Source of the DNA: Elusimicrobiota bacterium
GTDB lineage: Bacteria > CG03 > SLGR01
Reading direction: 5' to 3'
Length of the DNA: 64,000 nt
Assembly (NCBI GenBank): GCA_003553445.1
Contig: PWEK01000052.1
Coordinates: forward strand, 1-64,000
Part shown: piece after piece, positions 1 through 64,000 of the stretch
Position numbering within the stretch: position 1 is the first letter of the stretch
How the letters are laid out: the number at the start of each line of letters is the position of its first letter
The notes under the pieces: generated by a model
The model's database searches: none
Told to the model about the DNA's origin: nothing
The model's input: only the letters and a program-made list of their open reading frames with translations
Position numbers and translations under genes: made by a program

Positions 1-22
1 TATAATAAACGCAACAGATCCG

Positions 23-2509
23 GTGCTTATATTTGCACTATTAATGCTGACGGCACTTATAGCGCCTCTTATTGCAGAAAAATTTAAACTGCCCGGAATT
101 ATTGGCCTTATCGTCGCCGGAATATTGCTGGGACCTCACGGGTTGGGCATTCTTGAAAGAGGTCTTGAAGTTGAACTTCTCGGTACAGTAGGTCTTTTGT
201 ATATAATGTTCCTTGCAGGATTGGAACTAGATCTCATACAGTTCAAAAAACATAAAAACCACAGCATTATATTCGGCATACTGACATTCAGCATCCCTCT
301 TATTCTTGGCACTCTTATGGGCCGTTATCTACTAAACTTTTCCTGGCCGGCTGCTGTACTCTTATCAACTATGTTTTCTTCTCACACTCTTATTACATAC
401 CCCATAGCCAGCCGTCTGGAATTAACTAAACAAAGAGCCGTTACCGCCACCATAGGAGGAACTTTGTTTACTGATACTGCAGCACTGCTGGTTCTGGCTG
501 TAATAGCAGCTTCCCATAAAGGAAGCACCGGCATATCTTTCTGGATACAGCTTTCGATGCACATGATTATCTACATTGCAGCCGCCATAATAATCCTTCC
601 CCGAATATGCCGCTGGTTCTTCAGAAATATCGCTTCCGATGGCATAGTCGCTTTTACAGGGGTTCTGGGAGCAGCTTTCCTGAGCTCTCATATGGCACAC
701 ATAGCAGGCCTTGAACCTATAATAGGCGCCTTTTTAGCGGGCCTCGTACTAAACAGATTGATTCCGGAAAACAGCACTCTAATGAATCGGATACAGTTTG
801 TGGGACATTCCTTATTTATACCGTTTTTCCTAATATCAGTGGGGATGCTGGTGAATATAAACCTTCTCCTTACTGGCGGCACTGCGGCCTTCATCGCTCT
901 TTCAATGGTAACTGCCGGAATGACAACCAAATTTCTGGCAGCACTTATGACTAAAGAAATTCTCTCATACACTAAAAATGAAGGCATGCTTATATATGGA
1001 CTCACTGTCAACCAGGCCGCCGCAACCCTGGCAGCTGTACTCGTGGGGTATAACATAGGCATATTCACGGAACCGGTATTGACAGGAACAATTATTATGA
1101 TACTGATTACCAGCCTATCCGGATCATGGCTGACAGATAAATATGCAAGAAAAATAGCTCTTTCAAAAGAAAATAAGCCATACAGTTCTACGGGAAGATC
1201 TCAACGCATACTTATACCGCTCGCAAATCCACATACCGCAGAAGAGCTGATGAGTCTTGCCATGATGATGAGAAAAAAAGATTCACACGAACCTCTTTAC
1301 CCGTTAACAGTTGTACAATCGGGAGATAAAACAGAAGAGCGAATAGCCGAGGCAGAAAAACTGCTCGGTTCAGCCGTGGTCAAGGCGCTCTCTGCAGATG
1401 TTCCGGTAACCCCCGTAACCAGATCCGCCCTGGATGTCGCCTCAGGCATAAAACAGGCTTCCACAGACCTGAGAATATCAACTATAATTGCCGGATGGAA
1501 AGGATCTGTCTCTTCTCACTCACGGACATTCGGACATATCCTTGACAGCGTAAAGACCGACAGCACTCAAATGCTGCTGATAAGCCGTTGTATTAATCCA
1601 GTAAACACTTTTAAACGAATTATTCTTGCTGTTCCTCCCCTTTTCGAATACCAGCCCGGCTTCACAACAGCTGTGAATTCGGCAATAACACTTGCGCAGC
1701 AGATGGGAGTATCAATGTCAATTGCAGCCATACCGGATACCCGTAGACATATTCGAAGTATCCTTGAGAAAAACCAGACAAAAATCAAGACCGAAGAACT
1801 GAGCATTACAAACTGGAATGACACACCTGTTTTTATTAAAAACAATATAAAAAAAAAAGATGAGCTTCTTGTTCTTCTTAGTGTGCGCAAAGGCAGAATT
1901 GCCTGGCAGCCGCTTCTCAGTAAAATGCCCCGAATTATAACAGAAAAAATAAAAGACATAAACTTAGTGGTTCTCTATCCACCCGAACGGCCCTGCTCAA
2001 AATCTATTATATCCCCGGATGTATATCCTTCCGAATACAAAACGCTGCTTCCTCCGCACCATATACAACCTAACCTTAAAAACACAGAACTTAAAAAAGC
2101 TGTCTACCTTCTTCTTTCTTGCGGTTTTGGACATAATTTAGCTCCAGTGATGGAAATTACAAGGCAACTCACAGGAGAAAATTCCAAAGAACCCATGGAA
2201 CTTACCCCTGGAGCTCTCCTTATTCATGCGCACATAACCGGAATAAATTCATCAACAGCATTTTTAGGGATAAATAAAAATGGTTGGAAAACGACATATA
2301 CAACAGAGAAAGCCCGGGTTCTTTTCATCCTTCTGAGTCCAAGAGACGCAACACCAGAGATTCACCTTAAAGCCCTCGCTTATCTCGCAGGCCCGCTTCA
2401 CAGGGAAAATGCAATGGATAAAATTTTATCTGCAAAATCTGCAGGAGCAATTTCAAGAATTTTTCATCAGAAAAAAAGGTCAAAAGGGAAACTTGACAAC
2501 AAACCGTAA
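23..2509 (+). CDS. CPA2-family cation:proton antiporter with C-terminal USP-like cytoplasmic region (5' end may extend beyond the window)
   Basis: 828 aa; multiple TM helices, N-term LIFALLMLTALIAPLIAEKFKLPGIIGLIVAGILLGPHGLG typical of KefB/NapA-like exchangers; frame is open upstream to the window edge (..INATDP-VLIF). Confidence 0.85.
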   Translation: MLIFALLMLTALIAPLIAEKFKLPGIIGLIVAGILLGPHGLGILERGLEVELLGTVGLLYIMFLAGLELDLIQFKKHKNHSIIFGILTFSIPLILGTLMGRYLLNFSWPAAVLLSTMFSSHTLITYPIASRLELTKQRAVTATIGGTLFTDTAALLVLAVIAASHKGSTGISFWIQLSMHMIIYIAAAIIILPRICRWFFRNIASDGIVAFTGVLGAAFLSSHMAHIAGLEPIIGAFLAGLVLNRLIPENSTLMNRIQFVGHSLFIPFFLISVGMLVNINLLLTGGTAAFIALSMVTAGMTTKFLAALMTKEILSYTKNEGMLIYGLTVNQAAATLAAVLVGYNIGIFTEPVLTGTIIMILITSLSGSWLTDKYARKIALSKENKPYSSTGRSQRILIPLANPHTAEELMSLAMMMRKKDSHEPLYPLTVVQSGDKTEERIAEAEKLLGSAVVKALSADVPVTPVTRSALDVASGIKQASTDLRISTIIAGWKGSVSSHSRTFGHILDSVKTDSTQMLLISRCINPVNTFKRIILAVPPLFEYQPGFTTAVNSAITLAQQMGVSMSIAAIPDTRRHIRSILEKNQTKIKTEELSITNWNDTPVFIKNNIKKKDELLVLLSVRKGRIAWQPLLSKMPRIITEKIKDINLVVLYPPERPCSKSIISPDVYPSEYKTLLPPHHIQPNLKNTELKKAVYLLLSCGFGHNLAPVMEITRQLTGENSKEPMELTPGALLIHAHITGINSSTAFLGINKNGWKTTYTTEKARVLFILLSPRDATPEIHLKALAYLAGPLHRENAMDKILSAKSAGAISRIFHQKKRSKGKLDNKP

Positions 2510-2554
2510 TTTTGAAATTATTAATATGATAAAAATAATTAAAATTAAAAACCG

Positions 2555-3916
2555 ATGAATCTGGCAAAATTACTGACACAGGATCTAAAATATTATCTGT
2601 CCAAAAGGGACAGAAGAGAGTTGAGGTACATCCTTAATGAAATGGAGCCTGTCGATATCGCTCTGGCCTGGAAAGAATTCTCAGAGCACGACCGGCATAT
2701 TCTTTTTTCACTTATAAAACCTCAGCGGCAGGCATCCCTGCTGGGCCGTTTGGAAAAAGAATTTCAGGAAGAAATAACCTCATACCTTTCTTCATCAGAG
2801 CTGGCCGAAATCATCAACCTGATGGCTCCTGACGAAAGAGCTGATTTACTTGAAGGACAAAAACCTGGCCGGCTGAAAGATATTTTTGCGGCCATGGGGC
2901 CGGAAGCGGCCCGCGATGCAAAAAACCTGATGTTATACGCGCCGGATACCGCCGGCGGTGTAATGACCACAGAATATGCAGGAGTAAATGAAGATATGAC
3001 CGCCAGGGAAACCCTTCTTAACCTACAGGGCTCCATACCTAAAGAGCGCCAAAGAAATATAAATGCGGTATATTCAGTTGATAATAGCGGACGTGTTTCC
3101 GGAGCCTGTTCCATCATGAACCTTATTACCGCTGACCCTGAAGAAAAAATCTCTGACATTTCCAGGGATGTAAAGAACATAAAAATTCTTGCCGGCACGG
3201 ATATTGAAGAAGTAGCGGCGCTTTTTACCCGTTATGATATGCTTTCAGCGCCAGTTATTGATAAAAATGAAAGGCTTGTTGGAATCATTACTATCGACGA
3301 TGTAATAGATGTAATAAGAGACGAAGCTGAAGAAGACATTGCCTTTATGGCAGGTGTTAATCCAGAAGATTTTCACAGACAGAAACTTTCCGGAAAGCTG
3401 AAAACAAGGGTTCCCTGGCTGCTACTTGCCTGGATAGGCGGAATTGTAGCTGGTGGAATAATAGATGCTTACGAGCAGACTCTTGAACAGGCAGTTGCCC
3501 TGGCTGCATTTATCCCGGTAATAATGCATATGGGAGGTACTATCGGGGTTCAATCATCAACGGTTGTTGTCCGATGGCTTGCGTTTAAAAAAATAGCCCC
3601 CACCGGTATTCTCCGTATCTTTTTAAGAGAATTCTCAACAGGCTTTATTCTCAGTCTTATCTATGCCGCCCTGCTGGCTGCAGTATCTCATATAAGATAC
3701 GGTTCTTTTTCAGAAATGTCGAGATTATGGCTCGTAACAGGCGGGGGAATTGGAGCTGTTATGCTGCTTGCAGCTTTTACAGGTGTAATTCTGCCTTTAG
3801 GATTCAAAAAATTCAGCATTGACCCTGCGGTAGCTACCGGGCCTATAATTACAACAGCAATTGATGTGCTGGGATTGGGTGTATATTTTATTCTTGCAAC
3901 AAGGATCCTTTTATGA
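2555..3916 (+). CDS. mgtE: Magnesium transporter MgtE (paralog 1)
   Basis: MgtE_N, CBS pair and TM domain; DPAVATGPIITTAIDVLG motif. Confidence 0.92.
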   Translation: MNLAKLLTQDLKYYLSKRDRRELRYILNEMEPVDIALAWKEFSEHDRHILFSLIKPQRQASLLGRLEKEFQEEITSYLSSSELAEIINLMAPDERADLLEGQKPGRLKDIFAAMGPEAARDAKNLMLYAPDTAGGVMTTEYAGVNEDMTARETLLNLQGSIPKERQRNINAVYSVDNSGRVSGACSIMNLITADPEEKISDISRDVKNIKILAGTDIEEVAALFTRYDMLSAPVIDKNERLVGIITIDDVIDVIRDEAEEDIAFMAGVNPEDFHRQKLSGKLKTRVPWLLLAWIGGIVAGGIIDAYEQTLEQAVALAAFIPVIMHMGGTIGVQSSTVVVRWLAFKKIAPTGILRIFLREFSTGFILSLIYAALLAAVSHIRYGSFSEMSRLWLVTGGGIGAVMLLAAFTGVILPLGFKKFSIDPAVATGPIITTAIDVLGLGVYFILATRILL

Positions 3917-5256
3917 AATTAAGAAGAAGAACTCCCGTCAAATCAATTAAACGCCTACTGAAATCAAATTCCCAGGAGATAGAATCCGCTCTCGACCGCC
4001 TGCAGGCGGTTGACCTGGCTGAGATATGGCATCATTTTAACACTGAGGAAAGAGTTGGGCTTTTTGAATCAATCAGCAGAGATTTCCAAAGCGAAGTATT
4101 CGAGAAGCTCGATTTGGAGTATCAGAAAGAACTCCTTGACAATTTAAACACTTCACAGATATCTCAAACCCTTAATTCAATGGCCCCGGACGACCGCGCC
4201 GATCTTTTTGCCAAACTTCCGGAATATAAAGCAGAAAGCCTTCTGTCGGTAATGAAAAGGACAGAGGCCCGGGACGTGAGAGACCTCCTGGAATACGAGG
4301 AACACACAGCGGGCGGTAAGATGACCACCGACTTTGTAACGCTCTCCCCGGAAATGACAGCCAGAGAGGCGCTTGCAAAAATACAGGACTCCGTTGATAA
4401 AGAACATCAGCGTAACATTTATGCCGTATATTCCGTTGATTCTTCCGGACATCTTTTAGCTGGAATACTTCTGCAAAAACTGATTGCATCAGACCCCGAT
4501 GTAAAAATTAAAGACATTACCCGGACTGTCGATCGAATAAAGATCAATGAAAAAGAAGACCAGGAACGGGTGGCAAATATATTCGCTCATTATGATCTTC
4601 TTTCGGCTCCTGTTGTAGATGACGATGACAAATTAGTAGGTGTAATCACAATTGATGATATCGTAGATGTAATCCATGAAGAATTAAATGAAGACATCGC
4701 CATAAAAGCAGGAACCGAGGTGCTTGACTTTGAACCGAAAAGCATACTTAAGTCTGTTAAAACACGCTGGCTGTGGCTTATGACATCATTTGCCGGCGGC
4801 TTAGCAGCCGCAGTAATAATTGGTATATTTGAAGGAACTCTGGCCGAAGTTGCGGCGCTTGCGGTATTTATACCAATAATCATGGATATGGGGGGAAACG
4901 TGGGAGTGCAGTCCTCAACAGTTGTGGTTCGGCGGCTGGCATTAAACAGGGCAGAACATAACTGGCATGAAATAGCATCTGGTGAGCTTCTTTCCGGGTT
5001 GCTGATGAGCGCAGGATTCGGGATCCTTTTGTGGATCGCTGCAAACTACCGGTATACTTCCAGTATTGCCTGGGCCAGCGGACTAGGGATAGCTCTTGCT
5101 CTGGCTATTTCAACCGTACTGGGAGTTTTTCTACCTATTTTTTTTCATAAACATAATATCGACCCCGCTATTTCAACCGGCCCGTTAATCACAACCGCAA
5201 TAGATGTTATAGGCCTTGGAGTTTATTTTCTACTTGCAATATGGATTGTTCTTTAA
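3913..5256 (+). CDS. mgtE: Magnesium transporter MgtE (paralog 2)
   Basis: Overlaps the previous mgtE by 4 nt (ATGA); DMGGNVGVQSSTVV and DPAISTGPLITTAID motifs. Confidence 0.93.
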   Translation: MKLRRRTPVKSIKRLLKSNSQEIESALDRLQAVDLAEIWHHFNTEERVGLFESISRDFQSEVFEKLDLEYQKELLDNLNTSQISQTLNSMAPDDRADLFAKLPEYKAESLLSVMKRTEARDVRDLLEYEEHTAGGKMTTDFVTLSPEMTAREALAKIQDSVDKEHQRNIYAVYSVDSSGHLLAGILLQKLIASDPDVKIKDITRTVDRIKINEKEDQERVANIFAHYDLLSAPVVDDDDKLVGVITIDDIVDVIHEELNEDIAIKAGTEVLDFEPKSILKSVKTRWLWLMTSFAGGLAAAVIIGIFEGTLAEVAALAVFIPIIMDMGGNVGVQSSTVVVRRLALNRAEHNWHEIASGELLSGLLMSAGFGILLWIAANYRYTSSIAWASGLGIALALAISTVLGVFLPIFFHKHNIDPAISTGPLITTAIDVIGLGVYFLLAIWIVL

Positions 5257-5263
5257 GATATTT

Positions 5264-5698
5264 TTAAGTATTCAAAGTATGTTCGGGCCTGCATTCTTCA
5301 AGACAGGCAACCGTCAACGAGGCAAATTTAACCCCCTTCTGAGACCTTAGCTTATTTGTTAAATGCTGCATTTCCTTTCCGGTTCCCTTTACAATTATTA
5401 TTTCCATGCAATTATTGTGATCCAGGTGTATATGCTGGTTGCAGATTGCTACTCCGTGAAATCCGTGCTGTATCTCAACGATTTTTGAAACAAGATTCCG
5501 TTTATGATGATTATATACAACTATTATTGCCCCGTTAGCTTTCTTATCAGCGGAGACTGCTTCCTTCTTCAATGAATCGCGTATTATGTCTTCAATCGCT
5601 TTGGATCTTGTGGAGTATCCCCTTCGCTTAACATAATCATCAAATTTTTCAACGAGATACTTATCAGCTGAAATTCCGAATCTTTTTAATTCAGCCAT
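5264..5698 (-). CDS. nikR: NikR-type nickel-responsive regulator (ribbon-helix-helix + ACT)
   Basis: 144 aa; RHH N-terminus, HxH...C metal-site pattern (NQHIHLDHNNC). Confidence 0.88.
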   Translation of the reverse strand: MAELKRFGISADKYLVEKFDDYVKRRGYSTRSKAIEDIIRDSLKKEAVSADKKANGAIIVVYNHHKRNLVSKIVEIQHGFHGVAICNQHIHLDHNNCMEIIIVKGTGKEMQHLTNKLRSQKGVKFASLTVACLEECRPEHTLNT

Positions 5699-5725
5699 CA
5701 GCTTTTTTCCAATTCCTTTTTCTGA

Positions 5726-6214
5726 TTATTTACCTTCATCGCGTATTGACATGTATTTTTGATAAAGTTCCTCATCATACTGAAGCGATGCTGAAATTTC
5801 CTCATATCTTTCAAGCGTCATTCCCGAGTCTTCTATGACCTCTTCCTGCTTTCTTTTATTCTTTTCCCGAAGCTCCTCCACCTTTTCACTTGCCTGTGAA
5901 TACCTCTGCATCTCTTCTTCAGAAACTTCAATATCAAGAGCCTGCAGTTGAGCCCTGTCTATTTCATGAAACCTCTCCACCTCCAAGCCGGCATTTTCTA
6001 TTTCTGATATCATTGTATTTTGAATATCAGCAGCTACATTCTGAGCTTTTTCTGTAATACGCGTATATTCTCTAAGGTCTTCCTCGCTTATATCTTCTTC
6101 ATAAATATCCAGTGCCATGTCCGTATCAACTTCTTCATGTTCAAGCTCCCTGGCCGCGCAAGCAAACATCAAAAAACAAATAACCACAAACAAAAATCCT
6201 GCTGATTTCCTCAT
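5726..6214 (-). CDS. Putative lipoprotein, DUF4168-like helical repeats
   Basis: Signal peptide with lipobox-like FACA; repeated GLEVERFHEI / GMTLERYEEI helices. Confidence 0.6.
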   Translation of the reverse strand: MRKSAGFLFVVICFLMFACAARELEHEEVDTDMALDIYEEDISEEDLREYTRITEKAQNVAADIQNTMISEIENAGLEVERFHEIDRAQLQALDIEVSEEEMQRYSQASEKVEELREKNKRKQEEVIEDSGMTLERYEEISASLQYDEELYQKYMSIRDEGK

Positions 6215-6239
6215 GTACTTCTCCCCTTATATTCTTTTT

Positions 6240-6803
6240 TTACTTTGCCAGCTCTATGTATCTTTGCCTTACCGCAGGGTTCTGCTGAACACTGATTGAT
6301 ATTTCCTGAAACCTCTGGAAATCCAATCCTGCATCCTTTATTTTTCTTTCCTGCTTTTTGTGCAGTTCCGGCTGTATTTCTTCTACATCTCGCTGGGCAA
6401 TTTTGAACATTTCCCTTTTCTCGTCGTCAAGCTCCATATCTCTTCCCTGATACTTTGCCTCTCTTATCTCCTTAAACCTTTCCAGCTCCAGACCGTATTG
6501 CCCTACAATTTCATCAATTTTCTCATCGATCTCTACAGCGACCTTTTGAATATTACGTGAAGCCTCTATATATTTTTTAATATCCTCATCTGTTATATCG
6601 GTTTCTTCATATTCCTTCGCTATTTCATCGTCAGCTTCCTGTCTTTTCTGCTCGGCGTCCGGAACTTCTTTATTTTCTTCCTCCCTGAATAAATCCGTAT
6701 ACTCCTTTTCAGGAGACGGTCTCCGAGTATCCTTTACGGACGTACATGCGGCAAAAAACAGAAACAACAATAAGAACGCTGCTGACATTACTATGGATTT
6801 CAT
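6240..6803 (-). CDS. Putative lipoprotein, DUF4168-like; paralog of the adjacent gene
   Basis: Lipobox-like FAAC; GLELERFKEI / GLDFQRFQEIS repeats; AGGAGG SD. Confidence 0.6.
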   Translation of the reverse strand: MKSIVMSAAFLLLFLFFAACTSVKDTRRPSPEKEYTDLFREEENKEVPDAEQKRQEADDEIAKEYEETDITDEDIKKYIEASRNIQKVAVEIDEKIDEIVGQYGLELERFKEIREAKYQGRDMELDDEKREMFKIAQRDVEEIQPELHKKQERKIKDAGLDFQRFQEISISVQQNPAVRQRYIELAK

Positions 6804-6857
6804 ATTGCCCTCCTAATTTTTCTTCTTACTTATTACAAGTATAGTATTTAAACTAAT

Positions 6858-6887
6858 TATTTTCAATTTACCGACATATTGAAAATA
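6858..6887. promoter_or_regulatory. Perfect 10-bp inverted repeat (tattttcaat-N10-attgaaaata) in the divergent intergenic region; candidate operator
   Basis: Located between a lipoprotein start (6803, minus) and the glycerate-kinase/mgs operon start (6922, plus). Confidence 0.45.
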
Positions 6888-6921
6888 GATTGTTTTTTAT
6901 ATTATTATAAGAAAAGAGGAA

Positions 6922-7761
6922 ATGAAAAATCAACTTCCGGAAAATCTAAAAGGGAAAGAATTAAAAGATTCATATAAAAGTCTTTCCCGCTTGCTTATAA
7001 ATCGCCCTGCAAAAGAAAAGAAGGTTACGGGTATCAACGGTCCTCCCGGCTGCGGAAAAACAACACTATGCAGAAAAATAAAACATCACCTTCGAAAAAA
7101 TGACATCAATACGGTTACCCTCTCTATAGACGACTTTTACTGGACATATAACAGAAGAAAAAGCGAAGCTAACGATAAAAAGCTTTTGGACGTTAGAGGA
7201 CCGGGAACCCATGACATACCTCTAGCCTTAAAAACACTTAATAACCTTCTGAAAGCAAAAGAAGGGTCAGAAACCCCCCTGCCACGCTTTAACAAGTGGC
7301 TAAAAAACGGCAGGGGGGACAGGGCTCCGGCAAATGAATGGGAAATATTCAAGGGTTCCCCGGATATAATCATACTTGAAGGCTGGAATATCTGTCAGGA
7401 ACCGATTCCTGACAGCGAACTTAAACGCCCTTTCAACATTCTGGAAAAATCAGACTCTCCAAACGGCAGGACAAGAAAATATATCAACAAAAGGCTCAAA
7501 GAAGATTATCCGAAGCTATGGAAATACATCGGATTTCTGATAATGATAAAAATAGATGGCATAAAAACAGTCTATAAACAAAGAGAAGAGCAGGAAAAAG
7601 AGCTAAGAAAGAAGGGCAAAAGCGCAATGAAAGAAAAAGAAATAGTTGACTTCATAAACCATTACGAACGATGGATTATAAACATACAAAAAACCCTTGG
7701 AGAAAAGTCGGACGTAGTTATTGAAATAGATGAAGATAGGAAAATAAGGAGAGTAAAATGA
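6922..7761 (+). CDS. P-loop D-glycerate 3-kinase-like / uridine-kinase-like kinase
   Basis: Walker A GPPGCGKTT, SIDDFYWT, RGPGTHD, FILEGW-type signature; overlaps mgs by 4 nt. Confidence 0.75.
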   Translation: MKNQLPENLKGKELKDSYKSLSRLLINRPAKEKKVTGINGPPGCGKTTLCRKIKHHLRKNDINTVTLSIDDFYWTYNRRKSEANDKKLLDVRGPGTHDIPLALKTLNNLLKAKEGSETPLPRFNKWLKNGRGDRAPANEWEIFKGSPDIIILEGWNICQEPIPDSELKRPFNILEKSDSPNGRTRKYINKRLKEDYPKLWKYIGFLIMIKIDGIKTVYKQREEQEKELRKKGKSAMKEKEIVDFINHYERWIINIQKTLGEKSDVVIEIDEDRKIRRVK

Positions 7762-8951
7762 ACAAAAACACAAGCCTCGTATCATTTCCGTTTAAGGTTG
7801 AAGATGTTGACGTATTCGTAAACAACATACGCACTGCTGCATCGCTCCCGGTTGTTAATGAGGTTCTATGCGTAGGCGCAGAGAAAAACGAGTGTTACAA
7901 GAAAGCACAGAAAAAAGTTATGCAGGATCCTTGCTTAAAAGATAAAAACATTACTTTTAAGGTCCAGGAGCGCCTTGGAAGCAAAAGGCCCGGTAAAGGA
8001 GACGGAATGAATACCGCATTAAAATATTTCGTGGAAAACTCCAACTGCAGGAGGATTCACTTTTATGACGCCGACATAAAAAACTTTTCATATAAATGGG
8101 TCCTTGAATCAGAACGCTCTGCCAATATGGGGTTTGACGTTGTACGGCACTACTTTCCGCGCGCCAGAACAGATGCTATGATAACATGGATGATTACGAA
8201 AACCGGTTTTTCAATACTCTTTCCGGATTCTCAGCTTCCTTTTATCGAACAGCCCCTGGGCGGCGAACTTCTGATGGAAAAAAAAGTGGCAGAGAAGTTA
8301 ATTTCGGATAAGGATGTAATAATTCAATCAGACTGGGGCATTGACACAATTTACACCTACAAAATGATTAAGAACCGGTTTTCAATGTATGAAGCTTATA
8401 TGAGCGAAGGAAAAAGTCATTCGCTTTATCCGGGGCTTGATTCCCTTGAATCAATGCTTTACGAATGTTTCTGTGTTATTTATAATCTGAAGGATAAAAA
8501 AAAGAAAATCAAGCACATAAAACACAGAATAGAGCACGCATCCAGCGTTTCAAATGAGGTTGAACACAAGCTGGGATTTGACATACAAAAAACCCTCCTG
8601 CTCCTTAAGCAGGGCTGGACTGAGAAACAATTTGAGCTCCTTGAGTTTTTTCCCGGGGAAGTAAGAGACAACATGAAAAAGAATAAAGAGATCCCAATTT
8701 TTGACTTTATGGATGATGCGGCATGGTATAAAACCTATAAAACTATGCTCGAGAACTTTGTTCAAGGAGACAAAGACTGGAGAAAGCTCATTTTCAAACT
8801 CTGGGTAGCCAGGGTTCTGTGGTATACTACTAACGTTGCCCTGAAAGGCTATGATTTTTCATTTATGCACTTATACAGGATGATTGATAATTATGCGCGG
8901 GTCTCAAAAAACGTTGAAACTAATGACACTTTTCAGGCTCCCGAAGTATAA
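7758..8951 (+). CDS. mgs: Mannosylglycerate synthase (GT78, one-step)
   Basis: Extensive recognisable identity with Rhodothermus-type MGS: QERLGSKRPGKGDGMNTAL, HFYDADI, VRHYFPRARTDAMITWMITKTGF, EQPLGGELLM, SDWGIDT. Confidence 0.92.
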   Translation: MNKNTSLVSFPFKVEDVDVFVNNIRTAASLPVVNEVLCVGAEKNECYKKAQKKVMQDPCLKDKNITFKVQERLGSKRPGKGDGMNTALKYFVENSNCRRIHFYDADIKNFSYKWVLESERSANMGFDVVRHYFPRARTDAMITWMITKTGFSILFPDSQLPFIEQPLGGELLMEKKVAEKLISDKDVIIQSDWGIDTIYTYKMIKNRFSMYEAYMSEGKSHSLYPGLDSLESMLYECFCVIYNLKDKKKKIKHIKHRIEHASSVSNEVEHKLGFDIQKTLLLLKQGWTEKQFELLEFFPGEVRDNMKKNKEIPIFDFMDDAAWYKTYKTMLENFVQGDKDWRKLIFKLWVARVLWYTTNVALKGYDFSFMHLYRMIDNYARVSKNVETNDTFQAPEV

Positions 8952-9717
8952 CATCCTCCACCGCTTCGGCAAAACCAGAAGGGCCTGTTGAAGAAGTCAG
9001 GTAAAATTTCTCATCATAAACCCTTTTGGCGCTTACTAAAATAGGGTTGTCAACTGACCTGAGTAAGGGAATATCGTTTTCGCTGTCTCCTATACCGTAG
9101 GTTACAGTATCACCCCATTTTCTTTTATATAAACCAATAAGCAAACCTGCGGCTTTACCCTTGTCCGCACCGGACCCTATAAGATTCATATACTTACCAC
9201 CGTGCACTAACGTCAATGAATATTTCGAAGCCGCTTTTCTGACAACTTCCATATTCCCCTCGAAGGAAAAACTTTCACTGTATTTCCTTCTCCTGGCCAA
9301 TTCGGCAAGCTCATAAGACATATTCGCTTCTTTAGCGACTTCTTCAGCAGTCAACTCCTTGCGGCCCTTTATATTGCAGCCTGTCTTCTCTCTTATTTCT
9401 CTCATGGCTTTTTTAATTATCTTGTATGAAACACCCAATTCAATTATATTATATTTACCCCATTCCCTGGAATATCCGTATTTAAAATCAAAGTATTTCT
9501 TTGGAATGTAAACAGCAGAGCCGTTTTCTGTAATGAAAGGCTGGTGCAACCAGAAAACATTCTGGTAATACTCATTTTCCGCAGGAGTCTTACCAGTGGC
9601 AAAAACTAACGGAATTGAATGTTTTTTTAACTTTTCAACCGAGGGAAGAGACTCCTCAAATGAATAATTTTTGAAATCTATTAGAGTTCCGTCTAAATCC
9701 GTAAAAACTATCTTCAT
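8920..9717 (-). CDS. mpgP: Mannosyl-3-phosphoglycerate phosphatase (HAD)
   Basis: HAD motif FTDLDGTLID, GDSENDIPLL; adjacent to mpgS. Confidence 0.85.
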   Translation of the reverse strand: MKIVFTDLDGTLIDFKNYSFEESLPSVEKLKKHSIPLVFATGKTPAENEYYQNVFWLHQPFITENGSAVYIPKKYFDFKYGYSREWGKYNIIELGVSYKIIKKAMREIREKTGCNIKGRKELTAEEVAKEANMSYELAELARRRKYSESFSFEGNMEVVRKAASKYSLTLVHGGKYMNLIGSGADKGKAAGLLIGLYKRKWGDTVTYGIGDSENDIPLLRSVDNPILVSAKRVYDEKFYLTSSTGPSGFAEAVEDVILREPEKCH

Positions 9718-9723
9718 TCTGCT

Positions 9724-10917
9724 TCAGGATTTCAGAGTTGTAATTAATTCTTCAGGCAGATTTTTTTCAAAAGCCTTGTAGTTTAATTTGGAAAGAGGAG
9801 GATAATATATGCCTTTCTCCAGTTTTTCCTCCTTTTTTAATGCATTTCGTGATGTCAGCTCCTGAATTATCTCTTTTTTGAGCGGGTCAGGACACACATG
9901 AGAATGATACATCACTTTTAGGGAATCTTTTATCATGTTATTTATATGATTTTTACCCTTCTTCTGGTGAAAATGAGGGTTCCTTGAATTTACCTGGAAA
10001 ATTTCAATAAAGTCATTCATTACTCTTTTTTCAGGAACTTTTTCCAATCCGCCGAATTTTTCCATAAGACTTATGTAATGATATGTTTCGATTGAATAAC
10101 CCGATGAATACCCGAGAACCATTGCAAGATCCGTTGATAGTGCATGCTCACCGGCATTTCCCGTCCTTATAATCTCCGTTTCAAAACCGGTATAGTAACT
10201 TATCAGTTTATTTAGAAATTTGTTTGTAACCACTGAAGATCGGCCCTGTTTCGTGAAAAAAAGGTTATTTCTGGATATCTCCGGCTTGTTATACCAGGAT
10301 ATTCTTATCATTGAAAACCTTGATTCACTTATGGAAAACCCCGCTGCATACTCCTTAATGTACTCATGCACCGAACCCGGGAAATAATTATCAGCATCAA
10401 TAAACCCGATATATTTCTTTCCCGATATCTTTGCAAGCGCCATGGCAAGAACCATCCCCTCGCCTTTGCCATCTTTTATAATTCCCTTTTTATCCAGTAT
10501 TTCGGTATAATTGGCTTCTTTTAAGGCTCTGGCAATTTTTTTATCTTTCTGATATACAATTGTTATCGGCCTTCCTGTCGTCTTTCGAATATTGTCAACA
10601 AGCTTTTTCTCCATTATAAATCTGTCAGCCGGCTCCTTGCTGCTGTTTGACACCACGATAACCTCACAATGATGCGGCACGGCAAAAAGAACTCCTTCAA
10701 TAAGCTTAAGCGGTACATCTCTTACAGGGACAACTATTGCCATTTTTTCTTCTATCGCATACGATTCTTCATAAGAGATATTATAATATGGAAGGCTTAT
10801 TGACTCCTTTTCGGGAGACTTCTTACGCAAGCCGGAATCAAGCAGCATTACGCGCTGAAGCTCATATATTATATTTGCGCCAAATCTTTCAAGTTCTCCG
10901 GGTATTTCTATAATCAT
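9724..10917 (-). CDS. mpgS: Mannosyl-3-phosphoglycerate synthase (GT55)
   Basis: VVSNSSKEPADRF, KGEGMVLA, GFIDADNYFPGSVHEY motifs. Confidence 0.9.
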   Translation of the reverse strand: MIIEIPGELERFGANIIYELQRVMLLDSGLRKKSPEKESISLPYYNISYEESYAIEEKMAIVVPVRDVPLKLIEGVLFAVPHHCEVIVVSNSSKEPADRFIMEKKLVDNIRKTTGRPITIVYQKDKKIARALKEANYTEILDKKGIIKDGKGEGMVLAMALAKISGKKYIGFIDADNYFPGSVHEYIKEYAAGFSISESRFSMIRISWYNKPEISRNNLFFTKQGRSSVVTNKFLNKLISYYTGFETEIIRTGNAGEHALSTDLAMVLGYSSGYSIETYHYISLMEKFGGLEKVPEKRVMNDFIEIFQVNSRNPHFHQKKGKNHINNMIKDSLKVMYHSHVCPDPLKKEIIQELTSRNALKKEEKLEKGIYYPPLSKLNYKAFEKNLPEELITTLKS

Positions 10918-10923
10918 AATAGA

Positions 10924-10952
10924 ATTATACCTATTTCCTCATTTTTTTGCAA
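10924..10952 (-). promoter_or_regulatory. Predicted sigma70-type promoter of mpgS (TTGCAA-N17-TATAAT), 6 nt from the ATG
   Basis: Sequence inspection: -35 TTGCAA at 10952-10947 and -10 TATAAT at 10929-10924 on the minus strand. Confidence 0.55.
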
Positions 10953-10964
10953 AAATTGAAGCCG

Positions 10965-10990
10965 AGCCGGACTTATACTTTATGACTTAT
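10965..10990 (+). repeat. Solo 26-bp copy of the inverted repeat that bounds the RAYT-like element at 35.1-36.0 kb
   Basis: agccggacttatactttatgacttat, identical to 35111-35136 and to the reverse complement of 35988-36013. Confidence 0.97.
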
Positions 10991-11010
10991 CAACTGCAAA
11001 TTCACTCTAT

Positions 11011-11038
11011 TTTACACTCTTAAAAAAATAAATAGAAT
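11011..11038 (+). promoter_or_regulatory. Predicted promoter of the MBL-fold gene (TTTACA-N16-TAGAAT), 6 nt from the ATG
   Basis: -35 at 11011-11016, -10 at 11033-11038, ATG at 11045. Confidence 0.5.
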
Positions 11039-11044
11039 AACTTT

Positions 11045-11776
11045 ATGGAAATAGTTTTTTTAGGAACAAGCTCGGCAATAGCCACTGCAGAACGTGATAA
11101 TACTGCCGTTTTCGTAAAGTATTCAGGGAAAAGAGTCCTTATAGACTGCCCCGGCTCAATTGTACATAAACTGGCCAGAGCCTCGTTTAACTTTCTGAAT
11201 ATTGATGCAATCTTAATTTCCCACTCCCATCCTGATCACCTGTACGGTCTGCCGTCATTAATTCATTCTTTCGCTCCATACGCGACACCTCCCCCCATAT
11301 ATGCTCCGGATAAAACCATAAAAAAAATAAAAACCCTTTTAAGCCTATTCAATCTACGAGGCAACATTAAAAGATTGAGAAAAAATATAGATGAACTTGA
11401 TATTGAAACATTCAAAACAATGCACACAGACGAATCAGCCGGATTTTTATTCAAAGAAAACAAAAACGAAACCATATATACGTCGGATACAGGACCATTA
11501 CCCGGAAGGAAGAAACGGTACTTAAATGCCGACTGTCTAATACATGACTGCTTTTCTCCCTCAAGACACAAAAAGTCCATGCCGTTTTTAGACAACACAC
11601 ATACATCAGCCCTGGAACTTGGTAAAATCGCATCGTTAAATAATATAAAGAAACTTGTTCCTGTACATTTTTCCGGAGAACATAGTTATAAGATGGAAGA
11701 AATAATAAAAGAAATTAGAAAGAATTACAAAGGAAACATTTTAATTCCGAAAGATCTGGGTTTTTTAATCATTTAA
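11045..11776 (+). CDS. MBL-fold metallohydrolase (RNase Z/AHL-lactonase-like)
   Basis: HSHPDHLYGLPSL metal motif; FLGTSSAIAT N-terminus. Confidence 0.85.
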   Translation: MEIVFLGTSSAIATAERDNTAVFVKYSGKRVLIDCPGSIVHKLARASFNFLNIDAILISHSHPDHLYGLPSLIHSFAPYATPPPIYAPDKTIKKIKTLLSLFNLRGNIKRLRKNIDELDIETFKTMHTDESAGFLFKENKNETIYTSDTGPLPGRKKRYLNADCLIHDCFSPSRHKKSMPFLDNTHTSALELGKIASLNNIKKLVPVHFSGEHSYKMEEIIKEIRKNYKGNILIPKDLGFLII

Positions 11777-11796
11777 AAGGCATAATGGTTTTTATT

Positions 11797-12810
11797 TTAT
11801 GCCCAAACCCCTTTTATAATTTCCCCGCAATCGGGACAGCTTCCCTTTTCCGAAATCCTGTTTTCTGTAATGTCAAATCCGGCTCTTTGAATAAGCTCGC
11901 TCGAACAGGCCGGGCAACAAGTTATCGCAGCCTTATTTACATTTCCCATATAAACATACTTTAATCCCGCTTCTTTCCCCGATTTTGCAGCCTTCTTCAT
12001 GCTCTCATATGGCGTCGGCTTTTTATATTTACACTTGTAATCGGGGAAAAAGCGTGATATATGCCAGGGGATATTCTTATCAAGTGAAGCTATATAAGAA
12101 GCAATTTTATTAAATTCATCCGGAGAATCATTCACCCCGGGAATTATAAGTGTTGTTATTTCTATCCAGACACCAAGTTTTTTCATTTTTTCTATTGAAT
12201 CAAGAACCGGCCTCAATTCACCTCCGCTTTTATCTGCATATAAACCTTCGCTGAAATACTTTAAATCCACGTTTGCTGCATCCAAATACGGACTGATTTT
12301 TTCAATAGCATCAAGCGAAATAAAGCCATTTGTAACAAAAATGTTTTTCAAGCCTTTTTGATGAGCGAGCTTAGATGTTTCATAGGCATATTCAAAAAAG
12401 ATGGCGGGTTCGCTGTATGTATAAGATATGCTTTCTGCTCCTCTCATGTCGGCTCTTTCAACAATTTCTTCCGGATACAGCGTAGTTGATATACTCTTAA
12501 AACATTCATATGGTTTATGCTGAGATATCCTCCAGTTCTGGCAGAAATCACACCTTAGATTGCAACCGGCTGCAGCTACAGAAAACGAAAGTGTTCCGGG
12601 CAGGAAATGATACAAAGGTTTTTTCTCTATCGGATCCGTGTTAAAAGCCACGGCATCTGCGTAATTCATGCTGTAGAGCTCACCCTCAATATTTTTCCTT
12701 ACCCGGCACATCCCGTACCTGCCATTTTTAATCTTGCATTCATGAGGACACAGCTTGCAAAAAACTTTATTATCTTCTGCTTTATTGTAAAAACAGGCGG
12801 GGTGTTTCAC
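11797..12810 (-). CDS. amrS: AmmeMemoRadiSam-type radical SAM protein (AmrS/PflA-like)
   Basis: CKLCPHECKI..GMCRVR N-terminus, CNLRCDFCQNW radical SAM motif, C-terminal CPAC..CPDC. Confidence 0.87.
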   Translation of the reverse strand: MKHPACFYNKAEDNKVFCKLCPHECKIKNGRYGMCRVRKNIEGELYSMNYADAVAFNTDPIEKKPLYHFLPGTLSFSVAAAGCNLRCDFCQNWRISQHKPYECFKSISTTLYPEEIVERADMRGAESISYTYSEPAIFFEYAYETSKLAHQKGLKNIFVTNGFISLDAIEKISPYLDAANVDLKYFSEGLYADKSGGELRPVLDSIEKMKKLGVWIEITTLIIPGVNDSPDEFNKIASYIASLDKNIPWHISRFFPDYKCKYKKPTPYESMKKAAKSGKEAGLKYVYMGNVNKAAITCCPACSSELIQRAGFDITENRISEKGSCPDCGEIIKGVWA

Positions 12811-12816
12811 TTTTTA

Positions 12817-13005
12817 TCATTCAATCACAGCTATAGCATCCGTTGGGCAACTCTCCGCTGCGTCCTTTACTTCATCTTCATTCTCTGCGGAAACCGGATC
12901 CTGAATAACAACCGCTACTTCATCGCTCATTTCAAAAACATCCGGAACTGTTTGGGAACATAAATCACAGCCTATGCATGCTTCTTCATCAATTTTAACC
13001 TTCAT
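12817..13005 (-). CDS. Small [4Fe-4S] ferredoxin
   Basis: CIGCDLC...CPTDAI; perfect AGGAGGTG SD. Confidence 0.88.
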   Translation of the reverse strand: MKVKIDEEACIGCDLCSQTVPDVFEMSDEVAVVIQDPVSAENEDEVKDAAESCPTDAIAVIE

Positions 13006-13127
13006 AAATCACCTCCTTTAATTCACTATATTCATTATATATTATATATACACAATTTCTTACTCAAATACAACCACAATTGACTTATTTACTGATTTAT
13101 GATAATTAAAATTATACCGTTAGAAAA

Positions 13128-14462
13128 ATGAACTATGATGATTTAACAATACTTATCACAGAAACAGCCCCGGGTAAAAATAACCTTAGCCGTTTCATAT
13201 CTAAGCTGAGTGAGTTTTACCCTGGCTCAAGCATAATTGTGTCATCAGAAAAGGCATATAAAAATCTTCTTGAGAAAACACATTTAAACTTATCTAAAAT
13301 ATACCTCTTTAATAATAAGACAAATAAAATTTCAACAAATATAAATGAATTTAATATAAACAAAGTTGATAAGGACCCCTTGAATATAAGAAATATATCG
13401 GGATATAGCGCTTCAGTGCTGAAAACACTATGCTTCGTCTATACGGAAAAATTTATAGTTATTGACTCGTTGGACGAAAACTTTTTACATCTACCGGGAA
13501 TATTCTACAAGCACCTAAATGAAAATGATTTTGTTGCAGGCCACCATAAAAACCAAAAAAAACTTCCAGTACAGAAAAGAGCCTTAATTAAAACCGCCAA
13601 TAAAATTGCAGCTATCCGGCTGCCCAAACACGCCAGAGTAAAAGAGCCCATGAGCAGAATATTCGGCGGAAAAACATCCAAATTAAAAGAATTTTTTCTT
13701 TACAAAAGCCACCACGAATTGAGAAGTTTCACAGTTTTATTTGATATTCTTTCTAACCTGCCCCCTAAAATGAAAATAAAAGATATTTTCTATAGGCGAA
13801 AAAACCCTCAGAGTTTTAATTCAGCTCAATTAAAACTTTTACTCAAGTCTGCAATTGACATAAAAACAGCAAAGCTTTTAATCGGTCTTTCAATTATCGC
13901 ACTTACACTTATTTTTTCAAATATACTCGTATTTGTTTTTGGTGATTATAATATTTCCCGTGGAATAAGAGTATTCGGAAAAGAAAACCCCTGGGTAAAA
14001 TCGATCTTCAGGTTTATTTCAAACTACGGGATTCACTTATATCACACCCTTTTTGTATGTCTTATTCTTACCGGAATTTTTACAAAAAGAAAAAAGGTCT
14101 TGAAACTCGGACTTGTTTATATTCTTGTCCAGCTTATAGCTACAATAATTATTAACGGAGGATTCAAAATAGCGATTGGAAGGTCCCGGCCGGGAAGAGG
14201 ATTTCAATACCGTTTTTTCACCGGAAGATCCAGGTACCAGTCATTTACCTCGGGGCATGCAACGGATGCATTCTCTTCAGCCGGCACTTTATGGGGATAC
14301 CTCTCATCCTACTGGGCATCGCTGCTTTTTTTCTTTTTTTCTGTTTTAATAGGTTTTTCAAGAATCATACTCGGCTCACACTATTTTATGGACGTAGTAG
14401 GCGGTATGACCATAGGATATACCACCGGGATTGTTATCACATATCACTTCTTTCGAAATTAA
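13128..14462 (+). CDS. Fusion protein: divergent GT2 (polyprenyl-phosphate mannosyltransferase-like) + PAP2 phosphatase
   Basis: C-terminus has KIAIGRSRP, TSGHATDAF, SRIILGSHYFMD (PAP2 motifs); N-terminus resembles a DPM-type GT2 (VIDSLDENFLHLPGIF, DIFYRRKNPQSFNSAQ). Confidence 0.75.
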   Translation: MNYDDLTILITETAPGKNNLSRFISKLSEFYPGSSIIVSSEKAYKNLLEKTHLNLSKIYLFNNKTNKISTNINEFNINKVDKDPLNIRNISGYSASVLKTLCFVYTEKFIVIDSLDENFLHLPGIFYKHLNENDFVAGHHKNQKKLPVQKRALIKTANKIAAIRLPKHARVKEPMSRIFGGKTSKLKEFFLYKSHHELRSFTVLFDILSNLPPKMKIKDIFYRRKNPQSFNSAQLKLLLKSAIDIKTAKLLIGLSIIALTLIFSNILVFVFGDYNISRGIRVFGKENPWVKSIFRFISNYGIHLYHTLFVCLILTGIFTKRKKVLKLGLVYILVQLIATIIINGGFKIAIGRSRPGRGFQYRFFTGRSRYQSFTSGHATDAFSSAGTLWGYLSSYWASLLFFFFSVLIGFSRIILGSHYFMDVVGGMTIGYTTGIVITYHFFRN

Positions 14463-14488
14463 AATCCCAAGTTTTATAAATATCTATT

Positions 14489-15850
14489 CTATGCAAGCAA
14501 GGCGATAAAAGCAGTTGAAAGCCCCAGGTATATGCTTACACCGGTTATATCTGTAATTGTGGTAAGAACCGGTCCTGTCATCATTGCAGGATCCTTTCCA
14601 AGTGACTTTATCAAGAATGGAAGTGTTCCTCCAACAAACCCTGCCACCAGAACATTTATACCGAGAGCCGCACCCGCTACAAGCCCCAAATAAGGGTTCC
14701 CGCGCATAAAAAAGGCTACAAAAGCAAACAAAAGTCCCAGCGCCAGGCCATTCATCATACCTACAGCAACCTCTTTTTTTATTACTTTTTTAAAATCACT
14801 TATCCTGGCCTCCTCCATGGCTATGCTCCTTATAGCAACAGAAAGAGCCTGTATCCCGACATTGCCCCCCATATCAGTTATCATAGGTATAAAAGCCGCA
14901 AGTATAGCCACCCTGGCAATTGTTTCTTCAAAACCGGTGATTACAGCCACCGCCCCCAGGTTTAGAAACACATTTGCCGCCATCCACGGCAGCCTTCCCC
15001 TTACCGCCTTAACAGGCGGTGTGAAAAATGACTCTTCGGGGGAAACGGCAGAATGGGACGTAATCAACTGCGCCGATTCGTTTGACAGCACCCTCATAGC
15101 ATCGTCAAAGGTTATTACCCCTGCTATTTGCCCATTACCGTCTACTACCGGAAGCATCATTAACTTGCGGTTTCTTATTATAGCTGCAGCCTGATGATCG
15201 CTATCTGATACCGAAACCGTTACCAATGCCGGGTTCATCACGTCTTTAACCGGCCTCGTTTTCTCAGCTCTAAGAAGATCCTTTATTGAAATAACCCCGG
15301 CAGGCCTATTCTTATTGTCAAGCACATAAACATAAGGCGTATGCTCGATTTCCGGCGGTGCGGATAGAATGCTTTCCATTGTTTCTTTAACGGTTTGGTG
15401 TCCATATGCCGAAACATAATAAGGCGAAATAAGGCGCCCCGCGCTGTTTTCCGGGTAATTTTTTATATTCCTAATATGATCCTGAATTTTTTTTTCAAGT
15501 TGCCCCGTAAGTTTTTTTTCTTCCTCTTCATCAAGAGATTCAAGTATCGCTAAAATATTGTCAGCCGGAATATTGTTAACTATTTTTACTTTAATGGGAT
15601 AGGGAAGAGTTTCAAGAACACTGGATGCGAAATCCATCGACATCCTGGAAAGAACCCTTCCCGCATAATTTTTATCCATCTTCAACAGGCACTGCCCTGC
15701 CTTTTCAGGTTCCGTCCCTTCAAGAATATATGCAGCTCTTGAAGGCGATAGCTGGCGACTTAAATAAACCGCCTTCTTAAATTTCCCCGCCTCAATGCTT
15801 TCCGCCATTTGTAACGCTGTTTCTTCAAGCAATTGTGAATTTATAATCAT
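14489..15850 (-). CDS. mgtE: Magnesium transporter MgtE (paralog 3, divergent)
   Basis: CBS pair; DMGGNVGIQALSVAIR, DPAMMTGPVLTTITD. Confidence 0.9.
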   Translation of the reverse strand: MIINSQLLEETALQMAESIEAGKFKKAVYLSRQLSPSRAAYILEGTEPEKAGQCLLKMDKNYAGRVLSRMSMDFASSVLETLPYPIKVKIVNNIPADNILAILESLDEEEEKKLTGQLEKKIQDHIRNIKNYPENSAGRLISPYYVSAYGHQTVKETMESILSAPPEIEHTPYVYVLDNKNRPAGVISIKDLLRAEKTRPVKDVMNPALVTVSVSDSDHQAAAIIRNRKLMMLPVVDGNGQIAGVITFDDAMRVLSNESAQLITSHSAVSPEESFFTPPVKAVRGRLPWMAANVFLNLGAVAVITGFEETIARVAILAAFIPMITDMGGNVGIQALSVAIRSIAMEEARISDFKKVIKKEVAVGMMNGLALGLLFAFVAFFMRGNPYLGLVAGAALGINVLVAGFVGGTLPFLIKSLGKDPAMMTGPVLTTITDITGVSIYLGLSTAFIALLA

Positions 15851-16012
15851 CCTGCTTTCCTCCCTTCCCTATTTTAAAAAATAATAACATATTCTTTATT
15901 AAAAAAAAATAAATCGATTTAAATAACCTTTTTTCATTTTGTTTGAATTGTATTGACATAAAGTATTTAATAATCTAACCTATGTATAATAAACAAGGAG
16001 TAGTAATCAAGA

Positions 16013-17080
16013 ATGCGAATAGGAATTATTGCACCTCCGTTTATACCTATCCCGCCAAAAGGATACGGAGGAACGGAACTGGTTATATATAATCTGGTAG
16101 AAGGCCTGTGTCGCCTTGGCCATGAGGTCCTGCTGTTTGCTCCCCGAGATACAAAAACAGCATGCTCTAAATTATTCAAATACATAGAAGACAATAGCGT
16201 TAATTTAAATTTGGCTTCTCCACTTGACGTAAAGCTGCTGGCAAGCGAACTCTGCGGAAAATATGCATACAGCATGTCTGCATATATGGGCGCAGACATT
16301 ATACATGACCATACGCTTTCAACAAACATAACGCATCTTCCGGCAGTTCATACGCTTCACGGCCCCGGAACCGAAGGGGCCGTTGACCGATGCACAGAAC
16401 TCACGAAAAACCCCAATAATTATTTTGTGTCAATTTCTAACAGACAGCGTAAAATATATCTTACTTTAAGTAAAAAGATAAGGTTTACGGAAACCGTCTA
16501 CAACTCCATTGATATTCATAAAACAAAATGGACCGCCAATAAGGAGGATTTCTTCCTTTTTGTCGGAAGAATAAACTGGGAAAAAGGCCCGGATATGGCT
16601 ATAAAAGTAGCAGGGAAACTCAAAAAACCGCTGGTTATGATAGTAAAAATGAGCGAACAGTTTGAAAAGGATTTTTTTTCTAAAAACATTCAGCCTCTTA
16701 TGAGGGAGTTTCCTAAAAATCTATCCTTAAAGCTTTATGAAGAACCCCCTCATAACTTCAAATTCCAACTTTACCAAAAAGCGAAATGCACCCTTTTCAC
16801 AAGCCAGTGGGAAGAACCGTTCGGACTTGTTATGATAGAGTCAATGGCTTCCGGTACGCCTGTTGTTGCACTAAACCGGGGGGCGGCACCTGAAGTAATA
16901 AAAGACGGTGTTACCGGTTTTGTAGTAAATAACGAAAAAGAATTTATTGAAGCCTTAAGAAATATTGATAAAATTAATCCTGAGGACTGCAGAAAACATA
17001 TTGAAAAATATTTTTCGGTAGAAAAGATGGCTGAAGATTACATATCAGTATATAAGAAAATACTTGGAGATAAAAAATGA
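16013..17080 (+). CDS. GT4-family glycosyltransferase
   Basis: GYGGTE loop, GRINWEKG, EPFGLVMIE (EX7E); AAGGAG SD. Confidence 0.9.
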   Translation: MRIGIIAPPFIPIPPKGYGGTELVIYNLVEGLCRLGHEVLLFAPRDTKTACSKLFKYIEDNSVNLNLASPLDVKLLASELCGKYAYSMSAYMGADIIHDHTLSTNITHLPAVHTLHGPGTEGAVDRCTELTKNPNNYFVSISNRQRKIYLTLSKKIRFTETVYNSIDIHKTKWTANKEDFFLFVGRINWEKGPDMAIKVAGKLKKPLVMIVKMSEQFEKDFFSKNIQPLMREFPKNLSLKLYEEPPHNFKFQLYQKAKCTLFTSQWEEPFGLVMIESMASGTPVVALNRGAAPEVIKDGVTGFVVNNEKEFIEALRNIDKINPEDCRKHIEKYFSVEKMAEDYISVYKKILGDKK

Positions 17081-18144
17081 AAATAGCAATAATTGCTCCT
17101 CCTTGGAGAACATTACCTGCACACAAAAGCGCAGGCATAGAATCCACAATAACTGATTTATGTGAAGAATTCCATTCAATGAACCAAGACACCCTGCTCT
17201 TTGCGCCACGGGGTTCATCGGTAACATCACCTATTGAGCACTACCCGTATAACAGATCAAAAACCAACTTTCACGATTATGATGAAGATACAAGAAATTA
17301 CATTAAACAGATTCTTACAAAGTATGCTTCTGTAAAGGCAGTCAACCTGGGGGCCGATATAATACATAACTTCACATTATCGGGAGAATACGAAAACCCC
17401 GTACCATCGCTTCATACCGTATACGGCCCGCCTTCAGAAAAAACGGTAAAAGAAATAAAAAACATATCCCATAAACCCAGTAACTACTTTGTCTCTGTAT
17501 GCGACTATCAGAAAGTTCTTTTTTCAAGAATTTCACCCAGCATTAATTTTATCGATACGGTATATAAGTCAATCAATACAGAAAAAATAGAATGGACATC
17601 AAAAAAGAACAATTACCTTCTTTTTATGGGATACCATCAGCATTTTAAAGAACTTCAACTGGCTAGCAGGGTTTCCAAAGCGGCCGGAATAAGACTTGTT
17701 GCGATTATGCAAAAAGACAACAGGCAAACATACAAAGAAGAAATCAAGCCGTGGCTTAAATCCAAAACAATAAATTTGAGTCTTCAATTCAGTGAAGAAT
17801 TACTGCCTGAAGCAAGGTACGACATGTATAAAAAAGCAGCCGCAACAATCCATATAAACCATTGGGATGACCCTTTTGGAATGCAGATGCTTGAATCACT
17901 GGCCTGCGGAACGCCGGTTATTGCTCTTAAAAAGGGCGCAGCGTCTGAAGTAATCAAAAACGGAATGAACGGTTATATTGCCTCTACCGAATTAGAACTC
18001 ATAGAAGCCTTAAAAAATATAGATAAAATAAACAGGAAAAACTGCAGAAAATCGGTGGAAACTAAATTCTCTTCTAAGGTTATTGCAAAAAAATACCTTC
18101 AAATATATAAAAATATTTTGAACGGAAAAATACTTGATCAGTAG
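17077..18144 (+). CDS. GT4-like paralog with degenerate catalytic motifs
   Basis: Clear paralog of the upstream gene; DPFGMQMLE replaces EPFGLVMIE and GYHQHFKE replaces GRINWEKG. Confidence 0.85.
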   Translation: MKIAIIAPPWRTLPAHKSAGIESTITDLCEEFHSMNQDTLLFAPRGSSVTSPIEHYPYNRSKTNFHDYDEDTRNYIKQILTKYASVKAVNLGADIIHNFTLSGEYENPVPSLHTVYGPPSEKTVKEIKNISHKPSNYFVSVCDYQKVLFSRISPSINFIDTVYKSINTEKIEWTSKKNNYLLFMGYHQHFKELQLASRVSKAAGIRLVAIMQKDNRQTYKEEIKPWLKSKTINLSLQFSEELLPEARYDMYKKAAATIHINHWDDPFGMQMLESLACGTPVIALKKGAASEVIKNGMNGYIASTELELIEALKNIDKINRKNCRKSVETKFSSKVIAKKYLQIYKNILNGKILDQ

Positions 18145-20852
18145 TATCCGCCCAGATAATCCGCAATTATGTCCCTTCGGTCTATTACCCCAATAACCTT
18201 ATCCTTTTCAATAACAGGCAGTCTTCTAATACCATGCCCTGTAAAAACCTTTGTTACTTCTTCTATTGACTCGTTGAAATCTACAGAAACGTAATTACTG
18301 CTCATTATATCCTTGGCTTTCAACTTTTCATAATCTGAGCGATAAGAGACTGCTTTTATAATATCCCTCTCAGAAATAACCCCCTCAATTTTCATTTTTT
18401 CATCTACAACAGGTATACTTGAGACCTTTCTTTCAAGTATTATCTTTCCAACTTCTTTTACAGGTTCATTTTCTTTTACATATACATCATTTCCAGGTTT
18501 TATCATGTCTTTTGCTGTTTCCATATATCCAAAACCTCCATCCTTTCTAATTTCCTTACATTCCCCCGGCTTTAATTTTATTTTTCTTCCATAAACTTTT
18601 ATTTCTCTGGATCCTGAATCGCTAAATGCAGAATTCTTAACCTTTATACTAACTGACTTATTTTCCCTTATTTCAATTTCAAATAAAGATTTCCTGAAAA
18701 ATAAACTAAACCTTATCCTTTTGAAGTTCCCCGGCAACACAGGATTGATGCTTAGAATTCCTTCCCTGCATCGAACACCTGCAAAACCGAAAATTACAGC
18801 CTGCCAGACCCCGCCAAGGTTTGCAGCATGGATTCCATCTTCAAGATTTTTTGGTATATTTTTTAAGTCTATATTTGCAGCGCCCCAAAAAAAATTAAAT
18901 GCATTAAACCTCTCAGCAATCTGTGATGAGATTAATGAATGCATTGAATACGACAGAGAGGACTTGTGAAGTGTCCGGTTTACATAATAACTGTAGTTTC
19001 TTTTCTTTTCCTTGTCTGAAAAATCCGACGGGAATAGATTAAAAAGAAGAAGCACATCGGCCTGCTTTATAAATCTGGATTTTTCAAGCCTTCTGCTGGT
19101 TTCGTAAATTTTAGGTGCTTGAGGCATAAAATATCTGTCATATCCCGATATGCTAACATCCTTTTTTCTTAAATAGTTTCTAAACTGTTTTATTATACCA
19201 AGTTTCTTTGAACGAAGCACCGCGAAATTTTCAGCCATTTCCCCCCATCTGAGAACTTCCGAAACCTTTAAATCTATTTTTTTCATCATGTTTTTAATTT
19301 TAGGATAATCTTTAAACTCTTCATATATTTCCCGTCCGTATCTCAAGTTCCACATAGCCATATAATTTGTAAAAGCGTTATCATCAACATTTGTATGAAA
19401 CTCGTCAGGCCCCGTGACACCTTTCACATGATATTTATTGTCAGAGGAATCATACGATGCCCTCTCACTCCAGAACCTTGCGGTTTCAAAAATCACTTCT
19501 ACGGCATGATCTATCATGAATTCTTCATCATCTGTGTTTTGATAATAATCATATATCCCGTAGGCAACATCTGCCGTTATATGGTGCTCATAGTCCATTG
19601 TAGTGACTTCAACAATGCTTCCATCCACATCCTTTGCATATCTTGGGGTTTGTTCAGTTCCGCTAACAGTTGTCTCCCAGGGATACATCGCTCCCCGGAA
19701 ACCATTTTTACGAGCATTTGCCCTTGCTTCATCCAGTGCCGAGCACCTGAACATAAGTATTTCTTTTGCAATCTCAGGCTGAGTATGAATAAGAAAAGGA
19801 AGAATATATAACTCTGTGTCCCAGAAAACATGTCCTCTGTAACCCTGGCCGCTCATTGTTTTTGCGCCTATGCTGTTAATACTGGAGTACTCCCTGCTGG
19901 TACATATTAGAATATGGTAAATGTTAAACCTTACAGCTCGCTGACTTTCACTATCACCCTCAATTTCCACATCGCACCTTTTCCAGCGTTTACTCATTGC
20001 CTCTTTATGTTCAGAAAACAGTTTTTCATATCCCTTGTCTACGGCCATAGACAGTTTTCTCATAGCAGAAGACTTTATCGACCTTCTCGAATATTCCCTG
20101 CCGGCACCTATTGTGAAATATTTTGTAAATGTGATATTCTGGCCTTTTTTCAATTCAAACCAGTATATCCTGTCAATCAAAGATAATCCTGAGCTACCTT
20201 TTTTGACATGGATTAAATCTGCATAAGAAACAAGGTTTTTATAAGAATGAGTTGAAAAAAGAGTATAGTCGGCAGTCCCCTCCTTATCAACTTTTATTGT
20301 ATCAAAATGCCTTCTCCTTGAAAGCATCATTCCTCCGCTGTTAAATACAGAATCATCAATCCCGTTGACCATTGTGAGAGATGCCGACCCTTTCAGCTGT
20401 GACAATTTCACCTTTAAAGCGCCTATGTGAGGATCTGCCATGCTGAAAAATCTTGCCGACTGATAAAGGTATTTTCTTTTTTTGGCATCCTCATATACTG
20501 TGCTTCTTAACAAAACACCGTTTTTCATATCCAGAATTCTTCTGTGACATAAATAGTTCATGGTGCCTATGTCAAATTTTTCCCCCTCAACTGCAATCAT
20601 AATATTAATCGGGTTAGGAAGGTTTACAAGCTCTTCTACCTGAGCTCCTGATCTGTCATAAATCCCTGCCACAAATGTTCCAGGTTGAGAGCCCGGTGTG
20701 TTTTCTTCATAAATGCCACGGGAGCCTATCAGGCCGTTTCCCAGAGTAAATAGGGTTTCGTAGTTATTTAACTTTTCTTTTGTAAACCCCTTTTCTTCTA
20801 CATGAAATGTTTTTTCTAAGGAAAGATACTTGTTAAAAAAATCACTTTTCAT
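18138..20852 (-). CDS. GH65 family glycoside phosphorylase/hydrolase with C-terminal CBS-domain pair
   Basis: GPDEFHTNVDDNAFTNY general-acid motif, GIHAANLGGVWQ phosphate-loop motif; the last ~120 aa form two CBS repeats (VSSIPVVDEKMKIEGVISERDI / IRRLPVIEKDKVIGVIDRRDI). Confidence 0.88.
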   Translation of the reverse strand: MKSDFFNKYLSLEKTFHVEEKGFTKEKLNNYETLFTLGNGLIGSRGIYEENTPGSQPGTFVAGIYDRSGAQVEELVNLPNPINIMIAVEGEKFDIGTMNYLCHRRILDMKNGVLLRSTVYEDAKKRKYLYQSARFFSMADPHIGALKVKLSQLKGSASLTMVNGIDDSVFNSGGMMLSRRRHFDTIKVDKEGTADYTLFSTHSYKNLVSYADLIHVKKGSSGLSLIDRIYWFELKKGQNITFTKYFTIGAGREYSRRSIKSSAMRKLSMAVDKGYEKLFSEHKEAMSKRWKRCDVEIEGDSESQRAVRFNIYHILICTSREYSSINSIGAKTMSGQGYRGHVFWDTELYILPFLIHTQPEIAKEILMFRCSALDEARANARKNGFRGAMYPWETTVSGTEQTPRYAKDVDGSIVEVTTMDYEHHITADVAYGIYDYYQNTDDEEFMIDHAVEVIFETARFWSERASYDSSDNKYHVKGVTGPDEFHTNVDDNAFTNYMAMWNLRYGREIYEEFKDYPKIKNMMKKIDLKVSEVLRWGEMAENFAVLRSKKLGIIKQFRNYLRKKDVSISGYDRYFMPQAPKIYETSRRLEKSRFIKQADVLLLFNLFPSDFSDKEKKRNYSYYVNRTLHKSSLSYSMHSLISSQIAERFNAFNFFWGAANIDLKNIPKNLEDGIHAANLGGVWQAVIFGFAGVRCREGILSINPVLPGNFKRIRFSLFFRKSLFEIEIRENKSVSIKVKNSAFSDSGSREIKVYGRKIKLKPGECKEIRKDGGFGYMETAKDMIKPGNDVYVKENEPVKEVGKIILERKVSSIPVVDEKMKIEGVISERDIIKAVSYRSDYEKLKAKDIMSSNYVSVDFNESIEEVTKVFTGHGIRRLPVIEKDKVIGVIDRRDIIADYLGGYY

Positions 20853-21988
20853 CTACCGCTGAACTTCTCTAAAGCGGCTTTAACTCCGCATCCAAGGACA
20901 TTTCTTTCTCCCAGATCGTTTAATGTAGCTTCGATGGCGGCAAGAGATTTCACAACATCCATCTCATCATAATATCCCATATGCGCAATTCTGAATATTT
21001 TTCCTTTTAGATGAGCCTGGCCTCCCGCAAGAACAACTCCATATTTTTTTTCACAATGCTTTGTAAAACTCTCTCCGATCTTATCGGGAGAAGGTATCTT
21101 AACTGCAGTAAGTCCGGCGGCGGGCGACTTTGAAAATATTTCAAGCCCCATTTCTTCTATTCCCGCCTGCGCGCCACCGGACAGTTTTTGATGACGCCCC
21201 CAGACAGCCTCCATCCCCTCCGAAATTATCATCTTTAAAGAGTTATTTAAGCCTTTTATCAGGTTTACCGGGGAAGTGTAGGGTGTCTGCATTTTACCAA
21301 GGGATTTCTGTGATTTTTTCAAATTCCAGTAATAATTCTTTCTTTTATTTTCCTGTAATGCATCTTTAGCTTTTGAGTTCACGCATACAAACCCCAATCC
21401 CGGCGGAGTCATAAGCGCTTTTTGGGAACCGGAAACGACAACATCGACATCCCATTTATCCATTTCAAGTCTATCGCAGCCGAGTCCGCTTACAGCATCT
21501 ACCACAAGCAACACCCCTGCCTGCGAAGTGACTTCGGCCAATTCTCTAATTGGGTTTACGGTACCGGTTGATGTTTCTACGAGTGTTGCAAAAACCGCTT
21601 TTATATTTTTTTCTTTAATAACTTTCCTAACATCATCTGGCTTGCAATAATCCCCCCATTCATATTCAATAATTTCGGCATTTACATCAAAGGACTTACA
21701 TAAATCCCTCCAGCGCTCTCCGAACTTCCCAGATACGATAACGGCGGCAGAATCTCCGGGAGAAGTAAAATTTAAAACAGCTGCCTCCATTGCTCCCGTT
21801 CCTGTTGATGAAAGTATATGCACGTCGCTTTTTTCTGACGCAAATACATATTTAAGGTTTTCTGTTGTCTCCCTAAAAAGTTCTTTAAAAACCTGTTTTC
21901 TATGATGAATTACAGGTTTTGCACTCTCTAAAAGTGTTTCCTGGGGAACTTCTGTAGGTCCCGGTGTAAAAAGCTGTTTTTTATCCAT
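20849..21988 (-). CDS. Class V aminotransferase (alanine/serine-glyoxylate aminotransferase family)
   Basis: GPTEVP N-terminus; VDAVSGLG..SGSQKALMTPPGLGFV PLP-lysine region. Confidence 0.88.
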   Translation of the reverse strand: MDKKQLFTPGPTEVPQETLLESAKPVIHHRKQVFKELFRETTENLKYVFASEKSDVHILSSTGTGAMEAAVLNFTSPGDSAAVIVSGKFGERWRDLCKSFDVNAEIIEYEWGDYCKPDDVRKVIKEKNIKAVFATLVETSTGTVNPIRELAEVTSQAGVLLVVDAVSGLGCDRLEMDKWDVDVVVSGSQKALMTPPGLGFVCVNSKAKDALQENKRKNYYWNLKKSQKSLGKMQTPYTSPVNLIKGLNNSLKMIISEGMEAVWGRHQKLSGGAQAGIEEMGLEIFSKSPAAGLTAVKIPSPDKIGESFTKHCEKKYGVVLAGGQAHLKGKIFRIAHMGYYDEMDVVKSLAAIEATLNDLGERNVLGCGVKAALEKFSGR

Positions 21989-22014
21989 TATTTCTCCTTC
22001 CTTTTTTATTTATC

Positions 22015-23493
22015 CTAATGTAAAAAGTGTCGCCTGCCTGTAAAAACCATGCTGATACCCAGCTTATTTGCGGCTTCTATGACTTTAACATCATTCTTTG
22101 AACCTCCGGGTTGAACTATCGCCTTCACCCCGGCCCTGGAAGCCTCTTCGACAGCATCCGGAAAAGGGAAAAAACCATCCGATGCCATGACTAAATTTTC
22201 TTCCCCCGGAAAAAAATCCTTCATTTTCTCTATTGCAATTTTAACTGCCATCACCCGTGCAGTCTCACCGCTTCCCAAACCCTTAGTCTGTCCGTCTTTT
22301 GCAATTACTATAGCGTTAGATTTTAAAAATCTTGCGATTTTCCAGGAAAACTCAAGGTCTTTTAACTGTCCTTCAGAAGGTTTTTTACAAGTTACGGTTT
22401 TCCACTCCTCACTTTCAAATGTATCTGCATTTTGTCTTAACATACCGCCTGTTATTTTTCTTAAATCCCGATCGTCGTCTTTTTTACTGTATTTAACTAC
22501 CCTTAAATTGGGTTTTTCCTCCAATTTCTTTAAGGCCTTTTTTGAAAAAGAGGGCGCTGCCACTACCTCAAAAAAATTTTTTGAAATTTCTTTAGCCACC
22601 TGCTCTGTCAATTCTCTGTTTAGACCAATTACTCCCCCAAAAGCACTCATTGTATCGGATTTGTGGGCTTTTTTAAACGAATCATACACATCACCCGATA
22701 CCGCTGCGCCGCAGGGTACCGTGTGTTTTATAATGGAGGTTGCGGGAAGGTCGAAATTCTTTACAATTGCAATTGCAGATTCGATATCCTGATAATTATT
22801 AAAGCTTAATTCTTTTTTTCCGGAATGCTTTTCCAATGGAATATCTCCGTATAATGAAGCGCTTTGATGAGGATTCTCACCATACCTTAAATCGCTTATT
22901 TTTCTCATGCTAACTGTTATCCCATCGGAACCTGTATAGTAGTCTCTTATTGCTATATCATAAGAAGCGGTATGCTCAAAGGCTTTCGCGGCAAATTCTT
23001 TTCTTACTCTCTTATCCAGTTTCCCGTTCTCCAATAATTCTACAACTCTACCGTAATCTGAAGGATCTGTAACCGAGAGTACATTTTTATAGTTTTTGGC
23101 CGCTGCCCTAAGCAGCGCCACTCCGCCTATATCTATATTCTCTAAAACCCTGTCTTCATTTTTTTGTCCCGAGAATCTTTCAGCAGCCAGCTGAAACGGA
23201 TACAGGTTGCAACATACAAGGTCAATTCTCTCAATTCCATGCTTTTCAATCTCTTCCTGCTGGTTTTCATCGGCAAGAATCGCGCCAAAAATTTTTGGAT
23301 GCAGCGTTTTAACGCGCCCCCTTAGTATTTCCGGAAATCCTGTAACTTCTGAAACCTTTATCGGGCTTAAACCTGCTTCCATGAGCACATCATGGGTTCC
23401 CCCTGTAGACACCAGCTCCCAACCCTTTTTATTCAGAGCTCCTGCAAAATATTCAATACCATTCTTATCATAAACGCTTATAAGGGCTCTCAA
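22015..23493 (-). CDS. purH: Bifunctional AICAR transformylase/IMP cyclohydrolase
   Basis: STGGTHDVL, GRVKTLHPKIFGAIL, LRYGENPHQSA; TTG start with SD. Confidence 0.93.
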   Translation of the reverse strand: MRALISVYDKNGIEYFAGALNKKGWELVSTGGTHDVLMEAGLSPIKVSEVTGFPEILRGRVKTLHPKIFGAILADENQQEEIEKHGIERIDLVCCNLYPFQLAAERFSGQKNEDRVLENIDIGGVALLRAAAKNYKNVLSVTDPSDYGRVVELLENGKLDKRVRKEFAAKAFEHTASYDIAIRDYYTGSDGITVSMRKISDLRYGENPHQSASLYGDIPLEKHSGKKELSFNNYQDIESAIAIVKNFDLPATSIIKHTVPCGAAVSGDVYDSFKKAHKSDTMSAFGGVIGLNRELTEQVAKEISKNFFEVVAAPSFSKKALKKLEEKPNLRVVKYSKKDDDRDLRKITGGMLRQNADTFESEEWKTVTCKKPSEGQLKDLEFSWKIARFLKSNAIVIAKDGQTKGLGSGETARVMAVKIAIEKMKDFFPGEENLVMASDGFFPFPDAVEEASRAGVKAIVQPGGSKNDVKVIEAANKLGISMVFTGRRHFLH

Positions 23494-23597
23494 AACAAGC
23501 CTCCTTTTATTCTATATATTTCCGACAAAAAATATTCTACTAATTTATTAATTAATATCAATTTAAAGATTAATTATATCCTTGTCAAATTGAAGAA

Positions 23598-23629
23598 AAA
23601 ACCCCCTTCTATTTTTAGAAGGGGGTTTT
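23598..23629 (-). terminator. Rho-independent terminator downstream of groL
   Basis: Perfect stem aaaacccccttct(a)..(t)agaagggggtttt, loop tttt; T-rich tract on the minus strand. Confidence 0.9.
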
Positions 23630-23660
23630 ACTGTTTCAACTACGGAAATGAGAGGGCTGT

Positions 23661-25325
23661 TTACATCATTCCGCCCATTCCTCCTCCCATTCCGCCCATT
23701 CCACCCATTCCTCCTCCGCCTGCAGGCATTGAAGGTGCTGACTTTTCGTCATCTTCAGGCTTGTCTGTAATCAAACACTTTGTTGTCAGTATTGTAGACG
23801 CGACCGAAGCGGCGTTTTCAAGAGCGGAACGAGTGACTTTAGCCGGGTCGATTATACCTTTCTTTATCATATCAACATACTCATTGCTTTCCGCATCATA
23901 ACCGATTCCCGATTCGCTGTTGCGTATTTTTTCAACAACTATTGAACCTTCTGCGCCGGAATTAATCGCAATCTGCCTTAAAGGAGCTTCAAGCACTCTC
24001 TTTACAATATTAATACCGACAGTTTCGTCAGCATCGCTGCCTTTAAGCCCGTCAAGCGCTTTAATTGCTGACAGAAGAGCTACTCCACCACCGGCAACTA
24101 TTCCTTCGTCAACGGCAGCCCTGGTGGCATTTACAGCGTCTTCAACCTTAAACTTCCTTGCCTTCATCTCGGTCTCTGTTGCCGCCCCGACTTTTATTAC
24201 CGCAACACCGCCAACGAGCTTTGCAAGGCGCTCTTCCAGCTTTTCCCGGTCATAATCTGAATCCGTTTCCTCCATCTGTCTCTTAATCTGAGACACTCTG
24301 GCATTAATATCTTCCTTTTTACCGGAACCGCCGACAATAGTGGTGTTTTCATTATCAATAGTTACCCTCTTTGCACGTCCAAGCATATTTACATCCACAT
24401 TTTCCAGCTTAGCACCAAGCTCTTCAGTAATTACCTGGCCTCCGGTTAAGATTGCTATATCCTTGAGCATCTCTTTCCTTCTGTCACCAAACCCCGGAGC
24501 TTTTACTGCGGCGCACTTGAGCGTTCCTCGAATCTTGTTAACAACAAGGGTTGCAAGAGCTTCTCCTTCAACCTCTTCTGATATTATAAGGAAGGGTTTG
24601 CCGGTTTTTGCAATTTTCTCCAGAAGCGGAAGCATATCCTGCAGGTTTGATATTTTTGAATCTGTAATAAGAAGATATGCATCTTCCAGTATCGCTTCCA
24701 TTCTTTCGGTGTCCGTCACGAAATACGGTGAAAGATATCCGCGGTCAAACTGCATTCCTTCAACCACATCAAGCACAGTTTCGGCGCCTTTGCCTTCCTC
24801 CACTGATATAACACCGTCTTTTCCGACCTTATCCATTGCATCCGAAATAAGTGTTCCTATCTCTTTATCCGCAGCCGATATTGAAGCAACCTGAGCGATT
24901 TCCTCTTTTGTTTTAATCTGTTTTGCTTCACCTTTTATCTGCTCAACAACTTTTTTTACCGCTTTGTCGATTCCGGCTTTTATGTGCCTGGAATTGGCTC
25001 CTGCCGTAATGTTTCTGAATCCCTGCTGTATCATAGACCTGCCAAGAACTATAGCGGTAGTGGTGCCGTCTCCGGCCACATCGTTAGTCTGTGAAGCAAC
25101 CTCTTTTAGCAACTGCGCTCCCATGTTCTGAAACTTATCTTCCAGTTCGACTTCTTTAGCTATAGTGACACCATCTGAAGATATTGTCGGAGAACCGAAG
25201 CTTTTATCAAGAATTACCTGACTTCCCTTCGGCCCCAGTGTTATTTGAACCGCATCAGCTATTTGATGTACGCCGTCTAAAAGCGCATGTGATGCTTCAT
25301 CTTTAAACTTTAGTAGTTTAGACAT
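23661..25325 (-). CDS. groL: Chaperonin GroEL
   Basis: Canonical sequence; [10 protein letters not shown]-terminal GGM-rich tail. Confidence 0.98.
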
Positions 25326-25346
25326 TTTTCTCCCTCCTTATTATAT

Positions 25347-25634
25347 TTACTCCATTACACCTAGAATATCATCTTCGTGCATTATGAGATATTTCTCATT
25401 ATCAAAGCCTATCTCGGTTCCTGAATATTTACCGTACAAGACCTTATCGCCTTTTTTTACATTCATCGGAAGCCGGTCGCCCTTTTCCGTCATTTTCCCC
25501 TGGCCTACAGCCTCCACAACTCCTTCCATGGGTTTTTCCTTTGCGGTATCAGGAATTATTATACCCCCTTTTTTTTCTTCTTTCTTCTCAACAGGCTTCA
25601 CAAGGACCCTGTCTCCTAACGGTTTGATTTGCAT
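25347..25634 (-). CDS. groS: Co-chaperonin GroES
   Basis: [35 protein letters not shown]. Confidence 0.97.
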
Positions 25635-25694
25635 ATCACCCTCCTTTCAGTTTAACTATTTGATTCCCGTTATTTCCTTTAACTTTAAGAGTTT

Positions 25695-25722
25695 AATATA
25701 TTAATTTTGAATGGTTTGTCAA
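25695..25722 (-). promoter_or_regulatory. Predicted groESL promoter TTGACA-N16-TATATT
   Basis: Hexamers on the minus strand at 25722-25717 and 25700-25695. Confidence 0.6.
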
Positions 25723-25763
25723 GTCTTTTTTCTCTCTTAGGCAAGGTTATGTTACGAGGTCTT

Positions 25764-27203
25764 TTATGACCTGCTTTTCCACACAGAAAGAAGTCCTTTC
25801 AGGGTTAAATTCTCATCAATAATATACTGCTCAAGATACTCTTTATCTTCCCGGAGATAATTTACCCCACCCCCTGTGATAATTACTCTGAAAAAACTCT
25901 TTTTTTCCGCCCTGATTTTATCTATAATTTTTTCAATCTGGCCTCTTAAAGTATAAAACAACCCTGAATTCAGCGCTGACGCAGTACTCTTTCCGATTAC
26001 ACTCTTCGGATATGAAAACTTTACAGATTTCAGTTTATCTGCCTTTGAAACAAGAGAATCATACATTGCTCCCGCTCCGGGAGCTATAACCCCGCCATCA
26101 AATTCATAATTCTCATTGATAAAATCAAAAGTATTGGCCGTTCCCAAATCAATTACAACGGCACCTGAACCATAGTAATCACAAACCGCTGCAGCATTGC
26201 ATATTCTGTCCCCTCCAACTTCCGCGGCATTTTGTACTTTTAATTTAATATTTCCCCTGTTCTTTCTGTTCACACATACCGTATCATCACAACGCAGCTT
26301 CAACACCTCATAAATGCTTTTCTCAACACTTTCAACGACCGATGATAATGCCGCCCCATCGCATCTTTGACCTATTTTAAAATCGCTTATAGCGCAATCT
26401 ACTCTTTCCCGTAGGCTTTCATGCGGTTTGGTGCTTAAATCACTGACCGTAAATCCCCTTTTTTCAGGGAGAGTGAGACCTACCCTGGTCCTGGAATTTC
26501 CAACATCAACACATATTATACGACTATCCATTTCAGGGACGTTTTTTAAAATTACAACTCTTCCGAAAGAAACTTTTTTTATTTCAGATCCTGTATTAAT
26601 CTCAATCCTGCCTCTTGAATCAATACCCTCTGCATTTCCTTCTACAGAACCCGATCTTATGTTTTTCCCTTTAAGAAAATTTCTTTTGTTTAGTTTTCCC
26701 AAAGGAGAAACTCTTTTGTCGATATAAGCTGATAATTTTTCTAAAAAATCATTAATAAATGTATTCTTGTCAATTTCTACAACCTCAATAATATCTCTCA
26801 AATAATGACTGAAATCAGCTTTGTTTATATTCGCATTTAATCCCACTCCAGCTACAAACCTGTATTCATCAAGAGAGTGTAAAATTATTCCTGCGGCTTT
26901 ATTACCATTTATAATTATATCATTGGGCCATTTATAATCGGCTGTTACTCCCTGTTTTTCCAGGGCTTCAAGCACTGCCGCCGCCGCCATATGAGATGCC
27001 AGCTCTCTTTTTTCTAAAGGACAATTTTTTATTACTGAGATATAAAGCCCCCCGTAAGGGGACTCCCATTTGGAGCACCTGCGCCCTATGCCCCCTGTCT
27101 GGGCCTCGGCAATTATAATCGCCTCCCCGGAAAAACCGCCCTTTGCCAATTCTATTGCCTTTTTCTGAGTAGAATCTATTACTTGATATTTTTTTCTCAG
27201 CAT
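25764..27203 (-). CDS. Fusion: biotin--[acetyl-CoA carboxylase] ligase + type III pantothenate kinase
   Basis: N-term BPL motifs (GIGRRCSKWESPYGGLYIS, KWPNDI); C-term CoaX motifs (DVGNSRTR, DLGTANTFDFI, GGVIAPG, ITGGG). Confidence 0.9.
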   Translation of the reverse strand: MLRKKYQVIDSTQKKAIELAKGGFSGEAIIIAEAQTGGIGRRCSKWESPYGGLYISVIKNCPLEKRELASHMAAAAVLEALEKQGVTADYKWPNDIIINGNKAAGIILHSLDEYRFVAGVGLNANINKADFSHYLRDIIEVVEIDKNTFINDFLEKLSAYIDKRVSPLGKLNKRNFLKGKNIRSGSVEGNAEGIDSRGRIEINTGSEIKKVSFGRVVILKNVPEMDSRIICVDVGNSRTRVGLTLPEKRGFTVSDLSTKPHESLRERVDCAISDFKIGQRCDGAALSSVVESVEKSIYEVLKLRCDDTVCVNRKNRGNIKLKVQNAAEVGGDRICNAAAVCDYYGSGAVVIDLGTANTFDFINENYEFDGGVIAPGAGAMYDSLVSKADKLKSVKFSYPKSVIGKSTASALNSGLFYTLRGQIEKIIDKIRAEKKSFFRVIITGGGVNYLREDKEYLEQYIIDENLTLKGLLSVWKSRS

Positions 27204-28057
27204 TTTTGAGCTATCATTGAAAAATCCAGCGACGGGGCTGAAGCAGTAATTCTCCCGATAGATATTCTGTTCACACCCGCTGACGCCATAAGAGGGGCTA
27301 TTCTCATATTTATACCTCCCGAAACCTCTATTTCTATTTCAGTTTTAACTCCTCTTATAGCCCGGCAGGCTGATTCAACCCCTTTAACGGAAAAATTATC
27401 CAGCATAATAATATCCACTCCGCTTTCTGCTGCCTTGAGGGCCTGAGATTCTGTTTCAACCTCTATTTCCACTAAAACATCCCGGGCGGTATTTTCCCTT
27501 ACGCTCTTAACAATCTCATCAATTTTTTTTCCTGAAAAAGAAATATGATTTTCCTTTATCAAAACCTGTTCAGAAAGATCCATTCTATGGTTTTTTCCCC
27601 CTCCGGTACATACAGCATATTTCTCAAGCTTCCTTAAACCCGGAAGCGTTTTCCTTGTGTCGTAGACATCGCATTCAGGGTTTTTGTTTTTTACTTTTTC
27701 TACATACTTAGATGTTATAGTGGCAATTCCAGACATATGGGAAATAATATTGAGAGAGGTTCTTTCCGCAGCCAGAATATCATATGGTTTACCGGTAATT
27801 TGAGCCACGGTTTCAGGCGGCTCTACAACATCACCGTCGTTCTTATATTTGTCGAAAATCAACTCCGGTGAAACCTGTCTAAAAACCGCGGCGGCAATAT
27901 CTATTCCGCAGAGGACCCCGCGCTGCCGGGCTTTTATAGAAGCCTTCCCTCTTTTTATTTTAAAATTAAGCGCCCGAGAGGTTATGTCCTTATTGTAAAC
28001 ATCCTCATTTAAAGCTGTTGAGACCACAGTTTCTATTTCATTTTTCTTTAATTTCAT
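27197..28057 (-). CDS. nadC: Nicotinate-nucleotide diphosphorylase (carboxylating)
   Basis: TRKTLPGLRKLEKYAVCTGGGKNHRMDL, EIEVSGGIN. Confidence 0.95.
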   Translation of the reverse strand: MKLKKNEIETVVSTALNEDVYNKDITSRALNFKIKRGKASIKARQRGVLCGIDIAAAVFRQVSPELIFDKYKNDGDVVEPPETVAQITGKPYDILAAERTSLNIISHMSGIATITSKYVEKVKNKNPECDVYDTRKTLPGLRKLEKYAVCTGGGKNHRMDLSEQVLIKENHISFSGKKIDEIVKSVRENTARDVLVEIEVETESQALKAAESGVDIIMLDNFSVKGVESACRAIRGVKTEIEIEVSGGINMRIAPLMASAGVNRISIGRITASAPSLDFSMIAQKC

Positions 28058-30014
28058 ATATTTTATCCCTTATTGCAGCTGCCAATTCAAAATCAAGCAT
28101 CTCTGCCGCCTCTTTCATGTCTTTTTCCATTATCTTAATGATTTTTTCCCGGGGAAGTTCATCTTCCTTTTCCCAACCTGCTTGCACAACATATTCAACA
28201 GCCTCTTTCTTTACAGCCTGCTCGAATTCTTTCTCTTCACGTATAGCCTTTACAATACTTTTTGGGGTCACTCCATGCTTTGCATTAAAATCCAGCTGCT
28301 TTTTACGCCGGCGACTCATTTCGTTAATCGCCCTTTTCATTGAACCGGTGTAATTATCTGCGTACATTATAACTTTTCCATCAATATTTCTGGCCGCCCT
28401 CCCGCAAACCTGAATAAGAGAAGTCTCGCTTCTTAAAAAGCCCTCCTTGTCTGCATCAAGTATAGCGACAAGGGAAACTTCCGGAAGATCAAGTCCCTCT
28501 CTGAGCAAATTAACCCCCACCAGAGAGTCATAAGAACCTTTTCTTAACTCTTTAAGTATTTCTATTCGTTCCAGCGTATCCACATCTGAATGCAAATATC
28601 TTACCCTTATGCCCTGATTTTCAAGATACTCAGTTAAATCTTCCGCCATTTTTTTCGTAAGCGTTGTAACCAGCGCCCTCTGACCTCTTTCCGCAGTAAC
28701 CCTTATTTCCTTTTCCAGATCCTCTACCTGACAGCCAGCAGAACGAATATCCACAATTGGATCAACAAGATAAGTGGGACGTATTACCTGTTCAACAACG
28801 CAACCCGAGGCTTTTTTGGTTTCATAAGGCCCGGGAGTTGCTGATACATATACGTTTTTGTCCAGAAGTTTCTCAAATTCCCTGAACTTTAAGGGCCTAT
28901 TATCAAGAGCGGACGGAAGACGGAATCCATAATCAACCAGATTTTGCTTTCGCGAACGATCCCCTGCATACATAGCCTTTATCTGAGGAATGGTTACATG
29001 AGATTCATCAATTATGGTCAAAAACTCTTTCGGAAAATAATTAATCAGGCAATGAGGAGCCGAACCGGGATCCCTGCCTGATATATGGCGAGAGTAGTTT
29101 TCAATTCCGTGAGTATATCCTGTTTCTTCAAGCATCTCCATATCGTATTCTGTTCTCATTTCCAACCTCTGAGCTTCAAGGTGCTTATTCTGCTTTCTTA
29201 ATTCTTCAAGTCTATCATCAAGCTCAGTTTTTATAGAATTTATTGCCCTTTCCAGTTTTGAACGCCTCGTAACAAAATGAGTGGCCGGATATATAACATA
29301 CTTTTCGTATTCGTGAATTTTCATGCCCTTTAAAGGGTCGATGGTATAAATTGAACTAATCTTATCTCCGTCCAGCCGAACCCTTACCGCTTCGTTTTCC
29401 ATATAAGCGGGAAAAATATCCACCACCCCTCCCCTTACACGAAAGGAACCGCTGTCAAAATCAACATTATTTCTCTCATACTGAATATTCGCAAGGTTTT
29501 CAGTTAAGGTTTTGCGGGGATATTTCTTTCCTTTTTCCAGTATAACCAGCGTTTCTTCCCACTCCCTGGGATCGCCAATGCCGTAAATGCATGATACAGA
29601 TGCGACAATAATTACGTCTTTTCTAGATAATAGTGAAGAAGCCGCTTTCAAACGAAGCCGCTCAATTCTTTCGTTTATGGAAGAATCTTTTTCTATATAG
29701 GTATCCGAATGCGCCACATATGCTTCGGGCTGATAGTAATCATAGTAAGATACAAAATATTCAACCGCGTTATCAGGAAAGAATGATTTGAATTCACTAT
29801 AAAGCTGAGCCGTTAAGGTTTTATTATGCGATATTATCAGTGTGGGTAACTGCAGGTTTTCTATAACCCTGGCAGCAGTATAGGTCTTACCGGACCCAGT
29901 AACTCCCAGCAGAACCTGATCCTTTTTCGCTCTTTTTATATTCTCAGTGAGTTTCCTGATAGCCTGAGGCTGGTCCCCCTTGTCAGAAAATCCGGTTTTC
30001 AGTTCAAATCCCAT
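28038..30014 (-). CDS. uvrB: Excinuclease ABC subunit B
   Basis: LLGVTGSGKTYTAARVI, YYDYYQPEAYVAHSDTYIEKDSSIN. Confidence 0.97.
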   Translation of the reverse strand: MGFELKTGFSDKGDQPQAIRKLTENIKRAKKDQVLLGVTGSGKTYTAARVIENLQLPTLIISHNKTLTAQLYSEFKSFFPDNAVEYFVSYYDYYQPEAYVAHSDTYIEKDSSINERIERLRLKAASSLLSRKDVIIVASVSCIYGIGDPREWEETLVILEKGKKYPRKTLTENLANIQYERNNVDFDSGSFRVRGGVVDIFPAYMENEAVRVRLDGDKISSIYTIDPLKGMKIHEYEKYVIYPATHFVTRRSKLERAINSIKTELDDRLEELRKQNKHLEAQRLEMRTEYDMEMLEETGYTHGIENYSRHISGRDPGSAPHCLINYFPKEFLTIIDESHVTIPQIKAMYAGDRSRKQNLVDYGFRLPSALDNRPLKFREFEKLLDKNVYVSATPGPYETKKASGCVVEQVIRPTYLVDPIVDIRSAGCQVEDLEKEIRVTAERGQRALVTTLTKKMAEDLTEYLENQGIRVRYLHSDVDTLERIEILKELRKGSYDSLVGVNLLREGLDLPEVSLVAILDADKEGFLRSETSLIQVCGRAARNIDGKVIMYADNYTGSMKRAINEMSRRRKKQLDFNAKHGVTPKSIVKAIREEKEFEQAVKKEAVEYVVQAGWEKEDELPREKIIKIMEKDMKEAAEMLDFELAAAIRDKIYEIKEK

Positions 30015-30778
30015 TTCTCAATATATTTTTTCATCTCAGAATCCGTGTAATCAAGTTTTAAGGGAGTCAATGAAGCATAGTCGCGGGCTATTGCCTCAAA
30101 ATCAGTTCCCTGTTCTTTAACCCCGTCTATCCTGCTTCCGACAATCCAGTAATACTTTCTTCCCGCCGGATCTACTCTTTCACGCACTTTGCGGTCGTAA
30201 ACCCTTCTGCCCAGCCTGCATGCCTTTATTCCTTTTACCTCTCCATCGGGTAAATCAGGTATATTTAGATTAAGTATTTTTCTTTCGGCCATCTTTTCTT
30301 TAACCATAAGTTTTGCAACTTTAAGGGTAATTTCCGCAGCCTGACTGTAATTAACCCCTACACATCCATTCTCTATAACAAGAGAAGAAGCAATTGCGGG
30401 TACCCCCAGCAGAGAAGCCTCCCTTGCAGCAGCGACCGTTCCCGAGTATCCGACATCATCCCCTAAATTTGCTCCGGAATTTATACCGGATATAACAAGA
30501 TCAACTTCTTCTTCCAGTACTTTCAAAATACCCACCCTGACACAGTCTGCGGGCGTTCCGCTCACAGAGAATTTGCCGCTGCTGACCCTACTTAACCTCA
30601 CGGGCTTATGAAGAGTAAGTGAACTACCTGTAGCGCTTTGAGGAGATGAGGGGGCTACAATAGTAATATTTCCCAGCTCAGAAATGCTTTCCTTCAAGAT
30701 GTCTAACGCAGGCGCGTTTATGCCGTCATCATTTGTAATCAGTATTTTTTTCTGCGGCATTAGTTTATTCTTACCCAT
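29999..30778 (-). CDS. surE: 5'/3'-nucleotidase SurE
   Basis: ILITNDDGINAPAL, SGINSGANLGDDVGYSGTVAAAREA. Confidence 0.96.
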   Translation of the reverse strand: MGKNKLMPQKKILITNDDGINAPALDILKESISELGNITIVAPSSPQSATGSSLTLHKPVRLSRVSSGKFSVSGTPADCVRVGILKVLEEEVDLVISGINSGANLGDDVGYSGTVAAAREASLLGVPAIASSLVIENGCVGVNYSQAAEITLKVAKLMVKEKMAERKILNLNIPDLPDGEVKGIKACRLGRRVYDRKVRERVDPAGRKYYWIVGSRIDGVKEQGTDFEAIARDYASLTPLKLDYTDSEMKKYIEKWDLN

Positions 30779-31158
30779 ACTTTTCTCCTCCTGGGTCCAT
30801 CAAATTCACAAAAAAAGACCGACTGCCATGTTCCCAGTTTTAACCTCCCCCCCTCAATTATCAGGGTTTGGGAGCAGCCTATAAGGGATGACTTCACATG
30901 TGCGGCCGAGTTGCCCTCAGCGTGAGAATATGAAGAATGGCTCCATGGTATTTTGATATCAAGCATTCTGTTTATGTCCTTTTCCACAGAAGGGTCAGCG
31001 TTTTCGTTAATCGTTACCCCTGCTGTTGTGTGAGGAATAAAAACCGTGCATATTCCCTCTTTTACCCCCGTTCCGCTTAATATTTTCTGTATCTTATCAC
31101 TTATATCAATCATCTGACTTCTGTTTGAAGTAGAAACATTAAAATTCTCTTTAATCAT
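30760..31158 (-). CDS. yjbQ: YjbQ/UPF0047 family protein
   Basis: FIPHTTAGVTINENADPSV, GTWQSVFFCEFDGPRRR. Confidence 0.93.
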   Translation of the reverse strand: MIKENFNVSTSNRSQMIDISDKIQKILSGTGVKEGICTVFIPHTTAGVTINENADPSVEKDINRMLDIKIPWSHSSYSHAEGNSAAHVKSSLIGCSQTLIIEGGRLKLGTWQSVFFCEFDGPRRRKVWVRIN

Positions 31159-31180
31159 TTTTTCCTCCCATAATATTCTT

Positions 31181-31972
31181 TTAATCTATACGAACGTAAG
31201 AGACTTTTTTCACTTTTTTCTCTAAAAAAAGACTGCTTCTTTCTTTGAAAAGTTCGGGGGCATCGCTTACGCAGAATCTGCTTTCACCCATCTTTTTTTG
31301 CGATAAACCTTCAGTCCTTATTTTGTTTTTTACGCTTTTTGCAACTTCTACGGCAGAATCTATAACCCTGATTTCATCTCCCAATGTTGAAGAAATAACT
31401 TTCTTGAGAAGCGGGTAATGTGTGCAGGCAAGAATAATCGAATCTATTCTGCCCTTCAAATCCGAAAGGTATATATCCGAAACCATATATGTCACCGGAT
31501 GCTCTACCCATCCCTCCTCAACCAGCGGAACAAACAAAGGACAGGCACTCGAATATATTTTTACTTCTTTTTTCATAAGCCGCAATTTTTCTTCATAAAG
31601 CCCGCTTTGTATTGTGCCGTAGGTACCTATAACCCCTACTGCCTCGCTCACTTTCCTCATTGCCGCTTTAACAGCCGGTTCTATAACACCCAGCACCGGA
31701 AAATTCATTTTATTTTGAAGATGCTCAAGAGCAAAAACTGAGGCGGTATTGCAGGCAACTATCATAAGCTTAACATTCTCCGAACTGAAATAATCTCCTA
31801 TTGCTGCTGAATATTTTTTTACCGCTTCCGGCGACTTCGTTCCATAAGGCAAGTGCGCAGTATCACCAAAATATATAATATCTTCGCGGGGTAGAAGATC
31901 TGTTAGGGCATTGTAAACAGTAAGACCTCCCATTCCGGAATCAAGAATTCCTATTGGAGCAGAATTCATCAA
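31181..31972 (-). CDS. murI: Glutamate racemase
   Basis: GILDSGMGGLTV, ACNTAS, ACTHYPLL. Confidence 0.95.
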   Translation of the reverse strand: MMNSAPIGILDSGMGGLTVYNALTDLLPREDIIYFGDTAHLPYGTKSPEAVKKYSAAIGDYFSSENVKLMIVACNTASVFALEHLQNKMNFPVLGVIEPAVKAAMRKVSEAVGVIGTYGTIQSGLYEEKLRLMKKEVKIYSSACPLFVPLVEEGWVEHPVTYMVSDIYLSDLKGRIDSIILACTHYPLLKKVISSTLGDEIRVIDSAVEVAKSVKNKIRTEGLSQKKMGESRFCVSDAPELFKERSSLFLEKKVKKVSYVRID

Positions 31973-33474
31973 CGCTTTTTTATCCAGTCTCTGTACTGCT
32001 CAACCGCATCGCATATTGAAGAAGCCAGCTTTTTTTGAAAGTCTTCATCATTAAGTTTTTTCTCTTCCTCTCTGTTAGATATAAAACCTGCTTCTACAAG
32101 AATAGCCGGCATCCTGGCCCCTCGCATAACATGAAAAGCCGCCTGCCTTACACCTCTGTCAACCATACCTGTCCTGTCAATAACAGCAGAATTCACAAAA
32201 GAACACAACTCGCTTGACTCGTTCATAAACTGATTCATGGTAAGAGACCACAATATGGTGGATACCCTGTCCATATTTTTAGTTCTTTCCTCCATCGCCA
32301 TTACAGAATTTTCCCTTCTTGCCACGGCTTCAGCTTCCTTGTCTGAAGCATCCTCTGAGAGAAAGAAAACCTCAAACCCCCTCGCGTCAGGATTAAGTGA
32401 AGCATTTGTGTGTATTGAAATAAAAATATCCGCTTCTTTTGAATTGGCAATTCTTGTTCTATCCGCAAGGGGGACAAAATAATCATGGGTTCTCGTAAGA
32501 ACAGCCCTTACATTTAATCTTTCCCTGATTTTCCCTGCCAATTTTTTTGATATCTCCAAAGCAATATCTTTTTCCCTTGTACCCATGGGGCCTATGGCTC
32601 CCGGGTCTCTGCCCCCGTGCCCCGGGTCAATAACAACAAGATTAATATCCTCAATCTGAGTAGCATTTCTCAAATCCTCCTGTACGGTATGGGTGGAGAC
32701 GCTTTTTTCCCTCCGGCTTTTTTCATCCGTATTCTGGACATCCAAAACAACCCTTGTCGGGCCGGGCATTTTCATTGTCTCATGTTTGCCGGCATTTTTT
32801 CCCAGCTTCACTTTAAACACTGTACCGGCCTCTTTTTCCGCAATACCAACATAATCTATAACATCGTCATTTATTATCAACTCTTCGTCGGGAAAGGCAA
32901 GACTGCCATTATCTATTTTAAGATAAACAATTCCATTTTCCTCATCACTTCTGTACTCCAGCGGCTTTGTGGTCTCTATTACAAGCCTCGTATAACCATC
33001 ATATGTATAATTTCTTATATCCGAAATATTTCCTTCATAAGAAACCCGTAGCTTTCTTTCCGAAAAATCCCATCTGATTTTAGCTCCGCTTGCGCTCTGA
33101 AAGGCGCGGGTTATAACCGCCTCAAGAGGAACATAGTACTGATTTTCTATCTCAAGAGGGGTTTTCATCATTTTTCTCTCAATCCCCTCAATCTCAACAT
33201 ATTTGCTGCCGACAGTAAAATCCACAAGAACATCGTCCCAGGAAAAACTCACTTTTTCTTCTTCAAGGCATTTTTCCAGCCCGCAGGAAAAAACATCTGC
33301 AATAACCGAAGGCTTTAAATAGCCCATCTTTTCTACAAGTATCAATTCAATATCAGCATAATGCTCTCCATCTTTTATAACATCCACATCCAGTTTTTGA
33401 ATCGCATGTATTCTGCCGTGGAGCGCAATCATAACCGATATTATCAAAACTACTTTCTTAATTTTCAACTTCAT
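31969..33474 (-). CDS. N-acetylmuramoyl-L-alanine amidase (AMIN-like + Amidase_3)
   Basis: VVIDPGHGGRDPGAIGPMGTREKDI, ILVEAGFISNREE; internal start MKLKIKKVVL preferred over the longer ORF (to 33576) because it begins a signal peptide. Confidence 0.88.
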   Translation of the reverse strand: MKLKIKKVVLIISVMIALHGRIHAIQKLDVDVIKDGEHYADIELILVEKMGYLKPSVIADVFSCGLEKCLEEEKVSFSWDDVLVDFTVGSKYVEIEGIERKMMKTPLEIENQYYVPLEAVITRAFQSASGAKIRWDFSERKLRVSYEGNISDIRNYTYDGYTRLVIETTKPLEYRSDEENGIVYLKIDNGSLAFPDEELIINDDVIDYVGIAEKEAGTVFKVKLGKNAGKHETMKMPGPTRVVLDVQNTDEKSRREKSVSTHTVQEDLRNATQIEDINLVVIDPGHGGRDPGAIGPMGTREKDIALEISKKLAGKIRERLNVRAVLTRTHDYFVPLADRTRIANSKEADIFISIHTNASLNPDARGFEVFFLSEDASDKEAEAVARRENSVMAMEERTKNMDRVSTILWSLTMNQFMNESSELCSFVNSAVIDRTGMVDRGVRQAAFHVMRGARMPAILVEAGFISNREEEKKLNDEDFQKKLASSICDAVEQYRDWIKKR

Positions 33475-34264
33475 CCGCTTTCCTGAATTCTTCTTGCGCC
33501 CTGTTAAAAAAACCATACTTCTGATAAGTTTTTCCCAGCATCCTGTGATTATCAGCAGAAGGATCTTCCCAAACAAGTATTTTTCGGTAATAAAGACTTT
33601 CTTTTATAAAATCCTTTACAGGCCGGGATATCTTATCGATTTTTCTGCCTGCATCATTCATACGACCCCTCATATAATATTTTTTCGCATTCATAAGCAT
33701 CCTATAATCCTTTTCCTCATCACATGAAAGGTCCTGTATGTCTCTATACGGTTTTTTAACATAAACCCCTTTAATCCTGTCCAGTCTCCTTCTTTTCGCG
33801 CTTTCGGCAAAGCTTGTGTTAGGAAAGTCCTCAATTATCAGTTCATAAAACTCTTCTGCTCCGGACTCATTTCTAAAATATACCATTTCCATATCAGCAA
33901 CCCTCAGTAAATACTCAGGCGTTTTCTCATGATCCGGAAAATATTCGTAGAATTTTTTCATGTATTCTTTTTTTTCTTCACGCCTGCCCATTACTCTCAA
34001 TACCTTAACCGATTCCTGCAGTGAATCAAAAAGATAGTCGCTTTTTCTGTAATTTTCAATTATTTCCGAATAATTTTCAAGGGCTTCCTGATATCTTCCC
34101 GACTGATACAGCTTATGCCCCTCCATATACAAAGGTTTTGATAATTTATTATGCTCTTGAATCTTATATATTCTCGACTGGTTGTAGAATGTAAAGACCA
34201 AAGCAGATATCGCAGCTGCCGTTAAAATTACATAAAAGAAAATGTTTTTGAGTTTATATTTCAT
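33458..34264 (-). CDS. TPR-repeat protein with N-terminal TM anchor
   Basis: Helical repeats; KLYQSGRYQEALENYSEII. Confidence 0.75.
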   Translation of the reverse strand: MKYKLKNIFFYVILTAAAISALVFTFYNQSRIYKIQEHNKLSKPLYMEGHKLYQSGRYQEALENYSEIIENYRKSDYLFDSLQESVKVLRVMGRREEKKEYMKKFYEYFPDHEKTPEYLLRVADMEMVYFRNESGAEEFYELIIEDFPNTSFAESAKRRRLDRIKGVYVKKPYRDIQDLSCDEEKDYRMLMNAKKYYMRGRMNDAGRKIDKISRPVKDFIKESLYYRKILVWEDPSADNHRMLGKTYQKYGFFNRAQEEFRKADEVEN

Positions 34265-34336
34265 TATGGCTTATATATATTTAACTAATTATAATTGTGA
34301 AGATAACAAAACACAAGCTAATTTGCTGTGTTTAAA

Positions 34337-35104
34337 TCATATTCTGTGGAGTTCTAACAAAAATTGAGAAAAATTTACATAAATAACAGCCGCAGCTGCC
34401 AGATAGGGGCCGAACGGGATATACTGAAACTTATCCATTCTGCCTGCTATTTTCATAAAAAGCCCAGCCAGGCTTCCAAGTATGCTGGCGATAAAGAGCG
34501 TCCAAAAAATACCCCACATACCCGTAAATGCCCCTATCCCCATCATCAGCTTTAAATCCCCCAGCCCCATTGATTCCCTTCCAAAGGCTTTATTTCCCAA
34601 CGCGCGAATTATAAATATAACTAATCCTGCGACAACCATTGATAAAAAGGAATAAAACACACCGCCCGAAAAAAACCGGTTAAAAGGGGAAAAAACCACG
34701 CCCAGAATCATTAACGGATACGAAAGCTCAGGCGCTATAATCTGATGATCTATATCAATCCCGGAAATTATCACCAGAAAAACACCGAATACGGTAAAAA
34801 TCAACGAAGTGTAAATATGGTCAAATCTCAAAAACCAGGATGCGGTTATTACCGCCGTTATAAATTCCACAAGAGGGTACCTTATATTTATTTTTGCGCC
34901 GCATTCTCTGCATTTGCCTTTCAACAGAATATAGCTTAATAACGGAATATTAAGATACCACGGTATTTTTTTTCTGCACAAAGGACAAAAAGACCCGGGG
35001 TTTATTATGGACATATTTTCCGGAATTCTCACAATGCATACATTGGCAAAACTTCCAAAAATCAAACCAAACAAAAAAGCCGCAAAAACAATAAAACAGT
35101 TCAT
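34337..35104 (-). CDS. pilD: Prepilin peptidase (A24)
   Basis: CPLCRKKIPWYLNIPLLSYILLKGKCRECG; GLGDLKLMMGIGAFTG. Confidence 0.93.
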   Translation of the reverse strand: MNCFIVFAAFLFGLIFGSFANVCIVRIPENMSIINPGSFCPLCRKKIPWYLNIPLLSYILLKGKCRECGAKINIRYPLVEFITAVITASWFLRFDHIYTSLIFTVFGVFLVIISGIDIDHQIIAPELSYPLMILGVVFSPFNRFFSGGVFYSFLSMVVAGLVIFIIRALGNKAFGRESMGLGDLKLMMGIGAFTGMWGIFWTLFIASILGSLAGLFMKIAGRMDKFQYIPFGPYLAAAAVIYVNFSQFLLELHRI

Positions 35105-35109
35105 AATTA

Positions 35110-35137
35110 AAGCCGGACTTATACTTTATGACTTATT
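35110..35137 (+). repeat. Left inverted repeat of the RAYT-like element
   Basis: aagccggacttatactttatgacttatt; supplies the ORF stop codon. Confidence 0.97.
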
Positions 35138-35968
35138 TGAATTGCCATATTTTCTGTGAGCCTTTTCAACTATCCTGAACGTTCTATTAAAATATCTTCC
35201 AGTTTCACTATATCCATACCCCTCATCATACATCCGCGCCATGGCCATGTGGCGCAGTCTGCTCAACTCCCTCCTGCGGCTGCTGCTTAGCAGGTCCTGA
35301 ACCTTATAGGAAGTACCCCTGCATACATCATTTGCTATTCTTTCCATGCTTTTTCTTCCTCTTTTTTCACGATATGCCCCTGCCCTGCGGCCCTCTTTTC
35401 TCTTTTCTGTTTCTTCCCATTGCTCTTTAGAGCCTATATAGCTTGCACCCCCGGGCATATTTCCTCTAACACACTCCATACTTTCAGAGAAACAGGACTC
35501 AAAACTCTTTAAATCAGCCCACAGATTATTTCCCTCATACCAGTTCCATGAACTCCATTTATAGTCCTTAGAACTTTCTGAAATCCCCTTCTTTACCGGA
35601 TAACCGTGTATCATTTCAATAATATTTTTTAGATATCTATCATCAAGTATTATTTTGCAAAACGGCCTTCCCTCAAAAACGTGCCCGTTTGTTTCTCTCT
35701 TTTTGTTAAAATACTTTGCATACCCGCAATTAACCCTGTGGTAAATATTATTAAGCGGTGTCTTTCCCTGCTTCAGCAAAAGGTAGACATAGCAGTTCAT
35801 CAGCACAAAAGCCCCCAGTTTTCCGCCATTTTTGAATAGGTGATAATCCAGAGTTTTTATATATTTAATCCGGTCGTCAGGTGAGAAAAAAAGCGGCTGA
35901 AGACGCTGTCCTTTAAGAATTATATAATACCAGTGGTTTTCTTTAAATACCCTGTATCGCTGCGGCAA
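35126..35968 (-). CDS. REP-associated Y1-transposase-like (RAYT) protein, active site apparently degenerate, DnaA-domain-IV-like C-terminus
   Basis: NGHVFEGR and PVKKG...DYKWSSW match Y1_Tnp family positions; HxH position reads YVY; C-term SRLRHMAMARMYDEGYGYSETGRYFNRTFRIVEKAHRK; TTG start with AGGAG SD. Confidence 0.8.
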   Translation of the reverse strand: MPQRYRVFKENHWYYIILKGQRLQPLFFSPDDRIKYIKTLDYHLFKNGGKLGAFVLMNCYVYLLLKQGKTPLNNIYHRVNCGYAKYFNKKRETNGHVFEGRPFCKIILDDRYLKNIIEMIHGYPVKKGISESSKDYKWSSWNWYEGNNLWADLKSFESCFSESMECVRGNMPGGASYIGSKEQWEETEKRKEGRRAGAYREKRGRKSMERIANDVCRGTSYKVQDLLSSSRRRELSRLRHMAMARMYDEGYGYSETGRYFNRTFRIVEKAHRKYGNSNKS

Positions 35969-35986
35969 TCAAAACTCTCCTTTTTT

Positions 35987-36014
35987 AATAAGTCATAAAG
36001 TATAAGTCCGGCTT
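35987..36014 (-). repeat. Right inverted repeat of the RAYT-like element
   Basis: Exact reverse complement of the left repeat. Confidence 0.97.
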
Positions 36015-36027
36015 GGGGTGTAAAAAA

Positions 36028-36054
36028 GCGGGGAAGAAATTTATTCTTCCCCGC
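36028..36054 (-). terminator. Rho-independent terminator downstream of the pilin gene
   Basis: gcggggaagaa-atttа-like loop-ttcttccccgc stem followed by a T tract on the minus strand (aaaaaa on plus at 36022-36027). Confidence 0.85.
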
Positions 36055-36083
36055 TTCCGGTCTTTACAAAACAATCTTTCACT

Positions 36084-36536
36084 CTACCACGTAAATATCT
36101 GGTCACCCTGTGAATCCAGTTCGTCGCTTTCTATCCATACGTGCAGATTTACTTCGTCGTAGTGCCAGCCGGCATTTGAATCTCCATCTCCATCGTGATC
36201 TTCTCCACCCCAGCTAGCTTCAGAATTATGAGTACCATCGTCCCATTCAATTGTTTCATCCATATCTCCATCAACATAATAACGGAAACTGACACCGGGC
36301 AGTGAGCCAATGTAATCATCGACCAGCTGATCCAGTTCTTCCGCGGCACCCGCGTTTCTACCGTAGTAGATTGTTAGAGAGCTTCTTATTGCACCCAGGT
36401 CGGCCTGTGCGTTTGACTCCCTTGCGCGGTTTAACATGTCCGCAAACCTGGGAATCGCCACAGCTGCAAGTATTCCTATAATTGCTACAACAATCATCAG
36501 CTCAACGAGGGTGAATCCTTTATTTTTCATTCTCAT
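36084..36536 (-). CDS. Type IV pilin / type II pseudopilin (GspG-like)
   Basis: GFTLVELMIVVAIIGILAAVAIP; Asp-rich loop DHDGDGDSNAGW; SD AGGAGGTG. Confidence 0.9.
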   Translation of the reverse strand: MRMKNKGFTLVELMIVVAIIGILAAVAIPRFADMLNRARESNAQADLGAIRSSLTIYYGRNAGAAEELDQLVDDYIGSLPGVSFRYYVDGDMDETIEWDDGTHNSEASWGGEDHDGDGDSNAGWHYDEVNLHVWIESDELDSQGDQIFTW

Positions 36537-36623
36537 CTTTTCTCACCTCCTTCCGGAACTTCATATTGTTTTTAGCTCCACTAAATAAGTAATTCAGAAA
36601 CGGGAAAAAGTCAAGTTTTATTT

Positions 36624-37844
36624 CTAAGCGGCCAGCTGAGACATCTCAAAAATCGGCAGAAACATCGCTATAACTATGGCTCCAATGACGATACCCATTA
36701 TCACAATAATAATAGGCTCAATCATTGAGGTAAGGCCATCCACAGCCCTGTCCACCTCGGAATCATAAAAATCGGCTATCTTTGCAAGCATCATATCCAG
36801 GTTTCCGGTCTCCTCACCTATGGATATCATCTGCATCACCATAGGGGGAAAGACGCCGCTCTTCTGAAGCGGCTCGGCTATTTTCTCGCCCTCCCGTATC
36901 GCATCCTTCGCATCCAAAACGGCAGCCTCAATAACCCTGTTCCCGGATGTGTGGGCAACAGTCTCAAGGGCTTCAAGTATGGGAACACCGCTTTTTACAA
37001 GCGTCCCGAAGGTCCTGGTAAACCTTGCTATGGCGGCCTTTCTTACCAATATCCCGAAAACAGGAACATTCAGCATAAATTGGTCAATCTTGCGGCTGCC
37101 CTCATCGGTATCATAATATTTCTTGAGACCGACAAGCATCAAAATAAATGCGGGTATCATATAAAGAATATATCTTCCCAGAAAATCGCTCAGCCCCAGA
37201 AGCATCTGTGTGGGAAGAGGCAGCTCCTGTCCGAACTCTGCAAATGTTTCACCGAAAGAAGGAATGATAACAATCAAAAGAAAGAGTGTCACAGCCAGCG
37301 CCACAAAACTAATAACCCCGGGGTATACCATCGCCCCCCTTATTTTTGACTTTAGAGCGCTGGAGGATTCAAGAAAATCGGCCATTCTCTGGAGAATCAC
37401 ATCAAGAATACCTCCCAGTTCACCCGCTTTTACCATGTTAACAAAGAGCTCTCCAAAGGCGGAGGGGTGTTTTTCCATCGCTTCGGCAATAGCCGAGCCG
37501 CTTTCAATATCTTCCCGCATTCTGTTTACTATATTCCTAAAATACTCATTCTCTATCTGCCGGATCAAAATAGAAAGCCCCTGGACAATGGGGACGCCGG
37601 CGCTGACCAGGGTTGAAAGCTGACGTGCAAAAACAACAAGGTCTTTTTCTTTTACCCTGTTCTTAAGCGGGTTCATCCGGTTGAGCATATCAGATGTAAA
37701 GTCAGCGCCCTTTTCAGAGATATCAAGGACTATCATCCTCTTATTTCTGAGACGGTCTATGGCTGCGCGTTTCTGCGGGGCCTCTATCTCCCCCTTTATT
37801 ACTTCCCCCCCTGGAGATTTGGCCTTATATAAAAAGGAAGGCAT
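36624..37844 (-). CDS. pilC: Pilus assembly / T2SS inner-membrane protein PilC/GspF
   Basis: FARQLSTLVSAGVPIVQGLSIL, GEETGNLDMML. Confidence 0.93.
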   Translation of the reverse strand: MPSFLYKAKSPGGEVIKGEIEAPQKRAAIDRLRNKRMIVLDISEKGADFTSDMLNRMNPLKNRVKEKDLVVFARQLSTLVSAGVPIVQGLSILIRQIENEYFRNIVNRMREDIESGSAIAEAMEKHPSAFGELFVNMVKAGELGGILDVILQRMADFLESSSALKSKIRGAMVYPGVISFVALAVTLFLLIVIIPSFGETFAEFGQELPLPTQMLLGLSDFLGRYILYMIPAFILMLVGLKKYYDTDEGSRKIDQFMLNVPVFGILVRKAAIARFTRTFGTLVKSGVPILEALETVAHTSGNRVIEAAVLDAKDAIREGEKIAEPLQKSGVFPPMVMQMISIGEETGNLDMMLAKIADFYDSEVDRAVDGLTSMIEPIIIVIMGIVIGAIVIAMFLPIFEMSQLAA

Positions 37845-37869
37845 TATCTTTATTAAACTCCCGTCTTAT

Positions 37870-38739
37870 TCATTTACTTTTATTCGCCTGCGCTGCCGTA
37901 AAAGCAATTACATTCATTATATCCTCCACACTGCTGCCCCGGGAAAGATCATTAACCGGTTTTTTAAACCCCTGCATTATAGGTCCTATCGCTTTCGCGC
38001 CTGCCATCCTCTCGGTAAGTTTATAGCCTATATTGGCGGCATTCAAATCTGGGAATACCAGGATATTTGCCCGCCCCCCCAATTTTCCCTGAGGATCTTT
38101 TTTTTCAGCCACCTCGGGTATCACCGCAGCATCAAGCTGGAGCTCCCCGTCGTAATCGAAATCCGGTGAAAGTCTCCGGAGTTCATCCATGGCAAGTCTT
38201 ATCTTAGTGATTTTATCATGCTCTGCGCTGCCCTTTGTTGAAAAAGAAAGAAAAGCCACCCTGGGCGACCAGCTCAATATATCTCTGGCGTTATGCGCTG
38301 TATCAGTAGCTATCCTGGCCAGAGCGAAAGGATCGGGTGATGGGATAACCGCGCAGTCCGCAAAAAGAAAAGCGCCCTTCTCCCCCATTTGTTTTTTATC
38401 CGTCTGCATAAGAAAAAATGAAGAAACAAGGGAGTTCTTTTTAGCGCCTATGTTTTTTAATGCCTCCTTTATAACTTTTGCGGTATTGGTGACGGCTCCC
38501 AGTACAATACCGTCATATTTTCCCCGCGAAACAAGCTTCATTGAGTGAGATATTCTGTTTCTGACAGGTTTAACCAGATGACAGTTATCCACCGGGGTAT
38601 CGCCCATTACGCCTATTTCTGCAAGTTTTTTGCCGGCCGCCGAAGCTGCAGCATTCCTTATCCTCTCATCGTCCCCTTCCGGAAGGATGAGTCTTGCCTT
38701 TCCCTGAGCTGCTTTTTTATGTATAAGTTCTATCCACAT
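37870..38739 (-). CDS. pta: Phosphate acetyltransferase
   Basis: LPEGDDERI, VLGAVTNTAKVIKEAL, NILVFPDLNAANIGYKL. Confidence 0.9.
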   Translation of the reverse strand: MWIELIHKKAAQGKARLILPEGDDERIRNAAASAAGKKLAEIGVMGDTPVDNCHLVKPVRNRISHSMKLVSRGKYDGIVLGAVTNTAKVIKEALKNIGAKKNSLVSSFFLMQTDKKQMGEKGAFLFADCAVIPSPDPFALARIATDTAHNARDILSWSPRVAFLSFSTKGSAEHDKITKIRLAMDELRRLSPDFDYDGELQLDAAVIPEVAEKKDPQGKLGGRANILVFPDLNAANIGYKLTERMAGAKAIGPIMQGFKKPVNDLSRGSSVEDIMNVIAFTAAQANKSK

Positions 38740-38780
38740 GATTTCGCTAAATCTAATACTAATTGAAAATTAAATTATAT

Positions 38781-39302
38781 TCAAAGTTTTTCTAAAAGAT
38801 TTTTTTCTACAGTTTCCGGTACGAGGTCTTTTATATTCCCGCCAAGAGAACAAACCTCTTTTATAAGAGAGGAAGAAAGAAAAGTAAATTCCGGTGATGG
38901 CATCAGGTATACTGATTTTATCTCCGGGGCCATCCTCCTGTTCATCAGCGCCATCTGAAACTCATACTCAAAATCCGAAACCGCTCGCAAACCCCTAATA
39001 ATTGTATTGGCTCCCATCTTTTTCGCATACTCAACAAGAAGCCCGTCAAAGCTTGAAACCTTCACCCCTTTATAATTTTTTAACGCGCTCTTTATCATTT
39101 CAACGCGCTCCCGGGTGGAAAAAAGGGCCTTTTTTGAAGGATTTTTAATAACACTTACTTCAATCTCATCAAAAATCGTTAGAGACCTTTCGATAACATC
39201 AAGGTGGCCGTTGGTTATCGGGTCAAAACTACCCGGGTATATCGCTTTTCTGTGTTTTTCCATGATTAAATTATAATTTATATTATAGTCCGATGCAAAC
39301 AA
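38781..39302 (-). CDS. coaD: Phosphopantetheine adenylyltransferase (start probably at internal Met, MEKHRKAIYPGSFDP)
   Basis: YPGSFDPITNGHLDVI, NTIIRGLRAVSDFEYE. Confidence 0.95.
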   Translation of the reverse strand: MFASDYNINYNLIMEKHRKAIYPGSFDPITNGHLDVIERSLTIFDEIEVSVIKNPSKKALFSTRERVEMIKSALKNYKGVKVSSFDGLLVEYAKKMGANTIIRGLRAVSDFEYEFQMALMNRRMAPEIKSVYLMPSPEFTFLSSSLIKEVCSLGGNIKDLVPETVEKNLLEKL

Positions 39303-39311
39303 TAATTGTTT

Positions 39312-41372
39312 TCAGCTTACATCCGCAAATTGAAATTTTCCGGAATATTCTTGAATAATTCTCTCCTTTAATTTCCTTTCGTCCGAAATAATACCGGGTA
39401 TCCTCTCAAAGGCATATTTTCTCGCATCAAGCATTATATTAAAATCTCCAAGTATGTCCCCGGTTTTAAAAGTCATAAGACCCTTCTGTCTTGTTCCGAA
39501 AATCTCTCCGGCTCCCCTCAATGCGAGATCCTTCCGGGCAATTTCAAAACCGTCATTGCTTTTAGTTATAATATCAAGCCTTTTTGCCGACTCTTCGGTG
39601 GTTATTTTGCCTGTAAGAAAAAAATGCGGCTGTCTGCAGCTGCGGGCTATGCGTCCTCTCAACTGATGCAGTGTTGAAAGACCGTAGCGATTAAAGTTCT
39701 CAACAATCATAACGGTTGCCTCGGGAACATTCACCCCTACCTCTATTACGGTCGTGGTAAAGAGAACCCTGCTTTTGCCTGAAGAAAAGCTCTTCATCTT
39801 GCTTTCTTTTTCCCGGGCATCCATCCTTCCATGAAGAAGCTCGCAGTTAAAATCCCTGAAAACCGTTTTTCTCAATTTTTCAAATCTCTTTTCTGCAGAC
39901 CTCCATTCTTCTTTGTCAGACTCGCTTATTAGAGGATGAACAATGTAAACCCTGTATCCTTTTTTCGCCTCCCCTGCGGCAAAACGGTATGCAGTTTTGT
40001 CATCAACAAACCTCGTAAGGGGCCTCTTCCTTCCGGGAGGGAGCTTCTTTATTGTAGATATATCAAGATCCCCATAAGTTGATAAAGCGACCGTCCTGGG
40101 AATGGGGGTGGCGCTCATTACAAGCACATCCAGCTCCTTATTTTTACCCACAAGAACCGCCTTCTGCTCTACACCGAAGCGGTGCTGTTCATCAATAACG
40201 CATACCGAAGCGTAGGAAATGTCAACATCACTCTCCAGAAGCGCATGTGTCCCTACAATTATATCAATCTCTCTCCCTTTGATTTTTCTTAAAAGATTTT
40301 TTCTTTCACTTTTTCTCATTTTTCCCTTCAACAAGGCTGTTTTTACACCCATATCCTTCAGATAAGATTTAAATGTCAGGTAGTGCTGATGGGCAAGTAT
40401 TTCCGTCGGAGCTATAAGAATCCCCTGGTATCCGTTCTCCACCGCCAGCAAAAGAGCCGACAGGGCGACCGCGGTTTTTCCGCTTCCAACCTCCCCCTGA
40501 AGAAGCCTTCGCATGGGAAAGGGGGAAGACATATCTTTAAATATGCTGTTTATGGCTTTCTTTTGATCACCTGTAAACTCAAAGCCCAGCTTTTCCTTAA
40601 AAGGAGTCAGCAGGGTTCTTTTCAATATATATGAATGTTTTTTTTCAGAGCGTTTTGTAATTGCTTTTTTGTAATACAGAGCCGACTGAAAAAGAAAAAA
40701 CTCTGCAAAAACGAGCCTTCGCCTTGCTTCATTTTTCATTTTAATTGAAGAGGGAAAATGAATATTTCTATAGGCCTCCTCAAGACTCATGAGTCTTTCA
40801 CTCCTTATTATTCTCTCAGGCATAAAGTCTTCTAAAGGGCCCTTCAACCTTTCGAATACAGAGAAAACCGTCTTGCGGAAACGCTTCTGAGATAATCCTT
40901 GAGGTAGTGAGTAAACGGGAACAATCCTGTTTATATTCGTTTTTGGTTTTCCGCTGCCGTCTTTAGGTTCCAAGGTAAATCTTGACGTTTGCAGGCCGTA
41001 TTTGCTTTTTACAAACCTGCCGAATATAAAATACTCTTCCCCCTTTTTTAATGCATTCATCATATAAGGGCGGTTAAAGGCAAGCAGTGTTACAACCCCC
41101 GTATAGTCTGAAACTGTTATCTTAACCAGTTTTTTTCCTCTTCTCAGATAAACCAGTCTCTTATTAACCACAAAGGCTTTTATAAGGGCCGACTGGTTAT
41201 CTCTGAGTCGGGATATTTTTTCCATACTTCTTCTGTCTTCATAGCGAAGAGGAAATTTATTAATTAAATCACCTATTGTTTTCACTCCCATGCCGGCAAG
41301 TTTTGCCGCGATCTTTGGCCCCACTCCCTTTAGAAGGGATACATTGTCGGATAACTTTAAAGGTTTGTTCAT
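39312..41372 (-). CDS. recG: ATP-dependent DNA helicase RecG
   Basis: LLQGEVGSGKTAVA, DEQHRFGVEQ, ATPIPRTVAL. Confidence 0.96.
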   Translation of the reverse strand: MNKPLKLSDNVSLLKGVGPKIAAKLAGMGVKTIGDLINKFPLRYEDRRSMEKISRLRDNQSALIKAFVVNKRLVYLRRGKKLVKITVSDYTGVVTLLAFNRPYMMNALKKGEEYFIFGRFVKSKYGLQTSRFTLEPKDGSGKPKTNINRIVPVYSLPQGLSQKRFRKTVFSVFERLKGPLEDFMPERIIRSERLMSLEEAYRNIHFPSSIKMKNEARRRLVFAEFFLFQSALYYKKAITKRSEKKHSYILKRTLLTPFKEKLGFEFTGDQKKAINSIFKDMSSPFPMRRLLQGEVGSGKTAVALSALLLAVENGYQGILIAPTEILAHQHYLTFKSYLKDMGVKTALLKGKMRKSERKNLLRKIKGREIDIIVGTHALLESDVDISYASVCVIDEQHRFGVEQKAVLVGKNKELDVLVMSATPIPRTVALSTYGDLDISTIKKLPPGRKRPLTRFVDDKTAYRFAAGEAKKGYRVYIVHPLISESDKEEWRSAEKRFEKLRKTVFRDFNCELLHGRMDAREKESKMKSFSSGKSRVLFTTTVIEVGVNVPEATVMIVENFNRYGLSTLHQLRGRIARSCRQPHFFLTGKITTEESAKRLDIITKSNDGFEIARKDLALRGAGEIFGTRQKGLMTFKTGDILGDFNIMLDARKYAFERIPGIISDERKLKERIIQEYSGKFQFADVS

Positions 41373-41388
41373 ATTATTTTCATAGGAT

Positions 41389-41417
41389 TTGAAATCTTCT
41401 GTCTCTTTTTCTATACT
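41389..41417 (+). promoter_or_regulatory. Predicted rpmB promoter TTGAAA-N17-TATACT
   Basis: -35 at 41389-41394, -10 at 41412-41417; ATG at 41426; no SD. Confidence 0.6.
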
Positions 41418-41425
41418 TACTAACT

Positions 41426-41617
41426 ATGAGTAAAAAATGCACAATATGTAATAAGAAAACGAATACAGGCAATAACGTAAGCAAATCAAACCGGAAAACA
41501 AAGCGGACATTCAAGGCAAATCTGCAGAAAGTTAAAATTCTGCTTGACGGAAAAAAAGTCAGAACTTATGTCTGTACCCGCTGTATTAAATCAAACCGGA
41601 TTCAGAAAATAGCTTAA
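41426..41617 (+). CDS. rpmB: 50S ribosomal protein L28 (Zn-ribbon, C+ form)
   Basis: CTICNKKTNTGNNVSKSNRKTKRTFKANLQ; CTRC. Confidence 0.93.
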   Translation: MSKKCTICNKKTNTGNNVSKSNRKTKRTFKANLQKVKILLDGKKVRTYVCTRCIKSNRIQKIA

Positions 41618-42603
41618 AAAGGTATAATCCCTGAAAGGGATACCCTTATAACACTATCTTCTTCTATATAAAACTGCCTTGCAGCAAGGTTCAGCCTGTA
41701 ATTTTCCTGGCTGTATCCAACGCCGGCAGTGTAGGTTGTATTATATCTATCATCAAGATCTGAGCCGTATATTCCCGCTCTCAGCGCAATATCATTTGTA
41801 ATATTATGCTCCAATCCAAAATGCAACTCACCCGTATCAGATAATGAATCATCATAAAAACCCTTGGAGTAATCAATAGAGGCCGACATGATGCGAGTAA
41901 GCCTCAGATTAGCGCCCCCCTTCAAAATTACAGGCAGGCTGTCTCTGCCGTGTCCGTCTCCCCAGTAAATCATAGCCGGCCCGTTAAGCAAGGTCAAGCC
42001 AAGGTCTATCATTTCTGTGGCTTCATAAATCATACCCCAATCCAATCCCCATCCATATCCGTAAGGAACCCCAATTTCTACTGACTCTGTATTTTTCTCA
42101 GCAAATGCATAAGTGCCAAAAAGAAAGTTTATATTCATTCCAAAATCCATCTTTTCAGTATGAGGAATCCCCACCGACAAACCAAACGTATTAACCTTTA
42201 CGTCTCTTTTAACCGTTACACCGTTATCGGATTCTTCCAAAGAAATATTTGAAAGGGGCCTCCAGTAAAGAGAAACCTCGGGAGCGCTTATTGAAATGAA
42301 ATTAAGTTTCTGTCCCTGAAGAGGATAATTGGCGTGTAGCTCATCTTCACTCAATTCAGTCTCTGAAAATAAATTCATAGATATCCCAAGAGAATTTTCC
42401 CTTAGCCGTGCAAGCCCCGCCGGATTCCAGAATGCGGCAAACGAATCATCCGCAACAGCTGTATAGGCCCCTCCTCTTGCAATCGCAGCGGCGCCCGGTT
42501 TCTCACCTACATAATACCTGTCTTCAAGCACACTTCCTTGAGCCATTGTGTATAACCCTGAAAAAATCGCCAATACCAATAAATATGTTTTTATGTTTTT
42601 CAA
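41614..42603 (-). CDS. PorV/PorQ (UPF0164)-type outer membrane beta-barrel protein
   Basis: Signal peptide; GAAAIARGGAYTAVADDSFAAFWNPAGLA; periodic beta strands. Confidence 0.8.
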   Translation of the reverse strand: MKNIKTYLLVLAIFSGLYTMAQGSVLEDRYYVGEKPGAAAIARGGAYTAVADDSFAAFWNPAGLARLRENSLGISMNLFSETELSEDELHANYPLQGQKLNFISISAPEVSLYWRPLSNISLEESDNGVTVKRDVKVNTFGLSVGIPHTEKMDFGMNINFLFGTYAFAEKNTESVEIGVPYGYGWGLDWGMIYEATEMIDLGLTLLNGPAMIYWGDGHGRDSLPVILKGGANLRLTRIMSASIDYSKGFYDDSLSDTGELHFGLEHNITNDIALRAGIYGSDLDDRYNTTYTAGVGYSQENYRLNLAARQFYIEEDSVIRVSLSGIIPF

Positions 42604-43637
42604 ATTATTTCTCCTCCTCCGACTACAATATCTCTCTTGTATAAAACAACACTCTGCCCGGGCGTGGGAGCCCGCTGGGGTATTATAAATTCAATTTTAC
42701 ATATATTCGTCTTCGTGTCCAGAGCCGCTATGCGGCAGGCGGCAGGCTTCTGAGCATACCGGATTTTTGCTTCTAAACTGTCGGATTTCACGGATAAAAC
42801 ACTCTCAGAAGAAACCCTGAACTTTAAATTTTTTCTGAAAAGTCTCTCTTCGTCTCCCATAACAACCCTGTTTTCTTCCGGGATTATAGCGGTAATATAC
42901 TTTTTCTCCTTCAAGCCGCCTATTCTGACTCTTTGTCCCAGTGTATAGTTGTAGTAACCCTTATGACCGGCCACTACCCTTCCCGACTCATCTACAACAT
43001 CCCCTGGAAACTCCCCGATCTCCTTCTTAAGATAGCTTCCCAGACCTCCCCCCTTTAATATACAGCAATCCTGCGACTCCCGGGAATTTTTTACGGGAAG
43101 CCCGGCCTCTTTCGCTATCCGCCTTACCTTCTCTTTTGTGGTATTACCGAGAGGAAAGATTATACTATTCAGCCTCTTTCTACCAATCCCGTATAAAAAA
43201 TAGGATTGATCCTTGGAAGAATCCCTGGCCTTTGCAAGCGCCGAATCCTTTATTCGGGCATAATGACCTGTTGCCAGCATATTAAATCCCATGGAAATAA
43301 TTTTATCCATAAAGATTCCAAAACGGAGCCGGCTGTTGCACCATACGCAGGGGTTGGGGGTCTTTCCCATCCTGTAATATTTTACAAAAGGTTCAATAAT
43401 CTCCCGGTCATAATCCCTTTTCATGTCTACCGAATAAAACGGAACTTTAAGCATATCGGCAGTTTCTCTCGCCGTTCTGACATTATCCGTTCCGCAGCAG
43501 GAGCTGCCTCCCCGGGGGCTCTCACATTTAAAATAGTCTGTAAAAAAAGCCGCTACACTAAAGCCTTCTTTTTTCAATAGATAAAGAGCCGTACCCGAAT
43601 CCACTCCTCCCGACACAGCAACTGCAACTTTCGTCAT
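42600..43637 (-). CDS. mnmA: tRNA-specific 2-thiouridylase MnmA
   Basis: VAVSGGVDS P-loop; GKTPNPCVWCNSRLRFG; SRESQDCCI. Confidence 0.88.
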   Translation of the reverse strand: MTKVAVAVSGGVDSGTALYLLKKEGFSVAAFFTDYFKCESPRGGSSCCGTDNVRTARETADMLKVPFYSVDMKRDYDREIIEPFVKYYRMGKTPNPCVWCNSRLRFGIFMDKIISMGFNMLATGHYARIKDSALAKARDSSKDQSYFLYGIGRKRLNSIIFPLGNTTKEKVRRIAKEAGLPVKNSRESQDCCILKGGGLGSYLKKEIGEFPGDVVDESGRVVAGHKGYYNYTLGQRVRIGGLKEKKYITAIIPEENRVVMGDEERLFRKNLKFRVSSESVLSVKSDSLEAKIRYAQKPAACRIAALDTKTNICKIEFIIPQRAPTPGQSVVLYKRDIVVGGGEII

Positions 43638-43653
43638 TGTCCAGCCTTTTTTT

Positions 43654-44397
43654 TCAGATCCCTTCCCCGCCGCTGTATTTCTTATCAGACTGTGAGAATT
43701 CCTTTAGAAGCTCCTGCTTCTTTAGCTCCATGACATTGTCAATATGCGATTTCAGTCCCTCATGCTCCTCAATCTTTGATAGCCTTTCTTCTATTTTTTC
43801 CTGCTCTTTAATTACATAACGCACGGCATCTGCAACAGGGTCAGGAAGCCTTCCGTGCTCCAACGCCTTGATATCTTCTCCGGAAAAACCGAGCCCCACT
43901 TTAGCCGGGACCCCCACTGCCGTAGCTCCGTCCGGAACATCATTAATGACCACCGCGCCTGCCCCCACCCGTGAATTATTTCCCAAAACTACAGGGCCCA
44001 GAATAATAGCCCCGGCTCCAACAACCACATTATCTTTCAGTGTCGGGGGGCGCTTTTTTCTTTCAAGGCTTGTTCCTCCCAAAACAACTCCCTGGTAAAT
44101 AAGGCAGTTGTCTCCAATTTCAGCGGTTTCTCCTATCACCCCTCCGCTTCCGTGATCTATGAAAAAACCCGATCCTATACGAGCCCCCGGATGAATTTCA
44201 ATGCCCGTCATAAAACGGCTTACCGCCGAAATTAACCTGGCAATGGAGAACTCTCCCTTTTTGTATAACCAATGAGCAATTCTGTGCATCCATATGGAAT
44301 GAAGCCCCGGGTATGTTAATATAACCTCAAAAGTGCTCTTTGCTGCCGGATCTTTTTTAAATACAGTTTTTATATCCTGCTTAATTTTCTTTAACAT
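43654..44397 (-). CDS. cysE: Serine O-acetyltransferase
   Basis: [32 protein letters not shown]. Confidence 0.93.
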
Positions 44398-44547
44398 CTT
44401 TATTAAACCTCTTTAAGTGCAAATTCCTTAACCGCCTTTTTCTACTTTAACTTTTTGTACTGAAATTTCAAAAAGTCCGTCCCGGCGCAAATTATTGGAG
44501 CCCCCTTTAACTGCAAAAAATATCCGGTTAAGCTTTTTAAATGAAAT

Positions 44548-45699
44548 TTATTTCACTCTTCCGGAATGCTTTGAAATTCTTTCAGCCGCGGCGGCGGTTT
44601 TTTCTATTACATAATCTATCTCTTTTTCGGTATTGTCTTTTGATAAGGAAAACCTTACGGAACCGCCTGCCGGGACAGGATCAACCCCCATTGCCTTTAA
44701 TACGTGCGAGGCTCCCTCCTTACCCGATAAACACGCAGATCCTGATGAAACTGCAATACCTTCCATGTCCAGCATCATAATCAGCGAATCACTCTCTACA
44801 TTAGGGAAACTTACATTAAGCGTGTTTGGAAGCGCTTGCCGCCAGTCTCCGTTTAGCCTTAAACCGGAAATCTTTTCAAAAAGCCCTTTTTTAAGCCTCT
44901 CTTTCAATCTTTGCATCTTTCTTACTGATATCCTCATATCCCCTGCAGCCAATTCAGCCGCCCTGGCAAAACCGGCTATACCCACAACATTTTCGGTGCC
45001 GGGCCTTATGCCTTTTTCCTGGTGTCCGCCCTTAAAGATGGAATTCAAATTTATTCCATCCCTAATGTAAAGTGCGCCGATTCCCCTGGGTCCGTTTATT
45101 TTATGAGCTGAAAAAGAAGCCATATCCACCCCCAGATCATCGATATTAAAATCCACCTTTCCCAGTGCCTGGACCGCGTCCGTATGGATCACTATCTTAT
45201 CTGAAAAATTCCTGACCCCTTCTACAATCTCCTGCAGGGGCTCAATAGTACCCACTTCATTATTTGCATACATGATAGTAACCATAGCAGTACCATCCCT
45301 GAGAGAGGAAAGTACATCATCCGGATTCACCCTTGCGTTTTTATCCACATCCACCCATGAGACATTAAAGCCGCTGTGCTGCAGATGCCTCACGCTGTTT
45401 ATTACAGTTGGGTGTTCTATAACCGACGTTACAATATGCTTACCCTTAAAAGACGCCACAGCCCCGAATAAAGCAAGATTGTTGGCTTCTGTTCCTCCTG
45501 AAGTGAATATTATTCTGTCAGGATGACAGCCCAATAATTCAGAGATTTTAATGCGGGATTTTTCTACAATATTTCTTGTCCTGTTTCCAAAAGAATGGGG
45601 AGACGAGGGGTTTCCGCATTCAGCGGAAACCTTTATTATTTCTTTTCTGACTTTGTCTGCCAGAGGCGTAGTTGCGTTATTGTCAAGATAAATCCTCAT
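44548..45699 (-). CDS. iscS: Cysteine desulfurase (NifS/IscS family)
   Basis: YLDNNATTPL, FSAHKINGPRGIGALYI, SSGSACLSGKEGASHVL. Confidence 0.93.
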   Translation of the reverse strand: MRIYLDNNATTPLADKVRKEIIKVSAECGNPSSPHSFGNRTRNIVEKSRIKISELLGCHPDRIIFTSGGTEANNLALFGAVASFKGKHIVTSVIEHPTVINSVRHLQHSGFNVSWVDVDKNARVNPDDVLSSLRDGTAMVTIMYANNEVGTIEPLQEIVEGVRNFSDKIVIHTDAVQALGKVDFNIDDLGVDMASFSAHKINGPRGIGALYIRDGINLNSIFKGGHQEKGIRPGTENVVGIAGFARAAELAAGDMRISVRKMQRLKERLKKGLFEKISGLRLNGDWRQALPNTLNVSFPNVESDSLIMMLDMEGIAVSSGSACLSGKEGASHVLKAMGVDPVPAGGSVRFSLSKDNTEKEIDYVIEKTAAAAERISKHSGRVK

Positions 45700-45705
45700 T
45701 TTTTT

Positions 45706-45733
45706 ATCTTAGTAATATTGTTGGGTATTTCAA
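45706..45733 (-). promoter_or_regulatory. Predicted cysteine desulfurase promoter TTGAAA-N16-TAAGAT, 6 nt from the ATG
   Basis: Minus-strand hexamers at 45733-45728 and 45711-45706. Confidence 0.45.
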
Positions 45734-45760
45734 ATATTAAATTTTTATAAAACCCGTCTT

Positions 45761-46759
45761 TTAGTTTTCATGGCCGTATATTCTGGGGGAAGTATACCGG
45801 TTTATCATGGGCGTGAGGGCATTCATTAATAGGATGGAAAACAATACCCCTTCTGCATAACCGCTGAAATTTCTTATTATAACTGTAAGTGCACCTGCTG
45901 AAACACCGAAAATCCACTTACCCCTGCCGTTTACGGGGGTTGTAACAGGGTCTGTCACCATATAGGTCCCACCGAAAAGAACCCCGCCGGTGAACAGGGC
46001 CAGAATGGGGTTCAAAAACTTTCCGGGAGAAACCAGCCACAGCAGCGAAGAAAGAACAGTAAAAGAGGAAAAATAAGACAGGGGAAGCCTCCAGTCTGCA
46101 GTTTTAGTATAAAGAAGAAGCGCCAATCCAAGCAAAATCATCACCCCGGAGGTCTCTCCTGCACTCCCCTTCATTTCTCCCAGCATAAAAGCCGGCATAT
46201 TTTCAGATGCATCCAGCTTTTCCCCCTCAAAACGCGCTCGATTAAGAGGCGTAGCCGAAGTAACCGTATCTTCGTTAACCGTACTTAAAGATCTGGGAAC
46301 AACATCATAAGTTGTTATCATTATCGGAAAAGCGGCGGCCAGAAAAGCCCTTCCCACAAGCGCCGGATTAAAAATATTCTCGCCAAGCCCTCCGAATATA
46401 TGCTTTGCTATACAGATTGAAAGAAAAGAGGCCCCCGCCGCATGGACAAAAGAAAATGACGGAGGAAGAATTAAAGCCAGCAACGTTCCTGTGACAAAAG
46501 CGCTCCCGTCCGTAACCTGTACTTTCCTTCCCCTCAATAAAGTACACAGCACCTCGCCAAAAACAGCACTTAATACACATACAAGTATCATCAGCAGAAT
46601 TCTCGACCCGAAAAAATAAACCGCTGCTGCCGCCGGAAATATAAGGGATATCATAGTAGTCCACATCATGCGCGGCATGGACCCACTAGCTTTTATGTGC
46701 GGAGCAGTGAGAACCTTTAAACGGAACTTTTTTTCTTTCTCAATTTCTTTTTTGCTCAT
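45761..46759 (-). CDS. rnfD: RnfD/NqrB-type electron-transport membrane subunit
   Basis: NIFNPALVGRAFL, flavinylation-type TSATPL, FGGTYMVTDPVTTPV. Confidence 0.92.
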   Translation of the reverse strand: MSKKEIEKEKKFRLKVLTAPHIKASGSMPRMMWTTMISLIFPAAAAVYFFGSRILLMILVCVLSAVFGEVLCTLLRGRKVQVTDGSAFVTGTLLALILPPSFSFVHAAGASFLSICIAKHIFGGLGENIFNPALVGRAFLAAAFPIMITTYDVVPRSLSTVNEDTVTSATPLNRARFEGEKLDASENMPAFMLGEMKGSAGETSGVMILLGLALLLYTKTADWRLPLSYFSSFTVLSSLLWLVSPGKFLNPILALFTGGVLFGGTYMVTDPVTTPVNGRGKWIFGVSAGALTVIIRNFSGYAEGVLFSILLMNALTPMINRYTSPRIYGHEN

Positions 46760-48462
46760 TTTCCTAAAATATCTCCCAGTCTCTCTTCAATTTCCTCCTT
46801 ATGTAAAAACTCCTTTTCACCAGTATTTCTGTATTGAATCTCAAGTTTTTTATCACTAAGATACTTCTTACCTATAATTATATGCACCGGTATCCCGACA
46901 AGAAGGGCATCCTTGAACTTCACTCCCGGAGTTTCATCACGATCATCCCATAGCACATCATATTTCTCACCCAGCTCTTTATACATTTCTTTGCAAATAT
47001 CCGAGGTTTTTTTACCCAGCTGAATTAACACCACATCAAAAGGGGCTATCGCGGGCGGCCAGACAATCCCGTCTTTATCATGATGCTGCTCTATTGCCGC
47101 GGCCGCTATCCTGGTTACACCTATACCGTAGCATCCCATTATCATCTCTCTGCTTATGCCTTTTTCATCGGTGAAAACCGCATTCAAAGCCGAAGAATAT
47201 TTTTTTCCCAGAAGGAATGTATGGCCGACCTCTATTCCCCGTTTTAATTCCAGAACTCCCCCGCAGGATTGACAAAGGTCACCGGTCTTGACTTTTCTTA
47301 GGGGTCCTTTCCAGTTTACTTTATAGTCTCTAGGGTAATTGATATTTAAAAGATGAGCATCTTTTTCATTGGCGCCGCTGACGCCATTTTCCATTCTTAA
47401 AACATCTCTATCAGCGAAAATATATTCCGGATTTACTCCCAGAGGACCTGAAAACCCAGGAGGGCCCCCGGTAAGCTCCTGGATGGTTTCTTCATCAGCC
47501 ATTTTAAGCTCGGAAACTCCAGCAGCCTCTTTAAGAAAATTTTCATTAAGCTCATCATCGCCCTTGATTAATGCAACAACCGGCCCTTTTTCGGTATCAT
47601 ATACAAGTGTTTTTATAAATATTTCCGACCCAAGAGAAAGATACCCGCTTACCTCTTCCACAGTCCTCATCCGGGGAGTTTTAACCTTCTCGAGTCTCTT
47701 CTGCTTTACAGAACTGTCAGTTTTTTCTTCTCTTATACGGTAAGGGGCAAGTTCTGAATTCGCGCCGAATCCGCAGGAACAGAGAGCTATCTCATCTTCT
47801 CCATTATCCGCGGTTACCATAAACTCGTGGGAGTATTTTCCACCTATGCTACCTGTGGCCGCTTCCACCATGGCAAAATCAAGACCGCATCTTTTAAATA
47901 TATTTTTGTATGCATCCACATGATTCTCATAGGATTTTCTGCAGCCATCCATTGAGTAGTCAAAGCTGTATGCATCCTTCATATAAAACTCCCGGGCCCT
48001 CATAACCCCGAATCTCGGCCTGATTTCATCTCTGAATTTCATCTGAAACTGATACAAAGTAAAAGGCAGCTCCTTGTAAGAACTAATCTCCGAAGCCGCA
48101 AGTTTCGTTATTACCTCTTCATGGGTCGGTCCCAGGCAGAAATCCCGTTTTTTTCTGTCCTTCAACCTGAAGAGCTCCGGCCCGTACTCATTCCATCTGC
48201 CGCTTTCTTCCCACAGACCCCTGGGCTGCAGAGCGCTCATCATCATTTCCTGGGCCCCTATGGAGTCCATCTCTTCTCTGATTATCTTTTCAATCTTCCT
48301 TACTACCCGCCACCCCGCAGGCAGAAGTTCGTAAATACCGGATGAAATTTTACGTATAAGCCCCGCTCTCACCATAAGCCTGTGAGAAACTATATCAGCC
48401 TCCCTCGGATCTTCCTTTAAAGTAGGAAGAAAATAACCGGATAACTTTCTTCTGTATTTCAT
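46756..48462 (-). CDS. proS: Prolyl-tRNA synthetase
   Basis: SGIYELLPAGWRVVRKIEKIIREEMD, GPTHEEVIT, GCYGIGVTR. Confidence 0.96.
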   Translation of the reverse strand: MKYRRKLSGYFLPTLKEDPREADIVSHRLMVRAGLIRKISSGIYELLPAGWRVVRKIEKIIREEMDSIGAQEMMMSALQPRGLWEESGRWNEYGPELFRLKDRKKRDFCLGPTHEEVITKLAASEISSYKELPFTLYQFQMKFRDEIRPRFGVMRAREFYMKDAYSFDYSMDGCRKSYENHVDAYKNIFKRCGLDFAMVEAATGSIGGKYSHEFMVTADNGEDEIALCSCGFGANSELAPYRIREEKTDSSVKQKRLEKVKTPRMRTVEEVSGYLSLGSEIFIKTLVYDTEKGPVVALIKGDDELNENFLKEAAGVSELKMADEETIQELTGGPPGFSGPLGVNPEYIFADRDVLRMENGVSGANEKDAHLLNINYPRDYKVNWKGPLRKVKTGDLCQSCGGVLELKRGIEVGHTFLLGKKYSSALNAVFTDEKGISREMIMGCYGIGVTRIAAAAIEQHHDKDGIVWPPAIAPFDVVLIQLGKKTSDICKEMYKELGEKYDVLWDDRDETPGVKFKDALLVGIPVHIIIGKKYLSDKKLEIQYRNTGEKEFLHKEEIEERLGDILGK

Positions 48463-49478
48463 AACTGCCTTATTTCCCTTATAAGAACATCAACTATTTC
48501 TTTCTTATCTACCTTACCTATGCGGTTTCCTTTTTTTATAAGCATACCTGAGGATTTCATCCCGCAGATACCAACATCGGACCTTGCCGCCTCACCGGGC
48601 CCGTTAACCTCACAACCCATAACCGCCACGCTTAATGGCTTCTTTAAATCCTCTTCACTCAAATCCGAAATAAGCCTTTCCACCAATCCCAATACATCCA
48701 CCCTGCTTCTTGAACATGTAGGGCACGAGATTATCTCCAGTTTTCGGTTTCTTCCCTCAATTGATTCTTTAAGAATCACAGCTGCCTCCACCTCTTTTTC
48801 AGAAGAACCCGTAACAGAAACCCTTATGGTATCCCCCACCTCATCAACCAGCAGGGCTCCAAGACCAGCAGAGGATTTAATTAATCCTTCAAAAGAAGGC
48901 CCTGATGCAGTAACTCCAATGTGAAGTGGCGTATCCGAATGGGTAGAAAAAATACGGTTGGACTCAACCGTTTCCTTTACAGAAGCTGACTTCATAGAAA
49001 CCACAAAATTTTTAAATCCTGCATTAATAAGCCTTCTGTCCCATTTCAGGGCCAAATTAGCCAGCTCCACCGGCCCCTTTGCTGAGCAGGAGCCGGTATT
49101 GAAACCAAGTCTCAGCGCCTTACCGTATTTCTGGGCCAGTTCCACTGATTTCATTACCGTATCTTCCCGCATATTTCCCGGATTTACCCTTATTTTATCA
49201 AAGCCCGCACTGAAAGCGGCTTTCACAATAGATTCCTGAAAATGACAGTCAGCAACGAGAGGCAGCCCGATATCTTTAAGGACAGAGTATATCACTTCGG
49301 CATCTTCTTTTTTTTCAACAGCGCACCTTATTATTTCAGCTCCTGCACATACCAGCTTCCGGGCCTCCTTTTTAAGCCCTTCCCGGTCTTTTATCGGTGT
49401 TTTAAGCATACCCTGTATCCTGAGCGGATTACTCCCGCCGATTTCGATATTTCCTATTTTTACCTTTCTTGTGATCAT
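48459..49478 (-). CDS. ispG: 4-hydroxy-3-methylbut-2-en-1-yl diphosphate synthase
   Basis: VADCHFQ, IRVNPGN, CPTCSRSRVD, MGCEVNGPGEA. Confidence 0.95.
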   Translation of the reverse strand: MITRKVKIGNIEIGGSNPLRIQGMLKTPIKDREGLKKEARKLVCAGAEIIRCAVEKKEDAEVIYSVLKDIGLPLVADCHFQESIVKAAFSAGFDKIRVNPGNMREDTVMKSVELAQKYGKALRLGFNTGSCSAKGPVELANLALKWDRRLINAGFKNFVVSMKSASVKETVESNRIFSTHSDTPLHIGVTASGPSFEGLIKSSAGLGALLVDEVGDTIRVSVTGSSEKEVEAAVILKESIEGRNRKLEIISCPTCSRSRVDVLGLVERLISDLSEEDLKKPLSVAVMGCEVNGPGEAARSDVGICGMKSSGMLIKKGNRIGKVDKKEIVDVLIREIRQL

Positions 49479-50506
49479 TCTATCAGTCGCAAAATATCCT
49501 GCCAGCTCACATATATAAATAAAAGAAGTATTAATACAAGTCCAACCATATTGGCTGCCGCAATCTCTTTGGGCTTTAAAGAGGATCCCTTTAACCTCTC
49601 AATTATAGCCATAACTATATGCCCCCCGTCCAGAACAGGAACGGGAAGAAGATTTATGACTCCAAGATTAATGCTTATAATTGCAATCAATTCAAAGAGC
49701 GGGGCAATGCCTACACGCACGGCCTGCGCAACCATATCCCCCAAGCCTATAACCCCCATAAGCTCAGGAGCCATCTCTCCGGATATTATTAGCCACAATA
49801 CTGCAATAATTGAAAAAACCATTTCACCGGTAAACCTTATTCCAGTAATAAAAGCTTCTATTACCCCAAGCCTTTCTGTCTCATACAAAGTGCTGAAACC
49901 TATAACAACACGCTCCAACTCCAGATCGTATTCCGGAATGAGTTTCATTTCTATCAATTGACCGTCTCTCTCAATTTTCACCTCAGTTTCACGACCTATA
50001 TATGAAGCCAACCCCCTCTCCCATTCTTTTATTTTTTTACCCTCTATTTCAACTACTCTGTCACCTTTTTGAATCCCTGCCTCTTCAGCCGGACTGCCCG
50101 ATCTAACCTGTCCCACAAGCGGTTCATCGGGCAAATAAGGCATCCCGGAAATCCACAGAACCAAAAACATAATAAAAGCGCCGGTTATAAGGTTCATCAA
50201 ACTTCCCGCCATCAGTATAGGGATTCTCTTTAAGGGTGAAAGCCCCAGAAAAGAATCCGGCTCAAAGGCCTCATCTTCTTCAAGGTTGTCACCCTTCATT
50301 TTCACATAACCGCCCAGCGGCACAGCGCTTACTTTATAACGCACACCATTTTTATTCCACCCCAAAAGCTCCGGTCCGAAGCCGATTGAAAAGGTTTCAA
50401 CCTTTACGCCGCTTTTTAAAGCAACAACAAGGTGCCCGATTTCATGAACCACTATTACAAGCGACAGCGTTATAATTATCGCCACTGCAAATCTTATTAT
50501 TTCCAC
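49475..50506 (-). CDS. rseP: Site-2 protease RseP-like metalloprotease (GTG start)
   Basis: VVHEIGHLVVALKSGVKV, PDZ segment GSPAEEAGIQKGD, PVPVLDGGHI. Confidence 0.94.
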   Translation of the reverse strand: MEIIRFAVAIIITLSLVIVVHEIGHLVVALKSGVKVETFSIGFGPELLGWNKNGVRYKVSAVPLGGYVKMKGDNLEEDEAFEPDSFLGLSPLKRIPILMAGSLMNLITGAFIMFLVLWISGMPYLPDEPLVGQVRSGSPAEEAGIQKGDRVVEIEGKKIKEWERGLASYIGRETEVKIERDGQLIEMKLIPEYDLELERVVIGFSTLYETERLGVIEAFITGIRFTGEMVFSIIAVLWLIISGEMAPELMGVIGLGDMVAQAVRVGIAPLFELIAIISINLGVINLLPVPVLDGGHIVMAIIERLKGSSLKPKEIAAANMVGLVLILLLFIYVSWQDILRLIE

Positions 50507-51660
50507 TCTTTTAACTCCTTTTGCACCCTTTTGTAAATAATATTGTACTCTTTTTCAACTTTATCATATGAGGAAATATTTGAAGGCGGCTTGTTTTCAA
50601 ACTCCCTTGTGATAACATCCGGAATCTGCATAAACCCTATCTCTTCTTCCCCGAATGCCTTAACCGCGGCTTCATCCGCCGCGCAAAGCTGTATGCATCG
50701 CCCCGGAGACGTTTTACCTGCCTCCACTGCAATCTTGAGGCATGGAAACTTTTTGACATCCGGGGTTTCAAACTCCAGATTGGATATGTCATCAACCCTA
50801 AGCCTCCTCGCAGGCGACTCAACCCTGCGCGGGTGTGTGATTGCATACTGGATAGGAATACGCATGTCGCTTACCCCCATATGCGCCACCACGGACCCAT
50901 CTGAGAGCTCCAGAAAAGCATGCACAATTGACTGTGGGTGAATAAAAACATCAACATTTCCATAGTCCAATTCAAATATATTACACGCTTCAATTATTTC
51001 AAGCCCCTTGTTCATCAATGTAGCAGAATCAATTGTGATTTTAAACCCCATATCCCAGGTAGGATGATTCAAGCACTCCCGGGGAGAGGTTTCTTCAAGT
51101 TCTTTAATACTTTTTCTGTAAACCGCACCGCCGGAAGCAGTTAAAATAACCCTTTTTATATCTGACTTATCCTCTCCTTTCATAAGCTGAAGCAGAGCCG
51201 AGTGCTCGCTGTCTACAGGTATAAACTGCCCCTCATACTTAATCTCTTTTCTTATTAAGTGCCACCCCATCACTATTGATTCCTTGTTTGCCGAAGCCAC
51301 CCGTTTTCCCGCCTTTAGAGCCTTCACAGTGGGCTCAAGACCCGCCATTCCGCTTAGGGCATTAAATACTAGGTCAACCTAATCGGCCGTCGCAATTTCA
51401 TTCACTCCCTTTCTTCCTTTGAGAATTTTTAATCCGCGGGTTTTAGATTTATCATACTCTTTAAATGAATTAGAATCCGAAATTGCGGCCATTTTCGGAT
51501 TATATTCGGATATCTGCCTATAAAGCATCTCGGTGTTGCGGTTTGCCGAAATGGCGTAAATCTCAACCCCATCCATTGCCAAAGAAACGTCCAGGACATT
51601 CCTGCCGACCGACCCCGTAGCTCCAAGCACAGTAATTTTCACAATATTACCCACCTGCAT
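50497..51660 (-). pseudogene. dxr: 1-deoxy-D-xylulose 5-phosphate reductoisomerase, interrupted by an in-frame TAG (51379-51381)
   Basis: N-part VLGATGSVGRNVLDV (51379-51660) and C-part NKESIVMGW, VDSEHSALLQ (50497-51348) are in the same frame: ..[26 protein letters not shown].. Confidence 0.9.
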
Positions 51661-52463
51661 GTATAATACACAAAAGGAACCGTAAAAAGCATACTGTCCA
51701 TTCTATCGAGAACACCCCCGTGACCGGGAAGGAAACTTCCCGAATCCTTTCTCTTGAGGTTTCTTTTAAAAAGCGATTCAGTAAGGTCTCCCATAATTGA
51801 TATAAATCCTACCATGCCGCCGAGAATCAAAGCCGCCGAGGCGGTCATAAAATACAGCCCGAAAAGATTCTTCAGTATAAAAACAGCAGCCGCGCCCCCA
51901 ACAACCGAACCTAACGCCCCGGCCCTGCTTTTATTTGGACTTATAACGCTAAGCCGCCTCTTTCCGAATTTAATGCCTGTAAGGTAAGCAATTGTATCGG
52001 AAGCCCACGTCGCCGAAACAGCCAGTATGAGAAACTCTCTTCCGAAAGGCTTCATTTCCCTTAAAAGAACCGAATGAAGAATAAGCCAGCTTACATAGAA
52101 TACCCCCGTAGCGGTCACCCCGAAAGAAATAACCGAATTTTTCATTTCCATTTTAAATACCAGAAAAAACCCCGTACCGATAACAAGAAGTGTTATAACC
52201 GGGTAGGTGTAATCCCTTATAAAAACCGGTTCACCCGAGCCGACTATAAGATAAGCATTTAGAAAAAGGAGCGCGGTTATAACAAATCCCCACCACCTGA
52301 CTGAAGGATATCCTTTCTCTTTACACATCCGGTAAAATTCATTTTGCCCCCCTATTGCCAGAGCAAAAACAAAAATTGCAAAAGGGAAACCTCCCCACAC
52401 CATTAACAGGAGAGCTACAGGAATAGCAACTATTCCCGAAATTATTCTTTTCTTTTTTGTCAT
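51639..52463 (-). CDS. cdsA: Phosphatidate cytidylyltransferase
   Basis: ATWASDTIAYLTGIKFGKRRLSVISPNKSRAGALG; LPGHGGVLDRMDSM. Confidence 0.94.
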   Translation of the reverse strand: MTKKKRIISGIVAIPVALLLMVWGGFPFAIFVFALAIGGQNEFYRMCKEKGYPSVRWWGFVITALLFLNAYLIVGSGEPVFIRDYTYPVITLLVIGTGFFLVFKMEMKNSVISFGVTATGVFYVSWLILHSVLLREMKPFGREFLILAVSATWASDTIAYLTGIKFGKRRLSVISPNKSRAGALGSVVGGAAAVFILKNLFGLYFMTASAALILGGMVGFISIMGDLTESLFKRNLKRKDSGSFLPGHGGVLDRMDSMLFTVPFVYYTCRWVIL

Positions 52464-53143
52464 TCGCGCAGCCCGAAGCGTCTCTGCCGCCTGTTAAAAG
52501 ATTTAACCGCTTTCTCAAGGTGTTCACTCGAGAAATCAGGCCACAGAACATCGGTAAAATACAACTCTGCATATGACATCTGCCAAAGCATAAAATTTGA
52601 AATTCTCTCTTCCCCGCTTGTCCTTATCAGGAGATCAATTTCAGGGAATTCAGGCACATAAAGATTCCGACTCAATTCCTTCTCGCTTATGATCCTTCCT
52701 GACACCTTATTAACCGCATCTAAAATCTCCTGTCTTCCTCCGTAATCAAGACATAAAATAAGGTTGAGTCCGGTATTATCCATGGTGGATGATACCGCCT
52801 TATCCAGCGCGGCATTCACCTTATTTGAAAACCTGTCTCGCCTGCCCGAAAACTTAAAGAGAATATTTTTTGATTTCATATCATTTAGCTTCTCATTTAT
52901 GAACTCCACCAGAAGCTGCATAAGCGCATCAATCTCTTCGTCCGGTCTTTTCCAATTTTCCGATGAAAATGCAAATAAGGAAAGATTTTTTACACTGTTT
53001 TCACTGCACGCATTGATTACTTCGTTTACGCGCTCTGCGCCTTTTTTATGACCGAATGCTGTATCAAGTCCCCTCATTCTCGCCCAGCGGCTGTTTCCAT
53101 CCATTATAATAGCTATACCCCCGGGATACGTATAGGAACTCAA
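52460..53143 (-). CDS. uppS: Isoprenyl transferase (undecaprenyl diphosphate synthase)
   Basis: AIIMDGNSRWARMRGL; FAFSSENWKRP. Confidence 0.95.
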   Translation of the reverse strand: MSSYTYPGGIAIIMDGNSRWARMRGLDTAFGHKKGAERVNEVINACSENSVKNLSLFAFSSENWKRPDEEIDALMQLLVEFINEKLNDMKSKNILFKFSGRRDRFSNKVNAALDKAVSSTMDNTGLNLILCLDYGGRQEILDAVNKVSGRIISEKELSRNLYVPEFPEIDLLIRTSGEERISNFMLWQMSYAELYFTDVLWPDFSSEHLEKAVKSFNRRQRRFGLRE

Positions 53144-53149
53144 CTGCTC

Positions 53150-53707
53150 TTATTCTTCCTTTATTTCTTTTTCTTTTTTTTCGAGAATATCATTGATTTT
53201 ATTGATATGCTTATCAGTGATGCCCTGTACTCTGTCCATCTGACGGTATGCCTCATCTTCAGATATTTCACCTGATTTTTTTGCTTTTTTTATAGTATCG
53301 TTGGCATCTCTTCTAATATTTCTTACTTCCACCCTGAACTCTTCAACTATCTCATGCACATGCCTTATGAGATCCTCTCTTCTTTCCTTGGTTAAACTTG
53401 GCATGTTAAGCCTTATGGTTTTTCCATCAGTATTCGGAGTCAAACCTATGCTGGAGGTCATAATGGCTTTTTCAACAGGAGCCACAGCATTATCATCCCA
53501 AACCTTAATTTCTATCATCCTGGGCTGAGGAATATTGATATTTCCAACCTGGTTCAGGGGAAGTTTTGAGCCGTAATAGTCAACCCTTATACCCTCAAGT
53601 ATGGCCGCAGATGCCCGGCCGGTTCTTATTCCCCTTACCTCCTGCGCAAGAGTTTCAATAACCTTTTCCATTTTCCTTTTTGTTTTCTTTTCAATGTCGT
53701 TATCCAT
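53150..53707 (-). CDS. frr: Ribosome recycling factor
   Basis: GRASAAILEGIRVDYYGSKLPLNQVGNI. Confidence 0.97.
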   Translation of the reverse strand: MDNDIEKKTKRKMEKVIETLAQEVRGIRTGRASAAILEGIRVDYYGSKLPLNQVGNINIPQPRMIEIKVWDDNAVAPVEKAIMTSSIGLTPNTDGKTIRLNMPSLTKERREDLIRHVHEIVEEFRVEVRNIRRDANDTIKKAKKSGEISEDEAYRQMDRVQGITDKHINKINDILEKKEKEIKEE

Positions 53708-53751
53708 AAAAACCTCCGATCACCTTTTGAAGGCGCCGCTTCTATAAATCA

Positions 53752-54456
53752 TCAGCATATTGTAGTTCCGACAGCCTCCCCCTCTACAACCTTTTTCAGA
53801 TTACCACTTTTCAAAAAATTAAACACATTTACAGGCAGTCCGTTCTCTTCAACAAGAGATAAAGCTGCTCTGTCCATTATTTTCAGGTTTTTTTTAATAA
53901 CTTCACCGTAAGGAATTTTGCCTTTTAATAATTTTGCTTTACTGTTTTTTTCCGGATCGCTGTCATAAACCCCGTCAACTTTCGTAGCCTTTAACAAAAT
54001 ATCCGCTTTTATCTCCAGTGCTCTTAAAACAGCGCCGGTATCAGTAGTAAAATATGGCGAACCGGTTCCGCCCGCAAATATTACCACCCTGGAATTCTTA
54101 AGATAATCATCAGCCTTTTCTACAATTAATTCCTCGGTTATTCCCTCTACATTGACGGCGCTCAAAAGAGATGCTCCGACTCCGGAAGACTTAAGTATGC
54201 TCTTAAGTCCAATCGCATTTATTACAGTTGCAGTAAGCCCCATGAAATCCGCGCTTAGCCTGTCAACCCCATCAGAGTCTCTTGCTCTCATTATATTTCC
54301 GCCTCCCACCAGAAGCGCCACTTCCACCCCCTTATCAATTATCTGCCTTATTTCTCCGGCAGCTCTTGTGGCCATTGAAGCTGAAAACCCGCCTTTCTTT
54401 TCGCCGAGCATCTCTCCGCTCAACTTTATAAGAATTCTTTTATATCCGGGGTTCAC
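53752..54456 (-). CDS. pyrH: UMP kinase
   Basis: ILIKLSGEMLG, VGGGNIMRA, FFAGGTGSPYFTTDT-like. Confidence 0.96.
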   Translation of the reverse strand: MNPGYKRILIKLSGEMLGEKKGGFSASMATRAAGEIRQIIDKGVEVALLVGGGNIMRARDSDGVDRLSADFMGLTATVINAIGLKSILKSSGVGASLLSAVNVEGITEELIVEKADDYLKNSRVVIFAGGTGSPYFTTDTGAVLRALEIKADILLKATKVDGVYDSDPEKNSKAKLLKGKIPYGEVIKKNLKIMDRAALSLVEENGLPVNVFNFLKSGNLKKVVEGEAVGTTIC

Positions 54457-55043
54457 TTTCCGATTTCAAACCTGCAAAATCGCGAAACCTGAATGTTTTC
54501 ACCCAGTTTACTTATTGAATCCTGGATAATGTCTTTTACTGTCTTTTTTTCCTCCCTAATATAGGGCTGTTCCAGAAGACATCTCTGAGAGTAAAACTTA
54601 CCCAGCTTTCCTTCTATGATTTTTTCAATTATATTTACGGGCTTGTTCTGCTCCTTAAGCTGCTTGGTTATAACATTTTTCTCTCTTTCTATATCTTCCT
54701 GTGAAACTTCTTCCCGTGAAACCCACCTGGGATCTGCAGCGGCAATCTGCATTGCTATTTCCTTTACAAGATTTTTAAAATCATCTGTTTTTGCCACAAA
54801 GTCCGTTTCGCAGTTCACTTCTACAAGCACCCCTATTTTATTTCCCGGATGTATATATGAGTAAACAATACCCTCGTCGGCATCCCTATCCGCCTTTTTC
54901 GCGGCTTCGGCCTTCCCTTTTTCTCTTAAATAGTCAACCGACTTTTCAATATCATAATTATTTTTCTTCAACGCCCCCTTGCAATCCATTATCCCTGATC
55001 CTGTCATCCGCCTCAACTTTTGAATCTGTTCCAATTCGCTCAT
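54453..55043 (-). CDS. tsf: Elongation factor Ts
   Basis: LRRMTGSGIMDCKGAL, VEVNCETDFVAKTDDF. Confidence 0.96.
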   Translation of the reverse strand: MSELEQIQKLRRMTGSGIMDCKGALKKNNYDIEKSVDYLREKGKAEAAKKADRDADEGIVYSYIHPGNKIGVLVEVNCETDFVAKTDDFKNLVKEIAMQIAAADPRWVSREEVSQEDIEREKNVITKQLKEQNKPVNIIEKIIEGKLGKFYSQRCLLEQPYIREEKKTVKDIIQDSISKLGENIQVSRFCRFEIGK

Positions 55044-55866
55044 TTATTTCCTCCTCTCCTTTTATCTCCTTTTTTATGCTTTTTTCTTTTTCTTTCTCTG
55101 ATTCCGGAATCTTCTCTTCCCTGCTCTCTTCTTCGCCGGGCTCTTTTTTTTCCAGTTCTTTTTCAACTGAAACCGAGTCCTTTCTTAATTCAATCCCTTC
55201 CAGGGCAGCATCCGCAATCGCAGAGGTCACCAGATTTATTGACCTTAAGGCATCATCGTTTCCCGGAACAACATAGTCTATTTCCTTTGGAGAGCAGTTA
55301 GTATCGACCAGCCCCACTATTGGAATATTAAGTTTTCTCGCTTCCTTAACAGCTATTTCCTCAAGTTCAATATCAACAATAAAAATAACCCCCGGAGTTC
55401 GCTGCATTTCCTTTATTCCGCAGAGTCCCCTGTTGAGCCTGTATCTTTCTTTAGTGAGGCGGGATTGTTCTTTTTTTGAAAGTTTCTCCATTTGCCCCTC
55501 TTCTTCGAGTCTTTCCAGATCTTTAAGACGTTCAACGCTTTTCGAAATTGTGGAGAAGTTTGTCAACATGCCGCCCCACCACCTGTAGTTCACATAAAAC
55601 ATGCCGCATCTTTCCGCCTGCTCTTTTATAATTTCACTTCCCTGTCTCTTTGTGCAAACAAAAAGAACATCTTCTCCCTCTGCAACCCTGTTTCTTACAA
55701 AGTTATATGCTTCACTCATTTTCTCCACAGTCTTTTCAAGATTTATAATGTGAATCCTGTTTCTTGACGTAAATATATATGGATCCATATCAGGATCCCA
55801 ATCACTTGTCTGATGCCCGAAATGCACACCAGTCTCCAGCAGCTGCTTAATTGTAACAATTGCCAT
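54958..55866 (-). CDS. rpsB: 30S ribosomal protein S2 with Glu/Lys-rich C-terminal extension
   Basis: LLETGVHFGHQTSDWDPDMDPYIF; VNYRWWGGMLTNFSTI; ~70-aa E/K-rich tail. Confidence 0.96.
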   Translation of the reverse strand: MAIVTIKQLLETGVHFGHQTSDWDPDMDPYIFTSRNRIHIINLEKTVEKMSEAYNFVRNRVAEGEDVLFVCTKRQGSEIIKEQAERCGMFYVNYRWWGGMLTNFSTISKSVERLKDLERLEEEGQMEKLSKKEQSRLTKERYRLNRGLCGIKEMQRTPGVIFIVDIELEEIAVKEARKLNIPIVGLVDTNCSPKEIDYVVPGNDDALRSINLVTSAIADAALEGIELRKDSVSVEKELEKKEPGEEESREEKIPESEKEKEKSIKKEIKGEEEINERIGTDSKVEADDRIRDNGLQGGVEEK

Positions 55867-56097
55867 TTAATATTTCTCCTTTCAATAATTTAAATTACCT
55901 TTTTCTCTTTTCTAGATTTTATTTCCATAGGTTGATTTATCTTCCACCAAATAAAACTTGAGTTGATTTTAATAAAATTTCAATTTATATTCAAGTACCT
56001 CGGATATTAAGTATTATTATCAAAAAATTGTAATTTTTTTTATAATTTCTAAAATATATTTTAATCAGTGTTAATTTTTAAGAGGAAGGGAAACGCA

Positions 56098-57312
56098 ATG
56101 GAAAATATAATACAGTTTAAGGGAATCAGATTCAATGCTGCAGATGGGAATATTTCAAAATACACAGCACCTCCATATGATGTATTTAATTATGGAGACA
56201 GCACCGATAAACTTCTTCGATCCAATCCGCATAACATAGTTCATATACAAAAACCCGAAGGATATGAAGATTTAAAATATTCAAATGCGGCAGATATCTT
56301 CAAAAATTTTCTTTCCCGGAAAATACTTATAGAAGAGAAAGAAAAAGGCGCATATGTTATAAGACAGAAGTGGAATAAAGGGGCAAGAACGGGGCTGATC
56401 GCATCAGTGCTTCTTGACGATTCATATAAGAGAATAAAACCCCACGAAGAAACAAAACCCGGACCTATAAGCGACAGATTAAAACTGACCAGGGCTGCCG
56501 GAGTAAATATAGGCTGTATCTTTGCTGTTTTCCCGGACAGGAACAACCATGCGGCAGACCTTCTTTCAAAAGAGATGAATAATCTGCCGGCCCTTTATGA
56601 CTTCAGCTATCCTGAAAACATTCATAATAAAACGGTGTTTTCAAAAAGCCGGGAACTTCTTTCAATTATTGAAGATAAAACCCTCTACATAGCCGACGGA
56701 CACCATCGCTATCGAACCATGATTGATTACAGAAACTATATGCGCCTCAAAACCGGAAAAAGAGAGGAGGCTTATGAGTACACCATGATGTACCTTGTTC
56801 CGGACAGCGAACTTACCATTCTTCCGTATCACAGGCTTATAAAAAAGTCGGAAGCAGACCCTGCGAAAACACTAAAAAAAATAAAACAGCAATTCAATAT
56901 GACTAAAAAAAGAAATATAAAGATTCCCCCTAAAGGAAATATCGGCATGTATCTGAAAGACGAATATTTTATCCTATCCCCTACGGAAAAAACCCTTTCC
57001 AAACTAAAATCTTCAAAACACAAAATGCCGGACGCCCAGATTCTTCACGATTATATTATCCATCCCATACTTGAAATTGATGACAAAATGGCTAAATCCG
57101 GTGAATATATTGAATTTCTTCCCGGGGATAAAAAAACAAGCAGTATTAAGGAGCTCTTCAATCAAAATAAATACGAAATGGCTTTTCTTCTTTCCCCCGC
57201 TGGTTTTGAAGATATAAAGAGCACAGCGGATTCCGGAAGAACAATGCCCCCGAAATCAACCTATTTTTACCCTAAAATACCTTCCGGAATAGTACTGAGA
57301 AAGTGCAGATAA
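56098..57312 (+). CDS. DUF1015 family protein
   Basis: ORF from 56068; SD-supported start MENIIQFKG at 56098; APPYDVFN, ADGHHRYRTM. Confidence 0.85.
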   Translation: MENIIQFKGIRFNAADGNISKYTAPPYDVFNYGDSTDKLLRSNPHNIVHIQKPEGYEDLKYSNAADIFKNFLSRKILIEEKEKGAYVIRQKWNKGARTGLIASVLLDDSYKRIKPHEETKPGPISDRLKLTRAAGVNIGCIFAVFPDRNNHAADLLSKEMNNLPALYDFSYPENIHNKTVFSKSRELLSIIEDKTLYIADGHHRYRTMIDYRNYMRLKTGKREEAYEYTMMYLVPDSELTILPYHRLIKKSEADPAKTLKKIKQQFNMTKKRNIKIPPKGNIGMYLKDEYFILSPTEKTLSKLKSSKHKMPDAQILHDYIIHPILEIDDKMAKSGEYIEFLPGDKKTSSIKELFNQNKYEMAFLLSPAGFEDIKSTADSGRTMPPKSTYFYPKIPSGIVLRKCR

Positions 57313-57323
57313 GCCAATAAAAG

Positions 57324-58001
57324 CTACCCCTTTGCAATCTCCTCAAGCTTATCTTTAAGTTTATAAATATCCACACAAGTATCCTGGCAGGGTCCATTGG
57401 GCCTTAAATTTCTTAAAGCATGTATGGGTATATGCCAGACCCTGTTGATTCCTTCTGCAAGCTCCTCCTCGCATGCTACCGCTATTACGCCGTCGGGTTT
57501 AAGGTCTTCTATTATATTCATAGCCTGTCGGCCGCCGCCAGCCATTCTTACAGTGACGTTTTCCGGAGAAATCCCAACTATTTCATCGGTCTGACACCTT
57601 CCGCATCTCTGGCAATTTTCGACATCACCGCACACATCGTTTTTACAGGTAGAATTTTGCAGGCACCTCGGAAGAAGCAACAGAATATTTCCTTGTAACT
57701 TACCGTTTATAGTGTTGCTGACTTGAATAAAATATTCCGCAAGATCGGCTTTTTTTACACCCAGTAAAGGGCAGATGCGCATTGAAATTAAAAAAACTAC
57801 TCTAAACAAAACCCATTTTTTAAAAGCTACGGGCGCCGGGGTTTTTTCAAAAACCCCCAGGGCACACAAAAGACTGGATATCCCGGCAAATAAAAGAAAA
57901 AATCCTGACAAAAGCAAAAGAACATTTTCCTGAATCATAAGCACCAACCCTGACAAAAGAAGAAAACCGGAGTTTATAAACAATGAGGTTTTTACATTCA
58001 C
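57324..58001 (-). CDS. DUF116 family Cys-rich membrane protein
   Basis: C-rich CKNDVCGDVENCQRCGRC; ACEEEL; located beside fmt/def. Confidence 0.8.
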   Translation of the reverse strand: MNVKTSLFINSGFLLLSGLVLMIQENVLLLLSGFFLLFAGISSLLCALGVFEKTPAPVAFKKWVLFRVVFLISMRICPLLGVKKADLAEYFIQVSNTINGKLQGNILLLLPRCLQNSTCKNDVCGDVENCQRCGRCQTDEIVGISPENVTVRMAGGGRQAMNIIEDLKPDGVIAVACEEELAEGINRVWHIPIHALRNLRPNGPCQDTCVDIYKLKDKLEEIAKG

Positions 58002-58939
58002 CTGAACATATCTCCCTTTTCTATTTGATTTCCGGCCAAAAAAGACGAAACATCCATCTCTCTTTTTCCAGCAGGCTTAACCCTTAAAACTTTTACCCCC
58101 CCCTCCCCGCAGGCCACTTTAAAACATCTCTTTGAAACCTCCGAGACCATGCCCGGCTTGCCTCGAATATTTTCATCAATTTCGGCATCAGTTATTATTA
58201 TGCTTTTCTTTTCTTTTTCATGAAACGTTCTACAACCCGGTGCGGGACTTAAAGAGCGTATCCTGGAAAAAACCTGATGAGCACTAAGGTTCCAGTCAAT
58301 TTGACACATCTCTTTAGAAAGCTTACCGGCATAGTTTAAATTTTTTAATGAAAGCTGGCTTCGTCCGGACGGAACTTCACCTGAATATGTTTTTTCAACC
58401 AGGTCATCCAGGATTTCTATTCCTCTGGAAGTCAACCTGTCTTTAAGGGTTTTAAAGTTGTCTTCAGGGGTTATTTTCACCTCTTTTGAAGCTAAAATTT
58501 CTCCGGAATCAATCTTCTCATTCATTTTTATAAGCGACACACCCGTTTTTTCATAACCCTTCAAAAGCGCATGGCGAACAGGGTCGGGCCCCCTTAAATC
58601 CGGCAGAAGCGAATAATGAATATTAAAACAACCCAAAGGAAAAAGTGAAAGCACCTCGGAGGAAAGAATCTGTCCATAGTCTACCACAAAGCAAAGTTGA
58701 GCAGAATAACTTTTTAGCATATTGACAGCATGCGAAGAATTAATATCTTTCGGTTTTATAATGTCAACACCTTTTTCAACGCAATATTTAGCCACAGGGC
58801 TGGGTGTGATTTTCCTTCCCCTTCCACAGCGGCTGTCCGGACATGTTACCGCGTAAATCCGATCGACATCTGAATGCGCATGCAAGAAACGCAAATATCT
58901 GCATCCCGTAGAAGTAGATGACATAAAAACCAGGTTCAT
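57998..58939 (-). CDS. fmt: Methionyl-tRNA formyltransferase
   Basis: NIHYSLLPDLRGPDPVRHALLKGYEKTGVSLIKMNEKIDSGEIL. Confidence 0.9.
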   Translation of the reverse strand: MNLVFMSSTSTGCRYLRFLHAHSDVDRIYAVTCPDSRCGRGRKITPSPVAKYCVEKGVDIIKPKDINSSHAVNMLKSYSAQLCFVVDYGQILSSEVLSLFPLGCFNIHYSLLPDLRGPDPVRHALLKGYEKTGVSLIKMNEKIDSGEILASKEVKITPEDNFKTLKDRLTSRGIEILDDLVEKTYSGEVPSGRSQLSLKNLNYAGKLSKEMCQIDWNLSAHQVFSRIRSLSPAPGCRTFHEKEKKSIIITDAEIDENIRGKPGMVSEVSKRCFKVACGEGGVKVLRVKPAGKREMDVSSFLAGNQIEKGDMFR

Positions 58940-59424
58940 CTCTTCTTTTTGGCCTTTAAGTACAGGTACTTTCTTTTGAAAAAACCCAGCCTGTCGGGAA
59001 ATAGGATTCCATCAAGATGGTCCATTTCATGCTGGATAACGATTGCCAGCATTCCCTCCGCTTCAATTACCCTTCTTTCACCGCGTAATCCGGTCTCCAC
59101 CTTGATAATGCTACTTCTGGGAACTTCGGCGGATATCGATTCAAGACTTAAACACCCCTCCTGGATACCTGTTCTTCCGGCAGTCTTAATGATCCTCGGA
59201 TTTATTAACACCAGAGGTTTTGAAATTTTCTCATCAGCCTTTTCAGAGACTACGGCCATTCTTTTACTTATTCCTATTTGCGGCGCAGCAAGGCCTATTC
59301 CGCCATTACTAATCATCAATGATACAAGTTTAGGCCCCAGTTTATCTGCCTCTTCTTTGGAAATATCTACAGATTTTTTCCTTAAAACTGAATCGGGATA
59401 TACCGCTAAAGCTGATTTCTTCAT
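58936..59424 (-). CDS. def: Peptide deformylase
   Basis: GIGLAAPQIG, EGCLSL, QHEMDHLDGILF. Confidence 0.96.
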   Translation of the reverse strand: MKKSALAVYPDSVLRKKSVDISKEEADKLGPKLVSLMISNGGIGLAAPQIGISKRMAVVSEKADEKISKPLVLINPRIIKTAGRTGIQEGCLSLESISAEVPRSSIIKVETGLRGERRVIEAEGMLAIVIQHEMDHLDGILFPDRLGFFKRKYLYLKAKKKR

Positions 59425-61409
59425 AGCATTTCTACAGGATCTGCATCTATTTTCAAATATTTTGCAAACCGCTCATCTGCCCTCATCTTTCTCAACATCT
59501 CCTTGACTTCAACATCTTTACCTTCTCTATACTTTAAAAGCATCTGCCACCTGTATTTACCTCTTAATCTCCCCCTGTGAGCTTTTGATGGCCCCAAAAA
59601 CTCAGTAAAAGGAAGTTTCTTTTTTATGTATTGAGCGCATAATCTCATTCTACTTTCAAGATTGTTTTCAGTTCTTCCCTCCCCTACTATTTTTACAAGT
59701 TTGCAGTAAGGCGGATAAAAACACTCCTTTCTTATTTCAAGTTCCTTCTCATAAAAAGATTCGTAGTCTCTTTCCGCCATATACCTGATTGCATAATGCC
59801 CCGGTGTTAACGTTTGAATGAAAACCTCACCATGCCGGCCGAATCGGCCGGACCTTCCCGTAACCTGTTTTAAAGAGCTGAAAGTTTTTTCCGCAGCCCT
59901 GAAATCAGGCATTGTCAAGGCGGACTCAGCCTGAAGGACACCAACAAGTTCAACTTCCGGAAAATCCCAGCCCTTTGTTACAAGCGCTGTCCCGACAAGA
60001 ATATCGTACTTATGATTCCGGAATTTTTCAAATACTCTTCGAGCGTCATCTTTTTTCCTTACCGAATCCGAATCCATTCGGCATATATTTGCATCCGGAA
60101 AGAGCTTTTCCAGCGCCTTCTTAACCCGCTCGGTTCCGGCCCCCCTGTATGCAAAAACTTCTCCTTTGCAATAAATGCATTTCCCCGGGTTTTTAAAAGA
60201 CGAACCGCATAAATGACAGGAGAGTTTACCGCTATTTCTGTGATAAACAAGGGAAGAGCTGCAATCACTGCATTTTATATTTTCTCCGCATTCCCTGCAT
60301 ATCACTGCAGGAGCATAACCTCTTCTGTTTATATAAATGATAATCTGTTTATTAACGGATAAAGCCTGCTCGATGCTTCTTAAAAGCCGGGTTGAAAATA
60401 TAGCGCCCTTAAACTTCACGGAATGGTTCATGTCAACAATGCGGACTTTCGTTTCATCGGATTTAAACACCTTCTGCGGAATCTTTAGATAATTAATCTC
60501 TTTCCTTTTAGACCTATACATCGTCTCCAGTGTAGGGGTGGCGCTGGAATAAACAACCACAGCATTTTCAATCTCCCCTCTCTTTTCAGATACCCATCTG
60601 GCATCATAGAAGGGCGAATTACCCTCTTTATATGAATGGTCGTGCTCCTCATCCACCACAATTCCACCCAAACTTTTAAAAGGAGCAAAAACAGCAGACC
60701 TTGAACCGATAAGAACCTTTAGATCCCCATTTTTTATTTTTCTTATGTTCTCCATTTTTTTTCCATTTGAAATACGGCTGTGCCACACACCCACGCTGGA
60801 TGAACCAAACCGCTTTATAAACATATCTATCATCTGAACTGTGATAGCTATTTCAGGAAGAAGGATTAAAGTCTGGCGGTTTTTTTCCGCAAGATATGAA
60901 GAAAGGCGCAAGTAAATTTCAGTCTTGCCGCTGGCATTTACTCCATGCAAAAGAAACTTTGACGGAAATGCACCCTCCTCATCCGCACGGATAATTCTTT
61001 GAAAGGCGTCTTCCTGAGCGGAATTCATAAGAAAACCAGTTTCAGATGACGGTTTTGTTTCTTTTTTTCTCTTTCTTTTTATTTTCGGGTAGGTAAGACG
61101 GGGTGGCAGCATTGCAGAATAAACCTCTCCCGGGGCAGATATATAATGAAAAATCATCTCGTCGGCAAGCCGGCACAGGCCATCCGTCAAAAGCGGCTCT
61201 TCATCTATTACCTCTTCAACCTCTTTTATTTTCCCGTAAGCATCCCCGCCGGTTTCTGTTAGTCTATCCAAAACAGCTGTTACATATCCCGTTCTGCGGG
61301 TTTTGCCGAAAGGTACTCTAACCCTCGCCCCTTTTGAAACCGGTTTCGTCGAAGAGTATACAAATGTAGTGAAAACCGGAGCCGGAATTGCCACGCGCAG
61401 ATACTTCAA
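59421..61409 (-). CDS. priA: Primosomal protein N' (PriA helicase)
   Basis: LLHGVNASGKTEIYL, VVDEEHDHSYK, zinc-binding CRECG..CSDC..CHLCG..CIYC. Confidence 0.95.
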   Translation of the reverse strand: MKYLRVAIPAPVFTTFVYSSTKPVSKGARVRVPFGKTRRTGYVTAVLDRLTETGGDAYGKIKEVEEVIDEEPLLTDGLCRLADEMIFHYISAPGEVYSAMLPPRLTYPKIKRKRKKETKPSSETGFLMNSAQEDAFQRIIRADEEGAFPSKFLLHGVNASGKTEIYLRLSSYLAEKNRQTLILLPEIAITVQMIDMFIKRFGSSSVGVWHSRISNGKKMENIRKIKNGDLKVLIGSRSAVFAPFKSLGGIVVDEEHDHSYKEGNSPFYDARWVSEKRGEIENAVVVYSSATPTLETMYRSKRKEINYLKIPQKVFKSDETKVRIVDMNHSVKFKGAIFSTRLLRSIEQALSVNKQIIIYINRRGYAPAVICRECGENIKCSDCSSSLVYHRNSGKLSCHLCGSSFKNPGKCIYCKGEVFAYRGAGTERVKKALEKLFPDANICRMDSDSVRKKDDARRVFEKFRNHKYDILVGTALVTKGWDFPEVELVGVLQAESALTMPDFRAAEKTFSSLKQVTGRSGRFGRHGEVFIQTLTPGHYAIRYMAERDYESFYEKELEIRKECFYPPYCKLVKIVGEGRTENNLESRMRLCAQYIKKKLPFTEFLGPSKAHRGRLRGKYRWQMLLKYREGKDVEVKEMLRKMRADERFAKYLKIDADPVEML

Positions 61410-62101
61410 AGCAGCTTTTTAATAAGTTTAAAGTCTTTTTCAGTTTCCGCTTTTTTAGAAGGGCTTCTTAAAAGATAAGCAGGGTGGTATGTAGGAACTA
61501 TTTTTACTTTTGTATTTGAAAATCTCTTCTCAAATATATTACCCCTCAGCTTGGTAATCCCCGTTTTTCTTTTCAGTATTGTCCGGGTTGATGGAGACCC
61601 GAGTGTAACAACTACACTTGGTCTGATTAAATCCATCTGCTTTTCAAGGAATTTCTTTATACACACACCGGTCTCCTCTTCAGTCGGAGGCCTGTCATTG
61701 CCCCTTTTTTCAGGGTTGCTGGGATCTTTCATTGGATGACACTTTACTATGTTTGTTATAAATACATCTTTTCTCTCAAGCCCAAGGTTATCCCGGATAA
61801 TACTGTCAAGTAATTTTCCGGCTCTTCCAACAAATACCTCGCCTCTGTGGTCTTCCACAAAACCAGGGCCTTCTCCGATAAACATAATCTCGGTGTTATA
61901 GGTTCCATTACCAAAACATGGATTTAACCTGTATCTGCCAAGCCGGCAAGCCCTGCACTCCTCCATCTGTTTTTTTAATTCGTCCAACTGAAGGTTTTTA
62001 TTTCTTTTAGGAGAAAACCATAATCCTTCTTCTCCCGCATCCATTCGCAACTGAATATATTTTTTAAACTTTTCTTTCATTTCCCCAGTAATTTTGAGCA
62101 C
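61406..62101 (-). CDS. udg: Type-4 uracil-DNA glycosylase (Fe-S)
   Basis: MFIGEGPGFVEDHRGEVFVGRAGKLLD, CRACRLGRYR, PTYHPAYLLR. Confidence 0.93.
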   Translation of the reverse strand: MLKITGEMKEKFKKYIQLRMDAGEEGLWFSPKRNKNLQLDELKKQMEECRACRLGRYRLNPCFGNGTYNTEIMFIGEGPGFVEDHRGEVFVGRAGKLLDSIIRDNLGLERKDVFITNIVKCHPMKDPSNPEKRGNDRPPTEEETGVCIKKFLEKQMDLIRPSVVVTLGSPSTRTILKRKTGITKLRGNIFEKRFSNTKVKIVPTYHPAYLLRSPSKKAETEKDFKLIKKLL

Positions 62102-62715
62102 TCCTTCAATATAATCTCTGCCGAAGTATCTATATCAATATTTTTATATCCCCTGTATCCCTCCTCAGAGATAACAAGAAAACTCCTGTTTTCCTTTCCG
62201 AAATTCTCTGTGCTGTTTGCAATCATAATCTGGCAATTTTTTTCCTTCATCTTCCTGACAGCCGCTTTTTCATCAGTTTTATCCGAAAGGGAAAACCCCA
62301 CAAGAACCTTTGAATTTCTGTTTTCTCCGGCCCATTTCAATATATCCGGATTTCTCTCCAGCTGCATTGATATTCTTTTCTTTTTAATTCCTCTTTTGGA
62401 TATCTTACGAAAACTTCTCAGCGGTCTATAGTCGCATACTGCAGCAGAAGAAATAAAAACATCACACCATTTATAGGCTTCTTTTACAGCTGAAAACATA
62501 TCCCTTGCGCTCTCGGCATATTTGTGGCTCCACCTTCTGTCTTGATGTTCTTTAACGGATGAAACTAAAAAAACTGATGCCCCCTCTAATACAGCCCTCC
62601 GGGCTACTGCAGCGCCCATCATTCCGCTTGACCTGTTTGTGAGGTATCTTACCGTATCCCACATCTCCCGCGAAGGACCCGCAGTTATCAATATATTTGA
62701 GCCTTTAAGGCTCAT
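62077..62715 (-). CDS. coaB: Phosphopantothenate--cysteine ligase (stand-alone CoaB)
   Basis: ILITAGPSREMWDTVRYLTNRSSGMMG; AAVCDYRP. Confidence 0.9.
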   Translation of the reverse strand: MSLKGSNILITAGPSREMWDTVRYLTNRSSGMMGAAVARRAVLEGASVFLVSSVKEHQDRRWSHKYAESARDMFSAVKEAYKWCDVFISSAAVCDYRPLRSFRKISKRGIKKKRISMQLERNPDILKWAGENRNSKVLVGFSLSDKTDEKAAVRKMKEKNCQIMIANSTENFGKENRSFLVISEEGYRGYKNIDIDTSAEIILKECSKLLGK

Positions 62716-63265
62716 TTTTATATGAAGAATGGCCGGATTCTTTAAGTGAGTTGTTGACTTTTTTGATAATATCCGCCGGCTCTTCCATTCTCCCGACGCC
62801 TTTTTCTCCGGAGGCTAATTTACCCCGTGCAGGGCCTATAATCCTGAAACCTCTTTCTTTTAAATTTTGTAAATTGTTTTGTGTTGCACAATTTTTATAC
62901 ATATTCTTGTGCATTGCGGGACATAAATAAACAGGACCGTCATAATCCAGTATAATCGCGGTCAACAACTCATCGGCTATACCTACAGACAGTTTGGCAA
63001 GGGTTGTGGCTGTTGCCGGCGCAACTATAATTAAATCAGCCCACCCGGCAAGTCCGGTATGCTTTTCATTAAATGTTCTTTCAAAAAGATCCGTGTATAC
63101 CCTGTTGGATGTTAAGCCCGAAAATGTATGCGATGTTATAAATTTTTCGGCCGATTTTGTCATGACAGTTTTCACTTCATGCGAGCTTTTAATAAGCCGG
63201 GATGCAAGCTCTGCAGACTTATATGCGGAAATCCCCCCGCAAACCCCCAGTAATACCCTTGCCAT
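62705..63265 (-). CDS. coaC: Phosphopantothenoylcysteine decarboxylase (stand-alone CoaC flavoprotein)
   Basis: VCGGISAYKSAELASRL; IVAPATATTLAKLSVGIADELLT; CPAMHKNM. Confidence 0.92.
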   Translation of the reverse strand: MARVLLGVCGGISAYKSAELASRLIKSSHEVKTVMTKSAEKFITSHTFSGLTSNRVYTDLFERTFNEKHTGLAGWADLIIVAPATATTLAKLSVGIADELLTAIILDYDGPVYLCPAMHKNMYKNCATQNNLQNLKERGFRIIGPARGKLASGEKGVGRMEEPADIIKKVNNSLKESGHSSYKNEP

Positions 63266-63271
63266 TTCAGT

Positions 63272-63535
63272 TTATCCCGACTTTACCGCCGCCTCAGTAT
63301 TTTTTTCTTTTTCCTGCTCTTCTTCCTGGGATTTTTTCTCGTCTTTTTCCTTTTCGGGTTTATCCTTTCCAGTTTTTTCAATTATCAAATCAGCCATTAC
63401 TTTGTCAATTTTAGGGGGAGACCCTATTCCTGCTGTTTTAAGGAATTCCTCTTTGTATTTTTTTGAAGCTTTTACTGCGAACTCCCACGGATTATCTACA
63501 TTATTGATGATTAACTTTCTTGTTTTTTCGTCCAC
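63272..63535 (-). CDS. rpoZ: RNA polymerase omega subunit
   Basis: Small protein between gmk and coaC; VDNPWEFAVKASKKYKE; E/K-rich tail. Confidence 0.75.
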   Translation of the reverse strand: MDEKTRKLIINNVDNPWEFAVKASKKYKEEFLKTAGIGSPPKIDKVMADLIIEKTGKDKPEKEKDEKKSQEEEQEKEKNTEAAVKSG

Positions 63536-63544
63536 TTTTTCTCC

Positions 63545-64000
63545 TTAAGGTATCTTTAACTTTCTTTCCTGCGCCTTTACTATAGATTTCAATTCTGCTA
63601 TGGCGTCTTTCAACTCACGGTTTAAAACGTAATAATCATATTTATGAGCCGCCTCAACTTCGCTGTATGCATTTTCAAGGCGTTTTTCTATTTCCTCTTC
63701 TGAATTCTGCCTTCTTTTCCTGAGCCGCCTTTTAAGCTCTTCCATAGATGGAGGCAGTATAAAAATCAGCACCGCCTCCGGAATTTTTCTTTTCACCTGC
63801 ATTCCCCCCTGAACGTCTATATCAAGAACCACACATTTACCCTTATTGAGGGACCTCTTTACAAATTCGCCTGATGTTCCGTAGTAAGCTCCATGAACCC
63901 TGGCCCATTCTAGCAATGTTTTTTCGTTAATTCTTTTTTTAAACTCTTTTTCAGTAACAAATTCATAATCAACCCCCCTTTTTTCAGCTCCTCTGGGTTT
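63545..64000 (-). CDS. gmk: Guanylate kinase (N-terminus beyond the window edge)
   Basis: Frame remains open to 64000: ..PRGAEKRGVDYEFVTEKEFKKRINEKTLLEWARVHGAYYGT..; VVLDIDVQGGMQVK. Confidence 0.95.
   Translation of the reverse strand, partial: KPRGAEKRGVDYEFVTEKEFKKRINEKTLLEWARVHGAYYGTSGEFVKRSLNKGKCVVLDIDVQGGMQVKRKIPEAVLIFILPPSMEELKRRLRKRRQNSEEEIEKRLENAYSEVEAAHKYDYYVLNRELKDAIAELKSIVKAQERKLKIP

Follow-up and report, generated by a model that had tools for sequence, protein, structure and literature searches.

TIRtrons, as described by Di Nocera et al. (2013; PMC3733652), consist of a RAYT-like gene, the TIRYT, placed between terminal inverted repeats (TIRs) that lack GTAG, and the same repeat occurs elsewhere in the genome as a scattered, moderately abundant family. 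The motif GGGGWSAS is present in only some TIRs (PMC3733652). TIRYTs end in a DnaA-like HTH, and a Bac_DnaA_C or HTH C-terminus is the feature of TnpA_REP subclass 2.1, in which the catalytic residues are assigned to the motifs HuH and Y---NP (Quentin et al., 2018; PMC6006769). The spread of single TIRs by TIRYTs has been proposed in the literature, where it is not established experimentally. RAYTs and TIRYTs are commonly termed domesticated, and their host role is an open question. The TIRtron kind is thus already known; what is new here is a TIRYT with dispersed TIRs that has lost its catalytic residues completely.

The window, by which we mean the whole 64,000-nucleotide stretch analysed here, contains three exact copies of the 26-mer AGCCGGACTTATACTTTATGACTTAT, at 10965-10990 (+), 35111-35136 (+), and 35988-36013 (-). 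The initial annotation had described the first as a solo copy identical to the core of an element about 24 kb away, and the match was exact at all three sites. No match was obtained in 100 shuffles, even at up to three mismatches, so the number expected by chance is none. The two copies near 35 kb delimit an element of approximately 0.9 kb, in which a single gene lies between perfect 28-bp inverted ends:

35110..35137, plus strand: downstream TIR of the TIRYT gene, 28 bp, including the TIRYT stop codon
35126..35968, minus strand: TIRYT-derived gene, 280 aa, TTG start after AAGGAG, Y1-type domain and DnaA-like HTH
35987..36014, minus strand: upstream TIR of the TIRYT gene, 28 bp, perfect inverted match

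Measured from its core end, the downstream TIR lies 6 bp away from the start codon of pilD. The encoded protein matched the NCBIfam family REP_Tyr_transpos (E = 1.4e-7), and its HTH, at about residues 206-280, matched Pfam Bac_DnaA_C (E = 7.8e-6), both below the curated cut-offs. The AlphaFold model (mean pLDDT 90) matched the RAYT structure 4er8, and the modelled C-terminus matched DnaA domain IV (1j1v) with 32% identity in the aligned part. A RAYT-like domain followed by a DnaA-like HTH is the architecture of subclass 2.1, to which the protein corresponds with family scores below the curated cut-offs.

DNA folding of the repeat gave no structure on either strand, that is, neither the hairpin nor the palindrome of a REP, and the 28-bp unit contains no GTAG (or CGTC) foot tetranucleotide. 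Because hairpin and GTAG are both missing, the 26-mer is, judged from its sequence, a solo TIR of a TIRtron and not a REP. The earlier connection of the repeat to a RAYT-like gene holds, as two inverted copies flank the gene and one of them includes its stop codon; the accompanying label of RAYT/REP was too loose, and TIRYT/TIRtron fits instead. The system shares with REP/RAYT (TnpA_REP, e.g., of E. coli) the fold of the N-terminal domain, the inverted copies of a short unit on both sides of the gene, and the scattering of this unit between genes, but it differs in having no palindrome or GTAG foot, a low copy number, an additional HTH domain, and a protein that lacks the RAYT HUH and Tyr motifs despite the homologous fold. 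The transposases of IS200/IS605 (IS608, ISDra2) have the same Y1-type fold; however, their ends are subterminal hairpins, whereas the ends here are TIRs and the protein is without an active site. Similarity to DnaA domain IV is seen in the HTH fold, and TTAT is common to the repeat and the DnaA box TTATNCACA. This resemblance is limited to TTAT: the repeat has no CACA, and the helix responsible for reading that half of the box is not conserved in the window protein. Compared with described TIRtrons, the window copies lean to gene starts and the TIR sequence is new; its outer part is AAGCCGGAC, and GGGGWSAS was not found in it.

All four catalytic residues are gone from the window TIRYT (H60Y, H62Y, Y119M, and N123Y), so that HUH reads YVY and Y---N reads M---Y. 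Position 119 is that of the nucleophilic tyrosine and position 123 that of the metal-binding asparagine. The four residues are all kept in 83 of the 84 homologues aligned, the exception (L129) missing one. Because of this loss, the window protein is filed, on its sequence, as TIRYT-derived rather than as a working TIRYT. Across the 18 alignment columns conserved at ≥98%, it is changed at seven (H15, R19, N59, H60, H62, Y119, and N123) and unchanged at 11, and the HTH is likewise kept: its identity to each of the two closest relatives is 47%, with these two sharing 41%. The terminal branch of the window TIRYT has an ordinary length (0.65, against 0.54 and 0.60 in the nearest relatives).

Decay is frequent in transposase genes, and the TTG start together with the seven altered conserved residues would suit a young pseudogene without function. 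We consider this improbable: in neutral simulations run to the observed loss, the frame stayed free of stop codons in 0.75% of runs with indels not counted, and the losses concern the HUH/Tyr motifs and H15/R19, with the HTH and 11 further positions of high conservation spared. The frame, ribosome-binding site, and HTH are intact, as is the fold as predicted by the model. Because frame, HTH, and start signal are kept despite the catalytic loss, the gene appears to have been maintained for a role other than DNA cleavage. The window TIRYT would then separate binding from cutting in nature, since selection that keeps this gene cannot be for catalysis, and the question of the host role of TIRYTs could be addressed with one protein and one 26-bp site.

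The source genome is a draft of 2.22 Mb (97% complete, 5.6% contamination). At up to three mismatches, it contains 13 copies of the 26-mer, 10 exact and three with two mismatches, and C122:21033 is the site of an additional copy that has lost 4 bases. The reversed control pattern gave no match in the same genome, and the 26-mer was absent from 60 other genomes, 15 of them from the same phylum. Genome-wide, 11 copies of the TIR lie outside the element and thus form a dispersed repeat family; eight of the exact copies are solo. Most copies have 27 bp in common (AAGCCGG...), with the first A replaced by G in the solo copy of the window. A phage origin of the repeat was rejected, as viral contigs did not contain the exact 20-mer core, and an Rfam scan around the 26-mer copies revealed no known RNA. 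Variant copies at L139 5328-5353 and L141 2773-2798 lie within genes, where they are read in frame as SHKVQVRL.

Significant flanking TIRs were found for 63 of 84 testable TIRYT homologues. A second TIRYT of the same genome, on contig C141, is 43% identical to the window protein, has intact catalytic motifs, and possesses its own TIR family of 17 copies, including an inverted doublet. In relatives, too, TIRYTs are accompanied by copies of their own TIRs, 8 in G010 and 3 in G002. The C141 TIR forms inverted doublets at L038 64-146 (G000:C37) and near L045 1501, of which one is exact and the other degenerate; they resemble REPINs, but their units have no hairpin. Most copies of this TIR (L034-L050) begin within a few bases of a stop codon, with TGA often running into the repeat, and stop codons are possibly its strict target. 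Tandem iterons of 7-9 bp were considered as a general rule for TIRs and rejected, at most being tentative, with 9 of 30 TIRs at p < 0.05 and a direct-repeat signal of p = 0.067 in the window TIR.

The solo copies contain nothing of the element interior. Recombination between the element ends was rejected as their source, as inverted TIRs would lead to inversion and would not leave a solo copy, and a solo REP-like scar, which the initial annotation had offered as an alternative, is unlikely for the same reasons. Because the TIRs are inverted and no interior sequence was carried along, the copies must have spread as single units. The explanation that we regard as probable is that they are solo TIRtron TIRs, spread singly by a TIRYT, and that the window protein, although disarmed, still binds them through its HTH. 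Nicking and joining by a TIRYT would have spread one unit each time, the enzyme being either an ancestral form of the window protein that was still catalytic or a related TIRYT acting in trans, e.g., that of C141. The window protein itself now lacks both histidines of HUH as well as its nucleophilic tyrosine and metal-binding asparagine; the predicted fold and the DnaA-like HTH remain, and this HTH would bind the repeat in its AT-rich half (TTAT-containing units), whether in the element or in the solo copies. Both the spread by TIRYT activity and the retained DNA binding are most likely on sequence grounds. Against this explanation stand the HTH score below the Pfam cut-off, the restriction of the DnaA-box likeness to TTAT, and the p of 0.067 for direct repeats in the window TIR. 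In addition, the identity of 10 copies points to a recent spread, whereas the active site seems to have been lost earlier, which would require that the copies were moved by a different TIRYT, that selection holds the sites constant, or that the loss was fast. Since the genome is a draft, an active cognate enzyme may also have been lost or left unassembled.

Gene contexts rest on calls from a home-made gene caller and on ORF lists, supplemented for the window family by a Pfam check of the flanking genes; those of the C141 and G010 families come from the gene calls and ORF lists. Mapping throughout the genome, as proposed by the initial annotation, gave a distribution that was not random, with all eight exact solo copies intergenic or at a gene end. 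In seven of these eight, the outer end of the repeat (CCGGCTT) faces a gene start:

trpE
an unknown gene
mpgS
two ArsR-type regulators
a BadF-type activase
a 593-aa protein without confident family

The eighth lies at a convergent gene end. Of the three variant copies, one precedes uvrA by 18 bp, another occupies the first codons of a gene, and the third is internal to a gene. The copy with the 4-base deletion at C122:21033 has the opposite orientation. In the nuclease-intact C141 and G010 families, this orientation towards a gene start is seen in only 3 of the 20 solo copies that were classified; the other 17 are mostly at gene 3' ends. The difference from the window family gives p = 0.0007 for exact copies and p = 0.004 for all copies, with small numbers in both cases, and copies in divergent gaps always face some gene start. 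In addition, four of the seven start-facing copies (those of mpgS, trpE, the BadF-type gene, and one ArsR-type gene) have their outer end 6-16 bp before a -35-like box.

These contexts raise the possibility that the nuclease-dead protein is a domesticated transcription regulator of the host and that the start-side copies, including that of mpgS, are its operators. The loss of the active site with the frame and HTH kept, the contrast in orientation with the nuclease-intact families, the proximity to -35-like boxes, and the identity of the 26-mer copies despite a dead enzyme are all consistent with such a role. However, the genes downstream of the copies have no common pathway, and compared with random intergenic insertion the bias reaches only p = 0.056 (7/8) or 0.020 (9/10 with the first-codon copy). 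Further points against operators are the exact copy at a convergent gene end, the gene-internal variant, and the opposite orientation of the copy with the 4-base deletion. A plausible reading of the sequences is a domesticated DNA-binding protein with dispersed candidate sites, in which the scattered TIRs may now serve as candidate binding sites near genes; the further step, in which the TIRYT was domesticated through the loss of its whole nuclease active site and the element ends became candidate operators, including those of mpgS and the trp operon, is held here only tentatively.

The outer flanks are G/T-rich in most copies of the 26-mer, which could reflect target preference instead of function. 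The copies would then be neutral landings of the TIR, drawn by a G/T-rich target preference to regions of ribosome-binding sites and promoters, and nothing would read them now. This is a serious contender, if somewhat short of being the probable account. The private changes of the variant copies are as expected of drifting copies, and the C141 family, with its other strict context at stop codons, shows that target choice can set context. Inert insertions, on the other hand, leave unexplained why a nuclease-dead gene is kept open and how 10 copies can be identical when their cognate enzyme is inactive. At the trpE copy (G000:C5:68555), a leader peptide, MIKVEKENCIKVNENWWWRM, was noted between the repeat and trpE, 41 bp past the copy (L134); such a leader is expected for trp attenuation, and there was no Rfam match there.

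The solo copy of the window lies between two divergent genes:

9724..10917, minus strand: mpgS, mannosyl-3-phosphoglycerate synthase (PF09488, E = 1.8e-143; TIGR02460, above cut-off)
10924..10952, minus strand: predicted mpgS promoter, from consensus scan only (TTGCAA at 10952-10947, 17-bp spacer, TATAAT)
10965..10990, plus strand: solo TIR copy, from sequence search; outer end (CCGGCT, minus strand) towards the mpgS start codon, 47 bp off
11011..11038, plus strand: predicted MBL promoter, from consensus scan only (TTTACA from 11011, 16-bp spacer, TAGAAT), 20 bp from the repeat
11045..11776, plus strand: MBL-fold hydrolase, ribonuclease Z-like, 243 aa (PF12706; TIGR02651, E = 7e-36, below cut-off)

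The 127-bp gap between the mpgS start at 10917 (minus) and the MBL start at 11045 (plus) was confirmed, and the consensus scan agreed with the earlier distances of 12 bp to the mpgS -35 and 20 bp to the MBL -35. The predicted mpgS -35 is located 12 bp past the outer end of the repeat, and by the same scan the mpgS leader is very short or absent. Two observations indirectly favour the earlier idea that the copy could be an operator regulated in trans: the nuclease-dead protein has kept its DnaA-like HTH intact, and the copies are biased to gene starts. Among 15 relatives, mpgS was found in G001 alone (80% identical), in a different gene context, so that no alignable empty site was available among them for comparison. 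Near the start codon of the G001 gene, a comparable promoter-like sequence is present and the 26-mer is absent, which counts against a regulatory role; because of this, the 26-mer is probably not an ancestral component of mpgS control. At 7758-10917, MpgS is encoded next to a HAD-type phosphatase and a mannosylglycerate synthase (MGS, PF21969/PF21967), and the one-step and two-step routes to mannosylglycerate thus seem to be present in one cluster.

Follow-up and report, generated by a model that had tools for sequence, protein, structure and literature searches.

A candidate repeat-binding protein descended from a TIR-associated tyrosine transposase that has lost its catalytic residues

The window, a 64,000-nucleotide stretch of an Elusimicrobiota genome, carries a TIR-associated tyrosine transposase (TIRYT) in which, judged from an alignment of relatives, every catalytic residue is lost, while its reading frame, its DnaA-like tail and a dispersed family of its terminal inverted repeats (TIRs) persist. 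On balance, the element is probably a vertically inherited TIRYT that lost cleavage and was retained to bind the DNA of its own repeat family, with a probable autoregulatory role. RAYT and TIRYT genes are widespread and derived from transposases, and their benefit to the host is unexplained. A lineage without catalysis that retains the protein, the tail and the dispersed sites has emerged on at least two occasions. It uncouples binding from cleavage and, if confirmed, would mean that selection can maintain such a gene for binding alone. Copies are called dead or live here from their residues alone.

The element and its active site

The element and its surroundings comprise the following features.

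34337..35104, minus strand: prepilin peptidase gene, a syntenic marker with sequence resemblance across genomes G000 (that of the window), G001 and G002
35110..35137, plus strand: left TIR, 28 bp, overlapping the 3' end of the TIRYT gene
35126..35968, minus strand: dead TIRYT gene, 280 aa, TTG start
35180..35344, minus strand: DnaA domain IV-like tail, predicted to bind DNA, residues 209-263 (Bac_DnaA_C and fold match)
35552..35956, minus strand: Y1/HUH domain, residues 5-139 (NF047646 match and 4er8 fold match)
35600..35614, minus strand: codons 119-123, MIHGY replacing YIHxN in the alignment, with the nucleophilic Tyr changed to Met and the metal ligand Asn to Tyr
35783..35794, minus strand: codons 59-62, CYVY replacing NHxH in the alignment, with both metal-binding His residues gone
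35924..35926, minus strand: codon 15, conserved His (WYH) changed to Tyr in the alignment of relatives
35987..36014, minus strand: right TIR, 28/28 identical to the left TIR, abutting the ribosome-binding site of the gene
36084..36536, minus strand: type IV pilin-like gene, a syntenic marker on the opposite side from the prepilin peptidase

The 280-codon gene lies inside 28-bp perfect inverted repeats exactly as originally predicted, with the ribosome-binding site AAAGGAGAG directly upstream of its TTG start. Shuffles of the window yielded no chance match to the 28-mer, and a scan for sigma-70 promoters near the gene showed no clear excess (5 vs a shuffle mean of 3.0). The left TIR consists of AAGCCGGAC, an outer half-site TTATACTT (35119-35126), an inner half-site TATGACTT (35127-35134) and ATT, the half-site boundaries being read from comparison with G001, G002 and live relatives.

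Descent from a Y1 transposase and an intact DnaA-like tail, both claimed in the original prediction, are borne out. Residues 5-139 match NCBIfam NF047646 (REP-associated tyrosine transposase; E = 1.4e-7, 31 bits, cut-off 80) and residues 209-263 match Pfam Bac_DnaA_C (E = 7.8e-6, 26 bits, cut-off 31.5), both scores falling under the curated cut-offs; a profile search with Pfam Y1_Tnp gave no match to the protein. The AlphaFold2 model (mean pLDDT 83) has as its best PDB match 4er8, a RAYT bound to a REP hairpin (E 1.7e-6, TM 0.71 on the target), and its tail superposes on the DnaA-DBD structures 3pvp and 1j1v at 1.1-1.6 Å rmsd. Both the HUH fold and the DnaA-like tail are predicted from the model to be intact.

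The nuclease had been called dead from two motifs, LMNCYVYLLL and EMIHGYPV. Both are found in the translation, with YVY at the HUH position and Met at that of the catalytic Tyr, and all catalytic residues are missing in the alignment. The substitutions are H60Y and H62Y (HUH), Y119M (nucleophile), N123Y (third metal ligand, a role assigned by analogy with N119 of E. coli TnpA-REP; PMC6006769) and H15Y, which affects a conserved His in the first strand (WYHI in relatives); H15Y and N123Y had escaped the earlier inspection. The conserved HUH, metal-binding Asn and catalytic Tyr of a working TIRYT are represented by YVY, Y123 and M119, and the HUH and Tyr of the Y1 catalytic core of IS200/IS605 elements are likewise absent from the protein. 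HxH and Tyr are kept by 57 of the 61 aligned relatives and lost in four, namely the window copy and three copies in another phylum. All six active-site columns are lost in the window copy, versus 3/26 of the remaining columns with at least 90% conservation among live relatives (Fisher p 9e-5).

The new Tyr residues at 15, 60, 62 and 123 cluster at the old active site, and the repeats described below are uniform, as would be expected if the protein still cleaved by means of these substitutes. However, none of the three metal ligands is left, and different residues occupy these positions in the other dead copies (Q/H with C, E/L with H and E/H with H), making continued cleavage barely credible.

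Although the original description as RAYT-like stands as to the Y1 derivation, the RAYT label does not, given that the gene has non-palindromic TIRs as its repeats and a DnaA-like C-terminus; the element is a TIRYT/TIRtron by descent (TIR-associated tyrosine transposase, subclass 2.1.2, with a DnaA-like C-terminus). TIRYTs/TIRtrons were named by Di Nocera et al. (2013) for Y1 transposase genes within long TIRs, and some TIRtrons have moderately abundant families of dispersed TIRs (PMC3733652). In the scheme of Quentin et al. (2018), from which the TnpAY1 subclass 2.1.2 is taken, most TIRYTs fall in subclass 2.1, some with a Bac_DnaA_C-like C-terminus (PMC6006769). The window element resembles them as a lone Y1-derived gene enclosed by long non-palindromic inverted repeats (28/28 bp, unlike palindromic REPs), with a genome-dispersed TIR family and the C-terminal HTH/DnaA-like domain of subclass 2.1 (Bac_DnaA_C under its gathering score, DnaA-DBD fold match), and it is placed among live TIRYTs. 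It is unlike published TIRYTs in lacking catalytic residues and in having TIR half-sites that are no longer identical. The motif GGGGWSAS, reported for many TIRs and not universal in the published set (PMC3733652), is absent from the window TIR, which begins with AAGCCGGAC.

Other known systems share parts of this architecture. RAYT/TnpA-REP and REPtrons (4er8) have the HUH fold and a single gene between inverted copies of a dispersed repeat, whereas the window repeat is not a hairpin-forming palindrome and the protein has an extra DnaA-like domain and no catalytic residues; by inspection, the TIR contains direct half-sites, no long hairpin is evident, and no REP palindrome with a tetranucleotide at the hairpin foot was found in it. 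IS200/IS605 elements (IS608, ISDra2) share the HUH/Y1 fold, and the window element differs from them by having no subterminal hairpins or catalytic residues, an added C-terminal domain and one copy at a fixed locus. The tail fits DnaA domain IV; unlike DnaA, however, the protein lacks the ATPase domains, and the half-site TATGACTT differs from the DnaA box TTATNCACA. Among pseudonucleases, the inactive fungal RNase II-like proteins, described as having evolved repeatedly and been kept as nucleic-acid-binding proteins (PMC8097288), provide an analogy only, the window protein being a transposase relative inside its own element ends.

What is new is the dead state, the TIRYT kind, the perfect TIRs and the dispersed copies being already ordinary; near-perfect TIRs are usual in this gene family, most relatives having TIRs of about 20-40 bp. 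HUH and Tyr are said to be conserved in all members of the published TIRYT alignment (PMC3733652), and sequences without the core motifs were set aside as probably non-functional in the 2018 survey (PMC6006769). No report of a catalytically inactive RAYT or TIRYT was found in the literature, a weak negative given its restriction to open-licence papers.

Vertical inheritance, repeated loss and retention of the frame

The gene order in G002, from another genus of the same family, is pilin, TIRYT, one gene and prepilin peptidase, and that in the window is pilin, TIRYT and prepilin peptidase. The G001 contig breaks inside the TIRYT, leaving its catalytic half absent from the assembly, and contains the DnaA tail, the prepilin peptidase and the intervening gene also present in G002; all genomes compared are metagenome assemblies. 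On gene order and sequence resemblance, the pilin-TIRYT-prepilin peptidase neighbourhood is common to three genera, pointing to vertical inheritance in place. The G002 ortholog (L017) has HLH and Tyr intact and is the sister of the window copy (96/88) inside a supported clade of 11. Since this ortholog is live, at the same locus and sister in the tree, the loss of catalysis most simply postdates the split from G002. The window branch measures 0.60 changes per column, versus 0.72 for its live sister. With catalytic residues intact in G002 and lost in the window copy, the two orthologs at this shared locus make a clean pair for functional tests. The search for homologs sharing the YVY and Met substitutions, suggested with the original prediction, found no close relative with both in 393 genomes, GTDB r220 contigs or IMG/VR.

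Three further dead copies, all in another phylum, each have an open frame and TIRs. Their residues at the HUH motif and at positions 119 and 123 are as follows.

L124: NQVH, C119, L123
L067: TEAL, H119, F123
L158: KENH, H119, L123

H15Y occurs in 4/4 dead copies and 0/57 live relatives, and R19 and A127, kept by almost all live relatives, are changed in all four. A single dead clade for all four copies was rejected (AU p = 2e-20), indicating at least two independent losses, and a single loss for L124, L067 and L158 together was not rejected (AU p 0.53); these three may go back to one event. In their respective genomes, the L124 TIR has 15 dispersed sites and the L067 TIR 13 (controls 0), and a dead copy's TIR is thus dispersed in all three genomes searched. 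Most solo L124 repeats (L131-L140, G124) carry ttttgagttt inward of the TIR, like the element's left end, and may be one-ended remnants or a longer repeat. L158 (G394:C80) directly adjoins an apparent tRNA gene, as seen by eye.

Neutral substitution was simulated from the live ortholog until the five catalytic residues had all changed. The open frame survived in none of 2,000 runs (median 12 stops), and a median of 79% of other conserved columns was lost, compared with 2/24 in the window copy. Survival of the window frame through neutral decay is very unlikely, and pseudogene decay is rejected on this basis. A copy that died recently, with its frame still unbroken by chance, is accordingly given a very low probability. 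In its favour, live HxH/Tyr homologs exist, including the G002 ortholog, no second genome is known with the same dead copy, and the branches of L124 and L067 are longer than those of their neighbours; however, the window copy has retained its other conserved columns, its branch length is not raised, and dead copies with open frames recur. Purifying selection on the frame despite the loss of catalysis is thus indicated indirectly, by the simulation, the retained columns and the recurrent dead copies. The proposal of a domesticated protein kept by selection is well supported by the simulation, the live ortholog beside the same pilin and the recurrent independent losses. The counter-possibility raised with it, that homologs with HxH and Tyr would mark the copy as a decayed pseudogene, is right in that such homologs exist, but the copy is not decayed and has dead counterparts.

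The repeat family and its uniformity

The window TIR was located in its genome at 14 sites with up to 3 mismatches, a pattern that favours conserved copies, and ten of these sites are exact at the 21-bp core, both TIRs and the core of eight dispersed copies being identical; a reversed-pattern control gave no site. One solo copy is in the window itself.

10964..10991, plus strand: solo repeat, 2/28 mismatches, core exact, between two divergent genes

The live paralog L002 in the same genome has its own repeat (L078-L094), present at 17 sites, 11 of them exact over 26 bp.

TIRs were compared among 46 TIRYT relatives. In most live TIRs, a G-rich outer block precedes two direct half-sites, each 6-9 bp long and repeated at a period of 7-9 bp. 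These tandem half-sites resemble, at the level of sequence, a double binding site for the DnaA-like tail, and no description of this anatomy was found in the TIRYT literature consulted (PMC3733652, PMC6006769). A perfect half-site repeat over at least 6 bp is present in 29/42 live TIRs and 0/4 dead copies (Fisher p 0.015; Mann-Whitney p 0.006), in a test that was devised post hoc and involves few dead copies, not all phylogenetically independent, with L067 nearly tandem (7/8). At the locus shared with the orthologs, the half-sites are TATAACTT-TATAACTT in G001, TATGACTT-TATGACTT in G002 and TTATACTT-TATGACTT in the window. Similarity between TIRs is predicted by similarity between tails beyond the N-domain (partial r 0.17, p 0.001) and better by the N-domain (partial r 0.42), indicating that the tail is not the sole determinant.

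The main difficulty for a retained binding protein is the identity of ten copies over 21 bp, which does not fit easily with a loss of catalysis long ago; either the sites are under selection or they are spread by something else. One agent of spread might be L002, which is 43% identical to the window protein and has HAH and Tyr intact. The dead protein would then be its non-catalytic partner in a mixed complex, in which L002 takes the outer half-site and the dead protein the inner one, and the window repeats would still be mobilised and would have spread after catalysis was lost. The window outer half-site TTATACTT is exactly the half-site of L002, which suggests such a complex, and the inner half-site TATGACTT is that of the G002 ortholog. 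In addition, the window repeats are as uniform as those of L002 (10/14 at 21 bp vs 11/17 at 26 bp), and the genomes G000, G124 and G394, which have dead copies, also hold live TIRYTs. However, the match covers 8 bp of AT-rich sequence and was noticed after the fact, and specificity for the cognate repeat has been reported for RAYT-type enzymes (PMC6006769). Because the other three dead copies show, by inspection, no matching outer half-site, the mixed complex is rated lower and appears unlikely, though it deserves some weight. It is also rather unlikely that dead TIRYTs form a recurrent class of pseudo-transposases acting as specificity subunits, which, unable to cut DNA on their own, together with a live paralog recognise a mixed two-half-site repeat and keep its dispersed family spreading and uniform.

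A live TIRYT that has the same TIRs and is missing from the assembly could instead spread the repeats, the window gene being an old side copy retained by chance or for an unrelated function. The genome is a metagenome assembly of 142 contigs, 97% complete with 5.6% contamination, and repeated genes are often lost in assembly. Nevertheless, the assembly has no other gene enclosed by these TIRs, and the window gene occupies the locus of the G002 ortholog, and we give this explanation little credence.

A putative role in repression

If the protein has been retained to bind its own repeats, the reading favoured here, the DnaA-like tail would still bind the repeat in double-stranded form, with the inner half-site TATGACTT as its main target. 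The protein would probably repress its own gene through the copy at 35987-36014, which lies over the gene's 5' region, and would occupy the dispersed copies, leaving the repeat family silenced rather than moved. As the right TIR abuts the ribosome-binding site, bound protein could block expression of the gene; this arrangement, together with a TTGAAA/TATAAT promoter seen by eye to overlap the L067 TIR, makes autorepression plausible.

Two results count against a regulatory role: the dispersed copies show no regulon, and the positions of the solo copies lost their value as evidence when further live families were compared. Solo copies lie within 15 bp of a stop codon in 3/12 cases for the window family versus 12/14 for the live L002 family (Fisher p 0.004), and those of the live L048 and L049 families (G033) are mostly not near stops. 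Stop-proximity therefore looks specific to L002 rather than a difference between live and dead, and repeat positions were rejected as evidence of regulation. The genes beside solo copies of the window family, called as mechanical ORFs, are without a common theme and encode anthranilate synthase, two ArsR regulators, an MBL-fold protein, a PCC-domain protein and DUF4402 proteins. The MBL-fold protein adjoining the solo repeat in the window (11045-11776) matches Lactamase_B_2 and, weakly and below the cut-off, the anti-Pycsar protein Apyc1.

Close inverted TIR doublets, which are REPIN-like, occur in the live L018 and L002 families (L205:14889-14978, L051:1134-1243 and G000:C37:63-147, the last in L082/L090); none was seen in the window, L124 or L067 families, and numbers are small throughout. 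One solo repeat occupies an equivalent position close to the 5' end of orthologs from two genera (L101:4029-4049 in G000:C122 and L106:3247-3267 in G001:C181), apparently coding there for part of a signal peptide.
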